In this document: in pieces, positions 1 to 64,000 of the stretch | Numbering within the stretch: the first letter of the stretch is position 1 | Layout of the letters: every line of letters starts with the position of its first letter | Origin: Ceratodon purpureus | Taxonomy: Eukaryota > Streptophyta > Bryopsida > Pseudoditrichales > Ditrichaceae | Length of the DNA stretch: 64,000 bases | Reading direction: 5' to 3' | NCBI GenBank assembly: GCA_014871385.1 | Contig: CM026432.1 | Location: 248,001-312,000 of the forward strand | Made by a program: the position numbers and the translations under genes | The notes under the pieces: generated by a model | The model's input: the letters and a program-made list of their open reading frames with translations, nothing else | Told to the model about the DNA's origin: nothing | Database searches by the model: none

Positions 1-2900
1 GCGTTATATTCTTGGTCCATGTCCTCACCGTCTTATATTCACTTCTCTCTGTATTCAGTGTTCACCATTGCAGCCCTCCGCTCCTAAATCCTACTCTCAA
101 AGCCAGTGTTGGCAAGAATTCCTTGAAGGAGAAGCTACCCGTGGCGTCTAAGCTCCCGTTGACAACCTGAAAGTCTCAGACAATGCAATCTTTTCTTTAT
201 TCCTTCTCCGAATCATTTTTCGTTCCCACTCCTGAGTCCTTAAGGGATCCATGTATTTTAGTGCTACGAGCGTTTTTAGGAGCCACTCCCATTGGTTGGC
301 TTTTTTCTTCCAAAACCCTGAAATTTTCAATTTGGACAATGCCTGGGCCATTTTTAGTAATTTTGAATTCAAAAATGGGACCTGCAGCCCCAAATTATTC
401 TATGGGGACACCCTTAGGAATTTTAAAATAAGAAACCAAAAACTAGGGGCTCATGAACCTTGCCCCTCTGAAAAACGCTCGTAGGACTACATTACAGTGA
501 TCCGTCCTTAAGCACTTCTTGTAAGATGAGTAGCTTAGCTACTAGGCCGGTAATGGTCTAGTTCTCTCCTCCATCAAATTCCACTGCTTCCCCTTGCCGC
601 CCAGTGTTCTTTTTCCCTCCCAGTCTGTTTTCTTGTTCTCAAAAATCACCATAACCAAACCCAGACTAACAACTGGCCAAAAAGGCATTGTATATTGAGA
701 GATATATTCCTTCATTTTTAGAATGGAAATTGAACAATTCATTTTTTTTCTAGTTCTAGTACAAAAAGAAAAAATTAAACAAAAAAAAAAATTAATTTTG
801 GAATTCAAACATAGGATCTTGAAAAATTATACTGAAGAACAAGCGTAATTAATATCAATATGCTTAAGTAAAAAACATTTCGTATGAGAGCTGATTATAT
901 ACTTAAGTAAAAAACGTATCCATTCTCAAAACAAATTACAACACATAAGATTTTATTAAATGACAAAATATAATATGTTTTCTTTAATCTAAGTATTTGA
1001 TAAAATGTTGTATCCTAAATTTGCTACATATAATTTTTGTATGTTTTTCTAAATATGTCTTAAATTTTTTAATTGACTATGAACTGATGCATCTAAAATC
1101 CCTTGCAATTCATTGTGTTTGCATAAAATTATATTCATTTTCTTATTCCGTTGACGAGGAACTTGGAGAGGGTTTTATCCCAAAAAAATATGAATTAAAT
1201 CAGCGTGTGATCATTGTCATCTTCGTCGTCGTCATGTCCTTTAGTATCATTGGTCACGTATGGTTGTGAAAAGAAATAAAAGATTGAAGTCGAAGTTGGA
1301 AACTTGAAAAGGTTATATAGATTATATAGTTGGCTATTCAAAAGGTTCTTGCAAAAGTTATTTCAAACAATATTTATATTATATTGTATTATATTTTTAT
1401 ATGAACTCTTTTCATTTCTTACTCATTAGTTTTGATTTTTTTGGAATTTTTTCTCAAAGTGGTCTTCAAGCAATTTTTAAAATTTACACATTCCAAACCA
1501 TCATTCAAAAAAAGAGTAATTTATTTTTAACTTTATTTTAATCTTGTCAACAAGGTACTCCAAGAGGATATTTACCCAAATAAATTATAAAGGGAGTTGG
1601 AAAGCGTAGACGTCGGCGTAATTGTAATCGTCGTCAACTTACCTTTGCTTGCAACTTCGTAAATATACATTTATTTATTTACTTCGTAAATGTGAGACTT
1701 TACACTTCTCCCGCAAGTGCCGCAATAGAAACTTTATTGTGAAATATTTTAATTTATCTTCAAATTAAAAAACATAGATTTTGTACCAAAGGACATGATA
1801 GATTATGATTTTTGTCAACGGTTGTGCGTAGCATTGAATAGCCATAGTTTGATTTATATTGAATTTAGGAATAGTATCATCATTAGCATCATTAGTGCCT
1901 ATACATTAATACATAGTGGATAATGTAACAAGGATAAAATTATAGTTAAAAATTATGTAAATTGAAAGGCTATTTTAATTTTTAAATGTACTATAATTAA
2001 AATTAATCATTACTTTTAATATATATTATTTAAAAGTTGGAAATTTATACACACAAAGTATCTGAAATCTAACTTGTAATCTTTCAAATGGTAAAAAAAT
2101 GGTCAAGTATTGAAGTATGTAATGAATTGGCATTTAAAGTATGTTCTATTTAGAATTCTTAGTAGAATTCTTTTAAGGAGGGATAGGCAAATAAACAATG
2201 ATGTCAATCTAGTACTTAATATAGATGGTTTGACCGTAACTCCACTTGATAAATTTTTTGGGATCTTATGAAGAGTTGTTGAGGTCTTGAGGTGCTAAAA
2301 GAGATACAACAATGATGTTTTCATGTCTTTGATTAATAAATGCGAGGAATTGCAAATTGAATGTATAGCTATATAGAAGGCAAGTATCAAGACCTAGATC
2401 AACATATTATTGTTTTGCATAAGTGCATGTATAACTTAAATATGGATGCTAACTTCTATAGAAAGCAATAGCTTAAGTTTGTTGTCCATGAAGATCTTTC
2501 TCTTTGTATTCTGTCCCATTTGCCACGTGTTGTATGGATATCGTAAGTCACATTGTTATCCAAATTTTTCTTTAATGGAAGTTGGACACTGACTTTTACA
2601 AGCCGATGAAAGATATTGAAATAGTCATCTAAAATAATATGCTAGCAATGATTACTGAAGAAAGATTGTATTGAAGAAAGATAGTGTTTAATTTTTTTTA
2701 AAAACATCTTCAAGAGCAATCACACATTGAAGAGGTATTGAGGACACTTTTCTGGTGTATATGAGAACATAATAGATGGGCCCTATAACTGTGGAATGCT
2801 GTCGGAACACAGAAACTTGTTTATCTTACCGTTTATGTAAAAAATAAGCTTATATTCTTAAGAAGCTTCCTAATTGTGTGATTCTGAGCATCATTCCAAG
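1..2900. other. AT-rich stretch without recognisable genes
   Basis: Strongly AT-rich from about 700 onward. Short open frames exist on both strands, but none has domain-like composition or splice-site support. I see no RNA gene, long terminal repeat or inverted repeat. A sequence resembling the recurring CCTATAACCGTGGA motif of this window lies near 2780. Confidence 0.5.
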
Positions 2901-5200
2901 GACTCGTTGATGTGATGTCAGATTTTACTCCTAAGCGATCCGGTTCTTCTTATGCTTGTCCGGATTGTATCGACAAAACCAGATATTTCTTCTACCTCCT
3001 CACTCTTTCTAATCTACTCCTTTTCCTTTGTGATTTGGACAAAACAAAACCTAACGTAACCGGCCAGAGGTCACCTCACGACTAACCTAGAAAACTCTAG
3101 CTAGCATATCCCAGAGGTGAATCCCTACCGATCCATGAGACTACAACAACACACCGATCCGGATCCGAGAGAACTAGGATCCGGCTATATCTGTACAACC
3201 TGTTCCATTGTTCGATTCTCTCTCTTACTGTAAATGGAATCTCTTCAGAAGTTCATGGAGCCCGATCGAGTATCCCTCGATTTGCTACGAGCCTAGCAAT
3301 GGCTATTTCGTATGAGGTTAATTAGAGATCTGAACGATGAGGCTTCAATTCTCACGACAATCCGACAAATCCCTTTGTTCAATCTTTGAAATCTAGAGGA
3401 TCCGGGTCCTATCTCACAACTTCCGTCACCTTTGCATCTAATCTACAATGGAGCTCTATCTCTTCTTGGATCATTCACACTTGGAAGGAAGTCACAAACA
3501 ACGTAGAAAACACAAATGCTTTACTGATAAGGAATATAGAAAGGAAATATGCAAAAACAAGGACTTGGCAGATTCCGTCAGCTCCACTTAAATAAGCGAA
3601 GGCTTTTACAAAAGCGGCGGAGCCGAAAGTTCATTTAGAACCCTAATTCCTACTCAAAATCTCCAAATCCTATCACAGCAAGTTTTTCGGGTCACAGATC
3701 CTATTTCTACTCCTAGATAATTGGAAAACGACAACTCGCCTATCTACTTGGTCTTCGGCTTCTTCTTCTTCCTCTTCTCCTTATCCGACTTGTCTGCCTC
3801 CTTTTCTACGCCTCTTACATTCACTCCGGACTTTGAGGCGCATTCCGGAGCCCTCTTCTTCTTCTGCTCCTAGGACTCGGTCAAGATCTTGGGCCCTGGT
3901 GAAACCTTCGTGGGAGTCCCGGTCGGATTTGGAGTCATAGTCTGCATGTGCGTTGGTCTAGTCGAGGAGGTGGCCTACGATCATGTATACCTGGAATTGT
4001 CTTCTGAGTCCAAGTCAAGCACTGGATTCTCTTCGGCCAACCCCTTGTTCTTCTCCAAACAACCACTCCTCCGCGAGGTGGCCACTGGAGAATCCAACAA
4101 TGGAGTGACCATCAGACTCTGCAAAATGGGGGAGGGAGAAATTACCTTGGTATGTCCGACCAGAGATGGAACAGTCCTCCATCCCGGATCAACTCCGGCA
4201 GACATAGTTTGCTATCACCTAGGACTTGTTGGAATCTCGACTACCGGACATTAGGGGAAAAATGGGGTCTCCAACGGACCTTGTAAGACAACCCGGATTA
4301 GGTGAGCTTCTTGCCAGCTGACACTTCTCTACGAAAACTCATTGGTGGATATCCTGCCCGCTGACAACAAAATTTGCCCCACTGACAACAGGATTCGTCC
4401 CGCTGACAACAAGATCCGCTACTGTCCAATGGGGTGACAGTAGTGGGCACACGCTCGTTGACAGTGTCATTACTGCTTGTTTTGTCCAATGGGGTGACAA
4501 CAGTGGGCAACGCCTTCGCTGCAAGCAATTGGCTGGACCCCCCAAACGCCAATTTGGCGATTTGCTGGCACCATCGGTGCCAGCAGGTAAAGTGCACGGG
4601 CATGGCTTAATTTTCAGGCACGGATTCCGATCGAAGGCCCGTTGGAGACCCCAATCTTCCCCTAATGATTGGGATTGGGACCACGTGCGGAGTCTCAAAC
4701 AACACGCGTTCCGGCAATCGTGCTCGGATGAGTTCCAACGGCTAAAGTATGACGACTTACGGCGACTGGGCACAGACTGCTTCCAGTGAGTAAGGACGGA
4801 CAAACTCCGGCTGCCTGGAAGTGGTATTGGCCTCACCCGCCCTTTCAAATAACTTGGTAGAGGATCCAAGCGTGGCGGGAACCAGCATACGGATGTGAAG
4901 TTCCAGAGTCAGCAACTTCCGCATCCCATCTAGGACTCATTCATCTCTCCATTGAACTTAAACACAATCGGGATTACCTTAAAGGCGGAGGGGAGTCCAT
5001 CCGTCTTGTAGTCGTTGTCGAAGAACCGGGCCTTCTTGACAATGTCAGCCGGTCGCCCCACCATGATCCAAAATTGGATCCGGTTTAGGATCCGCTCCTT
5101 CTCGGCGTGAAAATACCAGAACTCTTCACTCTTGGTTGCCAGATCCTTCGTGAGCTCCCTCACCTGGATCTCCAACTACACAAGAGTTGTTGATTAGTCG
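2900..5200. repeat. Decayed GC-richer transposon fragment, TCCGG-rich
   Basis: A segment of higher GC than its surroundings, rich in TCCGG/CCGGA words, lying in AT-rich DNA. The minus strand of 4930-5175 can encode about 80 residues of ordinary amphipathic composition (Glu/Lys-rich N-terminal half, then Arg-Ile-Gln-Phe-Trp). This suggests a remnant of a transposon protein but matches no family I can name. At 4325-4500 there are three close copies of a motif containing CCGCTGACAAC/CCCACTGACAAC and two copies of GTCCAATGGGGTGACA (near 4427 and 4482). A similar TCCGG-rich segment occurs at 12.43-13.58 kb, so both may derive from one family. Confidence 0.4.
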
Positions 5201-7950
5201 GATGCAGTCGGGATCAGAAGGAGGCGAGTAGCAAGTGGTGTGTGGGCATAGGCCGGTGGTGATTTTTATTTGTTGCTGGTTCGGTGCGTGGGCTGTGAAA
5301 GCCTGCTGGCGGTTGGTTGCCGGAGACGTGAAGGAGTGTGGCTCTGGTTCCTACTTGTTTTATTTTTTTTATTATTATTATTTTTTCCTTTGTTGTTTTG
5401 GTTTTCTTGAGAGCTCCGAGAATTGGTGGTTGATGCGTGAAGCAGCGGTGAGAGTGCCACTGGTCAGGGCTGGTTTTGTGTGAAGGCTGTGGGTGAAGGA
5501 AGAGAAGCTGCTGAAATTCCGGCGGTGTGATTGAAGGTTGGAGTCTCGGTTATGGAGTCGAGAGAAATGCTGGTTGAAAAAAGAAAAAAAAATTAAATTA
5601 AAGTAAAATTCGGTGAAGAACTGCTTGCTGCGGTGCCCAATGAGATTGGTGGCTAGCGGCTCCAGTGGTTGGAGTTAGAAGCAGCCGATTGGGCTGCAGT
5701 TGGCTAAGGGGCCTCGATTTGTGATTTTGGGAGTTGGTTTCGATTTCTTTTCTTTGCTGATTTCGGTGGGAGCTTGCTGGTTTGGTGCGAGAGTTTTGCT
5801 TGTGAACTCTTTTGGGGGAAGAGTCGAGGAGCTAGCGGTGCAGGAGCTTCGGTGGTAAAGGCTGCAGGCGGAGATTGTAGACGAGGAGATTCGGTTGCTG
5901 GTTGGGTCGGAAGTTGCAGGCTTGGTGCCGGCAGCATATGTTTTAATTCTTGGAATTGTCGAGGGTCGAGAGCTGCTGTTGAGAGACGGCGACCTTCTGC
6001 AGCTCAAGCTGATTGAAGGAACGGTGGGCAGTTGCGGTGGATGGGCGAAGGCTGTGGCAGTCTTGGGAACCAAGCAGCTCGGTAGAGTTGGAGTGGTGGT
6101 TGCGGTTAATTTGTTTTTTTTTTTTTTTTTTTTTTTTAATTTTTTTTTTGCTTGAATTATCTTGTTGATACAGTCAAGGTGGGGATTTGGCGGTGATGAG
6201 GTGGAAGATTGGTTACTAGTCACTTGTTCCTTGCATTTTAATTATTTTGTTTATTTTATATTTTTGTTGAGTGTGGTGTTGTCCCATTATGGGAAATATT
6301 ATGTTACGTGTTAATTGTGCATATTTGCACATAGTTGAATGTTCAATTTGGAAGCTCTTGTATTTATGTGAATTTTGAATGCTTGATTGACCTTGGAATT
6401 TGAATGACTTCAAGTTTGCTGTATGTGTCTTTTGCTTATTTTGTTTTGGCTTTGGTGATTATGTTGTTGGTTGAAGGTTATTGGCCAAAATTAAGTTGTG
6501 GTTATGATTTAAAGTGGCGTAGGGTTGGAGAGTGAGACCCTCACTGTCTATGCTTTATAGCCATTTGAGTTGCCTCTGTAGCTTGGTTGTGGTTTGTGGT
6601 TGTAGGTCATGGTCAAGGTTGTGTCTGTGACTTAGGATCATGTGGGTTGAGGAGTGAAACCCTTGTTCCTTGTATTCCATGCCACCTTGAATTGCACTTA
6701 CAACTTAGGTTGTGATTGCATGTGTGGTATATTGTTCCGTAAGCCAAGGCCAACCTTAGGGTTGTGCTTTTTGGTTTTACACCCTCCACAACCAAACTCA
6801 ACTGCAATTGAACTCTCGGACTGCTCTCCACCACAAGCTATCACCGCACCACAATGATCCAAGCCTCCTCTCCTCTGACAGCAACCAGCAAATAAAAATA
6901 AAAATAAACAAAAACAACAACCAAACCTCCACCAATGTTGCTCAGTCCACCAAATCGATCAGATCCCCCTTGCAGCAAATTTGCAGCTTACAGCTTCCTC
7001 CCAGCTGCACCGCCAATTCTCTGACTTACCAGAATTCTCCACCGCCGACTTCCACCGCAAGCATTCACCGCTTGCTACTCTTCGGCACTACAACCCTTCT
7101 TTCACCGTTGAGCTCTCTTCTTCGACTGACCCCTTTCGTTCCAATCAACTGGCCACCAACTTCAGCCTTCCTTCACGATTCTCCAACCAACGATCGCAGC
7201 ACCTTCCTTCAGCCAAGCACCTCGTCCTCTTGGTCTCTCTGACCACATGCAACTTATCCCTAAGCGAACCGCGGTTCACCTCCCTCTCACGACGAACACC
7301 TTCCTCCTAAACTCGCTGGTCTTCCAAATCACGGCCTCGCTTGCCGTCAAAACACTCCCTCCTACCACCTAACCTGTTGTTCGCACATGCAGCCGCCTCT
7401 CTTGATCCTAACACTCTCTCTCCTCCATACTCTAACTTCTGACTTACGACTAATTCCCACTACACCACTTGATCTCTAAACCTAATCAAAAAACCGGCTC
7501 AAAACATTACTCACTCCAAAATTGACTACCCTAATGCAACCACAGCTACTTCTCTCACACCGATGGCCACCCGCAACCACGGCCCCCTTACTCTCTAATC
7601 TGACTCACTTTTTCTCTTACTTTTCTCACTCACTAGAACTAAACTATCCCCTCTAAACTCTCTCTAATCTTTCCAGCCATCATGTCGCCTTCTCACTAAC
7701 CTACTCCCACACCATAGCATGACCATGCCATGCACATGCACATGCACATGTACTTAACATCCTCTGGCCAACATTTTCTTACTTGTTTTTCCACCTAGTT
7801 TATCCTAAACTCCAAAACAAAATTGGTAATTTGGTAATTCTAATTAGCTACTACCCCTAACTATTAAATCCCTCATCTTTTTACTTACAACTTCTCTAGT
7901 TAAAAAACTAGGATCCTCATCGCGTCAAGTCCTATTCCCTAAAACTAAAT
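5200..7950. repeat. Strand-asymmetric repeat, GT-rich then CA-rich
   Basis: The plus strand is G/T-rich (many TTGG, GGTGG, TGTG words) from about 5220 to 6780 and abruptly C/A-rich (CCACC, CAAC, CTCC) from about 6780 to 7700. This is the compositional picture of two related sequences in opposite orientation or a decayed inverted structure; I did not find a long exact inverted repeat. A diverged direct duplication of roughly 75 bp lies inside it: 6521-6595 and 6648-6722 both begin GGGTTG and contain GAGTGA, then ACCCT, then a GTTGTG tail. Pro/Ser/Thr-rich open frames here follow from composition and I do not call them genes. Confidence 0.4.
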
Positions 7951-9480
7951 TCCTGCTTCCAACACTAGCTCATATGGGCTTGCGCGCCTGTCCGCAAATC
8001 CTGGTGGCTACAAAAATTAGATTCTAAGGAAAAATTAGAAATAGGAAGAAATAAAAATTAAAAGAAGAATTGGGATTTAAGGGAGGAAGGAAATAAAGGA
8101 TATAAAGGAAATAAAAAATAGAAAAATAGAAATTAGAGAAGTCAAGCCTAGGGATTTTGAAGGAAATTAGAAAAAATAGAAAAAATAGTATTTAAGAGTC
8201 TAACTACTCTATCTTAGGTTACTTTTAATCTAAACAAGACGTGGGGGACCTCAAGGTTCACCTACAAATACAAAACTCGGAAAAGTTGAAACTAAAGCAG
8301 AGGGTTCAAGGTAGGAGTATGAGCATACACAAGTAGAGAAAGAAGTGCATCAACAATGTACTTTCACTAGAAAAGTAAGTAGATTTCATCCATTAGTTTT
8401 GTGAGCGAGCATAATGTGTCATCAAATCGAGTTGAAGCCATAAAATCGATCTCCAGCTAAAGTAGTGTAGTGAATTTAAGTTTTTCAACTGTAATCAAAT
8501 TTGGGCTCATTACCGTAGTTGATTAATTCTTTTAAATATATGATTAATTTTATTTTTTCGACACTATGATGTTATCCATTACAACATATACATAGGTGAA
8601 AATATTAGTTTTTTGGAGTGAATTCTGAATTTGAGATGAATTTTGTTCACTTCACGTTTCGTTCAAACATTCATTATGATTCCAACGCTCAATCTAAAAA
8701 TATAAATTTTGTATTTGTTACCTAAAGCATTTAATAGTAAATGTAAATATTGACCTAAAACATTTTCATTTAATTTGGGTGTAGCAATGTAGTTTACAAA
8801 GTGTAAAGTATTGAAGTTTTGATGGTTATAGGTCCATCACTTTATAATCAATTGGTATTTTATTATGAATTTCTACAACCAAAAAATACTTCTGCCTAAA
8901 TTTAGATGTTTTTTTAAATGGATGTCATACTTGATTGCATGAAAAACAAAGTCTAGTTTTTTCAAGAGTTGTGGGAATAAACATATAATCAATCTTTTTG
9001 TCTTATTTCGTATATTCTTATTCTTGAGTACATAAAATAACATGCTATGAAATTCTACTAAAAAACATTCTAGCAATACATCCACCTCTTATACTTCATT
9101 TCAACAACAATATCACTTCACCTTAGGACGAATGATTTTATAATAGCATAACAACACAAGGCGAAAAGTTAGAGCAGTTAGAGTGAGCAATTACAATAAT
9201 TACAGAAGAAACTACAAATTCAAGCCGTTGTGTTATACAGCTTTTCGAAAACAAAAACGCATATATCTTTCGAATATCTCTAGTTTCGTTCTATAATTGA
9301 AGTTAGACAGCATCATCCCAAAACATAGACAAGATAATGCACACCTAAAATTATTAACAACAGTAAAACTTAGGGGAAAAAATAGCATATTTCAAATTCC
9401 AAGTAGCCGACCTAGTGACTCGGCAACCATACTCTGACTGAGAGTGAAAACACAAAATAAGTAATAAGTAAACCGGCCAC
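7950..9480. other. AT-rich DNA with a purine-rich run
   Basis: From about 8010 to 8190 the plus strand is almost pure A/G (AGAAAT, GGAAGAAAT words), a low-complexity polypurine stretch. The rest is AT-rich without a gene I can support. Confidence 0.4.
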
Positions 9481-9483
9481 AAC

Positions 9484-10055
9484 ATGTACATTACCCTGTA
9501 ACAAGTTTTGCAACCTGACATCAAACCTCACACTAAAACATTTATCACACTCACTACAAAAGGATGTACCACCGCTTGGACATAAAAAGAAGGCTAAATT
9601 TTAATTTACAGTAATTATGCAATAAAGTAATTTTCTACTTTTCTCAATTTTTTTGTTATACCATACAGTTGTGATAGTAAGGAATAACTTGGTGTTACAA
9701 AAAGATGAGAAAAAGGTCATTTAATACTTTGTTTTGTAACCAAACTAAAACTTTGGAATCATCATTAAAATTTTGAATTGCAATTGGACACAAAAATATG
9801 TATCAATACCATTATTTTTTATATCACCATATTGTTCCTCTTTACAACTTGTACCTTCTACAAAAAAATTGGATCCACGAGCTATTGGGTATCATATATG
9901 ATTTTTTTTAACAAAAGCCCAAAAGCTAACAAATTAGCTTTATTTCATAAACCGTTCATTTCTAACATACCAAATTTTGCCTAAAAATGCTTTATGCCTG
10001 AACATTGGTACATGCAAAATTTGTAGTACAGGTCCAACAGTAGAAACCTCATAAA
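9484..10055. repeat. Diverged copy of the 14.73-15.26 kb fold-back repeat
   Basis: 9484-9560 closely matches the left arm of the fold-back element at 14733-14809 (shared text includes CTGTAACAAG, TCAAACCTCACACTAAAAC and TTATCACACTCACTACAA). The interior also matches: AGTAAGGAATAACTTGGT near 9679, AAAAAGGTCATTTAATA near 9711, and TTTCATAAACCGTTCATTTC near 9943. No matching right arm is visible, so this copy looks truncated. Confidence 0.6.
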
Positions 10056-10059
10056 CATA

Positions 10060-11440
10060 CAAACTAATTCCAGAGGATAGTGGAGTTACATCAGGGCAAA
10101 CCTTTTTGGAAAAGTGAGGAGAAATGTAGGACATAGCATGACCGCAATCTTTCTTGCAGCTGAAACATGCACATAATCCTTGATTTCGAGTTCTTCATAT
10201 CTTTTCACGTTTAAGTCTTAGTGTTGTTGTCAATTATTAAAGGCTAAACCTCACCTATGAACACTACAGAAAATTGGGTGAGAGGTGGAGACCATATGGA
10301 GCTTTTGTTGGTCACAATCCATATCTGAATTCAACATGCCAATTTGTAACTAGCTGTATGTGTTGCAAAACATCATGTCAAGGATTTGGAGGTACACTGC
10401 TAAACTTGCTTCCTAAGAGTAAAAGACCAAATATAATTCTGTTACGTATCAATTTGAAAGATCTATGTTACAAAACTCACAATCCTTCATGCAGTATCAT
10501 AATTACCAATTAAAGTTGAATATACCAATTGTAAGTAAAAAATAGAAAATTTCATAATTCTCATAATTAGAAATGAATGTAAAGGTTACGGACCTAACTA
10601 GAGAATAATGTAAAAGTTATGGACTAAGCTAGAGAGCTTGTTCCATAGCAAGAAATGATACAATGACATATGGACCTCAAGGTGGAAGTCTCCGTCAAAC
10701 AAAAGAACACTAATTTCTAAATCATACATAATTTTTGATTTTCTTAGACTCGTTTTTACTTTTACTCACATGTTTTTGAACATTAATATTCACTCTAAAT
10801 TAAATCCCATCACTTTAATTATTCATATTTGATAAAATAATAGAAGTTTTTTCATCATTTTGAAATAAATTGAAACACAATATTGTAATGGAATTTTAAA
10901 TCAATATAGAAGAGTCCAAAATTGTACACAATTTGTAGAATTCCATGCATTGCATACATAATCCAAAGGAATTTTGGATTATGCAATTTTGGAAGAAAAA
11001 AAAGCAATTCCTTTGAAGGTTTACATCGAGCTACGTATTAAGCCTACAATCACTCCGTTAGTCACTGAAAACAAACAGAGTCACAATAATAAAATTCCCT
11101 TCAAACTAGACTAAACACTTAAAATTCAGTCTTGCAAATTCCCACCGGGGTTTTAAAATGGAAAAAGTAACTAGCCACAAGGGCCGGGGAGTCAGAAACC
11201 GGAAGTAGCCAGAAACCAACTGAAAACAATATAACGGATTGAAGAAACAAGACCAGGCAGGATGCAAATCATCCGGAAGGAAGTCCAGCTTGGGGGGTGG
11301 TCTATCAGAGAACTAATCAAAATATACACAAAGAGGAAATAATTCAAGCTAAACTTCTAAGCAAAACAGAGAAAAAAAAATCCAAATGGAATAACCATCA
11401 AGACTCCAATTTCTCCATTTCAAGAAAGTCAAGAGCTGAA
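10060..11440. other. AT-rich stretch, nothing recognised
   Basis: Mixed AT-rich sequence with no open frame, inverted repeat or tandem repeat that I can support. Confidence 0.4.
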
Positions 11441-11449
11441 ACCTAGTAG

Positions 11450-11630
11450 CTAAGCAGTTACCTGAGTTCCACTGAAATCATTAGTGTAAAGGTCGACTGC
11501 TGCTCAAGATACAACTGGACGATATCTATATAACTCAAAATGTAGTCTCCAATGGGTTTCGAACCTCTGACCTCCATGCCCGCAGCCTATCGCTCCTACC
11601 CGCTACAGGACATGTCGTGGGACCGATAAA
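11450..11630 (-). mobile_element. tRNA-derived SINE candidate or tRNA-like pseudogene
   Basis: Reading the minus strand from about 11630, TAGCGGGTAGGAG (near 11600) resembles a polymerase III A box. About 35 nt further on, GGTTCGAAACC (near 11560) fits the B-box consensus exactly. The spacing is right for a tRNA-derived promoter, but the arms do not fold into a clean cloverleaf, so a SINE head is likelier than a working tRNA. The tail would run toward about 11450. A sequence able to form two small hairpins (around GGGAACG..CGTTCCC and GGAGCG..CGCTTCC) lies just upstream at 11675-11725. Confidence 0.45.
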
Positions 11631-11729
11631 CCAGCAAACAATTTTCTGAGAATGTGTCCCTCTATTTGGGATCTTGGGGAACGCCTTCGTTCCCAATGTT
11701 GGGAGCGTAGGCGCTTCCTTAAGGTCCCA

Positions 11730-12430
11730 TAAAAATGTGAATTCCTATTAAAATAAGGGATTTTGGGATAAAAAGAGGAAAGTGAGCAATTTAGGTGCTC
11801 ACAACCTTCTCAGATGATTCGGGTGAACTTTAGATAGTGTACTTGTTTTGAGTTGCTTATCTGCATCAATTGTTGATTGATTGGAGATATTGGAATTTCA
11901 TCGTTGACAGTATGTATGGAAACTGAAAACATAAATTTAAACATTTCAATAATGTTTACCATTCCGCAAATGTCCTAAATATATTTGTTTTGTAACTATT
12001 GGCATTTGCAGATTGGATCATATTTGAATTGCGTAAATACACTGTGCATGTATGAAAGCGTGGGAAGAAATATTCAGCATCACTAAGCAGTCTGTGTAGT
12101 GAGAACGTACTGCATAACAGAAAATACGTTCATATATATTCATTTCCACAATATATGACATCAAATCATATTAATCTAAACTATATAAAAATAAAAACAG
12201 ATAAAGCAAGAGACAGAAAGAATATGACGGTGAAGATGACATGGAAAACCTAACTTGCGATGACTTCCATCACACAAAATCTCATCCACACAAGCTGAAA
12301 TCCAAGTTTAACAGATAGTGTCATTTCTGTCAAAAACGCTTCAGGGGTTCTGACACTATTGTCAGTGAACATTATTACTACAAAAATTCAACAAAACCAT
12401 GTCTGTTTTAACAAGAATTTGTATTTTTTT
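11730..12430. other. AT-rich spacer, nothing recognised
   Basis: No gene, repeat or regulatory site that I can support. Confidence 0.4.
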
Positions 12431-13580
12431 TGTTAGAAAGGTCGCACACTTCTTGTAGTGTCCCGGATCTCTTCTCGGACTGTGCGGAACGGGTCATCCG
12501 GAAAGTTGAAGGATGATGTTGCTATCTTTTAGGGTACACATGCACAGCTCGCGAGCGGATCGTCTGGGTGTGAGGCCACTTGCTTTGTACATGACTTTGC
12601 TGGCGTTGACTCCAGCAGCAACTTCTAGACGGCATTGTTTCTCATCAACTCTTGTTCCGTTTCCGCTACCAATCTTTTGACCATCACATCTTTCGGATTG
12701 ACTTTGAACTCTAACCGACTCCAGACGACTCCGAATTGGATCTGTTCGGATCTCCTCAAGCAGCCAAACTTGTCGTAGAGGTGGAACACATAGAGGGAAA
12801 GGGCAGAAGGCTTCTTCCCCATTTCAAAAATCAACTTCAATACCACGTCTTGAAGGATGACCTCCCAAGTTTACTTAGGTCTGTCCGGACATTGCACCAA
12901 AGAGGGCGTTTGACACCGTTACGGTTACCCGGCTTGGCTTCTTTGGATATAGAATCGAAATCCGGAACTCTAGGACCTGCTCCCGTCTCAAATTCCCACA
13001 ATCTGCTACCGGAAAGTTGTCCTTCAGATTTATTTGCCTCACGAACTCATTCACCAAGTACTAATGAGATCTTGCAGCCGATCTAAGCCCCTATCACGAG
13101 AAATGGTAAACGTTCGCCCACTCATCCAAGGACCATGTTCCGAGAACCCTCGGGTAGTTCTCTTCCACTGATTCCCTCTCTTGACTAGGAATTCTCTCAC
13201 CATCTCCTCGCTTTTAAGGATCTAAGGGTTTGCTTAAAGGCCTTGGCACCCCATCCGAGTGATTGAGATCTTCTACCAATTGTTGCTTCTCAAATTCCCC
13301 ACTCGGAACCGTAGGGCTGATTGTTCTAAGGGCTACGGAAACCATGGCTACTGCTCAATACTCCACTCACTATTTGTTCCTGACCAGACCCGCAGCAAGA
13401 AACTTGGCAATCCAACTTTTGGTGAATCCTAATATCTGTTGTAATGCAGCTACAGAATTGCTGGAAGAAACTGTGAAGACGTGGATTTTGAAATAGTTCA
13501 TGAGGTTGTAAAGTACTGACAATTGATAAATAGAGACAGCGGTGAGTCAAAGGAGGCCATGACGAGCCTGCTCAAAAGAA
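12430..13580 (-). repeat. Decayed GC-richer transposon fragment with minus-strand coding remnants
   Basis: A second TCCGG-rich island in AT-rich DNA, like the one at 2.9-5.2 kb. Minus-strand frames 13057-12875 and 12846-12625 have ordinary protein-like composition (the latter contains HLYDKFGC and Glu/Lys-rich text), with stops and frame breaks between them. They look like pieces of one transposon-borne protein. I recognise no domain and cannot assign a superfamily. Confidence 0.35.
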
Positions 13581-13672
13581 AGTTGATACTTTAGATGTGA
13601 AACAGTAGTTTTTGCAATCATCTATATTGAACATCCTATTGTGGCAATCAAGTATCACAAAAAATGCTTTAA

Positions 13673-14595
13673 CCCCTAAAAGACAAAGAGCCCACTAAGG
13701 GCTATTTTGGAGTTTGGGCATGTACATGTGACTTCAATTTAGATCAAGATTTTTTGAAACTTTTTGTGAATGTTTGCAATAGCAAGGACTCTAAGGGAAT
13801 CTTTTTTTTTTCAATTAGACATTTTTAAAATAGTTATGGTATCCAAAGTGAAATGTTTTGTTCAGTGGGCAGTTCGAGCAGCCATGCTAAATACATTTGT
13901 TACCTCTAAAATCATTTCTATAAATACTCAATGTTATCATCTTTGAGATTTTTTTTAAAAAGACTTCTTTCATTACAAACTGTTCACTTTAAAAAATATC
14001 AAAGTTTTCTCACTGTTTCGGACAATGTACTTGAAAAATTCTTCTTTCCTTCATAAAAGTTAGATTTTTTTTTTTTTTTACAAGTTTTCTATTTTTCACT
14101 TAAAGGATGTGCATCAATCTTTAGTTTGGCTGTTTGGATTGAGACTTTATGAAATAATAAAATTTCTTGGAAAGAAATATGAATTAGCATTCTCTTGCAT
14201 TCAACCCAATAAAAATATTGTTTCCAACATGCTACACTTGTTTTTTGTTTGTAATTTTTTTCTACAATTAGCTTACTTAGTCTTCTTTGTCATGCACCAA
14301 AAACTCCAAAATCCATAATGCAAAAAAACTAAGGGAAAAAAATGTTGGAGTGTGTCGACCTAGTCAAAAATTGTGTCAAGAAAAATTTGTTTTCAAATTT
14401 CAATCGCTATAATCTTCTGATCTATAAGGTCAATTATGATGAAATTTATTGAGTTATATACTAAAATAATATAATTGAAGATCTTGCGGTCAAAATTTGA
14501 AAATAATAATTTTTTTTAGTCATTCATGCTTTTTACATTTGAAATGACAGTTTTGGAGTGTTTTTTGGTGAAACATAGTCAAGAAACTTTAAGGG
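13673..14595. mobile_element. piggyBac-like non-autonomous element A
   Basis: The element begins CCCCTAAAAG and ends CTTTAAGGG, and is flanked on both sides by TTAA (13669-13672 and 14596-14599). A TTAA target duplication with termini beginning CCC is the hallmark of the piggyBac superfamily. There is no transposase ORF, so it would need help in trans. It is related to element B (59156-60905): both carry CATGCACCAAAA, CTAGTCAAAAAT and ATCTTCTAAT/ATCTTCTGAT blocks in the same order. Confidence 0.65.
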
Positions 14596-14732
14596 TTAAT
14601 TTTCTTCAATAATTTGAATTCTAGTTCTCTAGTTGAGATGCAGTAGTAGTTGTTGCATAGCTTCTTAAGCCGGTTATATTGGCAATTGAAGTCTGATTTA
14701 TTTTGCCACCACCATACGTTCTCGCTGAATGA

Positions 14733-15262
14733 TGTACAGTACCTTGTAACAAGTGTTGCAACCCCACTTTCAAACCTCACACTAAAACATTTATTACACT
14801 CACTACAACCATGTTGTCATAGTAAGGAATAACTTGGTATCACAAAAAGATAAGAAAAAAGGTCATTTAATATTTTATTTTGTAATCAAATCAAAATTTG
14901 GAATCATTATTAAAATTTTGAATTGCGACTGGACACAAAAATACCTAAGCATACCATTTTTTTTTATATCACCATATTGTTCCACATTACGACTTCTACC
15001 TTTTACCAAAAATTTGGATCCATGGCAGTTATTGGGTACCACATATGATTTTTTTCCAACAAAGGCCCAAAAGTTAGCAAATTAGCTCTATTTCATAAAC
15101 CGTTCATTTCTAACATACCAAATTTTGCCCAAAAATGCTTTATGTCCAAGCAGTGGCACATGCAAAATTTTATGGTCAACATCCTGTTGTAGTGAGTGTG
15201 ATAAATGTTTTAGTGTGAGGTTTGAAAGTGGGGTTGTAACACTTGTTACAGGGTACTGTACA
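14733..15262. mobile_element. Fold-back element with 77-bp inverted repeats
   Basis: 14733-14809 and the reverse complement of 15186-15262 match over 77 bp with about three differences; both begin TGTACAGTACC. The 376-bp interior has no coding capacity. A diverged, apparently one-armed copy lies at 9484-10055. This is a MITE or fold-back type structure; flanking target duplications are not obvious, so the superfamily is unassigned. Confidence 0.7.
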
Positions 15263-15937
15263 TATCCTAATTGGAAAGTTGGAATTAAGAATCGGTTGAT
15301 TACTGTGATTACATGGCTGGATCCTGCACCATTTGATGTGAATCTTGCACTGTTGTGATTAACTTGTGAACGCTCGGACATGTCCACAATCGCAGTGTAC
15401 ATGGTTCAAAAAACACCTAGCTTTTGACCTATTCCAATACTCTCAAGTTCAAGATCAAATTCAAAGCCTCAATAGACAACATCGCCCAATTCAAAGGCTA
15501 GTAGAATTCTACCTTTACCTTGAATGTAACGCTGAGAGCGACAACAGATAATGAGTCCCCTTTGTCCATCCGGACCTTGGATTTCTTCATCCTAAACAAT
15601 TACCAGGAGTCCTCACCCGGCGTTTCCCGAACACCATGTATAATACAATCTCTGCCGAATATATGGACGTGAACAAATGATGTCATGAACAGCCCAAATA
15701 AAAATAGGCTCTCTATTGGTCAAAGCCGTGACACGTGGAGCTTGTGTCTTTAGTTGAGGAAGCTGGAACAACAAACCCCAAGCTCTACACCAAAAACTGT
15801 TATGGACCAATGAGATTGCGTTCCCTTATTTAATTGAACACCATTTCAACTTTTTGATGTATATTCTTTGTGTACTTGAGGCGTATTTCTACTAGTGGGT
15901 GTATCTAGTACTTTAGCCTGGTGGTCATACCTTAGAA

Positions 15938-16032
15938 CTGACATGAGTGACATGGGTGACATTGGTGACATGGGTGACATGGGTGACATTGGTGACATGG
16001 GTGACATGGGTGACATTGGTGACATTGGTGAT
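15938..16032. repeat. 9-bp tandem repeat, GGTGACATN
   Basis: Ten or so consecutive 9-mers of the form GTGACATGG / GTGACATTG form a microsatellite-like minisatellite. The repeat length is a multiple of three, but there is no surrounding open frame that makes it coding. Confidence 0.85.
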
Positions 16033-16299
16033 ATAAGTTCTGGGATGTAAGTCTGTCATTTCAGGTGAGCAGAGAGTGCTCAGTGCTGGCCTCTTTTACA
16101 AGCTTCCTTCCTTACTTTCTCTCTCTTGCAGTACTGCAGAGTACAGAGTTGGCCTGCCTTTGAGACGAATCTGCATCTGCCACCATCCTCCTCGCTTATT
16201 GTGAAGCATCCAAAGCCAGCCTCACTCCCTCAGCCCCAGCCTGAGACTTAACTTAGCTCATACCCACATAATTCCATTTTCCTAAAAAGCTCACATACG

Positions 16300-19200
16300 G
16301 TTATAGAAGAACTCTAACTCCAAAGGTCTACTTCATATTAATTATTCATAACAAATTCTATGTTTTCAAAGTATCAAGACATGTGCAAAATTTCAATATC
16401 TACTAAAGAAAAGGTCAGTTATTTACTTTCCAATATAAGTTCAATTTTTAATTTAAAAAGAACACTCCAAATCCTCTATTCTAGGCATCATAAATTGAAA
16501 AAGTATAACATTAAAAGTGAAGAAAAAAAATCTATACCTTGCATTATAGAACCAATTTACTCAAAAAAATTGTAGAATGACTTTTTACTAAATTTGCAAT
16601 GAGATAGTCTAATTCTTTATTTATACAATCTTTTCAATGTTGCATATTATTATATCAAATCTTAGATGTAGAAGACTTATATAGCTTATTGAAAACCAAC
16701 TTGCAACCATTAAAGGTTAGAAACATTGTAATTACACATATTAAATTTCTTATAAAAAGAATTTGGCATTAAATATCAATACAAATGTAGTGTATATGTT
16801 CATAGATGCTTCTTCTTGGTTTAAGTAAAATACATTTTAATAAGAAAAGACTTGAGAGATTCATTTTCAATGAATGTGGTGAGTTAAAAAATATATATCT
16901 TAAATCGACATTGGAATCAATTATTTATAAGTGAATTAATTGAAGATATGTACAGAAAAACTAGATGAGATAATTTCATGTAAAGGACCTACCACAAATC
17001 TTCTACCATACCTAGTGAGAAAAAACTTAGGTCTCCAAATGATGCCAAGGAACTGAAATGTCTCTTTAGTCTATCATTGAAGCTATGTCTACAAAACATA
17101 GGCTAATGAGATAGACTTACTTTTCACTGTTGAAAGTAAACACTTCAATAACAAATATTCAATAACCAAGAAGCTCTAATCAAATTAATTCAAGCTTGAA
17201 ATGTAATTGTAATAGTTAAATCTTATAAATGGTCTTTGCTAAGTTATGAAAACATTTGTTGGCATGAGAGTGTATATAATCCATGAAGCTAGTTCAATTT
17301 TCAACCTTAAAAGACTTATTTAAAAGATATATTATATGTAGTAACTAAGCACTCTTAAGTCAGCAATTGCAGAGTGAAAAGAATCTTGTGAACCAACAGC
17401 TAGCTTCTACATGTAACAAAAGGCATTGTTGTTGTTCGTTAAAATTTATGAACTCACTTTGGTTGTTGAAAAAATTCAATTAACCAATGAAGATAATTTT
17501 TTTATTTAACCAAGGTTGGTCTTGCATTCAATGAGGCAAAGTGTTGGTGATTTTCTAGTCTTTTTTTGTGGAAAAGGATAGACATGGCGTGTTGAATGGC
17601 AATGGTGTTCACAAATTTTAAAAGTATTTCTTACAATGTAATTTAGATATTTTGAATTTATTCTCAAGTAGAGTCATTGATGGGATATGTGCAACGCATC
17701 TAACACAAGTTGTAATGAGGATGAGAGGGTCTATTTTCCAACCTCTAGCGGCAATACCTTCAATAAATGATTTGTATTGATTGATTTTTGCATCAACGGC
17801 TTTTGGTGAAAATCTAACGTTATAGTATGTGAATCCAACAATTGTATGGTAGAATTCTGTTCAACATTTGTGGGTGGTTTGTTTTGATAAGGTAGCCTTT
17901 TAACATGTAGTGTGCCATCCATGAATCTAGCATTATAGTGACATCTTTTTATACCACATGTGCAAGGAGATAATCAATTGCGGAGTGTATTTTTTTTGTA
18001 GGATGTTGTTAAAGGTGCATGCATTCATGAGAATGTAAAATCAAGATCTTTGGGATCAGACAGTGGGTGTAATTAGTTAATATGAGGTGTACTCGCATGG
18101 TGTAGTACTACCATCTTTCAGTAGTGTGTTCTTATAGACCATATTGCTTAGTTATATCTTTTAGTTTGAAGGAAATGCATATGTTGTTGTCTACACCTTA
18201 TTTGCTCTTTAAAACTGGATAAGTCCTCCATCTACAACATTTCCTACATTAATGGTATATCATTAAAAGTGCTTATGCATCACTAAGTACATAATTGAAA
18301 GAATCTGATTAATGGGCTTGAAACTTGGACTTAATTTATTTGATACACAAATTCCAACCAGTACATTTGAATTCATGGTTTGGCAACTTATATTGCATAC
18401 ACAACAATTACAGTTTAATTATCAATCATTCCAAAAAAATGTATGAATTGTAAAGTACCATGACTATATTATCTATCCCCAGTAGAATGACAAAGTTATT
18501 ATTTTTTGGTATATTGTCTTTTCAAACAAAGATACAAGATACTTGATCAATGAATACTTTATTCACTTGTTCTTCTTTAAATTATGATGGTAGTAGTTCT
18601 TCTTGCACTATTGTTCAATAACCAGTTGCATTTTTATGTTTACCCCTAAAGCTCTTGGATTACATCTCATAAGAAAACTACTCCAAAGTAATTGTTGATT
18701 TACTACAAAAAGTATATATGTTTAAAAAAAACATTTTTTGATGCTTTTAACCATAGGGATTTTAACTAAATAGCTACAGCAGATAGTACATAAATATTTA
18801 TTTCATTTAAATGCAAAAATTGGAAGTGTTTAAGGAATAAATTTAAAAAAAATAAAGAGAGCAAAGAATGGTTTCCAGAGGAGACCGACGTGAACCAAGT
18901 GTCTATTCAACCCACCGCCAATCCAATACCCACATGAAAAAGATATGGAAATAAAGATCTATGATCCTCTTTTGAGATCAAATATTGAAAGATATATATT
19001 GGGGGAAACTAAACAAATATAATTTTGTATTATCTACAATTCAGCATGCACACTTTGATTCTTTGTAGATAGATAGTCTTGCATTATGAATTTTCGAAGT
19101 TTTGACCATCACACATAATACTAAGTTATTTACTTGTACAACAAATCCTTCAACATATAAGATATATAGCACACTAACAATTATACTTGAATAAGTGCAT

Positions 19201-20860
19201 AGCATTGCCTAAATACATTTTATTTTATTTTTAAACTTTTTATTTCAATCAAATTCCAAATTAAATGATCAATATATAGGTAATTATTTTTTATTGAAGA
19301 TAAAACAAATAAAGGTGAAAAAGAAAAAAATGTCTAAAATATATATATGAAGGAGTATTTTCTTTCTTTGAACTACATTTAGTATGGTGAGATAACTTTG
19401 ACTCTTTTTGGGGTGAAATATTTGTGACATGGAAACTTTTACTTGTAATCATGGATATTTATTATACTTAGCACTTGCATAAAAAAATCAAAGATAAATG
19501 AAGGGTGTAGCATATCCAACAAGACTATCGCATCGAGTAAAAAAATTACTTAGTGATAGTAAATAAGTTTTTTGATGATTGATGCAAAAAATTGAAGTAT
19601 ATCTACAAAGATGTTATTTTATACACTCAAAAAAATCTAGATATATTCTCAAAAAGCCTATTCTATGATTATTTCTATTTTTGATAGTAAATTATTAGCA
19701 TATACAAAAGTGATTATCTTATGTTACAATTACTTTGAATTATTTTATACATAGAAAAGTGCACTTTGTTTTAATTCTAAAAGTACTTTAAGTCTTCAAT
19801 AACATTCTAGCCATGTTTATGAAATTAATCAAAATTTTGGTTTATCTTTGGGCTATCCCACACTATGGTCAAAGCTTAAATGCCCATCTAATTCCAACAA
19901 TTTAAATGCAAGAATGTCCAAAATTTGGCCTCTTTGCTTTCAAACTAGAGGCCAAAGTTTAAAGCAGGTGCCCTTCATTGGGCCTATAAAGCAACATTCT
20001 TAGAGATTATTTTCTCCACTAAGGTAATCTATCAATGAGACTTGGGTTGCCATATTTGATCATTCCAAACTTTTATTTAGAACTTGTAGATGGTTTTCAA
20101 AAGAAAATATACATAAGATAAGAAAGTTCTTGGGCTATTGACTAGTAGTTATGATTGACAAACTTTGACATGCCATATTAATTAAACTTTTGACATGCTA
20201 TATCAATTAAACTTTTGACAACCATCAGTATTGGACCTATAATGGTCTATAATAAACCAAATTTGAATTAGTCATAATTTTGTCAAAATAGTGGATTTAT
20301 TACCAAAATAATGTGCACATATTCTTCATTAATGTAAAAACCTTTGTCTATTTTTCAATTTTTCAAATTTAACTTAATTTTTTTTTCCTGCCAAGTTTCC
20401 AAAAATCTTTTGAAAGTTCAGCTCACAGTTCTTACTGTCTTGGAATTAATTTTGTGATTGACCAAAGACTTCAATTTGTATATTTTGGTATTTTTTCAGC
20501 CCAAGACTTTGAACCCTGGCCTCCTTTTGGGCTAAAATTTTGATGGTATACCTCTCACCTTGGTTATAGTGTAAAGTAGCCTTAAAGCATCCTTAGCAAT
20601 GCCCTTCAAGCCGAGCCTCGAGAAATGCTTTTCCGGTCTCCAAATTTCAAATTTCCCGACCGGCAATAGAGGGCTCCCACCGTTGCTTCTCAAACCAGAC
20701 TTGCCATTCTTGCCCTCCACCTGTCCCCCACGACGCGGTTACAGTGTCGTCTCCCTCCCTCTGTTCCTATGTTTTTTAGAGAAGAAGTGTGGTTTAGGTT
20801 TTTTTAGACATATTTTATTTTTTTGCTACTCGCTTGTCGTTGATAAGGATGTGCGAAATG
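16300..20860. other. Long AT-rich gene desert
   Basis: About 4.5 kb of very AT-rich DNA. Open frames are short and A/T-codon biased with no domain-like content. A small direct duplication is visible at 20165-20220 (two copies of a unit containing TTAAACTTTTGACATGC). No RNA gene or inverted repeat seen. Confidence 0.5.
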
Positions 20861-20878
20861 GACGCCTAGAGGAAGTTA

Positions 20879-22012
20879 AAGTCTTTATTTAGCACCATTT
20901 AAATATTATCAATGCTTTGGATGATTTTGTGAGTCAACATGTGACATTGATCACATTAGTCAACATAAAAGGACATAAGTTATATTAGTCATTGTTAGTT
21001 TGGGTTAGGGCATGGTGATATCTAAGAACCAGGGGTTGGAGAAATCAAGGAAAGTCAGGGAAGATGAGGGGTTAGGGGCGTCCCGAGTAGGTGAAAGCAA
21101 AAGAGAGGGGGAATAACTGAGGGTAATGTTGTTTTGCTATAGTAGAGAGTGTACAAGGGGTCCGGTCACAAGCCAGTGAGGAAACACATGGACAGTTGGG
21201 AAGTAAGGGAGTTAGGCTGTGACGTCCTAACCAGTCTCAGTAGTCAGTGTGCGACCAAGAGCGACCTAAAAACTAGAGCAAGCAAACAAAGCAGGCCTCG
21301 GGAGTCCGTGTGTGACTGAGAGCAATGTAAGAGCAAGCAAATAGAGCAGGCCTTAGGAGTTAGTGGAAGACCGAGAGCAGTCTAAGAGCTGGAGCAAGCA
21401 AAGAGAGTGTGGGAAGTGTGAGGACATACACGAGATAAAGAATACAACTTATATAAAAAGAGGGCGGCCATGGAGTCCAAAGTTAAGAGGGACTTGGGCC
21501 CAGCGTCAAGCGCTGGGCAAAGTACATGAGGTGATCACTAGGACCGGGATTCAACTTAAAAAATAAGAGAGTGAGTTTTGCTCCATTGTCTATCCCTCTG
21601 ATGCTATTTTGGTCCTACATCTATGCTAAATCTCCTAGTTGCACCATCGTCCTTATCTTCACTAGTCAAATTGTCTTTCGCTTCCAAATTGGTTCTTATT
21701 TGCAAAAATGTCCTTGGTTGCTGAGTTTAATCGGACAACATTCACAACCTTTCAAATCTTATGTAACTCTCAAACGTGAAGCTTTTAGGTTTCGAGATTT
21801 TTTATTGAGTTTCAATACCATGTAATACATGTTCTATTAAAGTTTGTAAGCATTAGACACATTTACAACTTTTTACGACTTTTAGATCCTAAAAACTCCC
21901 AAATCCCCAAAAACTTGAAAAAGGTTGGATAATATCCAATAATTCATCTTAAAGTCTTATTTAGCACCATCAGAAGATTATCGTTGCTTTGGATGATTGT
22001 GTGAGTCAAACA
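20879..22012. repeat. Segment bounded by about 60-bp direct repeats, with an internal tandem triplication
   Basis: 20879-20938 and 21954-22012 are alike (both contain TTTAGCACCAT, then GCTTTGGATGATT and TGTGAGTCAA) in the same orientation about 1.07 kb apart. Between them, 21235-21410 holds three imperfect copies of a unit of about 60 bp built from AGAGCAAGCAAA and GCAGGCCT. The flanking pair could be short terminal repeats or a duplication scar; no coding content is evident between them. Confidence 0.45.
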
Positions 22013-22239
22013 TATCAACATGAATTATTGTAAAAATAATATAGTAATAAAATTTTAACATGAATTATTGAGGAGCGTTAAACCAGCCTCTGAAGCTCCA
22101 CCCCGCATCCCCCCAACGTTGACATCCCTCCTTGTCGGCGCAGCCTTACACCCGCGCACAATTCCAACTCACCCAAGTTAGGCTCTGCTGCCTCCCCTAA
22201 CCCTAACGGTTTCCCTTAATCTCATGTACAAGATTTCTT

Positions 22240-22560
22240 ACTCTAGTGGTTGGCAAGCGAGGGCGGACATTTGAAGGGGCCAGGAGCGTCGTTTCGAGCT
22301 GGCGTAAGCCGGTGCGAGACAAAAATGACTGCGGGCCCGCCAAACTGGACGTAGCTTGTACGTGAGCGGAGAGCGGAGAGCGGAGAGCGCAGATTTGGAG
22401 AGCGGAGAGCACAGAGTGGGGGACAAAACCTAAAAATAGCATTTTTTTTACTAAAAATAAATTATAAAATTAGAAGATTCGAATATTCCCAGTATATTTT
22501 TGGAAAGTTGCTAATTTTAGTAATTTTATTGACCCTATAACCGTGGACTAATTACAGTAT
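22240..22560. repeat. GAGCGG-microsatellite repeat, inverted relative to the copy at 58.35-58.50 kb
   Basis: TACGTGAGCGGAGAG followed by GAGCGGAGAG iterations (22359-22410), then about 150 bp later GACCCTATAACCGTGGA (near 22530). The reverse complement of 58375-58490 shows the same blocks in the same order, so these are two copies of one dispersed repeat in opposite orientation. Confidence 0.6.
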
Positions 22561-22864
22561 TTTCATTGAATTTGTAGTTCGTTTTCTCTTTTCTTGGTGA
22601 TTAATTTTTTAACGTGCACCAATTACTATGCTCCAGCTCCTTCTAACTAGTTCAGGCATACATTAATTCCCCTTATCTCCTCAAATTTATATGCAAATTA
22701 CCGCTTAAAATGTATTGGTATTGAAGCTCTAAAGAGGGATAAAGTAACATTTAATATCGTAACATTTTCTTAACATGTTAGAAATCATCCGCCATGGTCT
22801 ACATGGTTTATTTTTTTATTTTTTTCATATTACCCTTCATTACTCTATCTGTCTTTCCTTTCCA

Positions 22865-23190
22865 TTAATTCTAGTTCATTTTCTCTTTCATTTTATTCTC
22901 TTTCATTTTATTTTCTCTTTCATTTCATTTTCTCTTTCATTTTTTTTTATCTTTTTTTTTTTTTTTTTCTCTCTTTCATTTTCTTTTCTCTTTCATTTTA
23001 TTTTCTCTTTCATTTTATTTTCTCTTTCATTTTATTTTCTCTTTCATTTTATTTTTTCTTTCATTTAATTTTTTCTTTCATTTTATTTTCTCTTTCATTT
23101 TATTTTCTCTTTCATTTTATTTTCTCTTTCATTTTATTTTCTCTTTCATTTTATTTTCTCTTTCATTTTATTTTCACTTTCATTTTCTTA
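22865..23190. repeat. 17-bp pyrimidine-rich tandem array
   Basis: Repeats of CTCTTTCATTTTATTTT (17 bp), with a few variants and a poly-T interruption near 22955-22968. The plus strand is nearly all pyrimidine plus A. A 97-residue open frame across it is a low-complexity artefact. A long poly-T run follows at 23272-23305. Confidence 0.9.
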
Positions 23191-23271
23191 GTCGCCTTCA
23201 TATTATTTTCAACCTTAATATTAATTTTTGCTTTTGTTTACTTTTATTTTATTAATTTCATTTTTTATAAT

Positions 23272-23308
<37 letters not shown>

Positions 23309-23550
23309 TTTATAAATTTTTTTCTTTTATTTTATTATTTTTAAATTTTAAATGCTAAATGACTTCTGCTCAACCCTCATCCTTTTGCATTCAGTTGAAG
23401 ATGATGACAACTTTCAAATGAATGAATAGCCAATTTTCAAGGGCGCCAAGCATCTTCTTCAGGGATATTTAAGATAAGAGTAGGGAATGTCTCTGCCTCT
23501 TTTGTGTTGGTGTTATGTGAAGCTCTTTTCCGTAGTGCGGGACAGCAGCT

Positions 23551-24003
23551 ATGGAAGACGTCAGAGATATTGTTGTTTCACTTGCTGACGATGTTTGTCC
23601 ATTTCAACCATATGTTGAGGTGGAGGACGAAGAAGAGGTGATGGCCAACAGCCAAGGGCGTCCTTCGACAGCGGATGTTGACGTACAACCGGATGTAAGA
23701 GCTGACCCTCCACGTTCAAAAAATTCGGATGATATCAGAGTGCTGGAGAAGAACGCAGATGTGCCTTTGCAACCACATGCATACTCGAAGGTTGGAAAGA
23801 TCCCAAGGGGAACCTATTCCAGGGAATCAGTTAATCGGAGGCGGGGAGGTGGGCCATTGCTGAAACGTTCATACCAAGGACACGCTCCAAGTGTGGGAAC
23901 GAAAGTGAATGCGAATGTAGTTTGTCCTGTAGTACAGTCAGCGGCTGGCAGTCCTGCTGATAGTGTAGTGGGCAACCCTAAACGTGTTAGGTTCGAAGAT
24001 TGA
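23551..24003 (+). CDS. Hypothetical 150-aa protein
   Basis: The ATG is in a fair context and the frame runs 150 codons to TGA. It begins with an acidic stretch (EVEDEEEV near residue 30), has an Arg/Gly-rich middle (NRRRGGG near residue 92) and ends PKRVRFED. The composition suggests a soluble, possibly nucleic-acid-associated protein; no domain is recognised. A TATTTAAG sequence about 80 bp upstream could act as a TATA box. It lies 124 bp outside the left end of the CACTA element. With that element removed it would face the Mutator-like transposase tail to tail, so it could be the second gene of the same transposon. An exon of a longer gene or a chance frame cannot be excluded. Confidence 0.45.
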   Translation: MEDVRDIVVSLADDVCPFQPYVEVEDEEEVMANSQGRPSTADVDVQPDVRADPPRSKNSDDIRVLEKNADVPLQPHAYSKVGKIPRGTYSRESVNRRRGGGPLLKRSYQGHAPSVGTKVNANVVCPVVQSAAGSPADSVVGNPKRVRFED

Positions 24004-24126
24004 GACATCTAATAACAAGTATATGTTTGCTGTAATAAAAGATACATGTCAGGGGATACGAAGTATATAGTGCACTTGTTCAAGATAGAATGTTTTCAAA
24101 TAGAGTGCAATCAATGAGAACGACAA

Positions 24127-24147
24127 CACTAGTCCAATAGTGGGACT
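24127..24147 (+). repeat. CACTA left terminal inverted repeat
   Basis: 21 bp starting CACTAGTCC, preceded by target duplication CAA (24124-24126); one mismatch to the right end. Confidence 0.95.
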
Positions 24148-25593
24148 TCCACACTAGCAGGGTCACACTCAGCTGGAGGCATGAGTGCTGTTTTGACAGC
24201 CCAGGCAGAGTTCACTTGGGCGGGGCCAATGAGGTGCAGGGGCGGTGGGAAGTTACTGTGCGTGAGACGACTTCTACCCCCCCCGTCCCTTAAGCGAAGG
24301 CTCTGTGCTGACGTGGAAATTTAAATAAATGGTCGGGTGGACAGGTGTTCTGCCGCAATGGAGACTCACGAGGGCAGCATGTGTGGGGCAGGATTTCCAG
24401 TGGGTTTGTGTCTGACCGGGGGTTCCTCGGGCCATGGGATGATAGGATGAGTTTTTTGGGGGTGGGTATCAACAGCGGGCGGGTATCTGAGGTTCATAGA
24501 ATGCATGCATGGGAGACGGCCTTAGTGGACCACATTCGGAGAGTAGTTCCAAGGGTGGTGAAGTGATATTCAAATTAGCTTACTTTGTGAGAAGAAATCA
24601 GAGATTGTAAACAATGAAAGACACAAACATCACACAGGAAACACAACGGATGGAATCGACGAAACGCAGTGTGCAAAGAGAGAGGGATGGAACAGATACG
24701 GTGTGAGGACTATTGAGTCCATCGCCATGATCTAAGTGGAAGAAGATACGAAGGCAAACCATGCAGGAATGCAAGGAAACAAACTGAACAAATCAAGGAA
24801 TTTAGAAGGGAGTAGGATCACCGTCATGTATTTCCAAGAAGCGGCAGCCCTTACAATCGTGAGATTACTTGATCCAGCTCGGTAAAGGGATAGAATGCCA
24901 CAACCATGTATGCAGCTATGAACCACTCTCGGAGTCCAAAATGTGAACTGTGATGTGGTACGTAATGTCGCCAAAAAATTGGTCCACTAAGGACGTGATG
25001 TCTGTTCGGGCTAAGCAGAATTGTCCAAAACGAGCTGAGAGCCATATGTCTGTATGTACACTACGAAGTCACTGTACAAGGGTCCATCGTTCCTCCACTA
25101 AGTAAACCTGTGGCATCCATACCAAAAAGCCAGAACGATCTCGAACCCGGGGAGTACACTAAAGGAAAAGAGGAGTGTTTCGCCACAACGTCCAGCGACT
25201 CCATGCAGTCAAAGACACCTGCTGAGAAGGGGAAGCCTACTGGAGATCGGAAACTTCAGAGCCGTCACAAGTCCGCGCCATGTAAGGTGGTTGCGCTCAG
25301 TAGTCCCCACCGAGGAGCCCTGAGAAGCCACAAAAACGTTCGGTGAGCGGCCTAGCGTGCAGAAGGAAAAATATGCTAGAGAGGAGACACGGAAGCGGGG
25401 ATGGACTGGGTACAGGGATGAGGACGTACCGGAAGACATGGTGGCACATTCAGAAATGCAACGTGGGATGGAACCAAAGGCACAGGAGGGGCTGAGAACA
25501 GACATCGGGGACTGAAAGAAAACATAAGAGGGAAGCGACAGAGGACGATGGGTAAGATACTTACGAGCCCGGGGTATGCACAAATCACGAGAA

Positions 25594-26442
25594 TCATGTC
25601 CGTGCGGGGGAAGGCTGACGATCATAGAAGGCTCCACCCGCAAGTGACGTCAGCTGGATCTTACCCTCGGCATTGGAGAGGGGGTCGACGAGCGCACCTT
25701 CCTCGCGGGGAGAAGCAGCCATGGCGATGTCATGCACTCCTTCCCCGTAGGCAGGAGTGTCCATGTCCATGTCTCCGAGGGTTTCGCCGTCAAAGAAGCC
25801 CGCAGCATCAATGCCTTCGCCTCCTTCCCCGACAGAGTCAGAGACGTCCATGGCCACAGGCGTATCGTCCACGGTGAAGGCTTGGACCTGGTCACTTTTT
25901 TGTTCGCCATGGTGCTCAGGAGAGGCCGCCAGCTGAGCATCAACATCGGACGCCACAGATGTTGGAACCGGGCCCGGAGGAGGCGACGGAGGTGGCGAGT
26001 GACGCTTTGGGGGAGTGACATTGCCACAGTCCAGGGCGAAGGGGGAAGTGCCGGAGTCGCCAGGCTCCACTTCCAGGCTGCGAGGTGACGAGAGAGGCGA
26101 CAATGGCGAGGGATCCCACAGTGACCGAGGGGAGGAATCAGAGGTCGCGCCATCCGCGGAATCCGATACGAGTAAAGGAAAAGCCGAGCAGCTACCGCGC
26201 ACTCCCAATGTGGAATCCAGCTCCTCGCAAAACTCGGAGTAGGGGTAGCCAGCGCAATACCCCATCAGGCGGACCTCGCGGTAGCACTCATCTGTCCACT
26301 TGAAATCGCATGAATCAGACAGAACCTTCCCGAGGCAAGGGAGATTCGGCAACCACTTCTTATTTGTGTTGGAGTTCTTTGCATTGCGGTTGAAGAAGAC
26401 CACGGAAAGCCACGCAAGGAGGGAACCCTTCTGAACATCCAT
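25594..26442 (-). CDS. Unassigned acidic Pro/Ser-rich ORF inside the CACTA element
   Basis: A start ATG at 26442 in strong context (GCCATGG) opens a 282-residue minus-strand frame. Residues 1-90 are ordered-looking and Cys/Trp/Tyr-containing (FNRNAKN, KWTDECYREVRL, YCAGYPYSEFCEEL). The rest is a long Ser/Pro/Asp/Glu-rich tail (PPPSPPPGP, then DMDMDTP). A donor-like G|GTAAGA near 25665 suggests the first exon may end there and the gene continue leftward; I could not follow it. The pattern of a small folded region plus an acidic, proline-rich tail would suit a regulatory protein, but no family is recognised. It lies downstream of the B3 gene on the same strand. Confidence 0.4.
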   Translation of the reverse strand: MDVQKGSLLAWLSVVFFNRNAKNSNTNKKWLPNLPCLGKVLSDSCDFKWTDECYREVRLMGYCAGYPYSEFCEELDSTLGVRGSCSAFPLLVSDSADGATSDSSPRSLWDPSPLSPLSSPRSLEVEPGDSGTSPFALDCGNVTPPKRHSPPPSPPPGPVPTSVASDVDAQLAASPEHHGEQKSDQVQAFTVDDTPVAMDVSDSVGEGGEGIDAAGFFDGETLGDMDMDTPAYGEGVHDIAMAASPREEGALVDPLSNAEGKIQLTSLAGGAFYDRQPSPART

Positions 26443-27529
26443 GGCGGAGAGGAAACTGAAGAGCAAGGGGCGGAGTAGAAGAAGGGGAAACAGAGAGCCA
26501 GAAAGGAAAACAGCAAGGAGTCCATTTAAAGAGGGAAGGATGGCTGCCTGTGAGGTGAGGTGGATGGGGCAAAGCTGCGAGGCAGGCACGGACAAGACAG
26601 GGTAAAGATGGAAGGGACATCGAGGTGTGATGCAGTAGTGGAGTGAGCCTCAGCAGTGGGAAATCAGGCGACATCCACGCCCTCATGCATCATCCCGGCT
26701 CTCCTACCTGTCAAGTGTCACATGATTGGAGAAGTAGGGTTTGAACATCACTTCCCTGGCAGGTTTGGCAGAGCGCAGCATCCCGAGGGGACTGCAGATG
26801 GGGCTACTTCAGGGTTCCGGGAGGTCGAAATCGCTCTTCAGTCGAAGTTGGACAGCAGTGGGGATTGGCAGGAGTGCGTGAAGACGGCAACCAGGTGGAA
26901 TCCGAGTAGGGCCACGCGAGTAACGTTGGAGGCCTGCACAGAGCCACACCTGGGAGGAACAACCACGGCCATTAGAGAATTCAGCATGCTCCTACAACGG
27001 GAGGAAGTCCCAAAGTTCACATTCGGGCCTCAACTGTTTAGAAGGCCTTCAGCGAAGAGCACCACAGCATAGAAGAGAATGGATGTCTAGTAGGGAACAT
27101 ACGTAAGTTCACGAGGTAGAGGCCGGTGGAGAGCCGTTAAGGACGGGGCCACCTTGGACTCCACGGAAGACGGTGACGTAAGATGTCACACCAAGAGGAA
27201 CTGGATGACAGAGGGCTAGACTCTCAGGGTGGAGGTGATCATGTCTTGTCAGATGGGCAATAGAGCAAGCATCATGTCATAGCGCAGTACTGAGGAAGCA
27301 CCATGATGAAGTTCAGTTTGAGAAGTGACATACGACGGACTAGCCAGCATGAGTGGGGCAGTGGTCAGCGTCAGTGCTGGTTTTTCAGCACGCTGTGGAT
27401 GAAAATATGGGAGAGCACGTCTCCGTTCATCCGCGACGGATGAAATGAAATAGAGGACGAGCGACCAGAGTAGGATGAGGGGCCCGGTGGGGAAGGGGAC
27501 AGAGTGAGTTCAGGTGGCGTTAAGAGAGA

Positions 27530-28310
27530 GAAAATATAAAAAATGAATCAAAGAAGTAGGAGAAGTACAGGGACATGGAATTAGCCCCAGGGGTTTTAAA
27601 AATTCAAATAAAAGGGATACCAAAAGGATAAGGGAAAATAAAAGAAGAAGTACAGAAAGAGAATGGATGGAGCGTCTAAGGGGAAGGGATTACAGAAATG
27701 GAAATGAAACAATCAGCTTGTTTATAGGTATGGGTTTCCCAAATGCACCACGAACGAGTGAAGGGAAGTTAGAGGAGGGCAGAGTCACTGCGGAGGGAAT
27801 CCCCAAAGAAGGGGTTGGAGAGAAGAAAAAAAAGGACAAAAAAAAACAGACGGCAAGGAAACTGGATGGAAACAGAATGAAGGAGGGATAAAAACGCAAA
27901 TGCCGAGATGTAGGAGAAAAAAAAAAAAAAAGCAAAAGGAAGAAAGAGAAAATAGAGGAGAAGGAAACTAGTCCCGGGCGGAAGGGAAAAAAAGAAAAGA
28001 AATTAGAGCGAAATAAGAGGAAGAGAGAATGAAGGACGAGGGACCAAAAACCAAATGGCGACATGGAAAGAAAAAGGAAAAGTAAGAAACAAAAAGAAAA
28101 TAGGACATTGAAGACCGGGACATTAGACGCGGAGGAAGGAATCGAAATGGAAAATCCTCAAAAAAAGAGGGTAAAAGGAGGAAGACTGACTGAAAGGAAG
28201 GAGTGAGAAAAAACGAGATGGCGAGAGGGAAAGAGAAAAGAAAATTAAAAAAGAAAGAAACAGAGGGGATATCAATAGAATAAAGGAAAATAAAAAATAT
28301 AAATTGGCAT
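27530..28310. repeat. Polypurine tract of about 0.8 kb
   Basis: The plus strand is overwhelmingly A/G (GGAAAG, GAAAAA words). It lies just 3' of the two-B3 gene, whose transcript would be pyrimidine-rich here. Minus-strand frames of about 120-150 residues over it are Ser/Phe-rich low complexity, not genes. Confidence 0.7.
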
Positions 28311-28403
28311 GATAAATCCCAGGAGAATACACGAGGGGCATCGGGGAAGGAAGAGCCATTTAATATACAGAGCCTGAAATTGATCCTGTACAACGCGTAA
28401 TAT

Positions 28404-29296
28404 TCAAACATGAGTAACGTGGAAGACAAAGGTGTCTACCTGGGTAAACAGTAGCGAGTCCCCGGTGCAGACCTCGTTCTTCCTGCAGAAGTCGGACCAC
28501 CCACACCCCAGAAAGCAGACGGTTTGGTTCTTCCGGCGGAGAACCTCAGAGTGTACTGCGAGTCGAGCATGAGGCCCGTCTAGAACATACGTACGGTTGT
28601 CGAATTTGTCCACACCAATCGTGCGCCAGAACTTCACCGGAACGTCCTGTCAGAGAGAACGGGTGAGGCACCGAATCTGAAGACAAGAGGGGGGGTCGTC
28701 TGCAACATAAAATGCAGGAGCATGACGACGAAGATCGAGGGTACAAGCAAGGCAGGAGCCGAGGGGAAAGTATGGAGGGTGCAGTCTAAGTTACCATCTT
28801 CGTTGACTTGAATCCCGCCGTGTGCGTTCGTCGAAGGGTCTTCTGAAACGACAAACGCTCTGACTTGGGCTGTACGATGGTGACAGCGAGGCATGAGGTG
28901 TCGCCGGGCTCAAAAATGAGGAGAGTGCCGACTCGTATGTCCATGTCTTTTAGGAATCGACTCCACCCGGACCCGTACGTGGCGGGGGAGAAGGTGAGCC
29001 CGTCGACGTTCCAGAGCTGGAAGTTGATGGTCCACTCTGTGTTGTGGCTCATTGACGTAACAAGCGCACACTTCTGCTGTCCCGGGAAGCCTGTTCTCGC
29101 GCTGAATGCGGCAGGAATCTCCTGCGGGTTAACGCCACAAAGGTTAGGTAAATGTACTAACTCCTAGGAACATTAAATTGGAGCTGGACCTCGGGCAATG
29201 CCACGGGCTAAAGCCGTTGGGTCTGACAACAAAGTGGGGTTCACGTAGACGGGTGCAAGAGGAGGAATCCCCTGCCACGGAAATTGAGAGTGTAGT

Positions 29297-29336
<40 letters not shown>

Positions 29337-29622
29337 ATCAGAGTTAACTCAGTGAACAAGAACTCCGTCAATGGTGGGAGGCATGGAATCCAACCACCGA
29401 GAGAACACTTGGACGAAGCAAGAGGTGGATCCATCCAGGAAGGTAATGATGGACATGTATCACAATACAATGACGCACTCACTCAACGTTTAGGAGTCTA
29501 AAATTGCGCAAGCTCTCACTTACGAGGGAGGAGCGGCTGGTTGACGACGCAAATGCCATCGTGAAGAACGGCGCGCCAGCCTCCTTGAGGTCCATGACGA
29601 ACTCCGAAAATTCCTGAGCCAT
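28404..29622 (-). CDS. Protein with two B3 DNA-binding domains
   Basis: Inferred exons on the minus strand: 29622-29524, 29121-28795, 28646-28404 (33+109+81 codons, 222 aa). All introns are phase 0, with donors GTAAGT and GTAACT and acceptors CCCGCAG and CTGACAG. The ATG at 29622 is in GCCATGG context. Residues about 19-105 form one B3 domain: the FFTMAF strand, EIPAAF at the first junction, YGSGWSRFLKDMDI, then the VGTLLIFE strand. Residues about 115-222 form a second: DVPVKFW, CFLGCGWSDFCRKNEV, CTGDSLLF and a terminal FVFHV strand. B3 domains are plant DNA-binding folds; paired B3s recall the REM/reproductive class. It lies wholly inside the CACTA element, so it probably serves the element, perhaps by binding its subterminal repeats or countering silencing (inference). 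A host gene captured by the transposon is the alternative. Confidence 0.78.
29299..29335. repeat. Homopolymer tract of 37 G
   Basis: An uninterrupted plus-strand G run within intron 1 of the two-B3 gene (C run in the transcript). Its length may be inexact for sequencing reasons. Confidence 0.9.
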
Positions 29623-29839
29623 GGCGGACGAGATCAGGCCAAGAGAAGCAGAGGATGGCAGAGAAACAACTGGGTGCAACGCAAGGGCGTATGAGTTAGG
29701 TCTAGGGAGAGGAAGGCCAACAAAGCCGCGTTGAAGGAACAGTAAGTGGGGGTCAGTCTGCACTCTGCCTGTCATTGAGGATTGGTAGGGTTTAGGGCTC
29801 ATGATGGTCGTGGGGTGAATGCCGGCTGAGGTACTCATG

Positions 29840-31800
29840 CGGATACATGGGATGTCAGTTCAGAGAACCTAAAAGGCGATCGGAGATTAGACAGCTCGTT
29901 ATGATAAGGTGACCATCTTCAAGGGCCGTCTATTTGCGGGTACAGCGCTGCAGTGGGGAGCAATGAAAGGGGCACGGCAAGCAGGATTTCCCAGGAATGC
30001 TAAACCGCGCACCTTTCCTCGCCATGGAGACACTACAATGGCTTGCAAACAGAAAACGGCTGCGTCGCCTTGGCAAAGCCCCGGCATGTTCGCAAAAGGT
30101 GGCAGTTACAGGCCGCATACTCGGTGGAGAGAAAATCTGTGACCGGGCACGGCACACGCGTAATGCACTCCTCCCAGCTTCCGGGAGTGCGGGTGTTTCT
30201 CGAAGAAGGGTAGGGGAGCCGGAGACGGCCACTACCTGAGGGGGAGGTAACTCAGAGGGTGCCCATCGCAACGCCTGAGGGACCTAGAGGCAAGACGTCC
30301 GGGCGGCACCTCGCATGGCGCGGACGGCTAATTATGCAGGGAAGCATTGCAGACCTGGACTTCGACTGTAAAACCACAGGGAGGAGGGAGTCCGGGCATT
30401 GCTGCCATGGAAGTGAGACACACCTGGGGGTCCAGCAAAGAACGCGCCGACGCAGAGGTGCGACGTCCTTCGCGGTAGTGGGAGCCGACTCAAGGCCGTT
30501 GCGCAAAATACGAGGCAGAGCACTGGCGGGGGACGCTCGTTCTTGAGGAAGCGCGGCCATGGCCCCGGCGGGATTTTAGTCAGGCGGGTGCGTAGGGACC
30601 GTAAGAGGACGCTCAGAGATCCACGCGCACAGCGACTCTGACCCTGCGAGGAGGTGACAAATGTGAGAGGGGGTCAGGCGAATATAGAAGCAGATGCCAA
30701 CGACATCTCAGGAGGGGAAAATGAGAGAAGAGGCGCGGGAGGGGCGGGTGAAGCCGAAGAAGGTTTCGGGATTTGGAGGTTCGAGGTGGGGGGGAGGCTG
30801 AGGAGGAGGAAGGGGACGGAGCGTGCGGTGAAAGGGACATTCACATATGTAATGGTCAGGAAGGTCTCCTTACCGATACTGGAGCATCAACGGAGTAGTG
30901 CACGGATTATCGCGTGTCCTCCAAGAGTCCAACTGCCGATTCACTCTGCGAGGGCCTGGGATTCGCCGAGAGAGGATTTTGTGACGACAGCGCCGTGCAT
31001 GCGCAATTTAGGGTATACGCAAAGGGCTGTGAGAGGAAGACTTTGCTAACATCGGCGCATCGTCTATCAACATGAAGAGGAAACCCTACAATAGCGAAGA
31101 GGGAATGGAATGGGTCACACTCAGCGCGGGAGTTGGGCAGTGGGAGAGCCAAGAGACGGACGCTGCGTGGGAAGACGGAGGTGGCACTGGAGGAGGGCAC
31201 CTCCATGACAAGGAGCTGCCTTCCCGTTCTCGCATTCTTGGGAGATTGACCATGAGAGCGGACGGAGCGGAGTACTGTGTGCCTGCCACATGCCCTGCCA
31301 GTTATGGAAGTCGTCATTACACCCCTGTGACGTCCCCATGATTCGTTACCCACTTTCCAGAAGACGGGCTCGTCGGGCGCAACGTAGCACGTGCCTTAGC
31401 CATGCTGGCGATAAACTCATGGAGGGGCCCGCCGTATGTAGCCGAGCTAGTATGAAGACATACCTTGGGTGAAGAAGTTGTTCGCATGCGCGCGGGAGCG
31501 CGCTATGCGGCAGGGCAGGATTGTACACTGCTGTGCTGTAGGATGAATCCGTGGTTACTTGGGAGAGGAGAAGCCATGTCCGGACAAACAGCCGACACCA
31601 CAGAGGGGGGCCGGGGCAAACAAAACAGAGCACAGACAGACTTTGATTTCTGAAGGGAAATAGCCGGAAAGCACAGAATTGTTAAGTTCATGTTCATAAC
31701 GAGCGGATCCACGACGGATGCACATAAAAAACATACATGCGTCAAACGGGGGAGGTTCTCCTCCGCAGCCACATTGATCCTACCTTCGCTACAGCCCGGA
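29840..31800. other. CACTA internal region, nothing assigned
   Basis: GC-rich sequence with many overlapping short frames on both strands, none with convincing start, splice and composition together. It lies upstream of the two-B3 gene and downstream of the 33.0-kb minus-strand gene, so it probably contains promoter and untranslated sequence plus exons I cannot define. Confidence 0.35.
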
Positions 31801-31814
31801 AACTTGGATCCTAC

Positions 31815-33020
31815 CTACGTCCTACATCTACGTAGGTCCAGTACCGACTCTTGAGGACATGTCGCAGACCTCTGAATACTGTCATGCGGTTCTGGTCCAG
31901 ACACCGTGAGATCGAATGGCCGAACACGCGACAGAGATCGGAGTCGCGACGGGGTCGCCGAAGGGCGTGCACCCCGCACCCGGGCGGATTCAGGGGGTGG
32001 AAAAGAGGCTGACGGCGAGTACCTGTGGGGGTGATCGGGTCGGCGGCTCCGTCGCACCACACGATCCATTCGAGGGGGCAGGCTCCAACTTGGTAAGACG
32101 CGGCGCGGGACCCCGACCCCACACACGGACGCAACTGCTTCGTGGATGGGCAGAGGAACTGAAACTGGGGGCGGGGGGGCTGGGGGGCTGGTGACGAGCT
32201 CGGCAGGGGAGTTTGGGCGTCGTGTGCAAACGGACGCGTCCTTCACACTTCCTGCTGGGCCGATAAAGCGATCGGGAAGGCAAGTGTCTACCTCCATAGG
32301 GCTGTGCTCTGGGAGTACAGGGGGGGTTAGGATACACGATGGTGGCGTGCCGGTGATGGAGAGTACACAGGCTGCGGACTCCGCCGCTCCGGCTGCTGAG
32401 TTACTTCCACCTGACGCATTTGAGTCACGCAAAGCTGAATTCCGATATTCAGCCTCGAAGCTGGGAGGCATGCGATTCAGGAAGGGCTGAACCTGCAACT
32501 CCTCGAACAGTTCTAGCACGTAATCGTCGACCTCTACGACGTCGTCAGAGGAACCTGTAGGGGGTGAAGGTGCTCCCGATCGCGGTGGAGAGTGCGGTGT
32601 AATGTGCCCATTTACACACCCACCGTCAGCGGCACGTGCATCTGCGACCTGGACGACAAACAACCCCGTCTGAAGAACCTCCGGAATGACGGGGACAATG
32701 GCCGGAAAGGACCCTATCATGGTGGCGCACGGGGGGAGGGGTGTTGGTCGGGAGGAGACAGGATGCTACACCGCCACTGTCTTCGATTAGAAGGAGCAGT
32801 CCGCTATGGCTCTACGCGGCAACGTGCATAGTCGGGAACATCAATTGCAAGGGAGAGGAAGACTGGGAGGCGACCAGACGGATAGGGCGAAGCTCTTTCG
32901 GTGCCTGAAATTAGTAGAAGTAGCGCCATGAGAGACGATACTAGAGGGCCATGGGCACTCACCGTGCACTTCCGCACAGGGCCCCAGAAATTGTCCTTCA
33001 AGCCGCCAAGAGGAGGCCAT
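31815..33020 (-). CDS. Unassigned multi-exon gene inside the CACTA element (tentative)
   Basis: A first exon from ATG 33020 to 32963 (MASSWRLEGQF...) ends at a good donor, G|GTGAGT. A second exon starting at 32904 after TTTCAG continues the frame (GTERASPYPSGRLPVF...) to about 32804. Further down the same strand a 300-residue open frame (to 31815) contains an acidic region (DDVVEVDDYVLELFEEL), then Pro/Ser-rich text and an Arg-rich C-terminal third. How these pieces join is unclear. No domain is recognised. The architecture resembles the 26.4-kb ORF (short ordered N-terminus, acidic/Pro/Ser-rich continuation). Confidence 0.33.
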
Positions 33021-33029
33021 GAACGCGAT

Positions 33030-34000
33030 AAATGAAGGTCCCAGGCCGATTCTCACATGCGCACATTATGGAGAGAGGGGAAAATGCAAGCCAACAAGCG
33101 AACTGGTACCTTGGTTCTCATTGAAGGCACGGATGGTAGCGGACGAGGATGCTCTGACACAGAATTCACTCGCAAGCGTGATGGCCAGGCTTACCAGTGG
33201 CTAGACCAGTCATGCCCTCTCTCCGTTATCCATGACAGCGATCATCCCTGGGAATTCTGCACACACCGCCAGCAACGTCTACAGTTACTACTATGGAGAG
33301 GTGGCGGGGGGGCTGCTATGTGCACAAAGCCGCTGGTTCTCAGATTTAGGTGTAGAGTATGTCCCGTGCCATTGTCTCGGTTGGAAACTTTTTGTGAATT
33401 CATGTGCCATTGTCTCGGTTGGAAACTTTTTGTACGTGTTGTGTGAAGTTCGTACTTTTCATTCCCCTCTCTTATGTTCCAACCGCAAACTGCTTACTAT
33501 GTGCTTTCATCCTATTCCATAGGAGGAGTTTCTAGAGGCCTGGAAGCTCGCTTTCAACCGTGGCTACTAAGTCTGTGGTTAGAGAACAGCGTGCGAGCGC
33601 CACCGACATGCACGGGCGTCACTGTTCCTTAAGAATGAAGCTGCCTATTTGCAATGTACCTTTCAACGGAGTCAGAAGCCCATTACAATTGAAAATGCAA
33701 GTCCTTTGATTATAATAAAGAACGGTGAATACAAAGAGGTCAAAAGAGCGACCGAGAACTACTGTACGTTGGGAGACTAAGTCCATCGACACGTAGGCGT
33801 TCCGAGAAGGAAAACAGAGCCGCCGCAGAATTGAAGGGCACTAAAACGGGGGAGAGGGGGTGGGTGTGTTATGGTTAGAGGACGGGCCGCGACATAGCCA
33901 GATGTGGGATCTCATCCAGAAGGGCACTAGGATATCACTCTAGTAATTGACGGGGCCACTGTGGCACGGAGCAACGCTATTACCATAGATAACAGGGTCC
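33030..34000. other. CACTA internal spacer
   Basis: It lies between the divergently read 33.0-kb gene start and the 3' end of the TnpA-like gene. A near-exact duplication is visible at 33368-33438: two copies of GCCATTGTCTCGGTTGGAAA about 38 bp apart. No gene is supported. Confidence 0.4.
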
Positions 34001-34011
34001 TGGGAGGGTTG

Positions 34012-36852
34012 TCACTTCATCGGTTTCAAGAACCTCGTGTCCCAGATTACTTGGCCGTCCTCCACGAATTGTCCTTCAAGAGCGTCCTCGAGAACCTTCA
34101 GATGTGTCTGCTTTTTCGGGAAGAGGGGCCGTACGTTGGGAAAGAAGACCTGCTGCAAGTCCACGACCTGCATTGGGCTGTCGCAGGGGCCTCGCTTGCA
34201 CCTCGGAGATTTCCAGCTCGCTCCGCTTCGACCGGACCCGACCACCTTGTGCCCCATGTCTGGGTGGATGATCCAGACGTCCAAATTTGCCTTCACAGGG
34301 CCCTGCAGGACATACTAACACTGTGAGCCTCTCGAAGCCATCGGACATCCCAGAGACGCTCTTGATGGGGCAAGCATGCCTACCTCCTCCAACGCCCGCG
34401 GTTCTGATGTCTCCGGAGGTACCCTCTCCGCTCCAAACTTTGAATGGCGCTTTCGGCGAGGAGGTTTCGCCACATTTTTGGACTTCGCGCTCTTTGCTTG
34501 CACTTGCACCTTGCGTTTCACAGCGGAGAGGTCCGGGACTTCTGCGAGTGGAGGCACCACAGCAGCCGACTTCTGCGGACCTCGTACTTTCTTCGCAGCA
34601 CTGTGTTCGGCGCTGCGCCCCCGCCTCTTTTGACATTTGGCTTCGGTACCTGAGCGCCGCACTGGGGCAATTTAGCGACAATTATTGGCGAGGGAGGACT
34701 TGGAGGGGCAAAGATGAGCAGGTACTCTGATGCCAAGAGGATGTTAGCGCGCAGTCACTGACTAACGGAGAACGCACCTGCTGGAAGTGTAGGAACACGG
34801 CCCTTCCCGGAGACGTCGTCGTCGTCGCCGTCTCCGCTGTCGTCTTCGTCGTTGCTCTTCGGGTCCAAACTTCTCAGAACTTCCGTGTGCACGGGTGACA
34901 GGGGCATTGGCAGGGCAGGTGCCGTGCGTGCAGGCGCTGATGCCAACGTCATGGCTCTTGTTCTTGAATGCTGGATGACAGGAGCGGGGACAGGGGGGGC
35001 GACAGCGTGCTGCACTGGCAGCGTCTGAGGACCTTCGACCACGGCGGGCACATCGAATTGGGCGTTGCTACTGTCAGAGGCAGTTGTCGTGGGAGGGGCA
35101 TGATCAAGGGGGGGTACGAGTACAGTCGCGTCGGCCGAGGGCGGACCATTCTGCGAGGACTCTAGCGGCTTGCTCTTGTTGCACTGTGCAGGATTTTGTA
35201 CATGTTCGGCCATGAGGCCTTTCAGGCAGCCGAGGATCTCGCGGAGCTCCGATCGCACGTGCCGAACATCGTCAGTCTGCGAAACAAGCGTGCACCTCAC
35301 TTGGGAGACCGACAACTCCAGACCCACTATACGCTCTTGCAGGAGGTCCGTCGCGTCACCGCCTTCAGAGGAACGAGTTGAATTGCTCCAAATTGTGGGC
35401 TCCGGGGTGCCTAGTAGATGCTGCACAGTACCACGAGAGCAAACAATAGGGAGAGAAATGCATTTGTTAGTGAGGCATGCGGTAATTCCCGTCCGCAATT
35501 GCCGATAACACGGATGGAGGAACATGATACTGCGGAATTATCAGCGGATGGTACACGGGCCATGTCAAACCTGATCGGCGGGAATAGCGGGGTTGCTCTG
35601 CTGCTGCGTCCCTATTTCGAAGAAGTCTAGAGATTCACCTTGACCTGTCGCATTCAGCCAGTCCACGTCGTCCGAGAAAATAGACATGTCGGACTGGAGA
35701 GAAGGAAGGCCACCAATGGCAACAGCAACACACACAGGGTATTCGTAAGATTCTGAGAGCAACCAGGAGTGGGACCTACAAGAGTCTTCAAGAGAGTATG
35801 CCTACGATGGGCATTGGTGAGTCCGTAAGTTCCTTCAGCGAGGACACTAATGGATGGAGCGTGGCACACATACGGGATTAACTTCAATGGAGCGCACTGA
35901 GGGGAAAAACTCTGCCCCACGACTACCTGGAGGAGCTGGAATCTTGCCCCACGACTACCCTCAGGACCTTGCCCCTCGACTACCCTTAGGACCTGTTCCG
36001 TTCATGACTCACCTCAATGGCGCTCGGCGTCTGCGGTGAAGGATCGACTTGTCCGTGAGATTGGGTACTGCCCGCAGAGTGGGACCTCCTTCGTTGCTTC
36101 CGCGCCTTCTTCATCCTCTCGCTCTCAGCTTCTGCAGCGGGAGTGGACCAGTACTCCGCTAGAGCGGGGTAGCGATCCGGCGGGCACGATGGGTGCCTCG
36201 TCTTGTGCTCAATCCACCATTTCCGCCAGGTGTATCGGGCAACAGCAAGGGCATTTTGGAGGTAGTTCTGCACAAAATTAGGTTTCAGTGGGCGGCTAAA
36301 TGTGAACTGCTGGCTCAGGTCGTCCAAGATCCACTGCATAGCCACGGGAGGGTGCTTGCTGAATTCAATCACACTAACGTCGAGGACCTTCCCAGCTACC
36401 TGCCGTATCGCGCTGTGGAAGGCGAGCTTGTTGGCGACAATGTCCCCTCCTTCGTCTACGACAATCTCGACCAACTCGTCCCTTCTGCGTGCTCTCTGCA
36501 GTGCAGTACCTGCCTTGCGCTGAATTGATCTGCGCTCGAGATCCCTGCCCTTTTTGTTGGAGACGTTCTCTGCAGCGCCATATCCGGAAGAGCCATGCAC
36601 GGGTAGATCCTGGCTAGAGCTGCCTCCTTGTTGTTGTCCCGCGGGGTCCACAGTGTTCTGTGCGGACCATCCAGGACCCCCAGGTGGCACACCACCATGT
36701 TGGCGGGCCCACAACATCTGAGCCGGAGTAGGCGGCCAAGGCGTTGACGGTCCGGAAACGCCGTAAGGAGGCTGCGGCGCGTTCCATGGAGGCGCCCAGA
36801 ACTGCCCTGCCTGAGCGGAAGCTCTCGGCGGTGGAGCTTGAGAGAATTCCAT
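34012..36852 (-). CDS. TnpA-like CACTA protein (Transposase_24-type)
   Basis: Inferred exons on the minus strand: 36852-36013, 35693-35571, 35420-34778, 34649-34384, 34302-34012 (2163 nt, 720 aa, frame kept throughout). The first donor is GTGAGT; acceptors end CTCCAG, GTGCAG, CTCAG and CTGCAG. Residues 1-90 are Pro/Gly/Gln-rich. About 110-265 match the plant Transposase_24/TnpA-associated region: ARYTWRKWWIEHK, the YWSTP block, then basic RKQRRRSHSAGS. About 330-400 look coiled-coil (leucine-spaced, DLLQERIVGLELSVSQ). An acidic DEDDSGDGDDDD run and a Lys/Arg-rich segment follow. In Spm, TnpA binds subterminal repeats and assists the transposase. Here it is divergent from the TNP2 gene rather than part of one transcript with it. 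Confidence 0.75.
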
Positions 36853-36859
36853 GTCCTAC

Positions 36860-37810
36860 ACAAGAGAGGTATTCCTAGCTCAGTACGATGACGCGACCAA
36901 CTACCACGACTTCAGCTTAACGCGAGAATGAAATGCGGAGTGGGAAAACTAACAACTCCTGTGGGACGGAACTCGCAGCCCGTGGAACTACATACAGCAC
37001 TCGCTTAGCTGTATAGAACAGGCCCTTACGCTGATATTGCACGGCGTGGACGATGACTCCTCACTTGCGCACGGCTGAGAGCGCAGTAAGAAACTTGGAC
37101 ACAGGAAGGATACAGACTCCAAGTGCCTGCTCTCAGTACTCCATATCCCTCCAGCAGGGGTCCACTCCTGGACCCTGTCGGCGCCGAAGGACAAGCCGCC
37201 GTACATGAATGCGATCGGGGGCCGTGCGTGCATTAGATTGTACCTGGATTTTATGCTGCAAGGACAGATGCGGAAGATCAATCCTCGTTACGCACTTCCG
37301 GAATTGGAGATACTCATTACTACGGTATCTCGCCATGTAACTGATTTAGGTAATCAGCTCAACTCCCTCTGACAGTCTGAAAGGAGGTCGGCAGAGGATT
37401 ATGAAGTACTCAGCATTGGAAACAGCTGCTGCAACCCTTCTCACCTAGAAGTGCCTCTAACCTGAAGAAGGAGAAACACTGGAGGCAGTGCAGTGGCAAG
37501 GAGTACTTCCCGCCTACGACAGGGCCGGGTTCAAGGGTCCATCGTTTTCCAACGGAGATACCTGGCAGCCAATGGTGGATCGGGATCCAATTAACCACCT
37601 GGCACTGTTGGACAAGAGCACTACCGAGAACACCCTGAGTGCACTCGGCTCACACTCCACGAGAGAAGGAGCAGGTACCACACAAGAAAACAGAAGATGG
37701 CATGTACCATAGAAAACATACCTCGCTGCATCCAGTCCCCCAGTGTCGATCCTCCACTGCTTGGCCGTGTCAAAGACTGGAGGAATTAGCCACGGAGGTG
37801 CGGCAGTCCT
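36860..37810. other. Intergenic region between TnpA-like gene and Cys-rich ORF
   Basis: Upstream of the TnpA-like gene (minus) and of the Cys-rich ORF (plus), so a likely bidirectional promoter region. No clear TATA box or coding unit identified. Confidence 0.35.
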
Positions 37811-37818
37811 AGGTGAGT

Positions 37819-38361
37819 ATGTCGTCTGAAGGAGGCCCCTCGAATCCCCGTAACCAGCACGTACTCGTGGAAACGCTTCGCTTGGAGTGGATCCACAATA
37901 GAAAGGCAGTGTCTCCCTGGATGATGGAGTGTCTAGACGTTGAGCTCAAACGCAATATGTGGGGGGACCACGAGGCCTGCGGCTGTCGATGTAGGGAATG
38001 CTTCCAGTTGACCTGGTTGCGGGCACCTCAGTGCCAATGTCGGAGTGGCAGAGAGCGTCTTGAGAGAGAGCAAAGTGGTAGGCCACGAAGGCGACTCCCT
38101 AGGCGATGGTTGTCCCTCGTCGATAAAATTCGTTTCTACCGCCGCGCTTGCACCTGCCATCCTGCCGACAAGTATGTCGACGGGGCATGGTATTGCTACA
38201 ACTGTATTGACGAGAACACCTCCTCTGCCCCCACAACGCCAGCGCCTGAGTTCTCTACAAGCAACGACTCCTCTGCAGACTCGACCGCGGACTCGACCAC
38301 AGAAGTGGAAAGCAGTGACCCCTGTGAGGAGTCCTTGGCTTCCACAACCGGAACGCAGTGA
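37819..38361 (+). CDS. Cys-rich ORF of unknown function in the CACTA element
   Basis: ATG 37819 opens a 180-codon frame ending TGA. It has a Cys-dense core: CGCRCRECF near residue 55, PQCQCRSG near 71, ACTCHPADKY near 115 and YCYNCID near 132. This suggests a zinc-binding fold, somewhat like a PHD or RING-type arrangement but with no exact match to either spacing. A Ser/Thr/Asp-rich tail follows. It lies about 0.7 kb upstream of the transposase on the same strand. A minus-strand frame at 38642-38379 just downstream was considered but has no supporting signal. Confidence 0.45.
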   Translation: MSSEGGPSNPRNQHVLVETLRLEWIHNRKAVSPWMMECLDVELKRNMWGDHEACGCRCRECFQLTWLRAPQCQCRSGRERLEREQSGRPRRRLPRRWLSLVDKIRFYRRACTCHPADKYVDGAWYCYNCIDENTSSAPTTPAPEFSTSNDSSADSTADSTTEVESSDPCEESLASTTGTQ

Positions 38362-39066
38362 GCTCTACGGTCCGGCCATCATTTAGGGTTCCTGATGACG
38401 TCAGCGATGTCAATATATTGTCCGTAGCTCCGGACACTGTAGCTGCGCACGTAGAATTGTCTTGCCATGCACCCTCGCGGATATCTGTCCCTGTCTTCGT
38501 CGGCGGGTGGGTCGTCGTGTCTACGTCCGTCGAACACCCGTATGCACTCGTGCTGCGCATCAACAAAGTCCCCGTATGGAATCTCCACGCGGTTGAGATT
38601 CGGCATGTGAGAACACACGTCGGGGATGACGTTAGTGCTCACTGGAAGTTCAGTAGAGAAAGCCCTTGTAAATGGCTGTTCTTGCAGAATTGGACATTGT
38701 TGCGCTACTCGCGCCTAAATATATGAAGCCGCCTTTGTGTATGGAATCTTGCACGTCACATCATGCCTGTTTCTGATGAATGCCGTGCGACCTGGGGGTC
38801 GGTCCGCGGTTTGCACCCTAAACCGTTTCCTTGCTTTGGCGGTCCACGAGGTTCCACTGTTGCCAGGAGATGCCCCTCGCGCAATCTCTAGGCAAGAGGA
38901 TTGGAACCGCAGTCCTCCCCCGATTGCGCTCCGCGGTTATTTTTGCTGCTGAACCGTGGAAACTCGCGTGATTCAGAGGGTATGCCCTACCCCTCAACCT
39001 CCTTGTGTCACGGCTCTCTTTGTGCCCGTCTTTACTCACTGTGGGGGGTGTTGGTAATGTAGCGGG

Positions 39067-39463
39067 ATGGCGCAGTTGCATCGTTTGGACGTCACGGACG
39101 CGCGACGCATGAGGGCAAGGGACGAGAAGCTCCGACAGCGGGAGTTGAGTGCTGCGCGGCGTGACCGAGTTCCGAGAATCATCTGCTCTTGCCGAGTGTG
39201 CAGACGTGGGTTTCGCAAGGAGCTCCGGCTGGACACGGTCGCGGAGCATCTTGACCCCACGCGAGGTCATGGCCGGCATCCAGAGTACAGAGGACATACT
39301 GAGGTGAGTGCGGGTTGCTTCTTACCTCAAACTTAGCCCTCTGGTCAGCTGAGGATTGTCGCCCTGTGATTCTCACAATGTCGAAATACACATGCAATGC
39401 AGAATCACGGTCGAATTAGTTCATGTTTGTAATTCTCGAGGGAAGTCTTTAAGCATAAACGTA

Positions 39464-39527
<64 letters not shown>

Positions 39528-42500
39528 CCTTTTCTGCAGCCCACAAACTTTACGAAGATCATGTCGCTTCTACGAGTCCGCTTAGTGCTCCTTCATGTAT
39601 GCTCCACGTATTGGGCTCCCTCCTTGAATATGTGCACCACAGCGTACCTTACTGACTACAATCTCGACGTGAATTTCCACGTCACAGGGCTTCGAATTGG
39701 ACGACTCAGATCTAGAGTGGGACCGTCATATCGAAGAGCAATTTGGTGTGACAGGCATCAGACAACGGCACGACGACAGAGTGGACGACCCACTGGACGA
39801 CGACATTAACATGGCGGACCTCCTCGCACAGACTGCCGATATGCAAGCCGACCTTGACAGGGAGGCGCGTGCACGACGTGTAGGGGCTGCGAGACCGGCA
39901 GTCCCTCTTGAGGCGGACTTGGAGGGAGAACCCGAGGATCTCGCAAATGACGCTGGACCCGACGAATCCTGTACCGCCCCATGCAACGTCAACGGAGGCG
40001 TCGCGGGCGGTAGACCTACCGACCCCGGAACTGCTCCAGGAGGCGCTCAGTTTCCAGCCTCTCCAGGAAGACCAGATGTGGGTGATTCATCTTCTCACGA
40101 CTCTGATGATGAGGACTCTGTTGATGAGGACCTCCCGTGGGGGGACGCTGGCGGACAGGCTGGCGGACACGAGCAGTTCATGGCGGACATGGCTGCCGTG
40201 GAGGATGCGGCCAACATACCCTTGTTTGAAGGATCACGCAGCTCAGTACTTGGAGCTACTCTACTCATCCTGTCAACTTGCAACAACCACGGCGTCTCCC
40301 AGAAATTCACCTCCGAACTCTTCATGGTTTTGCACAATACCATCCTCCCTTCACCGAACACTCTCCCTAAGTCATGGTACGAGGCGTCTGCGCATCTTAA
40401 TCGAATAGGCCTAACGTACAACTGCTATGACGTGTGCCCGAACCAGTGTGTGCTCTTTCGAGGACCTCATGCAGACAGTATTCTGTGCCCCAAATGCGAG
40501 GCCCCACGCAGGAAACTGGCCGGCCAATCCATGGTGCCTCACCAAGTCCTCCGTCACTTCCCCCTAATTCCGCGGTTACGCCGCATGTTTGGCAGTCAGA
40601 AGCAAGCTGCGTTGATGACCTGGCACCTTGCTAATCGCAGCACAGATGGGAAGGTTCGACACGCTGCAGACTCACGGCAATGGAGTTTCATCGACGCTAA
40701 GGCAGAGTGGAGGACATTCTCCAGCGAGCCCAGGAACTTGAGGTTGTCCCTGGCAACGGATGGAATCAACCCTCACTCGGAGAAGCGGAGCACCCATTCC
40801 TTGTGGCCTGTGCTACTGCTGAACCACAACATCCCTCCGTGGTTGACGACAAAGAAATATTTCATTATGCTCAGCCTCTTGATTCCAGGCCCGAGGTCCG
40901 TCACTGGACCACATTTTGACATGTACCTCGAGCCGCTCGTTGAGGAGCTGCAGCTGCTCTGGATGGAGGGTGTCATGGTTAGAGATGCGGCTAATGTGAT
41001 CAATGAAGAGCACTTTCGGATGCGAGCACTACTCATGTGGACAGTCCACGACTTTCCGGCTTACGGCCTTGTGGCTGGCTGCGTGACTAAAGGCTACCGC
41101 GGATGCCCGTGTTGCGGCCCACATACGAAGTCACGGCGCTCGAAGTTCCTGAAGAAGAATGTATACGAGCATCAACATCGGAAATGGCTCCCTCAGGGGC
41201 ACCCGTTCAGAGTTAACCGCGATGCATTCCGTGGAACAACTGAGGACGCGCATGCGCCACCACGCGTCACCGGGTCGGAAGTGCTGCGATGGGGACGGGA
41301 TAGAGAGGCGCATCTGGCAGACCCTGAGAGCAGGAGATCAGACGATCCGGTAAGGGTGCACGGCGTCAAGCGCGTGTCCATCCTTTACACACTACCTTAC
41401 TGGAAGGTGAGAGCACCTTCTCCTGACGTCCCAAACCACTCTCCGAACGTGTTGATCTGCTGTTGCACACGCTGCTGGATCCGTGCTGTATGTTCCCATG
41501 CGGGTCCTCTCTAGTTTATATTGCGCAGTCCCCGATCAGGGTTTCACGTCCTTCCCCCTGGGACGAAGGACCGTAGTCCCCCCCTGCATGGCCCTCGGAG
41601 GCTGAACCCATGTACACGCTTGTTTGCCGCGCAGTTAAGTCGCCTTAGGACTGGACATTCGCACGCTCAAATTTTGCAATACCTGCCTGCCACATTCTCA
41701 TACACTACTCCGAATGACTAACATTCAGGCTGTGTGCGGCTCCTTGCCTGCAGGATCTTCCCATACGGCACACCATCGACTTGATGCACGTTGAGCGAAA
41801 TGTCTGCGCAAGCCTCATGGGATTCCTCCTGGGAACGAAGGACGTCGTGGCTGTACGGAAGGACATGGAAACCGTCGGTGTCATGCCTGACCTCCACCTA
41901 CAACGGACAGGTAACGCTGGAGTGTACATGAAGCCACACGCCCCGTATGTCTTCAGAGAAGACGAGAAGGTCAGATTCCTGCGCAATGTGGGGAGCACAA
42001 GAACTCCGTCAGGCTACTCCTCCACCTTCACAAAGCATGCGGGAGCCGAGAAACTCAATGGCTTGAAAAGCCACGATTTCCACATCCTCATGCAACAACT
42101 CTTACCTGCCACGGTACGCGCCATCGGACACGCTGGGGTCCGTGACACAGTAGTGCGTTTAGGCACTTGTTTCCAGCGCATGTGCCAGAAGGTCATTGTA
42201 CCGGAAGACATGGTCGCTCTTCAAACGTACACTGCCGAGACACTCTGCATGTTGGAGGTGTACTTTCCTCCGGCGTTTTTTGACGTCATGACTCACCTGA
42301 TAATTCACTTGGTTGAGGAGTTAGCCATATGCGGTCCTGTTCACGCGCGATGGTGTTACCCAGTAGAGCGATACCTCGGCCATCTGAAGTCCATGGTGCG
42401 CACTCGGGCTCGACCAGAGGCTGCAATCGCGAACTCTTATGTATGCGAGCAGGGCATTGGCTTTGCAACGGAGCACCTGTACTCCTACCCCTACGACATC

Positions 42501-43768
42501 AGAATGCTCTGGGACATGGAACCCAATGATCGTGACGAGGGCGAAGTGCTAGTCGGCGCCTCCAAGCTTGTCAGATGGTCCGCAGTTGACATCGACCGGA
42601 TCCACGACTTCATCATCTCAAACTCCGTTGACACAGCCGACCTTCGCAGGTGAGTTTTACACATTTTGAATTCCTCGAAAGTGGTGCCCCAAATAAACTC
42701 TTTCTCGCATGATCCTACCAGAATGTCGCAGTCACTCGCACCCCCTTGGTCCCCATGACCTTCTAAATCTCCCTTGCGCAGGACTTACGATGGACTGCGT
42801 GAAGAATACAACCAGCACCCCGGCTTTGCTAGGAGACGGCCGTTTCCGACTTTTCCCATGTGGTTGGCCGCAGAAGTCTCTACCATGAGGTCCAATGCCG
42901 ACCCGCGCTTGACCCTGAACATTGTATTGCTCTCATCCCCCCCACCCCCACTCGTCCAGGAGTACCACTCACTATGGGCGTATGGCAACCACCTCCGCGT
43001 CTGGGCCGACGAGACAGGCCCCCACCCGCACGCCTCCTTCGACAGCGCCGTGTCCGACATCATCTCCCAAGAATGTCGCGCATCTTCATCCGATCGCAAC
43101 ACCATACGTGCGGACCTCAAGTACGTCGGAATCGTGAAGAAGATTGTGCTCGTCAGGTACGGACACATGCGATACATCGTGCTCAAGTGCTCCTGGATTA
43201 AACCAAATGTCGCGGGCCGAAGGCAAACCATGCGACGCGATGAGCATGGCTTCTGGCTTGTTGATTACAACAAACGCCAGTCGGAAGAGTCAGAGCCTTT
43301 TATCTTCCCCTCCACTGTGAAACAGGTACACCGTATGCCATTTGTAGTACCCGCAATTCTTCTAACCCCCCAAACCCCCCCCCCCCTCCCTGCTCTGAAA
43401 CCCTACAATGCTCACTGGCTGGACTAACGACCTCAAACATGCCGCAGGTTTACTTTGTTGACGACCTCCAGCATCCCGGCTGGAAGGTCGTAATTCAAAA
43501 GGAGGCCCGGGGCCGCCGTGTTTTTGGGGGCGAGGACGACGCCGTCCTTGAAGTCCCCAGGATGGCAAGCTTTGTGGTGCCAGGAGAGGGCAGCGCAGTT
43601 GACGTCGCGCACATCGTAGAAGCTCACGAGGTCCCCGAAGTTGAGGTCGACGCCGCGGTGGAGGCTCGCGAACAGGACGACGACGACGAGGCTGGTTATT
43701 CAGACGAGGATTACAACACAGACCACCCCGACCAAAGCTCAGACGACGCGGGCGAGTTCTCGGAGTGA
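39067..43768 (+). CDS. CACTA transposase (TNP2/TnpD-like)
   Basis: Inferred exons: 39067-39303, 39689-41406 or one base earlier (39688), 41754-42649, 42782-43325, 43448-43768. With the 39688 start the frame stays open to TGA, giving 1238 aa. Donors are GTGAGT, GTGAGA, GTGAGT and GTACAC; acceptors end GTCACAG, CTGCAG, GCGCAG and CCGCAG. Exon 1 encodes a short Cys motif (ICSCRVCRRGF). Exon 2 holds the Transposase_21 domain (NQCVLFRG..., CPKC, RKLTTD-like core). The exon 2-3 junction restores the family motif YWKDLPIRHTIDLMHVERNV. Exon 3 carries DUF4218 (LNGLKSHDFHILMQQLLP). Exon 4 carries DUF4216 (YVGIVKKIVLVRYG...), finished by VYFVDD in exon 5. An acidic C-terminus follows. This is the catalytic component for cutting the element at its inverted repeats; nothing disabling is visible. 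Confidence 0.9.
39470..39523. repeat. (TA)n microsatellite in transposase intron 1
   Basis: About 25 TA units within the intron 39304-39687. Confidence 0.95.
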
Positions 43769-43769
43769 C

Positions 43770-44848
43770 CCTGAACGCGGAATCCTCCACGCGGTGACCC
43801 TGCCGCATGTCTCCAGTCGTCCACCCAGCGACCACGGTCCACATCCGCTGCAGACCCCTTTTTTCGCCCATTTTTTGCACTCCACTTCGAGTGGACTACC
43901 GACACCCACATCCCTCTCTATCCTTCACTCCAGGGGCAGTAAGCATAGTAGGAACTTCTCCACGTTTTGAACCCTTTTGATCACCGAGCCCCATGTTCGC
44001 AGGGACTCCTTACCGGAATGCATCAGTACGTTCATAGACTTTGTAGAACTTCTCCGCTTGCCAGTTAGTGATGCGCTACTTGCACATTGTCACACACTTC
44101 TGTAAACACTCTGTACTACGTGCTTGTTGCCTCCAAGCATCCATTCCCACATAATGAAAAGTATAGATTTTATCACCGCCATGTGCATAAATACCATGGT
44201 CTTCTACTAAACAGCGTCGTACAGTGTATCTCCATGCCCTAAACCCTTCATTCATTCTGCCCACAACCGTTCGGAGTCCCCACGGCGCATCACAGCTGTA
44301 CAGAACCATCCCGTCTAAGCACCTTCCCCCTCAGCATCGCATACGACCCCCATACGTACTGTGTCCCGCCACGGTATCCCAATCGAACCCACGGTACCCC
44401 AAACAAATGCGAGACCTGTATCCGTGACAACGTCCACCTCGCCCGTCCGATCCCACTTCACACCTGACGATCCTCACCGCTGCCCCACGCACTGTACCCC
44501 GGACCCAGCAGTCGCGTCGACGCGACACGTGGTCCACTAAGGACGTCTTCATTCCCCTCCGCCGCATTCATCCCATACCTGCCCGTCAAAAAAGCCCACA
44601 ACCGGGCGGACAGTCAGAGCACCCACTGACCTCCACGTCAGTTCATCCAAGCACATCCATTGTCCAAATCTTCGTGAACCTGCGCATGACAGGCTGGGTA
44701 AGTCCGCGGGGGACGCGGTAAGATCCGCTCTGACTGCAGTGACGAAGTACACTCAGGGTCGCACTCACGACTGAATTCACCCGCAGAACAGCACTGGAGT
44801 AATTTGAGGACAAGTTCACTACGCTTTAGTGTACACGTCCAGTGTTCG
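43770..44848. other. CACTA right subterminal region
   Basis: Follows the transposase stop and runs to the right inverted repeat. CT- and CA-rich on the plus strand, with no coding unit. Presumably 3' untranslated sequence, terminator and subterminal binding sites (inference). Confidence 0.4.
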
Positions 44849-44869
44849 AGTCCCACTGTTGGACTAGTG
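44849..44869 (-). repeat. CACTA right terminal inverted repeat
   Basis: 21 bp ending GGACTAGTG, followed by target duplication CAA (44870-44872). Confidence 0.95.
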
Positions 44870-45067
44870 CAAAGCCTTTAATATATTGAAAAGGTCAATA
44901 CAGCTTCTGAATAGCTGACTTAGTACATGGTATATTACTAAAACCATTCACTACGTGACAAATGGCCATTGTGGAAATGGCAGTTCTAAAGTAGGAGGGC
45001 TATCTACTTCTTCGCCAAGGGGTGACGCAAGATTCCACTCTCTAGGAGTAGCTTGACCTCGTTGAAG

Positions 45068-48000
45068 CTAAAGGTAGGCGCATGGATGAAAAGCTCGGCT
45101 TCGGGATTTGCAGACCTTCAAGAGTATGTAGTATAGGTGCTTACAATACGTGAACTGATTCCTGCCTCGGAACGTAGTCATCGTCTTCTGGAATGCAGGA
45201 CAAGTGCAACCAGGGTAAGAACTGATGGTAATCTGGTACCGTGTGATGTGTGGAGCGACGCCCGAATCCAGCCCAATGATGCAACCGTGGCCCGGCTCAG
45301 GTATCATGGTGACGGAACGGAGGCGCGCTTTCAGTGACTCGGAGGAGCCCATGGAGAGTCGCTGCGCCGGATTGGGACGAGTGGCAGTGCGCTTCACCAT
45401 CTTGCCGTCTCTCTTGCCTGGGTAGCGGTCAGCGTCTGCAGGGACTGGCACCGAGCTGAGATTTGCAGGGGGCGGGGCAGAGGAGAAGAGGCGTCTTGGG
45501 GAGACCGGCTTCTTCGGCGGAAGTTGAAAGCCTGCTGCTTCAAGGGCTAGAATCTCAGTCAGTTTTAGGTTAGTACCTAGTTTCATTGGCCAGACCTCAG
45601 GAATGGAGGGGAATTCCTGGTCCTTTGAGTAGTGTGCTACCCACTTGCGCTTAGAGCCTTTCACGCAGCGCTCAATATCGTCGGAGGAGAAGAAGAACTC
45701 AGTCTTCTCGACTAGGTTCCTGCGATAGTTAGTCCAGAGCCCAGTGTAGGTCGGTGCAGCTGTGCAATGGGGCCCCCTGACGATTCTCTCAGTGCACTTC
45801 TTCTTCGTTTCAGCTCTTTGGGCCCAGCAGCACTTCGCAAAAAGTTTGTGAAGTCTTGAGATGTGCCACTCTTTGACGTCGACCTTGGTTTCTTCAACCG
45901 CGTTGACATGGCGAATGCCGCCCTTGTTCACAGGTGAAGGTAAAGAGGAATCAACTTCCTTGGTTGGAGGTTGGGTACATTGTACCTCGGTGTCGTGTTC
46001 GGAGTCGTCTTCCACAATGACGGGCATCTGCATAGGGCGAGCCCTGACGGCACGTCTTGGGCCTCTTGGGCGCGAGAAGTTTGTCTTGTCCGGGCGATGA
46101 GACTCCTCGTCAGCTCCGATGAGGACGTCGGCTTTTCGCTTCTGTGAACCGAAGACTTCCGCTCCAGGCATGATAGGCTGACGGGTGCAGAACTCATCCG
46201 CGCCTGGCATATCGAGCATGGGCTTATCGAGCAGTGTAGGATTTCCCCATTTCTTCGCGTTGCGTTCAGCCATCCGGAGCCTGAGTTCCTTCTTGGATGG
46301 TCCTGTTCCGCCGACGTCACCTTTGAGGAACTGGTAGTAGTTTACAACCTGTAGAAAAGCCCGAACGAAATCGTCCACGGTAGCAACGTACAGGTCGTTC
46401 CCGTTGTTTCCTGAAGCTTGGAGCCACTTGTTGTGAACTGTTTCGGCGAGGTTACAGGTCGGCATCTCTGTGAGTTCTTCTTTCGTGAATTTCTGCAGAT
46501 TTGACAGTAGGTGCCGTTAGTTTCACGGATTAGAGTTTTGTAGGTTAGGGCTAGGAAACCAGTATCAAAAACATCAAAACAGAGTGCAGAGAGAATACCT
46601 CGGTCATGAATCCCCCCCACTGGCGGAAGCGGTGGTGCCAGAATGACAGCCACTGATCGAGTTTGATGAGCCCGCTCTCGCCAACGACCCCGGTGGATGC
46701 CCACCATGCTCGCAACGCATGGTACAGAGTTTCGGCCTCTGCCATGCTGGTCGCATTCTTGTACTGAGTGCACATCTTCTTGTGCTGTTCCCAGAGTTCT
46801 TCGGGGAAGTGCTTCTGCGTATACGCCACCATGTTCTGAGTCCAGTGGAACAAGCACGACCTCTCCCGGTCCTCCATTGGGTCTTCTTTGTTGCCATTGC
46901 CGTAGAGGATTCGCACTGCATTCCAATTCGCCTGTGCGTTATCCGCCATGAACCCCTTGAAGTTCGGCGCTGCAACGCCATTGATTTCCATGACCAGATT
47001 CAGGTTTTTCCAGAAGACGAGCTTGGCGTCCGTGTCCTCGGACTGCATGTCGCAAGTGGCGATTGTCATCACGCGGCAGTAGGTGGCATCGTACACATGG
47101 CACGCCATCGTCGACCAGTCTTTGACGCGTTTTACATGGTCGAACATGATCCATGCGTTCTCCAAGTCGCCACCAGCTTGCATACAGCTGACCAAGTCGA
47201 CACCACTTCCCGGCCCGACCTCCGACATCTTGAAGACGAAGACTTTGTCACGCATAGATCCCTGACCAGGAAACCTATTCTCCTGGACATACGCCCAGAG
47301 ACTGTTTCCACGGAGCTTGGTGATACCGTCCATGATTCCGTACCTTTTGAATTTTTTGAAGGTGGCGACTTTGTTGCCGATGTTTGGTGACGCCATGTCT
47401 TTGCAACGATCCAAAACAGGAACCAGCTCCTCCATCGTCAGCTTCCTCGGTGGTGCATCCTCGGGCTGTAGAAGGTAGCTCCCGATGAGGAGTTTGCTCG
47501 CCTCCAGGACAACGGCGCTCTTTGTTGCTTTGTTGTTCATCTCTACCTGCTCTTCTATTAAGCTATTAATCTCTGCTTTAGAGTCTCTTTAGTCTCCTAC
47601 TTTCACAGGATGATCATGTGTTCCTATGTGAATACAAGCTCTAGTCTGATTCGGTTTGCCCACAACGTAATAAATCTTAGCCTCGCATGTAGCTACACAT
47701 GATGGAGGTTCTTTACATACCTTGCACACTAGCGTGGAGTGAGATGGAGGAGGCTGATCCATGACAAAAGCTTGCAAGGTACAGCCTTCGAACTCAGTCT
47801 CGTTAACCTCGAAGATCTTGGGAACACGCTTGAGGAAGTCACACTCCTCGTTCGTGCAACGCAGCCATCCGACGCAGGTGGAACTTCGAAAAGAGAGTCC
47901 GAAGTCGTTTTTGATGTTTGTTGTGATGGTCTTGGTGCACAAGTGTCCGTCGTATCGTTTGTCCATTCCCTGCATTGACTTGGCGGCGAGCTTAGAGGAT

Positions 48001-48680
48001 CCTGCAGCAGCTGGTGGCAACTCAAAAAGAACCGGACCATCAAACTTCGCAGGCAAGTACTCTACTCTCTCGTGTCTAATAGTGGAATAGTCTATCTTCT
48101 TCAAAATGTTTTTGGACCCACGCGTCTTAGCAATCTCTTTAAGGAGCGGAACAATGCTAACTGTGACCTGGGACAATGGAGGAGAGACATTGGAAGGAGG
48201 AGCATCAGCGTGGACCTTGGGCACCAACTTGACGGGACTGACTTCATCATCAGAGGAGAGGGATATGACGGACGGAGGAGGAGGTTTTTCTACATCGGAA
48301 GTCTCAGCACCGGGCTCGACTTTGACCTTGACATCACGAGGTAAGGGAGTCTGAATTGTGCAAGTAGAAGAGCGACGAAGGGTGAGGATCTCAGTGGATG
48401 CAGCCATCAGAGAATCAGTAAGACCATAGACTCTATAGGATCCAGGGAGGAGTCTCCACTGCAACATATTGTTTTCATCTCTCACTGAAGGTTGCCCGAG
48501 GGTGTGGGTAACCTCGGCAGTAACGTCATCAAAGATCTCCTCCTCTATACTGATGGAATCCTCACGAAAATGGAATCTGAGATTGAGGCGAAGAGAGGAC
48601 ACCGTAGCTAGGCCATCGTCATCTACGCGAAACCTAAGAGGGATGCCCATGCCTTGGGCGTACAGACAGACCATCCCCAT
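45068..48680 (-). CDS. Mutator-like (MULE) transposase with SWIM zinc finger
   Basis: Inferred exons on the minus strand: 48680-47601, 47546-46599, 46492-45068 (all phase 0; 1150 aa). Donors are GTAGGA and GTATTC; acceptors end GAGCAG and CTGCAG. ATG 48680 follows an in-frame stop upstream. Exon 1 has an unassigned N-terminus, an acidic region, and near residues 265-355 a Cys/His cluster (CTNEECDFL, VCKVCKEPPSC, HIGTHDH) like the zinc modules that precede MULE catalytic domains. Exon 2 is the MULE domain: VYDATY (Asp near 513), FMADNAQANW (Asp near 562), then CLFHWTQNM. Exon 3 has a basic linker and a SWIM finger, CTCP..YCKH, near residues 1095-1120. The annotated stop at 45068 probably reflects a frameshift: near 45107-45109 one base changes frame, and the shifted frame runs to 45004 with credible leucine-rich coding. 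Otherwise intact. Confidence 0.8.
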
Positions 48681-49263
48681 ATTCGCAGGCAACTCAGAGA
48701 TACTAGAGGAAGACGGGAGAAAGGGAGTGTACTAGCGAAGCAGTATCGTGAGAGCAAAGTGAGAGGAATGATGCATCGTTGTTGATCATTTTATTCTAGT
48801 TGGAATGTCCATGTGGACGACTAGGTAATGATTCATTCTGTTACGAAACGAATGTATGATTAAAGAGAGACGGCGCTAACTAATTAGAATGTTGCTTTCT
48901 GCAGGCATGAGTGTAGGGATTTTTAGATGTACGCATTTAATATATGAATCGTGGAACCGATTCTATTTGATGTGGAGGTTGGTGAGATTAGACTGAGCCG
49001 TCAATTGTGTCCATATTTAATACAAGTTTTCCAGTGCTTAATTTAAAACTTTTATAATTTTGTGGGCTTCGTTTATTCTCTTCCAATATAGATTGATCTC
49101 ATCAGCTTTAATTCAAAATGCAATTATTTATAGTTTTCACTAATTTAAGTAGGTTAAGTATTGAGGGCTGAATCAGAGGACTTGAAGGTTTGGAATATAT
49201 AAGTGGAAGGGGAGTTAGAAGGAGAGCAATATTGTGAGGAGAGTTTTCTTGTTAGTTAGACAC
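48681..49263. promoter_or_regulatory. Divergent intergenic region, MULE transposase / ParB-methyltransferase gene
   Basis: 583 bp separate the two outward-reading start codons. TATATAAG at 49196-49203 is a good TATA box, about 60 bp before the plus-strand ATG at 49264. No clear TATA box was found for the minus-strand gene. AT-rich sequence in between. Confidence 0.45.
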
Positions 49264-50869
49264 ATGAAGGAGAGTGGAGGGTCAGCTCCCTCCACTTATG
49301 TCACTCCTAAACCTAGAAGAAAGGCATACGGTACAGATTTTACGAATAGGAGAGCGAGGAAGAGGAGAGAATTACGTGGGAAGTCAAAGTCGAAAGGCAA
49401 CCTACTGAGTGCACCTCTGAAGGTTCGAGGAGCTGGGCTGCCTGTGGCAATTAAATTTTGTAGCATTCGTAAACTCATTTTAGAGTCCATAGTCGAGGTG
49501 AAAGATGAGGTTTTAGAGGACATCGCAGTTGAGCATCAGGTGCATGAGGAAAGAAGTAGCGGAGAAAAACACCTAGAGATGACGGAAGACCTAGGGTTCA
49601 ATTCCAGTCCGACTTTAGAGACACCACAACCTTCGTTTGGAATCAAGGAGTGTTCAACAAGAGGGACGAATTCACAGTCGGCCGACCATTCTAACACGGA
49701 TGCGGTAAGTTTCATAATCGATACATTATAACATGCTAACTGTAAATAATGTATTTTTGAGAGTTACCTTCATTTTTATGTAATGTGTTAGCATTTCTAT
49801 TGTTTTACTAATTAGAGTTATGATGCCGCATCAAACCGAGTGGTTGTTTACAATAAGATATCCGAAGTATAAATACCCGTCATAGTCTTAAATATTTGTG
49901 CAGATTATCGATTGGTTTAGGATTGATCAAGAGGTTTTAGAGGAAAAGACGCCAGAAGTGGATGCGGGCGAGGAGTCCGATCCTGAGACATTGATAAGAG
50001 TGGCTCGTAGAGCAAGGCGAGAAATTATGGAGGCGGGCGAAGGTGGGGAAGCAATAGCTGCGAGACGAGCGGGACGAGGGGACCCCGGAAGTCCATCGTT
50101 GATGAGTCTAGACGAGGACCAATCGCCCGGTAGAATGGCGGGGCCCGTTGATGACAATGAATGTCAAGAGATAGAGATTGCGGATCGAGGGAGAGGAATA
50201 GATGGTCCAGGGAGAGGGAGAGGTCCAGGTTGTCGGAGGAAGGAGTCACGTGAGGGCACTTCGCAACTGAAGCTTGCGGCATCGGGGGTGGATTGTGCTG
50301 ACGGGAGAATGGCCGCGCGTGGAGAGGACCGAGGGGCAGAGGAGATGGAGAGCGTGGGAGGAGAGACGGATCGAGGCGCAGCCACTGAGGAGGTAAGGGT
50401 TCGAATTTGGGATTTTGGGGATGTGGGGTTGTTGAATGTTGAAGTGGGTGAGGTGGGGGATTCGTGGAATGCTATGCACAGGGTCGCTGAGTGAGAGATT
50501 CGGGATGCAAAACCCTCTGCACCTCTACCTGCGAGTGCAAAGGTTGAGGATTGGGCAATATCTGTTGAGATTTAGTTTTGGGTTTTTCATGAGGTTTCGG
50601 ATCTAGACGAAGTGGGGGAGTTGGGGGAAGGGGAAGTCAGGGGCGTCGCGGCTGCAGTGGATATTTATTCACAGGAGATGCGAACAATGGAGATGGAGGA
50701 AGTTGGGTCGAGGTGGGGCGCGTTTGCAGCATTTTGAGAGCTCGGAGCCACAGAGGAGGAGAAGGGCTTCACGGTCCTGCTGGTGCAGAGTGATTGGCAC
50801 CCCGCGACAACAAATGAGGTGAACTTCAAGGCCGCAAGCCCTGTGGTGGGAGATGCTGCCATTGCGGCA

Positions 50870-51975
50870 ACCATGGCCGCGGCTATGCATTCTGTACAGA
50901 ATGTCCAAGTTTCAGAGGAAGGGGAGATGGGGGGAGGCCGCGGGTGCAAGGAGTTGGGGGGCGCGACTGCCATGGCCGCGGCTATGCATTCTGTACATTC
51001 TGTACAGAATGTCCAAGTTTCGGAGGAAGGGGAGATGGGGGGAGGCCGCGGGTGCAAGGAGTTGGGGGGCGCGACTGCCATGGCCGCGGCTATGCATTCT
51101 GTACATTCTGTACAGAATGTCCAAGTTTCGGAGGAAGGGGAGATGGGGGGAGGCCGCGGGTGCAAGGAGTTGGGGGGCGCGACTGCCATGGCCGCGGCTA
51201 TGCATTCTGTACATTCTGTACAGAATGTCCAAGTTTCGGAGGAAGGGGAGATGGGGGGAGGCCGCGGGTGCAAGGAGTTGGGGGGCGCGACTGCCATGGC
51301 CGCGGCTATGCATTCTGTACATTCTGTACAGAATGTCCAAATTTCGGAGGAAGGGGAGATGGGGGGAGGCCGCGGGTGCAAGGAGTTGGGGGGCGCGACT
51401 GCCATGGCCGCGGCTATGGAGATGGAGGAAGTTGGGTCGAGGTGGGGCGCGTTTGCAGCATTTTGAGAGCTCGGAGCCACAGAGGAGGAGAAGGGCTTCA
51501 CGGTCCTGCTGGTGCAGAGTGATTGGCACCCCGCGACAACAAATGAGGTGAACTTCAAGGATGCAAGCCCTGTGGTGGGAGATGCTGCCATTGCGGCAGC
51601 CATGGCCGCGGCTATGCATTCTGTACAGAATGTCCAAGTTTCGGAGGAAGGGGAGATGGGGGGAGGCCGCGGGTGCAAGGAGTTGGGGGGCGCGACTGCC
51701 ATGGCCGCGGCTATGCATTCTGTACATTCTGTACAGAATGTCCAAGTTTCGGAGGAAGTGGAGATGGGGGGAGGCCGCGGGTGCAAGGAGTTGGGGGGCG
51801 CGATTGCCATGGCCGCGGCTATGCAGGGACTACATTCTGTACAGAATGTCCAAGTTTCGGAGGAAGGGGAGATGGGGGGAGGCCGCGGGTGCAAGGAGTT
51901 GGGGGGCGCGATTGCCATGGCCGCGGAGAGGAAGGGAGTACATTCTGTAGAGAATGTTGAAATTTGGGAGGAAGA
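50870..51975. repeat. 108-bp minisatellite with a 729-bp higher-order repeat
   Basis: About ten copies of a 108-bp unit (first unit of each block 99 bp), containing GCCATGGCCGCGGCTATGC and the perfect palindrome ACATTCTGTACAGAATGT. Two blocks of copies are separated by a non-repeat segment (51420-51600) that also occurs before the first block (50690-50870), giving a 729-bp higher-order duplication. The unit length is a multiple of three and free of stops in most frames, which creates long artefactual ORFs on both strands. By splice logic it lies in intron 2 (50393-52111) of the ParB/methyltransferase gene. Confidence 0.92.
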
Positions 51976-52443
51976 ATAGTTTATCATTCTGTACAGAATG
52001 TGGGGATTGGGGGTGGGGGGCAAAATAGATTACCATCTCATGACGATATTATTTGTTTGGATTGCAACTGTTTGTTGGAATCTTATAATTAGTTTGTTGT
52101 CTGTGTTGTAGGAGTTCACAGATCAACTCACTACAACTGAAGCTGATGGTCCAACTCCTGCAGAAACTAAGGTAATTTAATCTTATTTTCTTTTATTTTT
52201 GAATATTGCAATGTAGATTAAACTTCTTTAAGTAGTTTTGTAACCTAAATTGGTTAATTGACAATATATTTTTTCCTCTGTTTGTAGGTATTCTCAGATG
52301 CACCCTTGTCCATCAGTTCTCCAATCACAGTGATCAATGTTTCCGACCTCTCGGATTCATTTGATCAGCCCCATTTATGTAGGTGTGATTTAGGAAACCC
52401 TGTAGGTTTAGGTAGTGCACCTGTCGAGGTCCACTCTCCTCAG

Positions 52444-52506
52444 TACATGCCTACATCTCCTCTCTATGAGCCTACATCCCCGAGCTATATGCCCACTTCT
52501 CCACGA
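52444..52506 (+). other. Three tandem CTD-like heptads
   Basis: Encodes YMPTSPL, YEPTSPS, YMPTSPR, followed by Pro/Ser-rich text. Only position 2 and the last position depart from the RNA polymerase II consensus YSPTSPS. Confidence 0.85.
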
Positions 52507-55500
52507 CTTGGTACCCCGCCAATGTCTCCACCTTCTCCTTCCTCGCCTACTAGAGTGAGGAGGCCAGCCCATGTTGTCTTCGCTCTACCGGCGATACTGC
52601 CTTGCCCTGTCCAGCAGACCAGGCGTTTTTGGAGGAGGCGCCGTCATTGGAACTGTAGACAGGCTAGGGAGTATTATAGCCGTGCTCCACGTACATAGTG
52701 GCCTATGTACTACTTTCTTTTGTTTGTGTTTTGAGTTGGTTTTCCAGAAGAGATGTATCAGTTCTAAAAGCTACTGGTTTATTCTTCTTCATAATTGTTT
52801 TACTTATTCTCATCCTTGTCTTCGAATCAAATTTGAAAATGTATGACTTCTGGCAGGTAACTCAGACACAGGATATGTTGCCAGCGCCATCTTGTCCTCC
52901 TGATTTGACGAATGTAGTGGACAGTGAATTGGGACATCGGGTACAACACAAGCAAGACTCCAATGGTGTCATCAACAAGCTCCGAATACTTCCAAAGTCG
53001 AAGTCGCGTATCCTAGTTCCCCTTTGCAGAATGATCTCTATGGCAAGAGTGAGACCTGTAGGAGAAATGGGAGTTCAGCATTTGGAGCGCGAGTTTGTCA
53101 AAGGATATAGAGATGGAGACCGAGTCATGTACATTTCCATCTACGACCATGAAGAGAAGACAGCCGATGTCACGGAGGAGACCAAGGCTGAGTGGAGCCC
53201 TTGTTGGCAAAAAGCGAATGATGCTTTCGAAGATGAGCTCTTGGCCGACTCGGATTTGAAGGAGTTTTCTGGGAAGATGTTCTATGTCTGGGAAGGTAAC
53301 CATCGCCTTGCCGCATGGTACAGACATATCAACAAACATCACAGCGAAGATCCAGCATGGCACATTTTTGTGCATTGCATTGTTCTTGACCCGCGCGGTC
53401 ATGTGGGAAACCTTCTACATGCCATGCACGACATAAACTGGTGAGAATTTGAACCCTCTATTTTGTCCATTCCTCTTGCACGCAGCTTGATGTCGTTCTT
53501 CATGCATTCTACTAACCATCGTCTATTCGTACAGGTCTACAGAAAATGATCATGTAAAGAGTAATATTCCGGCAAAACTTTTCCTAATTCGCTCTTTTGG
53601 TGTGATGAAATTGGAGGAATTCAAGGATCTCCTCACACCAGCGGAGTATCATTTATGTTTGAACCACAAACCGGCTAATCCATCCTGGTTTACCTTGCCA
53701 ACCAAAGTCTTCATCGCATTTCTTTATCGTGTAAGCACTTCTTTCTCCCCCCCTCACACTTCCATATCGACAAATGATTTGTGTTTGTTTGTAAACTTAC
53801 AATTTCATAAATCTGTTTTCCAGAGAGAAATCACGGCTGCTTCTGACGAAGCTGCCCGAGTCTACAAGACGAAAACAGCCACTGAAGACCAAACCGCGAC
53901 TGGTGTTTGGGATGCCATGAATGCAGCTTCAACCAACATGGTGGAACTCATTAAGAGGAAGGACTTCACCAAGTATTTGGCAATTGCAAATCCCAAGAAC
54001 GGTGACGACTTCCTCAACGAAGTGAGACCCTCACCCTAGTTCACTTAAGTATTTCCTTTTACTACATCGATTTGTATTCATATTTTCTTAAACTCCTGTA
54101 CTTATTTCAGATTAATCGGCATTTCAGTGAGAACAATAAACCTGAGATGTCCCTCGATAAGCTTCAGAAGATTGTTCCAGCGGCCGTGGAGGCCAAATAC
54201 AAGACTCGTTGGTTGAGGTGGTGGAACTCATCTCTGAGTTCCCGAATGTCCTACAGATTTCTACCACCTAAATTCAAGGATACCGATTTCGACCCTTGGT
54301 TGAACAAGGCTTCATTCTGGGCAGGGGTATAGTTTTTTGAAAACCTTTTCAATGTCTTGATTCTTTCTTCTCTTCCTCTATTCCCTCTCACTGCTAATTA
54401 ATTCAATTCTGAATTACAGTTGGAGGAAGCCGTCATCAACGAATTTCAGGACATATGCAAGGCGGAGAACCTCGATATCAATTGGAAGGCATTTCTTGAT
54501 GTCCAAGAGCCGGGCGATTATGTGGAGAGTGCACGTATTATGTTGTGGGACAAGGCCTTCCCTACGTTCATTGGAAAGAATGCTGATAAGCCATTCGACA
54601 AGAAGTCCATTTTTGCTAAATTTCCTGGAACCGCTCAGGTTGTCAAGCGGGTTACTTATCGGTACGATACATACCATTTAATCAGATTCAAATTCCAGAA
54701 TGAGGTCTCTTTATCTTTTTTATACTAACCTTCTACATATTGGTTTACTTACGTACTTCAGGCGAGAGCTTGTTTTGAAGGGGGCCATCACGGTCCAGCA
54801 GCTCCCCAACTACTTCCTTGCTTGGACGTCGAAAACCTTGGACTAGTGTATCTATTCTCCCCAACAGTTGAAAAGGTACAAAGCTCCTCACTTGCTTGAG
54901 GGATGCTGGTATCTTGATTGCTCTCGTGGTTTCACGATTGACTCAGAGGCGGACGTCAAGACTCTACACGATGGGGGTGAGGTCGTAGCGGAGGACTCCG
55001 TGGATGATGCAGAAGGTTGTGAAGGAGAGCAGGATCAGTCTTCTGCTCCACCACCGAAGAGAGGGAGAGGAAGGCGACTGAAATCTCTGCGTTCCCAGTC
55101 AGAGGCATCACAGCAAACTGGTGCGGAGTCATCAGCGCCAGCTGAGAAGGCACCAGAGCCCTCTCCGGGTATTGTCGTTACGAATCCTTCTCCAGCTTCT
55201 TCGCCGGCTCCTTCCTCGATCAGTGCTTCCGAGGTCACCAGAGGGCTCCTCGAGCAGAGGAAGGCCAAACTATATCCTCAAACAACTTCTTCCGCTGGAG
55301 CTTCAATTTCCACACATGTTTCCGTCTTCAACTCATCTGTGGATTCCATGTTACGGCGAAATAAGAGACAGGAGAGAAAAGGTGGCGACCCGGATTGGAT
55401 CAAGACTCAAGACTTCATTCGCAAGGTATGTTCCGATATTTGGACATTTAATGGATTCTGCCACCTCTACTCGCTATGTAGTTACTAACTCTCCTTTTTT

Positions 55501-56849
55501 ATTTCCTCAAGTTTAGAGCAGGCCGCGAAAACGAAGTTCCGGACCGGTGCAAACAAGAGGACCATCTGAGAGTCGACTTGATCATTGCCGACATCCCTGA
55601 GAATCTTCCCGTCCCATCCGTTTCCGTTCCCCCCACGAGTATTCCGCCTTGGAACTCTCGCGAGAAGGATTATGTGTTCGACATCTTCCGTTTTGCAGAT
55701 AAATTCCTGCAGAAAGATGGTGCCATCTGCCTCATCTACAACACTGATCAGAAGCTCGCTTAGGATGTCGATGAAGAAGCTGCTGGTGGTGACTACGTGC
55801 TGTTCAAGGACTGGTGGGGCGTCAATGTCCTCGGCCTCACTTCTCCTACGAACCCCGAGAACGTGGTACTTTTCCTAAACATACCCTTCTCTTTACTTAC
55901 TGATAACCCTTCCGCTTAATTTTACTCACTAGTTTTGCTTGACTGCAAACTATGCGGTTCTAGATTCGCGTCTACGTTCGTAGTGGCAGTACTTTCTCCT
56001 TCCAGACGAAGAAGTCCGAGCTGATACATGGGCTCCTCAACATTACCGAGAGTGATGTCATTTTCAACTTCACTGATGTGGAATCTCAGCTCATGAATGG
56101 GGAGGTGCCGTGGAGAAGCCCAAGGGAGAAATCCCCTGAGATGATGCAGAGCATCATTGAGGAGCTGTCAAAGCCCGGCGACATAGTCCTTGATTGGAAT
56201 GCTGGGATAGGTAACTCTTCTTACATATCTCTGCTTCATTTTTCCTCTCTTTTTTTCCACAGTTTCTCATTTCTTTGTTTCTCTCCGAGTTTCAGGGGCC
56301 TCCATCAAGGCCGCCCAGGCTGTTGGTCGTCACATTCTTGCTTTTGAGGAGGACGAAGCCATATTCAACGCCCTTCTCAAACCGAGCATGGCTAGACCAT
56401 CCGCCATGGGCCCTCCTAAACATCCAAGGCCGGCAGCAGCAGGCGAAGCGCCTCCAAAGAGAGCAAGACCTGATAAGTGGTGTAAGTCTTCTATTCTTTG
56501 TTCAAATTATCCAATCATTACTTCTCTTTCCAGCTCTACGTACTCGATCTAACCACAATCGGTTCTCTATTGCAGAGTAGTTTCAGCAACACCGCCACGT
56601 GGGCCAAGAGCAGTGTCCACTCCATCGTGGCGTCTTCATTCCAGCCTGATTCAGCCTTTCATACTTCCGGACTACGCAGAGGGCTTAGCACAGGCGTTTC
56701 AATCTGGAGCCCTTACATATGTTCCTAGTCGGCCAACTACTTTTGATCCCAGGGCCCTTCTATTCGTCGATGACGAGGCGGTAGAAGGAGATTCAGAGTC
56801 ATCTAGTTCTGAGAGTGGAAGTAGTGATGGTAGCATGTTCTGAGTTTGA

Positions 56850-57350
56850 AGGAGGCTTCGGTCTATTGTTGTTTTCATTTGATTTGATTTGATTTAATTG
56901 GAGTTCATTGGGTAATCCTTCGTCTACTCTACTACCCTAAACCTAAACTTGTTATGATTCTCATATCCAATTTGTCTCCGTGTTTGTAAAAGATGAAATG
57001 TCACAACTGTAATGCTCAAAATATGAAGAATGAAATGTTACAGAAGAAATGCTCAAAATTTAAATTGCGCTGTAATTTATATTTTAATCATTCAAAATCC
57101 CACATTTCCATAGCCATGTTACCTACTCTTGACTTGGTGTACATCTTGGTTTCTGTTACTCCATTATTGTACACGAACTCTGAAATATTCCACGAACTTT
57201 TAAGACCTTTTGTTTTACTTGGTTTCGAGTTCTCTTATTCCTAGAATCATCTATATTATCTATAATAACCATCATGGTCGAATACTCGTATCTAGATCCA
57301 GTAAGGGACCAAATCTAAAGGAATGTATTCGAACACCCCGCTAGACTTCA
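56850..57350. other. 3' flank of the ParB/methyltransferase gene
   Basis: AT-rich DNA with a short GATTT iteration (56880-56898). Likely 3' untranslated sequence; no gene seen. Confidence 0.4.
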
Positions 57351-57355
57351 TAGTA

Positions 57356-57727
57356 CTAATCCTTCGGAGGATATACAGTCCAACTCTTGTCGATATCAAA
57401 CCACCAAGTTTCGCCATCCGATATGATCACTTCGGGCAGCTGAACAACTGGATTCTCATCGACGTTCGATAGCAAGGGATACGGGATTAGGGACAACTCC
57501 GTAATACGGAGAAGCTCATTGGTACACAGCACTGTCCAACGCCATTCACCTTCACCCACATGGAGGCTTCCGATGTGCCTAAACGGTGGCAGGTCCATGC
57601 CCCGTTCCCTGGCGCGCTCGACTTCCAGCAGCCACGGCCGCAGCTCCTCATAACTCGCCGGTGCCTTTGGGGGCAAACCTACAGCCGCTCTCGTCCTCTT
57701 CGATCTCGCATTACACACCTTCAGCAT
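57356..57727 (-). CDS. Hypothetical 123-aa protein
   Basis: The minus-strand frame from ATG 57727 to a stop at 57356 is preceded by an in-frame stop about 30 bp upstream. Composition is protein-like: a basic N-terminus (NARSKRTRAAVGLPPKAP), a helical Glu/Arg segment (LLEVERARERG), then Trp-rich strands (GEWRWTVLC, ETWWFDIDKSW). It is GC-richer than its surroundings. No family recognised. Upstream on the same strand, 58010-57746 shows shorter interrupted frames, so this may be the last exon of a decayed gene. Confidence 0.42.
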   Translation of the reverse strand: MLKVCNARSKRTRAAVGLPPKAPASYEELRPWLLEVERARERGMDLPPFRHIGSLHVGEGEWRWTVLCTNELLRITELSLIPYPLLSNVDENPVVQLPEVIISDGETWWFDIDKSWTVYPPKD

Positions 57728-57745
57728 CGCGCAACACACTAAATT

Positions 57746-58350
57746 GTTGTAGTCTTAAAACGTTCCACGCAAGCTTGCATATTGACCCCCCCGAACTCCT
57801 ACGCTACCTTCGCATACAGCACAGAATGCCAAGGAAAGTGTCACTATCCTAATACGCCACCTAGAAACAAACTCAAGAAACCAAGAGTGACCTCCTTCTC
57901 TGGAACCCAGCTTACCAAGTGCTGTTTCATGATGAAAATCTCCTACTTGTATCGCTCAAATGAAGATGCTTCGCTGCCTAGGAAGACAGAGTAATCTTCG
58001 ATGAAGACAAGGACTCTAACAAGGTATATCTTGGTTTCAGCAGTTAAGATATTTTACACGAATTTTGAAATATTCCAGGAAGTTTTCAAACCTTGCCTCC
58101 TTTACGTTCTTTCAAATTTGTTTTTTCCCTTGTGCATTTACATAATCCTATGAAAGAATTATTTGTTTGATCTAAAACTCAACGCCTGATCATTGTATCT
58201 TGCCTAAACCCATGACAAATCTAAAGGAATGTATGCATGACGTCATCATGACATCAGCCCTAATTTGTATCTTTGAGAACAAACGTAATAAATTCTTACC
58301 AGAGATAATCCTAATTTCCACGGTAATATACTCTTTTTCTAAAAAAAGTG
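57746..58350. other. Decayed sequence, possibly coding remnants
   Basis: A plus-strand frame through 57886-58030 reads protein-like text broken by two stops; the remainder is AT-rich. A phrase similar to CTAAAGGAATGTAT occurs at 57317 and again near 58222, suggesting a diverged local duplication. Nothing can be assigned. Confidence 0.3.
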
Positions 58351-58500
58351 TCAAAATTAGGCCTTAATTTAGTAATTTTCCACGGTTATAGGGTCTACTT
58401 TGCTTTTGAAAATTTTCCTAATTGTCAATTCTGTGCTCTCCATTCTGCGCTCACCGCTCTCCGCTCTACCCTCTCCGCTCACGTACGAACTTTCCCCCCA
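58350..58500 (-). repeat. Inverted copy of the 22.24-22.56 kb GAGCGG repeat
   Basis: Plus-strand text CCACGGTTATAGGGTC followed by CTCTCCGCTC-type iterations and CACGTACG is the reverse complement of the block order at 22.3-22.56 kb. Confidence 0.6.
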
Positions 58501-59150
58501 CCAAACTCAGCCCACCAAGCTTGAGGGGCATCGCTGTGGATGCTCTTACAATATTACACTAAAAGAAATTGGAGTCGTTCAAAGCCCCTGTCTGTGTTTG
58601 CAGGGTACATTGAGTAAGGTGTAGACACCCACAACTGATAACTTACCAATAACCGATATATTCGAATTCCTAGATTGTGAAAGAAAAAAAGTACCTCATT
58701 TGTATATCTCGGTTATTGGTTCTGAAGTACTTTTCACTTTGAAAAATTGAACAAATTTCAATATTGGGAGATAATTCATGGAAAAATGCTCATTCTTCAT
58801 GAACCTTATTTTCCTACTAACCAAAATTATCTCCTTATCGATAACCCAAGCTTTGATATGCTGAAATGCTTTAAGTTGTCAGTTATAGGTGTCTGTACCT
58901 TAAATTCAATGCAAGAGACTCCTGCTTTTGGTGCAAAGGGATGTACACTAGATGTCAATCAGCACACTTTCCTCAGCCTTGTTCCAAGCAGGACCTTCAT
59001 TTGGACTGATGGAAATCCACCGGCCACACTCCTTTCGTTGAACTAGAGTTCTCTGACTGCTGTAGCTGACCTTCAGAAAGTTACCACATCCTAAAACTTG
59101 AGTTCTTTCAAGTAGAAAAAAAGACAAAAGAAACCATCTTTAGGCTCCAT
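58500..59150. other. AT-rich spacer
   Basis: Contains an unsupported 99-codon plus-strand frame (58747-59046) with no start context, splice or domain signal. Nothing else recognised. Confidence 0.35.
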
Positions 59151-59155
59151 ATTAA

Positions 59156-60905
59156 CCCTTGAAGGACAATTGTCCTAGAATGGGCTTTTTAAAATTTTGG
59201 GCATGTAACTTTAATGTCAATTTTAGATATTTATTTTTGAATTTTTTTGAGAATATAGTCCATGACAACTTACAAGAACTTTGAGGGAATCTAATTTTTT
59301 TTTTCAATTAAACATTTAAAAAAATAGTTGTTGTACATGAGGAGGAATTTTGTGTTTGGTGGGCAATTCAAGCAACTATGCTAAATACATATATTACCTC
59401 TGAGATTATTTCTATAAAAACTTAATGTTCCATAAATACTCAATGTTATCAGCTATGAGATTTCTCTAAAAGAAAAACTCATTTCAATACAAAATGATCA
59501 TTCCAGAAAACATCAAAGTTTTCTCACCGTTTCGGGCGTTGTATAAAAATAACTTCTTCATTCTTTAATAAAAGTTAGAGAATTTGTTTATTTAGGTTTT
59601 TTTTTTTTTTTTTTTTTTTTTTTCACTTAACTCCTAAAGTTGAAAGGCCTCAAAACTGCCAAAAACCCTCAAAACTAGACTTTTTCAATACAAGGCGTAA
59701 GTTTTTAGGTTTCGATGTATTTTGGAGGGAAATAACCGTAGGATCTAGTACCTAACTTGTACATGTACATGTACCACAAATATTAGATTCAAACTCCTTA
59801 CCATTTGTGAGATTGTAATGTTCTAAGTTGAAAAATAAATAAATTCCCTTGTTGTAAAATGGGTTTCAAGTGTTTCCTGAGCCAAAAACAACAATTTCAA
59901 AAGCAAATTTGATGTGAGGCTTTTCAAATTCTTGTTCCTAGATGAGTTAGGAATATGTCCATGGAATTTTTTTCCCTCATATGGCCTACAAAACCTAAAG
60001 AAATGCTTGGTTTTCAACATGGAGGTATGCTGAAATTCAAATGCAAAGGCCGGTCTATGATAGTAAAAACGGCATACAGAGAAATATTGGATTGAAAATC
60101 TGAGCTGCGAGATCATGCCTTCAAATTGTATTTACATGTAGAAAAAGCAAAACTTGAAAAAAAAGTAAAATCTCAATTTTTGGTGAATTTTTGAAGTTTT
60201 TGTGATCTTATTAAATTTAGGCAAATTTCATCATGCCCACTTAGTGTTTTCAAATTTTGAATGCGGATATCTCCTAAAGTATGAGAAATTTTGAAGCATG
60301 AATGGTCTTGTTAGAAAGATATGAAAAATTTCCATGTTGTGCCAAAATTAGAGCCACATCCGGTAAAATTTGACTCATACCAAAATTGTTGAGTTGATGC
60401 TTTAGGGATTAAAGGATGAACAAAGTCTTTACTTTGACCATTCGGATTGGGACTTTATAAAATAATGGAATTTTTAGGAAAGAAATCTGCATTAGCATTC
60501 TTGTGTATTGAACTTAATAAAATATTGTTTTCAACATACTACATTTGTATTTTGTGTGTAATTCTTTTAATACAATTCGAAAATCTAGCCGTTTTTGTCA
60601 TGCACCAAAACCCCCAAAATTTACAATGCAAGAAATCTAAGGAAAAACAAAAAGTTTAAGTGTATCAACCTAGTCAAAAATCTTGTCAAAAAAGTTTGTT
60701 TATAAATTTCAATTGCTATAATCTTCTAATATCTATAGTTGATTATGAAGAAATTTATTGAGCTATTCACTACAACAATCTAGTTGAAGATCTTATTGTT
60801 AGAATTAGAAAATAATAATTTTTTAAAGTCAATTGTCATTTTTACATTGAAAATGACAGGTTTGGAGCGTTTTTTTGGTAAAACACAGACAAGGAACTTT
60901 AAGGG
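59156..60905. mobile_element. piggyBac-like non-autonomous element B
   Basis: Begins CCCTTGAAGG and ends ACTTTAAGGG, flanked by TTAA at 59152-59155 and 60906-60909. Its ends and several interior blocks match element A (13673-14595), but about 0.8 kb of additional sequence lies in the middle (roughly 59630-60420), including a long poly-T run. No transposase frame. Confidence 0.65.
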
Positions 60906-61195
60906 TTAAGACTTACATAGTTGACATTTTCAATAAATTTTGGCTATTAAGTTGTAATGATGGCTCTTGTTGCAAAATAAAGGACTTCTACATAGGCTGA
61001 TATTGCCCTATACTTTCTATTCCGACTCAACCTTCAAAAATCATGAAATTCAACATCAAATGTGAGTTATTATAACTTTAAATACTTCAAATTTTAGAAA
61101 AGTCAACTTTCTTCATTCTATGCATTTAGTTTGTCGTATAAAGTGATGTATAACATCATGCCAAACATGAAAGAAGAATTTGAATCTTTGATTAA

Positions 61196-63157
61196 TCCCT
61201 AAAGTTCCATAGTGTTTTGAGACCTCCAAAACCCAAAACTGCAGATTTTGACCACCTTATGGAAATTGATGTATGTTTTCAATAAAATTTTCTTTTCTCG
61301 TATTTCTAACCGTAAAATCTTCAACATAACTACCTGTACTAACACCATCTTAAATTTCAACCGTTGGATCTTTACCATTTATAAAATTATAAAGTTCAAA
61401 GTTTATTGTTTTTTTGGGCGGCTTCGCTGGAAAGGCATATTTTTATTTATTTTTTTATTTTTTAAATTTTTTTTTATAACTTTTTATGCAAATGGTGACT
61501 TCATTCCACAGCCAATAGACCAAAATAAAACACCGCAGCACAACCTAGCAAGCAAAACGCTCACTGACAACCAACCAACACTACCTATTTTTTAACATTT
61601 TCATTAACCCCTAAACGCCTAAACGACCAAAAACTAGTGGTTTTCATTTTTTCAAGTTCCATAATTGTCATCCAAATGACAATTTTTCATCCATTTTTTT
61701 TTCATATTGTAAAGTTGTGAGAAATCTATCTAATCTCATTAACAAATTCTCAAAATAATAATTTCATGAATTTTGGTGCCTCCTTAAAGTCAAAAAGATC
61801 AATACCGTGTGTGTATTCAAAAATTCCTTTATACAGACAGTTGAAACACAATTTTGACTATCGGGATGATCTTTTTTGCAGTTAAAGTAAACTAATAAAA
61901 TGTAGTTTGGAAAATCTATTTTCAAGTCCAATTTAAAATTTTGAAAAATACTTAAAATTGAGTGATTTGTAGCTGGTATAAGATGAAGGGGTATAACCGT
62001 GCCTACTTCTTGATTTTCCACGGTTTTAGGTTTTTTCATCATATTTTTGAATTAAAATATAATTTTTGAGCACGGTAACTAATATAAAGTTTTTGGTTGT
62101 CATGTTCATCTATAGTAAATATTTCATAATTTTTTAGTATAACCTATATTTGATATAAATTTTCTTTGTTTGTTTTGATTTGAAAATTTATAATAATTAC
62201 ATTTTGAAACATTTAATTTTAATAAAATTATTTCTTGTAGATAACATGTGTATTTAGCTAAGAAAAGTTTAAAATTCATATTTTACATTATTTATAGTAG
62301 CAAAATAGAGCATCCAAAGTCAAAGTCTATTTCCGTGGTCATAGGCTCAGGCATTTGGGGGTTAACATGTAAAAACCTTGGAGATGATCAACCTGTATCT
62401 ACCTAGAGTACACAAAGAAACTAAGGGAGGAAACAACCCGTTGGAGGGCGAACATAATTCCAGACAGGTCCTGCTTCGGAAAGGCATAGTTTAAATGGTG
62501 CCTATGGTACTTTGATGATTAATACTCCAAACACTTTGCTCATATTTTTTTCCATGTAGTTAACTAAGTTGAGCACCTCCATGCAAAATTTTGGAGACTC
62601 ATTTTGATTTTTTGGCCTTCATGCAAAATATTTTCCAAAAAGAGGTACAAAACCCAATATATTTTCAAATTTAAATAACGTTTAAGTTTTTTAGTTTGGA
62701 AAAAAATTGAACGGTGAAAAGTTACATCTATGAGTCTATGCATTTTAGGGAAAACAAATTTGATAAAATCCTAAATCTCAAATTTTGACAATTTTTGAAA
62801 GGGAATAATGTAAAATTACAAAAAACTTTGAAGCTTGTTCATGTACTTTTTGGAGGCTGCCTTTGTAAAATTGGTAAACTTTTTGACTTGGGTCTCTTTG
62901 GATTTGAGTAGTGATTTGGTTATGAACATATTTCTTAAAAGAAAATTGAAAAAAAAAAAACTATTTTTAAACTGCCCAAAGTTGACTTGAAATTTAAAAT
63001 CTAAAATTGGAATTTGACTTTAAAAATTTTACCACGTATACATTGCGGTAAAGGGAGCATCCAGTAAAAAGTTTAGGCTAAAATATTAGTTTTAACCTCT
63101 TCATTTAGGCTGCCAAAAATAGAAAAATCTATTTTGGCTTTCCCGGACCTTTAGGGG
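61196..63157. mobile_element. piggyBac-like non-autonomous element C (interrupted)
   Basis: Begins TCCCTAAAGTTCC and ends GGACCTTTAGGGG, flanked by TTAA at 61192-61195 and 63158-63161. The terminal 13 bases match with two differences. It is interrupted by element D; without D it is about 1.2 kb. No transposase frame. Confidence 0.6.
61618..62361. mobile_element. piggyBac-like element D nested in element C
   Basis: Begins CCCCTAAACGCCTAAACG and the reverse complement of its right end begins CCCCCAAATGCCTGAG, so the ends are related but diverged. TTAA flanks it at 61614-61617 and 62362-62365. The position inside element C indicates later insertion. Confidence 0.45.
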
Positions 63158-63169
63158 TTAAAAAACAAC

Positions 63170-64000
63170 AAATATTGAAAAATAACAGCACGAGATTTTA
63201 CACAAAAGTGTGTTTGAGACCTAGATAATTTGAACTCTATTTTCTTTGTAATAAAATTAGTCTCCCACTTCAAGTTTTCTACAAAATGTAGTGCATATTG
63301 CATGCTAGAACTTTCGGGTTCAGACTTTTTGAATTTTGAACACTGGAGCTCATGATATGGGTTGATTGCAAAGGTTTTACATTCAGAATTAGTTTCGTAT
63401 GACTTGTATACATAGTTCAAGTAGGCCACCAGCTATGTGCAGAGAGAGAGAGAGGGGTAGATCTGGCAAACTGCGCTGGATGAACTTGGCCAGATAAGTT
63501 AGGAGAGTGATATGCTGCATTGCTGCTGCTGCAGCAAAAGTACAATGAATTGAAGAATTAACTTAAGTGTTAAGTTGAGGACTTGAGTCAGCTGTCAGGA
63601 CTCAGTGACAATAAAAAGTGATTACAAGGCCGTCAAATCTCAGCTTCTTGAGACTTGTCGTACGAGGGTCCAGGGATGGGATATCTTACTCAAGTTGTGG
63701 TGTTGCTGATGGATATGTGATATGTCAGTGTTTGCTCAAGTTTCAAGGAACATGAAGCAGCAGTGCCACTGCCATTCACAGCAGTCTGTAGTATTCACCA
63801 TTCATTTATAGTCTCAAAGGAAAGGAGATACCAACCCCTTGCCGCAATGGCTCTACTTGTTGCCCTCATCGGTGTTATAGCCGCAACACCAAAACCAACA
63901 TCCCAAAATGTCCAATGTGATAAGCTTGTCCTGTGAACCATTAAATGTGATATATTAATCTTCTTTAAGCTTGACTTGTGATTTGAATTTTTTTTAAGAC
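63170..64000. other. Right-hand flank, no gene recognised
   Basis: A short AG microsatellite lies near 63441-63454 and GCTGCTGCTGCAGCA near 63520. Otherwise no gene, repeat or RNA gene that I can support. Confidence 0.4.

Follow-up and report, generated by a model that had tools for sequence, protein, structure and literature searches.

Introduction

The closest described counterpart of the gene analyzed here belongs to Sola1-1_Ec32, a 21.5-kb DNA transposon of Ectocarpus, in which a ParB-like domain and an N4/N6 methyltransferase (MTase) domain are joined in one 1104-aa protein encoded on the strand opposite the transposase (PMC12477816). The same report cites similar ParB-MTase proteins for green and red algal transposons, and ParB-MTase genes on algal transposons are, in this respect, already published. 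Folds of the ParB type take CTP, ATP, or GTP as ligands, and in phages they frequently occur in fusion with N6N4 MTases (PMC12704722). A different type of accessory protein, VANC of the VANDAL MULEs, acts in anti-silencing, and its target motifs reside in tandem arrays that change rapidly and that occur inside introns as well (PMC5735166).

We investigated a 64,000-nucleotide stretch of the Ceratodon purpureus genome (the window; part of contig C12), in which a preliminary description had proposed a ParB-MTase gene that is either domesticated or transposon-borne and that marks or reads DNA methylation. Our analyses indicate, with high confidence, that this gene is an accessory gene of a transposon.

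Results

Exon structure of the ParB-MTase gene

The ParB-MTase gene is the second gene of its host transposon and lies on the plus strand of the window. Its upstream exons (49264-49704, 49904-50392, 52112-52171, and 52288-52698) encode YxPTSP repeats and comprise either a separate ORF or the 5' part of the fusion. They are followed by (i) an exon with a ParB/sulfiredoxin (Srx) fold (52857-53440); (ii) a middle region with no known domain (53535-54661; exons 53535-53730, 53824-54021, 54111-54326, and 54420-54661); (iii) a linker exon (54762-55425); (iv) the MTase exons 11 (55512-55865), 12 (55964-56210), and 13 (56296-56481); and (v) a last exon encoding an acidic, Ser-rich tail (56578-56843). 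Two TAG codons interrupt the reading frame of the window copy, one in the linker exon (54844-54846) and one in exon 11 (55761-55763). Neither these stops nor the surrounding multi-copy transposon figured in the preliminary description. From exon 5 onward, all introns in the window are of the GT-AG type with matching phases, and the exon lengths are mostly retained across the other copies, with exon 13 being 15 bases shorter in several of them and some acceptor letters shifting in the multiple alignment.

The frame of exon 4 closes with a TAG (52696-52698) whose bases were found in all ten copies compared; it is in frame as printed in eight of these, the slices of the other two (L032 and L033) beginning inside the exon. 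Relative to the diverged locus L038, the 49 codons preceding this TAG showed eight synonymous and three nonsynonymous changes. The exon 5 acceptor is retained in all ten copies, and a donor-like GTGAGG at 52555, in phase 0, would permit the joining of exon 4 to exon 5. The roughly 14 spliceosomal exons of the preliminary description thus stand from exon 5 onward, whereas a single 14-exon chain is doubtful, exon 4 ending in a TAG; two separate proteins and a fusion through alternative splicing are both possible from the sequence. The upstream ORF (52288-52698) contains YMPTSPLYEPTSPSYMPTSPR repeats, which are retained in other copies, and we take these YxPTSP repeats to resemble the heptads of the RNA polymerase II CTD.

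The ParB/Srx part

The exon at 52857-53440 was modeled as a ParB/Srx alpha+beta fold, and it contains the ParB/Srx-type EGNHRLAAW motif read in the preliminary description (53292-53318; EGNHR at 53292-53306). The Arg box, G-x-[HR]-R, was present in the alignment of relatives, with GNHR (SNHR in one row) in 77 of 83 rows. None of these 83 members matched the Pfam ParB N-domain families, and CB_ParB_C and DUF6551 matched only two and three of them, respectively, with E values of 0.06-0.09 at best, which is at chance level. Likewise, the ParB-MTase protein showed no Pfam match to the HTH or C-terminal dimerization domains of canonical ParB (ParABS), and a search of viral contigs with the ParB alignment found no relative. 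Comparison of folds and profiles, suggested earlier as the way to check the domain assignment, therefore supported both the ParB/Srx and the MTase assignments at the level of predicted folds, whereas the Pfam ParB N-domain profiles did not match.

The MTase part and its replaced catalytic motif

Predicted structure and profile comparison identified exons 11-13 as a permuted beta-class N6/N4 MTase fold, with motif IV placed before motif I, which is the order given in the preliminary description. The motif IV-like stretch VDLIIADIPENL resides in exon 11, with its D-I-P-E tetrapeptide at 55590-55601, while exons 12 and 13 (55964-56481) carry a PWR..REK block and a putative SAM-binding motif I, the latter (DIVLDWNAGIGAS) being spliced together from both. 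The PWR..REK block was retained, by pattern, in 33 rows with small variants; motif I reads DWNAGTG in the six intact copies of the gene, and one of its glycines is changed in many relatives.

In the profile alignment, the family stretch vDLIiaDiPenLpV falls on VDLIFADPPYNLQL of CcrM. The catalytic [DNS]PP[YFW] was found in none of the 30 relatives with letters in these alignment columns (42 rows in all). Instead, the 30 rows contained DIPE (24), DLPE (2), DVPE (2), DVPK (1), and NLPK (1), in agreement with a pattern search, and the five moss copies in the MTase alignment (A2) all had DIPE. One row, P0014, has an SPPF about a dozen residues downstream of the catalytic columns. With the catalytic tetrapeptide replaced in every readable relative, DNA methylation by this protein is doubtful, which weakens the earlier proposal that the gene marks DNA methylation. 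None of the results connects the gene with the N4-cytosine methylation reported for Marchantia sperm. Judging from these letters, the ParB-MTase protein is likely to lack N4/N6 methylation activity, and we infer that base methylation of the usual kind is not what the family does. DIPENLPVP is retained as a specific motif, and it would then have to serve another purpose.

In light of this replacement, we consider it unlikely that the protein is an active N4C/N6A methyltransferase marking the transposon that encodes it, the role suggested for the Sola1 protein of Ectocarpus, even though the solved structures closest to the MTase part include active enzymes, the SAM motif region is partly retained, and the published suggestion of self-modification concerns a protein of the same architecture (PMC12477816). 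Not only do all 30 readable rows lack [DNS]PP[YFW] and several relatives carry altered motif I glycines, but, in the rotifer N4CMT, an SPPY-to-APPA change abolished activity (PMC8885841).

A first search with the whole protein gave no match, and the relatives found later were short ORFs. D[IL]PE-family patterns found no relative among prokaryotic/genome contigs or viral contigs, while alignment A2 matched three viral MTase loci at 27-29% identity, with DPPY present in both of those opened. On the viral contigs L034 (1214-3003) and L035 (1389-3400), a canonical DPPY MTase comes straight after an ORF with a ParB-like motif, FGCHR in L034 and DGATR in L035; these motifs were read by eye, and Pfam confirms only the MTase.

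Extent and ends of the host transposon

The ends of the host transposon (22347-58497) were fixed by comparison with four copies of 45 kb each, on contigs C3, C7, C8, and C10. The left terminal inverted repeat (TIR; 22347-22393, plus strand) is accompanied by GCGGAGA-type subterminal repeats, and the right TIR lies at 58444-58497 on the minus strand. The element is flanked by a 10-bp target-site duplication, 22337-22346 on the left, which agrees in nine of ten bases with 58498-58507 on the right, the latter being placed by comparison with the other copies. Such 10-bp duplications were found at six insertions and were perfect at C10, C7, C8, and two on C3. The host element thus combines TIRs with a duplication in the 8-11-bp range of MULEs. 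Several copies of the element, truncated and nested, are clustered at one spot of the C3 locus (L009-L013), one of them sitting within the transposase-like gene of another.

A 20.7-kb segment of the window (24127-44869) was missing from the compared copies, and C7, C8, and C10 showed the empty insertion site GACAAAGCC. This segment is a nested CACTA/EnSpm element, foreign to the host element, with CACTAGTCCAA TIRs and a 3-bp duplication (CAA); after its subtraction, the host transposon measures ∼15.4 kb. Pfam identified Transposase_21 (2.8e-70) and DUF4218 among the CACTA proteins, with DUF4216 below the cut-off and Transposase_24 subthreshold, and its further ORFs had no Pfam matches. We considered this Transposase_21 element as the carrier of the ParB-MTase gene and rejected it, as the copies show it to be a separate 20.7-kb insertion.

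The transposase-like gene (45071-48731, minus strand) adjoins the ParB-MTase gene in the window, in the four long copies, and in L037 and L030, and lies on the opposite strand in the window. By eye, we read C/H fingers, a D..E..W pattern, a CxxH core, and a SWIM-like CxC..CxH. The window copy has one in-frame stop inside its first long ORF; in C7, the gene shows two long ORFs, one of about 700 codons and one of about 505, with an intron presumably connecting them. A Pfam scan gave no match to a MULE transposase domain, and SWIM fell below the cut-off (E 0.11). The host element is called MULE-like because of these features read by eye together with the 10-bp duplications, the transposase family being assigned by motif only.

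Copy number and selection

A search of the genome (362.5 Mb, 151 contigs) with the ParB exon found at least 150 ParB exons; 150 of 1898 candidates were scored, all at 85-100% identity with E ≤ 1.2e-113. The gene lies within TIRs and target duplications and is present in at least 150 copies, which bears out the transposon-borne option of the preliminary description.

Contig C6 (110.5 Mb, 30.5% of the genome) holds 60 of the 150 ParB exons listed. For C. purpureus, a ∼360-Mb genome has been described with U and V chromosomes of >100 Mb each, ∼30% of the genome (PMC8000587); C6 looks like a sex chromosome on which ParB exons decay. Among the matches listed, 18 of 20 ParB exons with in-frame stops sit on C6, compared with 42 of 130 without stops (hand count; Fisher p about 1e-6).

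Ten copies (window, C3, C7, C8, C10, and L029-L033), taken non-randomly from the top and the lower part of the list, were spliced by alignment. In six of these, the frame is open over 1046-1051 codons including the stop, while L030, L031, and L033 are broken and the window copy has its two stops. Of the 15 pairwise dN/dS values among the six intact copies, 14 fell at 0.21-0.32, and the closest pair gave 0.49; pooled by region, dN/dS was 0.16 for ParB, 0.20 for the middle region, 0.26 for the linker, 0.38 for the MTase, and 0.24 for the tail. As these values lie well below 1, the ParB-MTase protein has been maintained by purifying selection, and the relatives, the selection, and the fold support together make the gene more than a chance assembly.

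Intact frames under purifying selection would also be expected of a host gene domesticated to read or write DNA methylation, the other option raised earlier; with at least 150 copies, some of them decayed, and with TIRs and 10-bp target duplications in the compared copies, we regard this as exceedingly improbable, and a single host gene was rejected on copy number and target duplications. Frequent ParB-N6N4 MTase fusions in phages (PMC12704722) lend some plausibility to the capture of phage or bacterial DNA as an inert passenger, but such a passenger is very improbable given the purifying selection between copies and an altered motif that is common to a deep family of relatives.

A palindrome array between the upstream exons

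Between upstream exons 2 and 3, the window contains a tandem array (50888-52000) with nine exact copies of the palindrome CATTCTGTACAGAATG. The array was present in all five close copies, with exact 16-bp palindromes numbering 9 in the window, 6 in C3, 7 in C10, 9 in C8, and 22 in C7 (53 in total). When 59 repeat units were chosen by another part of the unit, 50 had the exact 16-bp core and nine had one to eight mismatches; an initial conservation value (99.5% vs 68%; best other 16 bases, 85%) was discarded as inflated, its units having been selected by their match to the palindrome. Outside the 18-bp core, shuffles reached the observed flank symmetry in 0.2% and 1.1% at two of eight positions, which is weak evidence because the flanks are related.

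Repeat periods are frequently divisible by 3, and there are long frames, so that a protein-coding repeat is possible. Frames are open on both strands, however, and within one open frame of C7 the palindrome is translated as HSVQN in some of the repeats but as YILYRM elsewhere; because the core is read in more than one phase, the palindrome appears to be conserved as DNA rather than as peptide. From the sequence, a candidate DNA site is favored over a coding repeat. The palindrome was missing in both diverged loci checked: L037 has no such array, and L038 carries instead a 171-bp tandem unit in at least 19 copies, for which BLAST found no match in the window. We therefore rejected the palindrome as a universal site of the family.

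The position of this array bears on a further alternative, namely that the protein assembles on the ends and repeats as a transposition co-factor, comparable to maize mudrB, and has no epigenetic role. Such a co-factor would fit the adjacent transposase-like gene, the GCGGAGA-type subterminal repeats, and the report that mudrB is apparently required for integration (PMC6446971); the clearest conserved site, however, is the internal array rather than the ends, and we consider this role rather unlikely.

Discussion

According to our analyses, the protein is probably a DNA-binding accessory protein for anti-silencing or transposition. The steps beyond the folds are ones that we infer: (i) the MTase part would serve as a DNA-binding, and perhaps also SAM-binding, scaffold; (ii) the ParB part would act as a nucleotide-dependent switch; (iii) the two together would bind repeat arrays or the ends of their own element; and (iv) this binding would keep the element expressed or assist its transposition, in the manner of VANC, which binds motifs arranged in tandem arrays and lifts silencing. 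Taken as a whole, this reading of the gene as scaffold and switch on a high-copy MULE-like transposon is one toward which we lean. Action of the protein on the repeats of its own element is plausible but tentative, and a role in anti-silencing, rather than as a transposition co-factor, is more doubtful still. An improbable extension would be a plant transposon with its own parS/ParB-like system, in which a nucleotide-switched ParB clamp and a catalytically dead MTase reader load on the palindrome arrays and shield the element from silencing, and in which protein and arrays co-evolve across subfamilies.

If the scaffold-and-switch reading is right, ParB-MTase accessory proteins extend from algal transposons to a land-plant genome and to a MULE-like element. 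The rewritten methylating center offers a hint of the way in which a selfish element might influence how it is controlled, and, as this center is rewritten in the moss branch, it argues against the published self-methylation suggestion, at least here. The 16-bp palindrome array would then offer a defined DNA site for direct tests of binding and anti-silencing.

The moss gene resembles that of Sola1-1_Ec32 in encoding a two-domain ParB and MTase protein inside a DNA transposon, a likeness drawn from the published description rather than from sequence. It differs in its moss host, in its MULE-like element with 10-bp duplications, in its replaced catalytic motif, and in its palindrome arrays; moss host, MULE-like carrier, replaced motif, selection data, and palindrome arrays are additions according to a literature search that covered few subscription papers. 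The joining of the two folds is shared with phage and bacterial fusions of a ParB-CTPase to an N6_N4 MTase (PMC12704722; Bce_0392, PMC5512222), from which the moss gene is set apart by its eukaryotic exons, its long middle region, and D[ILV]PE in place of [DNS]PP[YFW]. The rotifer N4CMT, with SPPY, a chromodomain, and shown activity, is instead a host gene acting on transposons (PMC8885841). The VANC domains DUF1985 and DUF287 gave no match in the ParB-MTase protein at E values up to 10; the likeness to VANC lies in an additional gene on a MULE, with related elements that bear differing arrays (PMC5735166).
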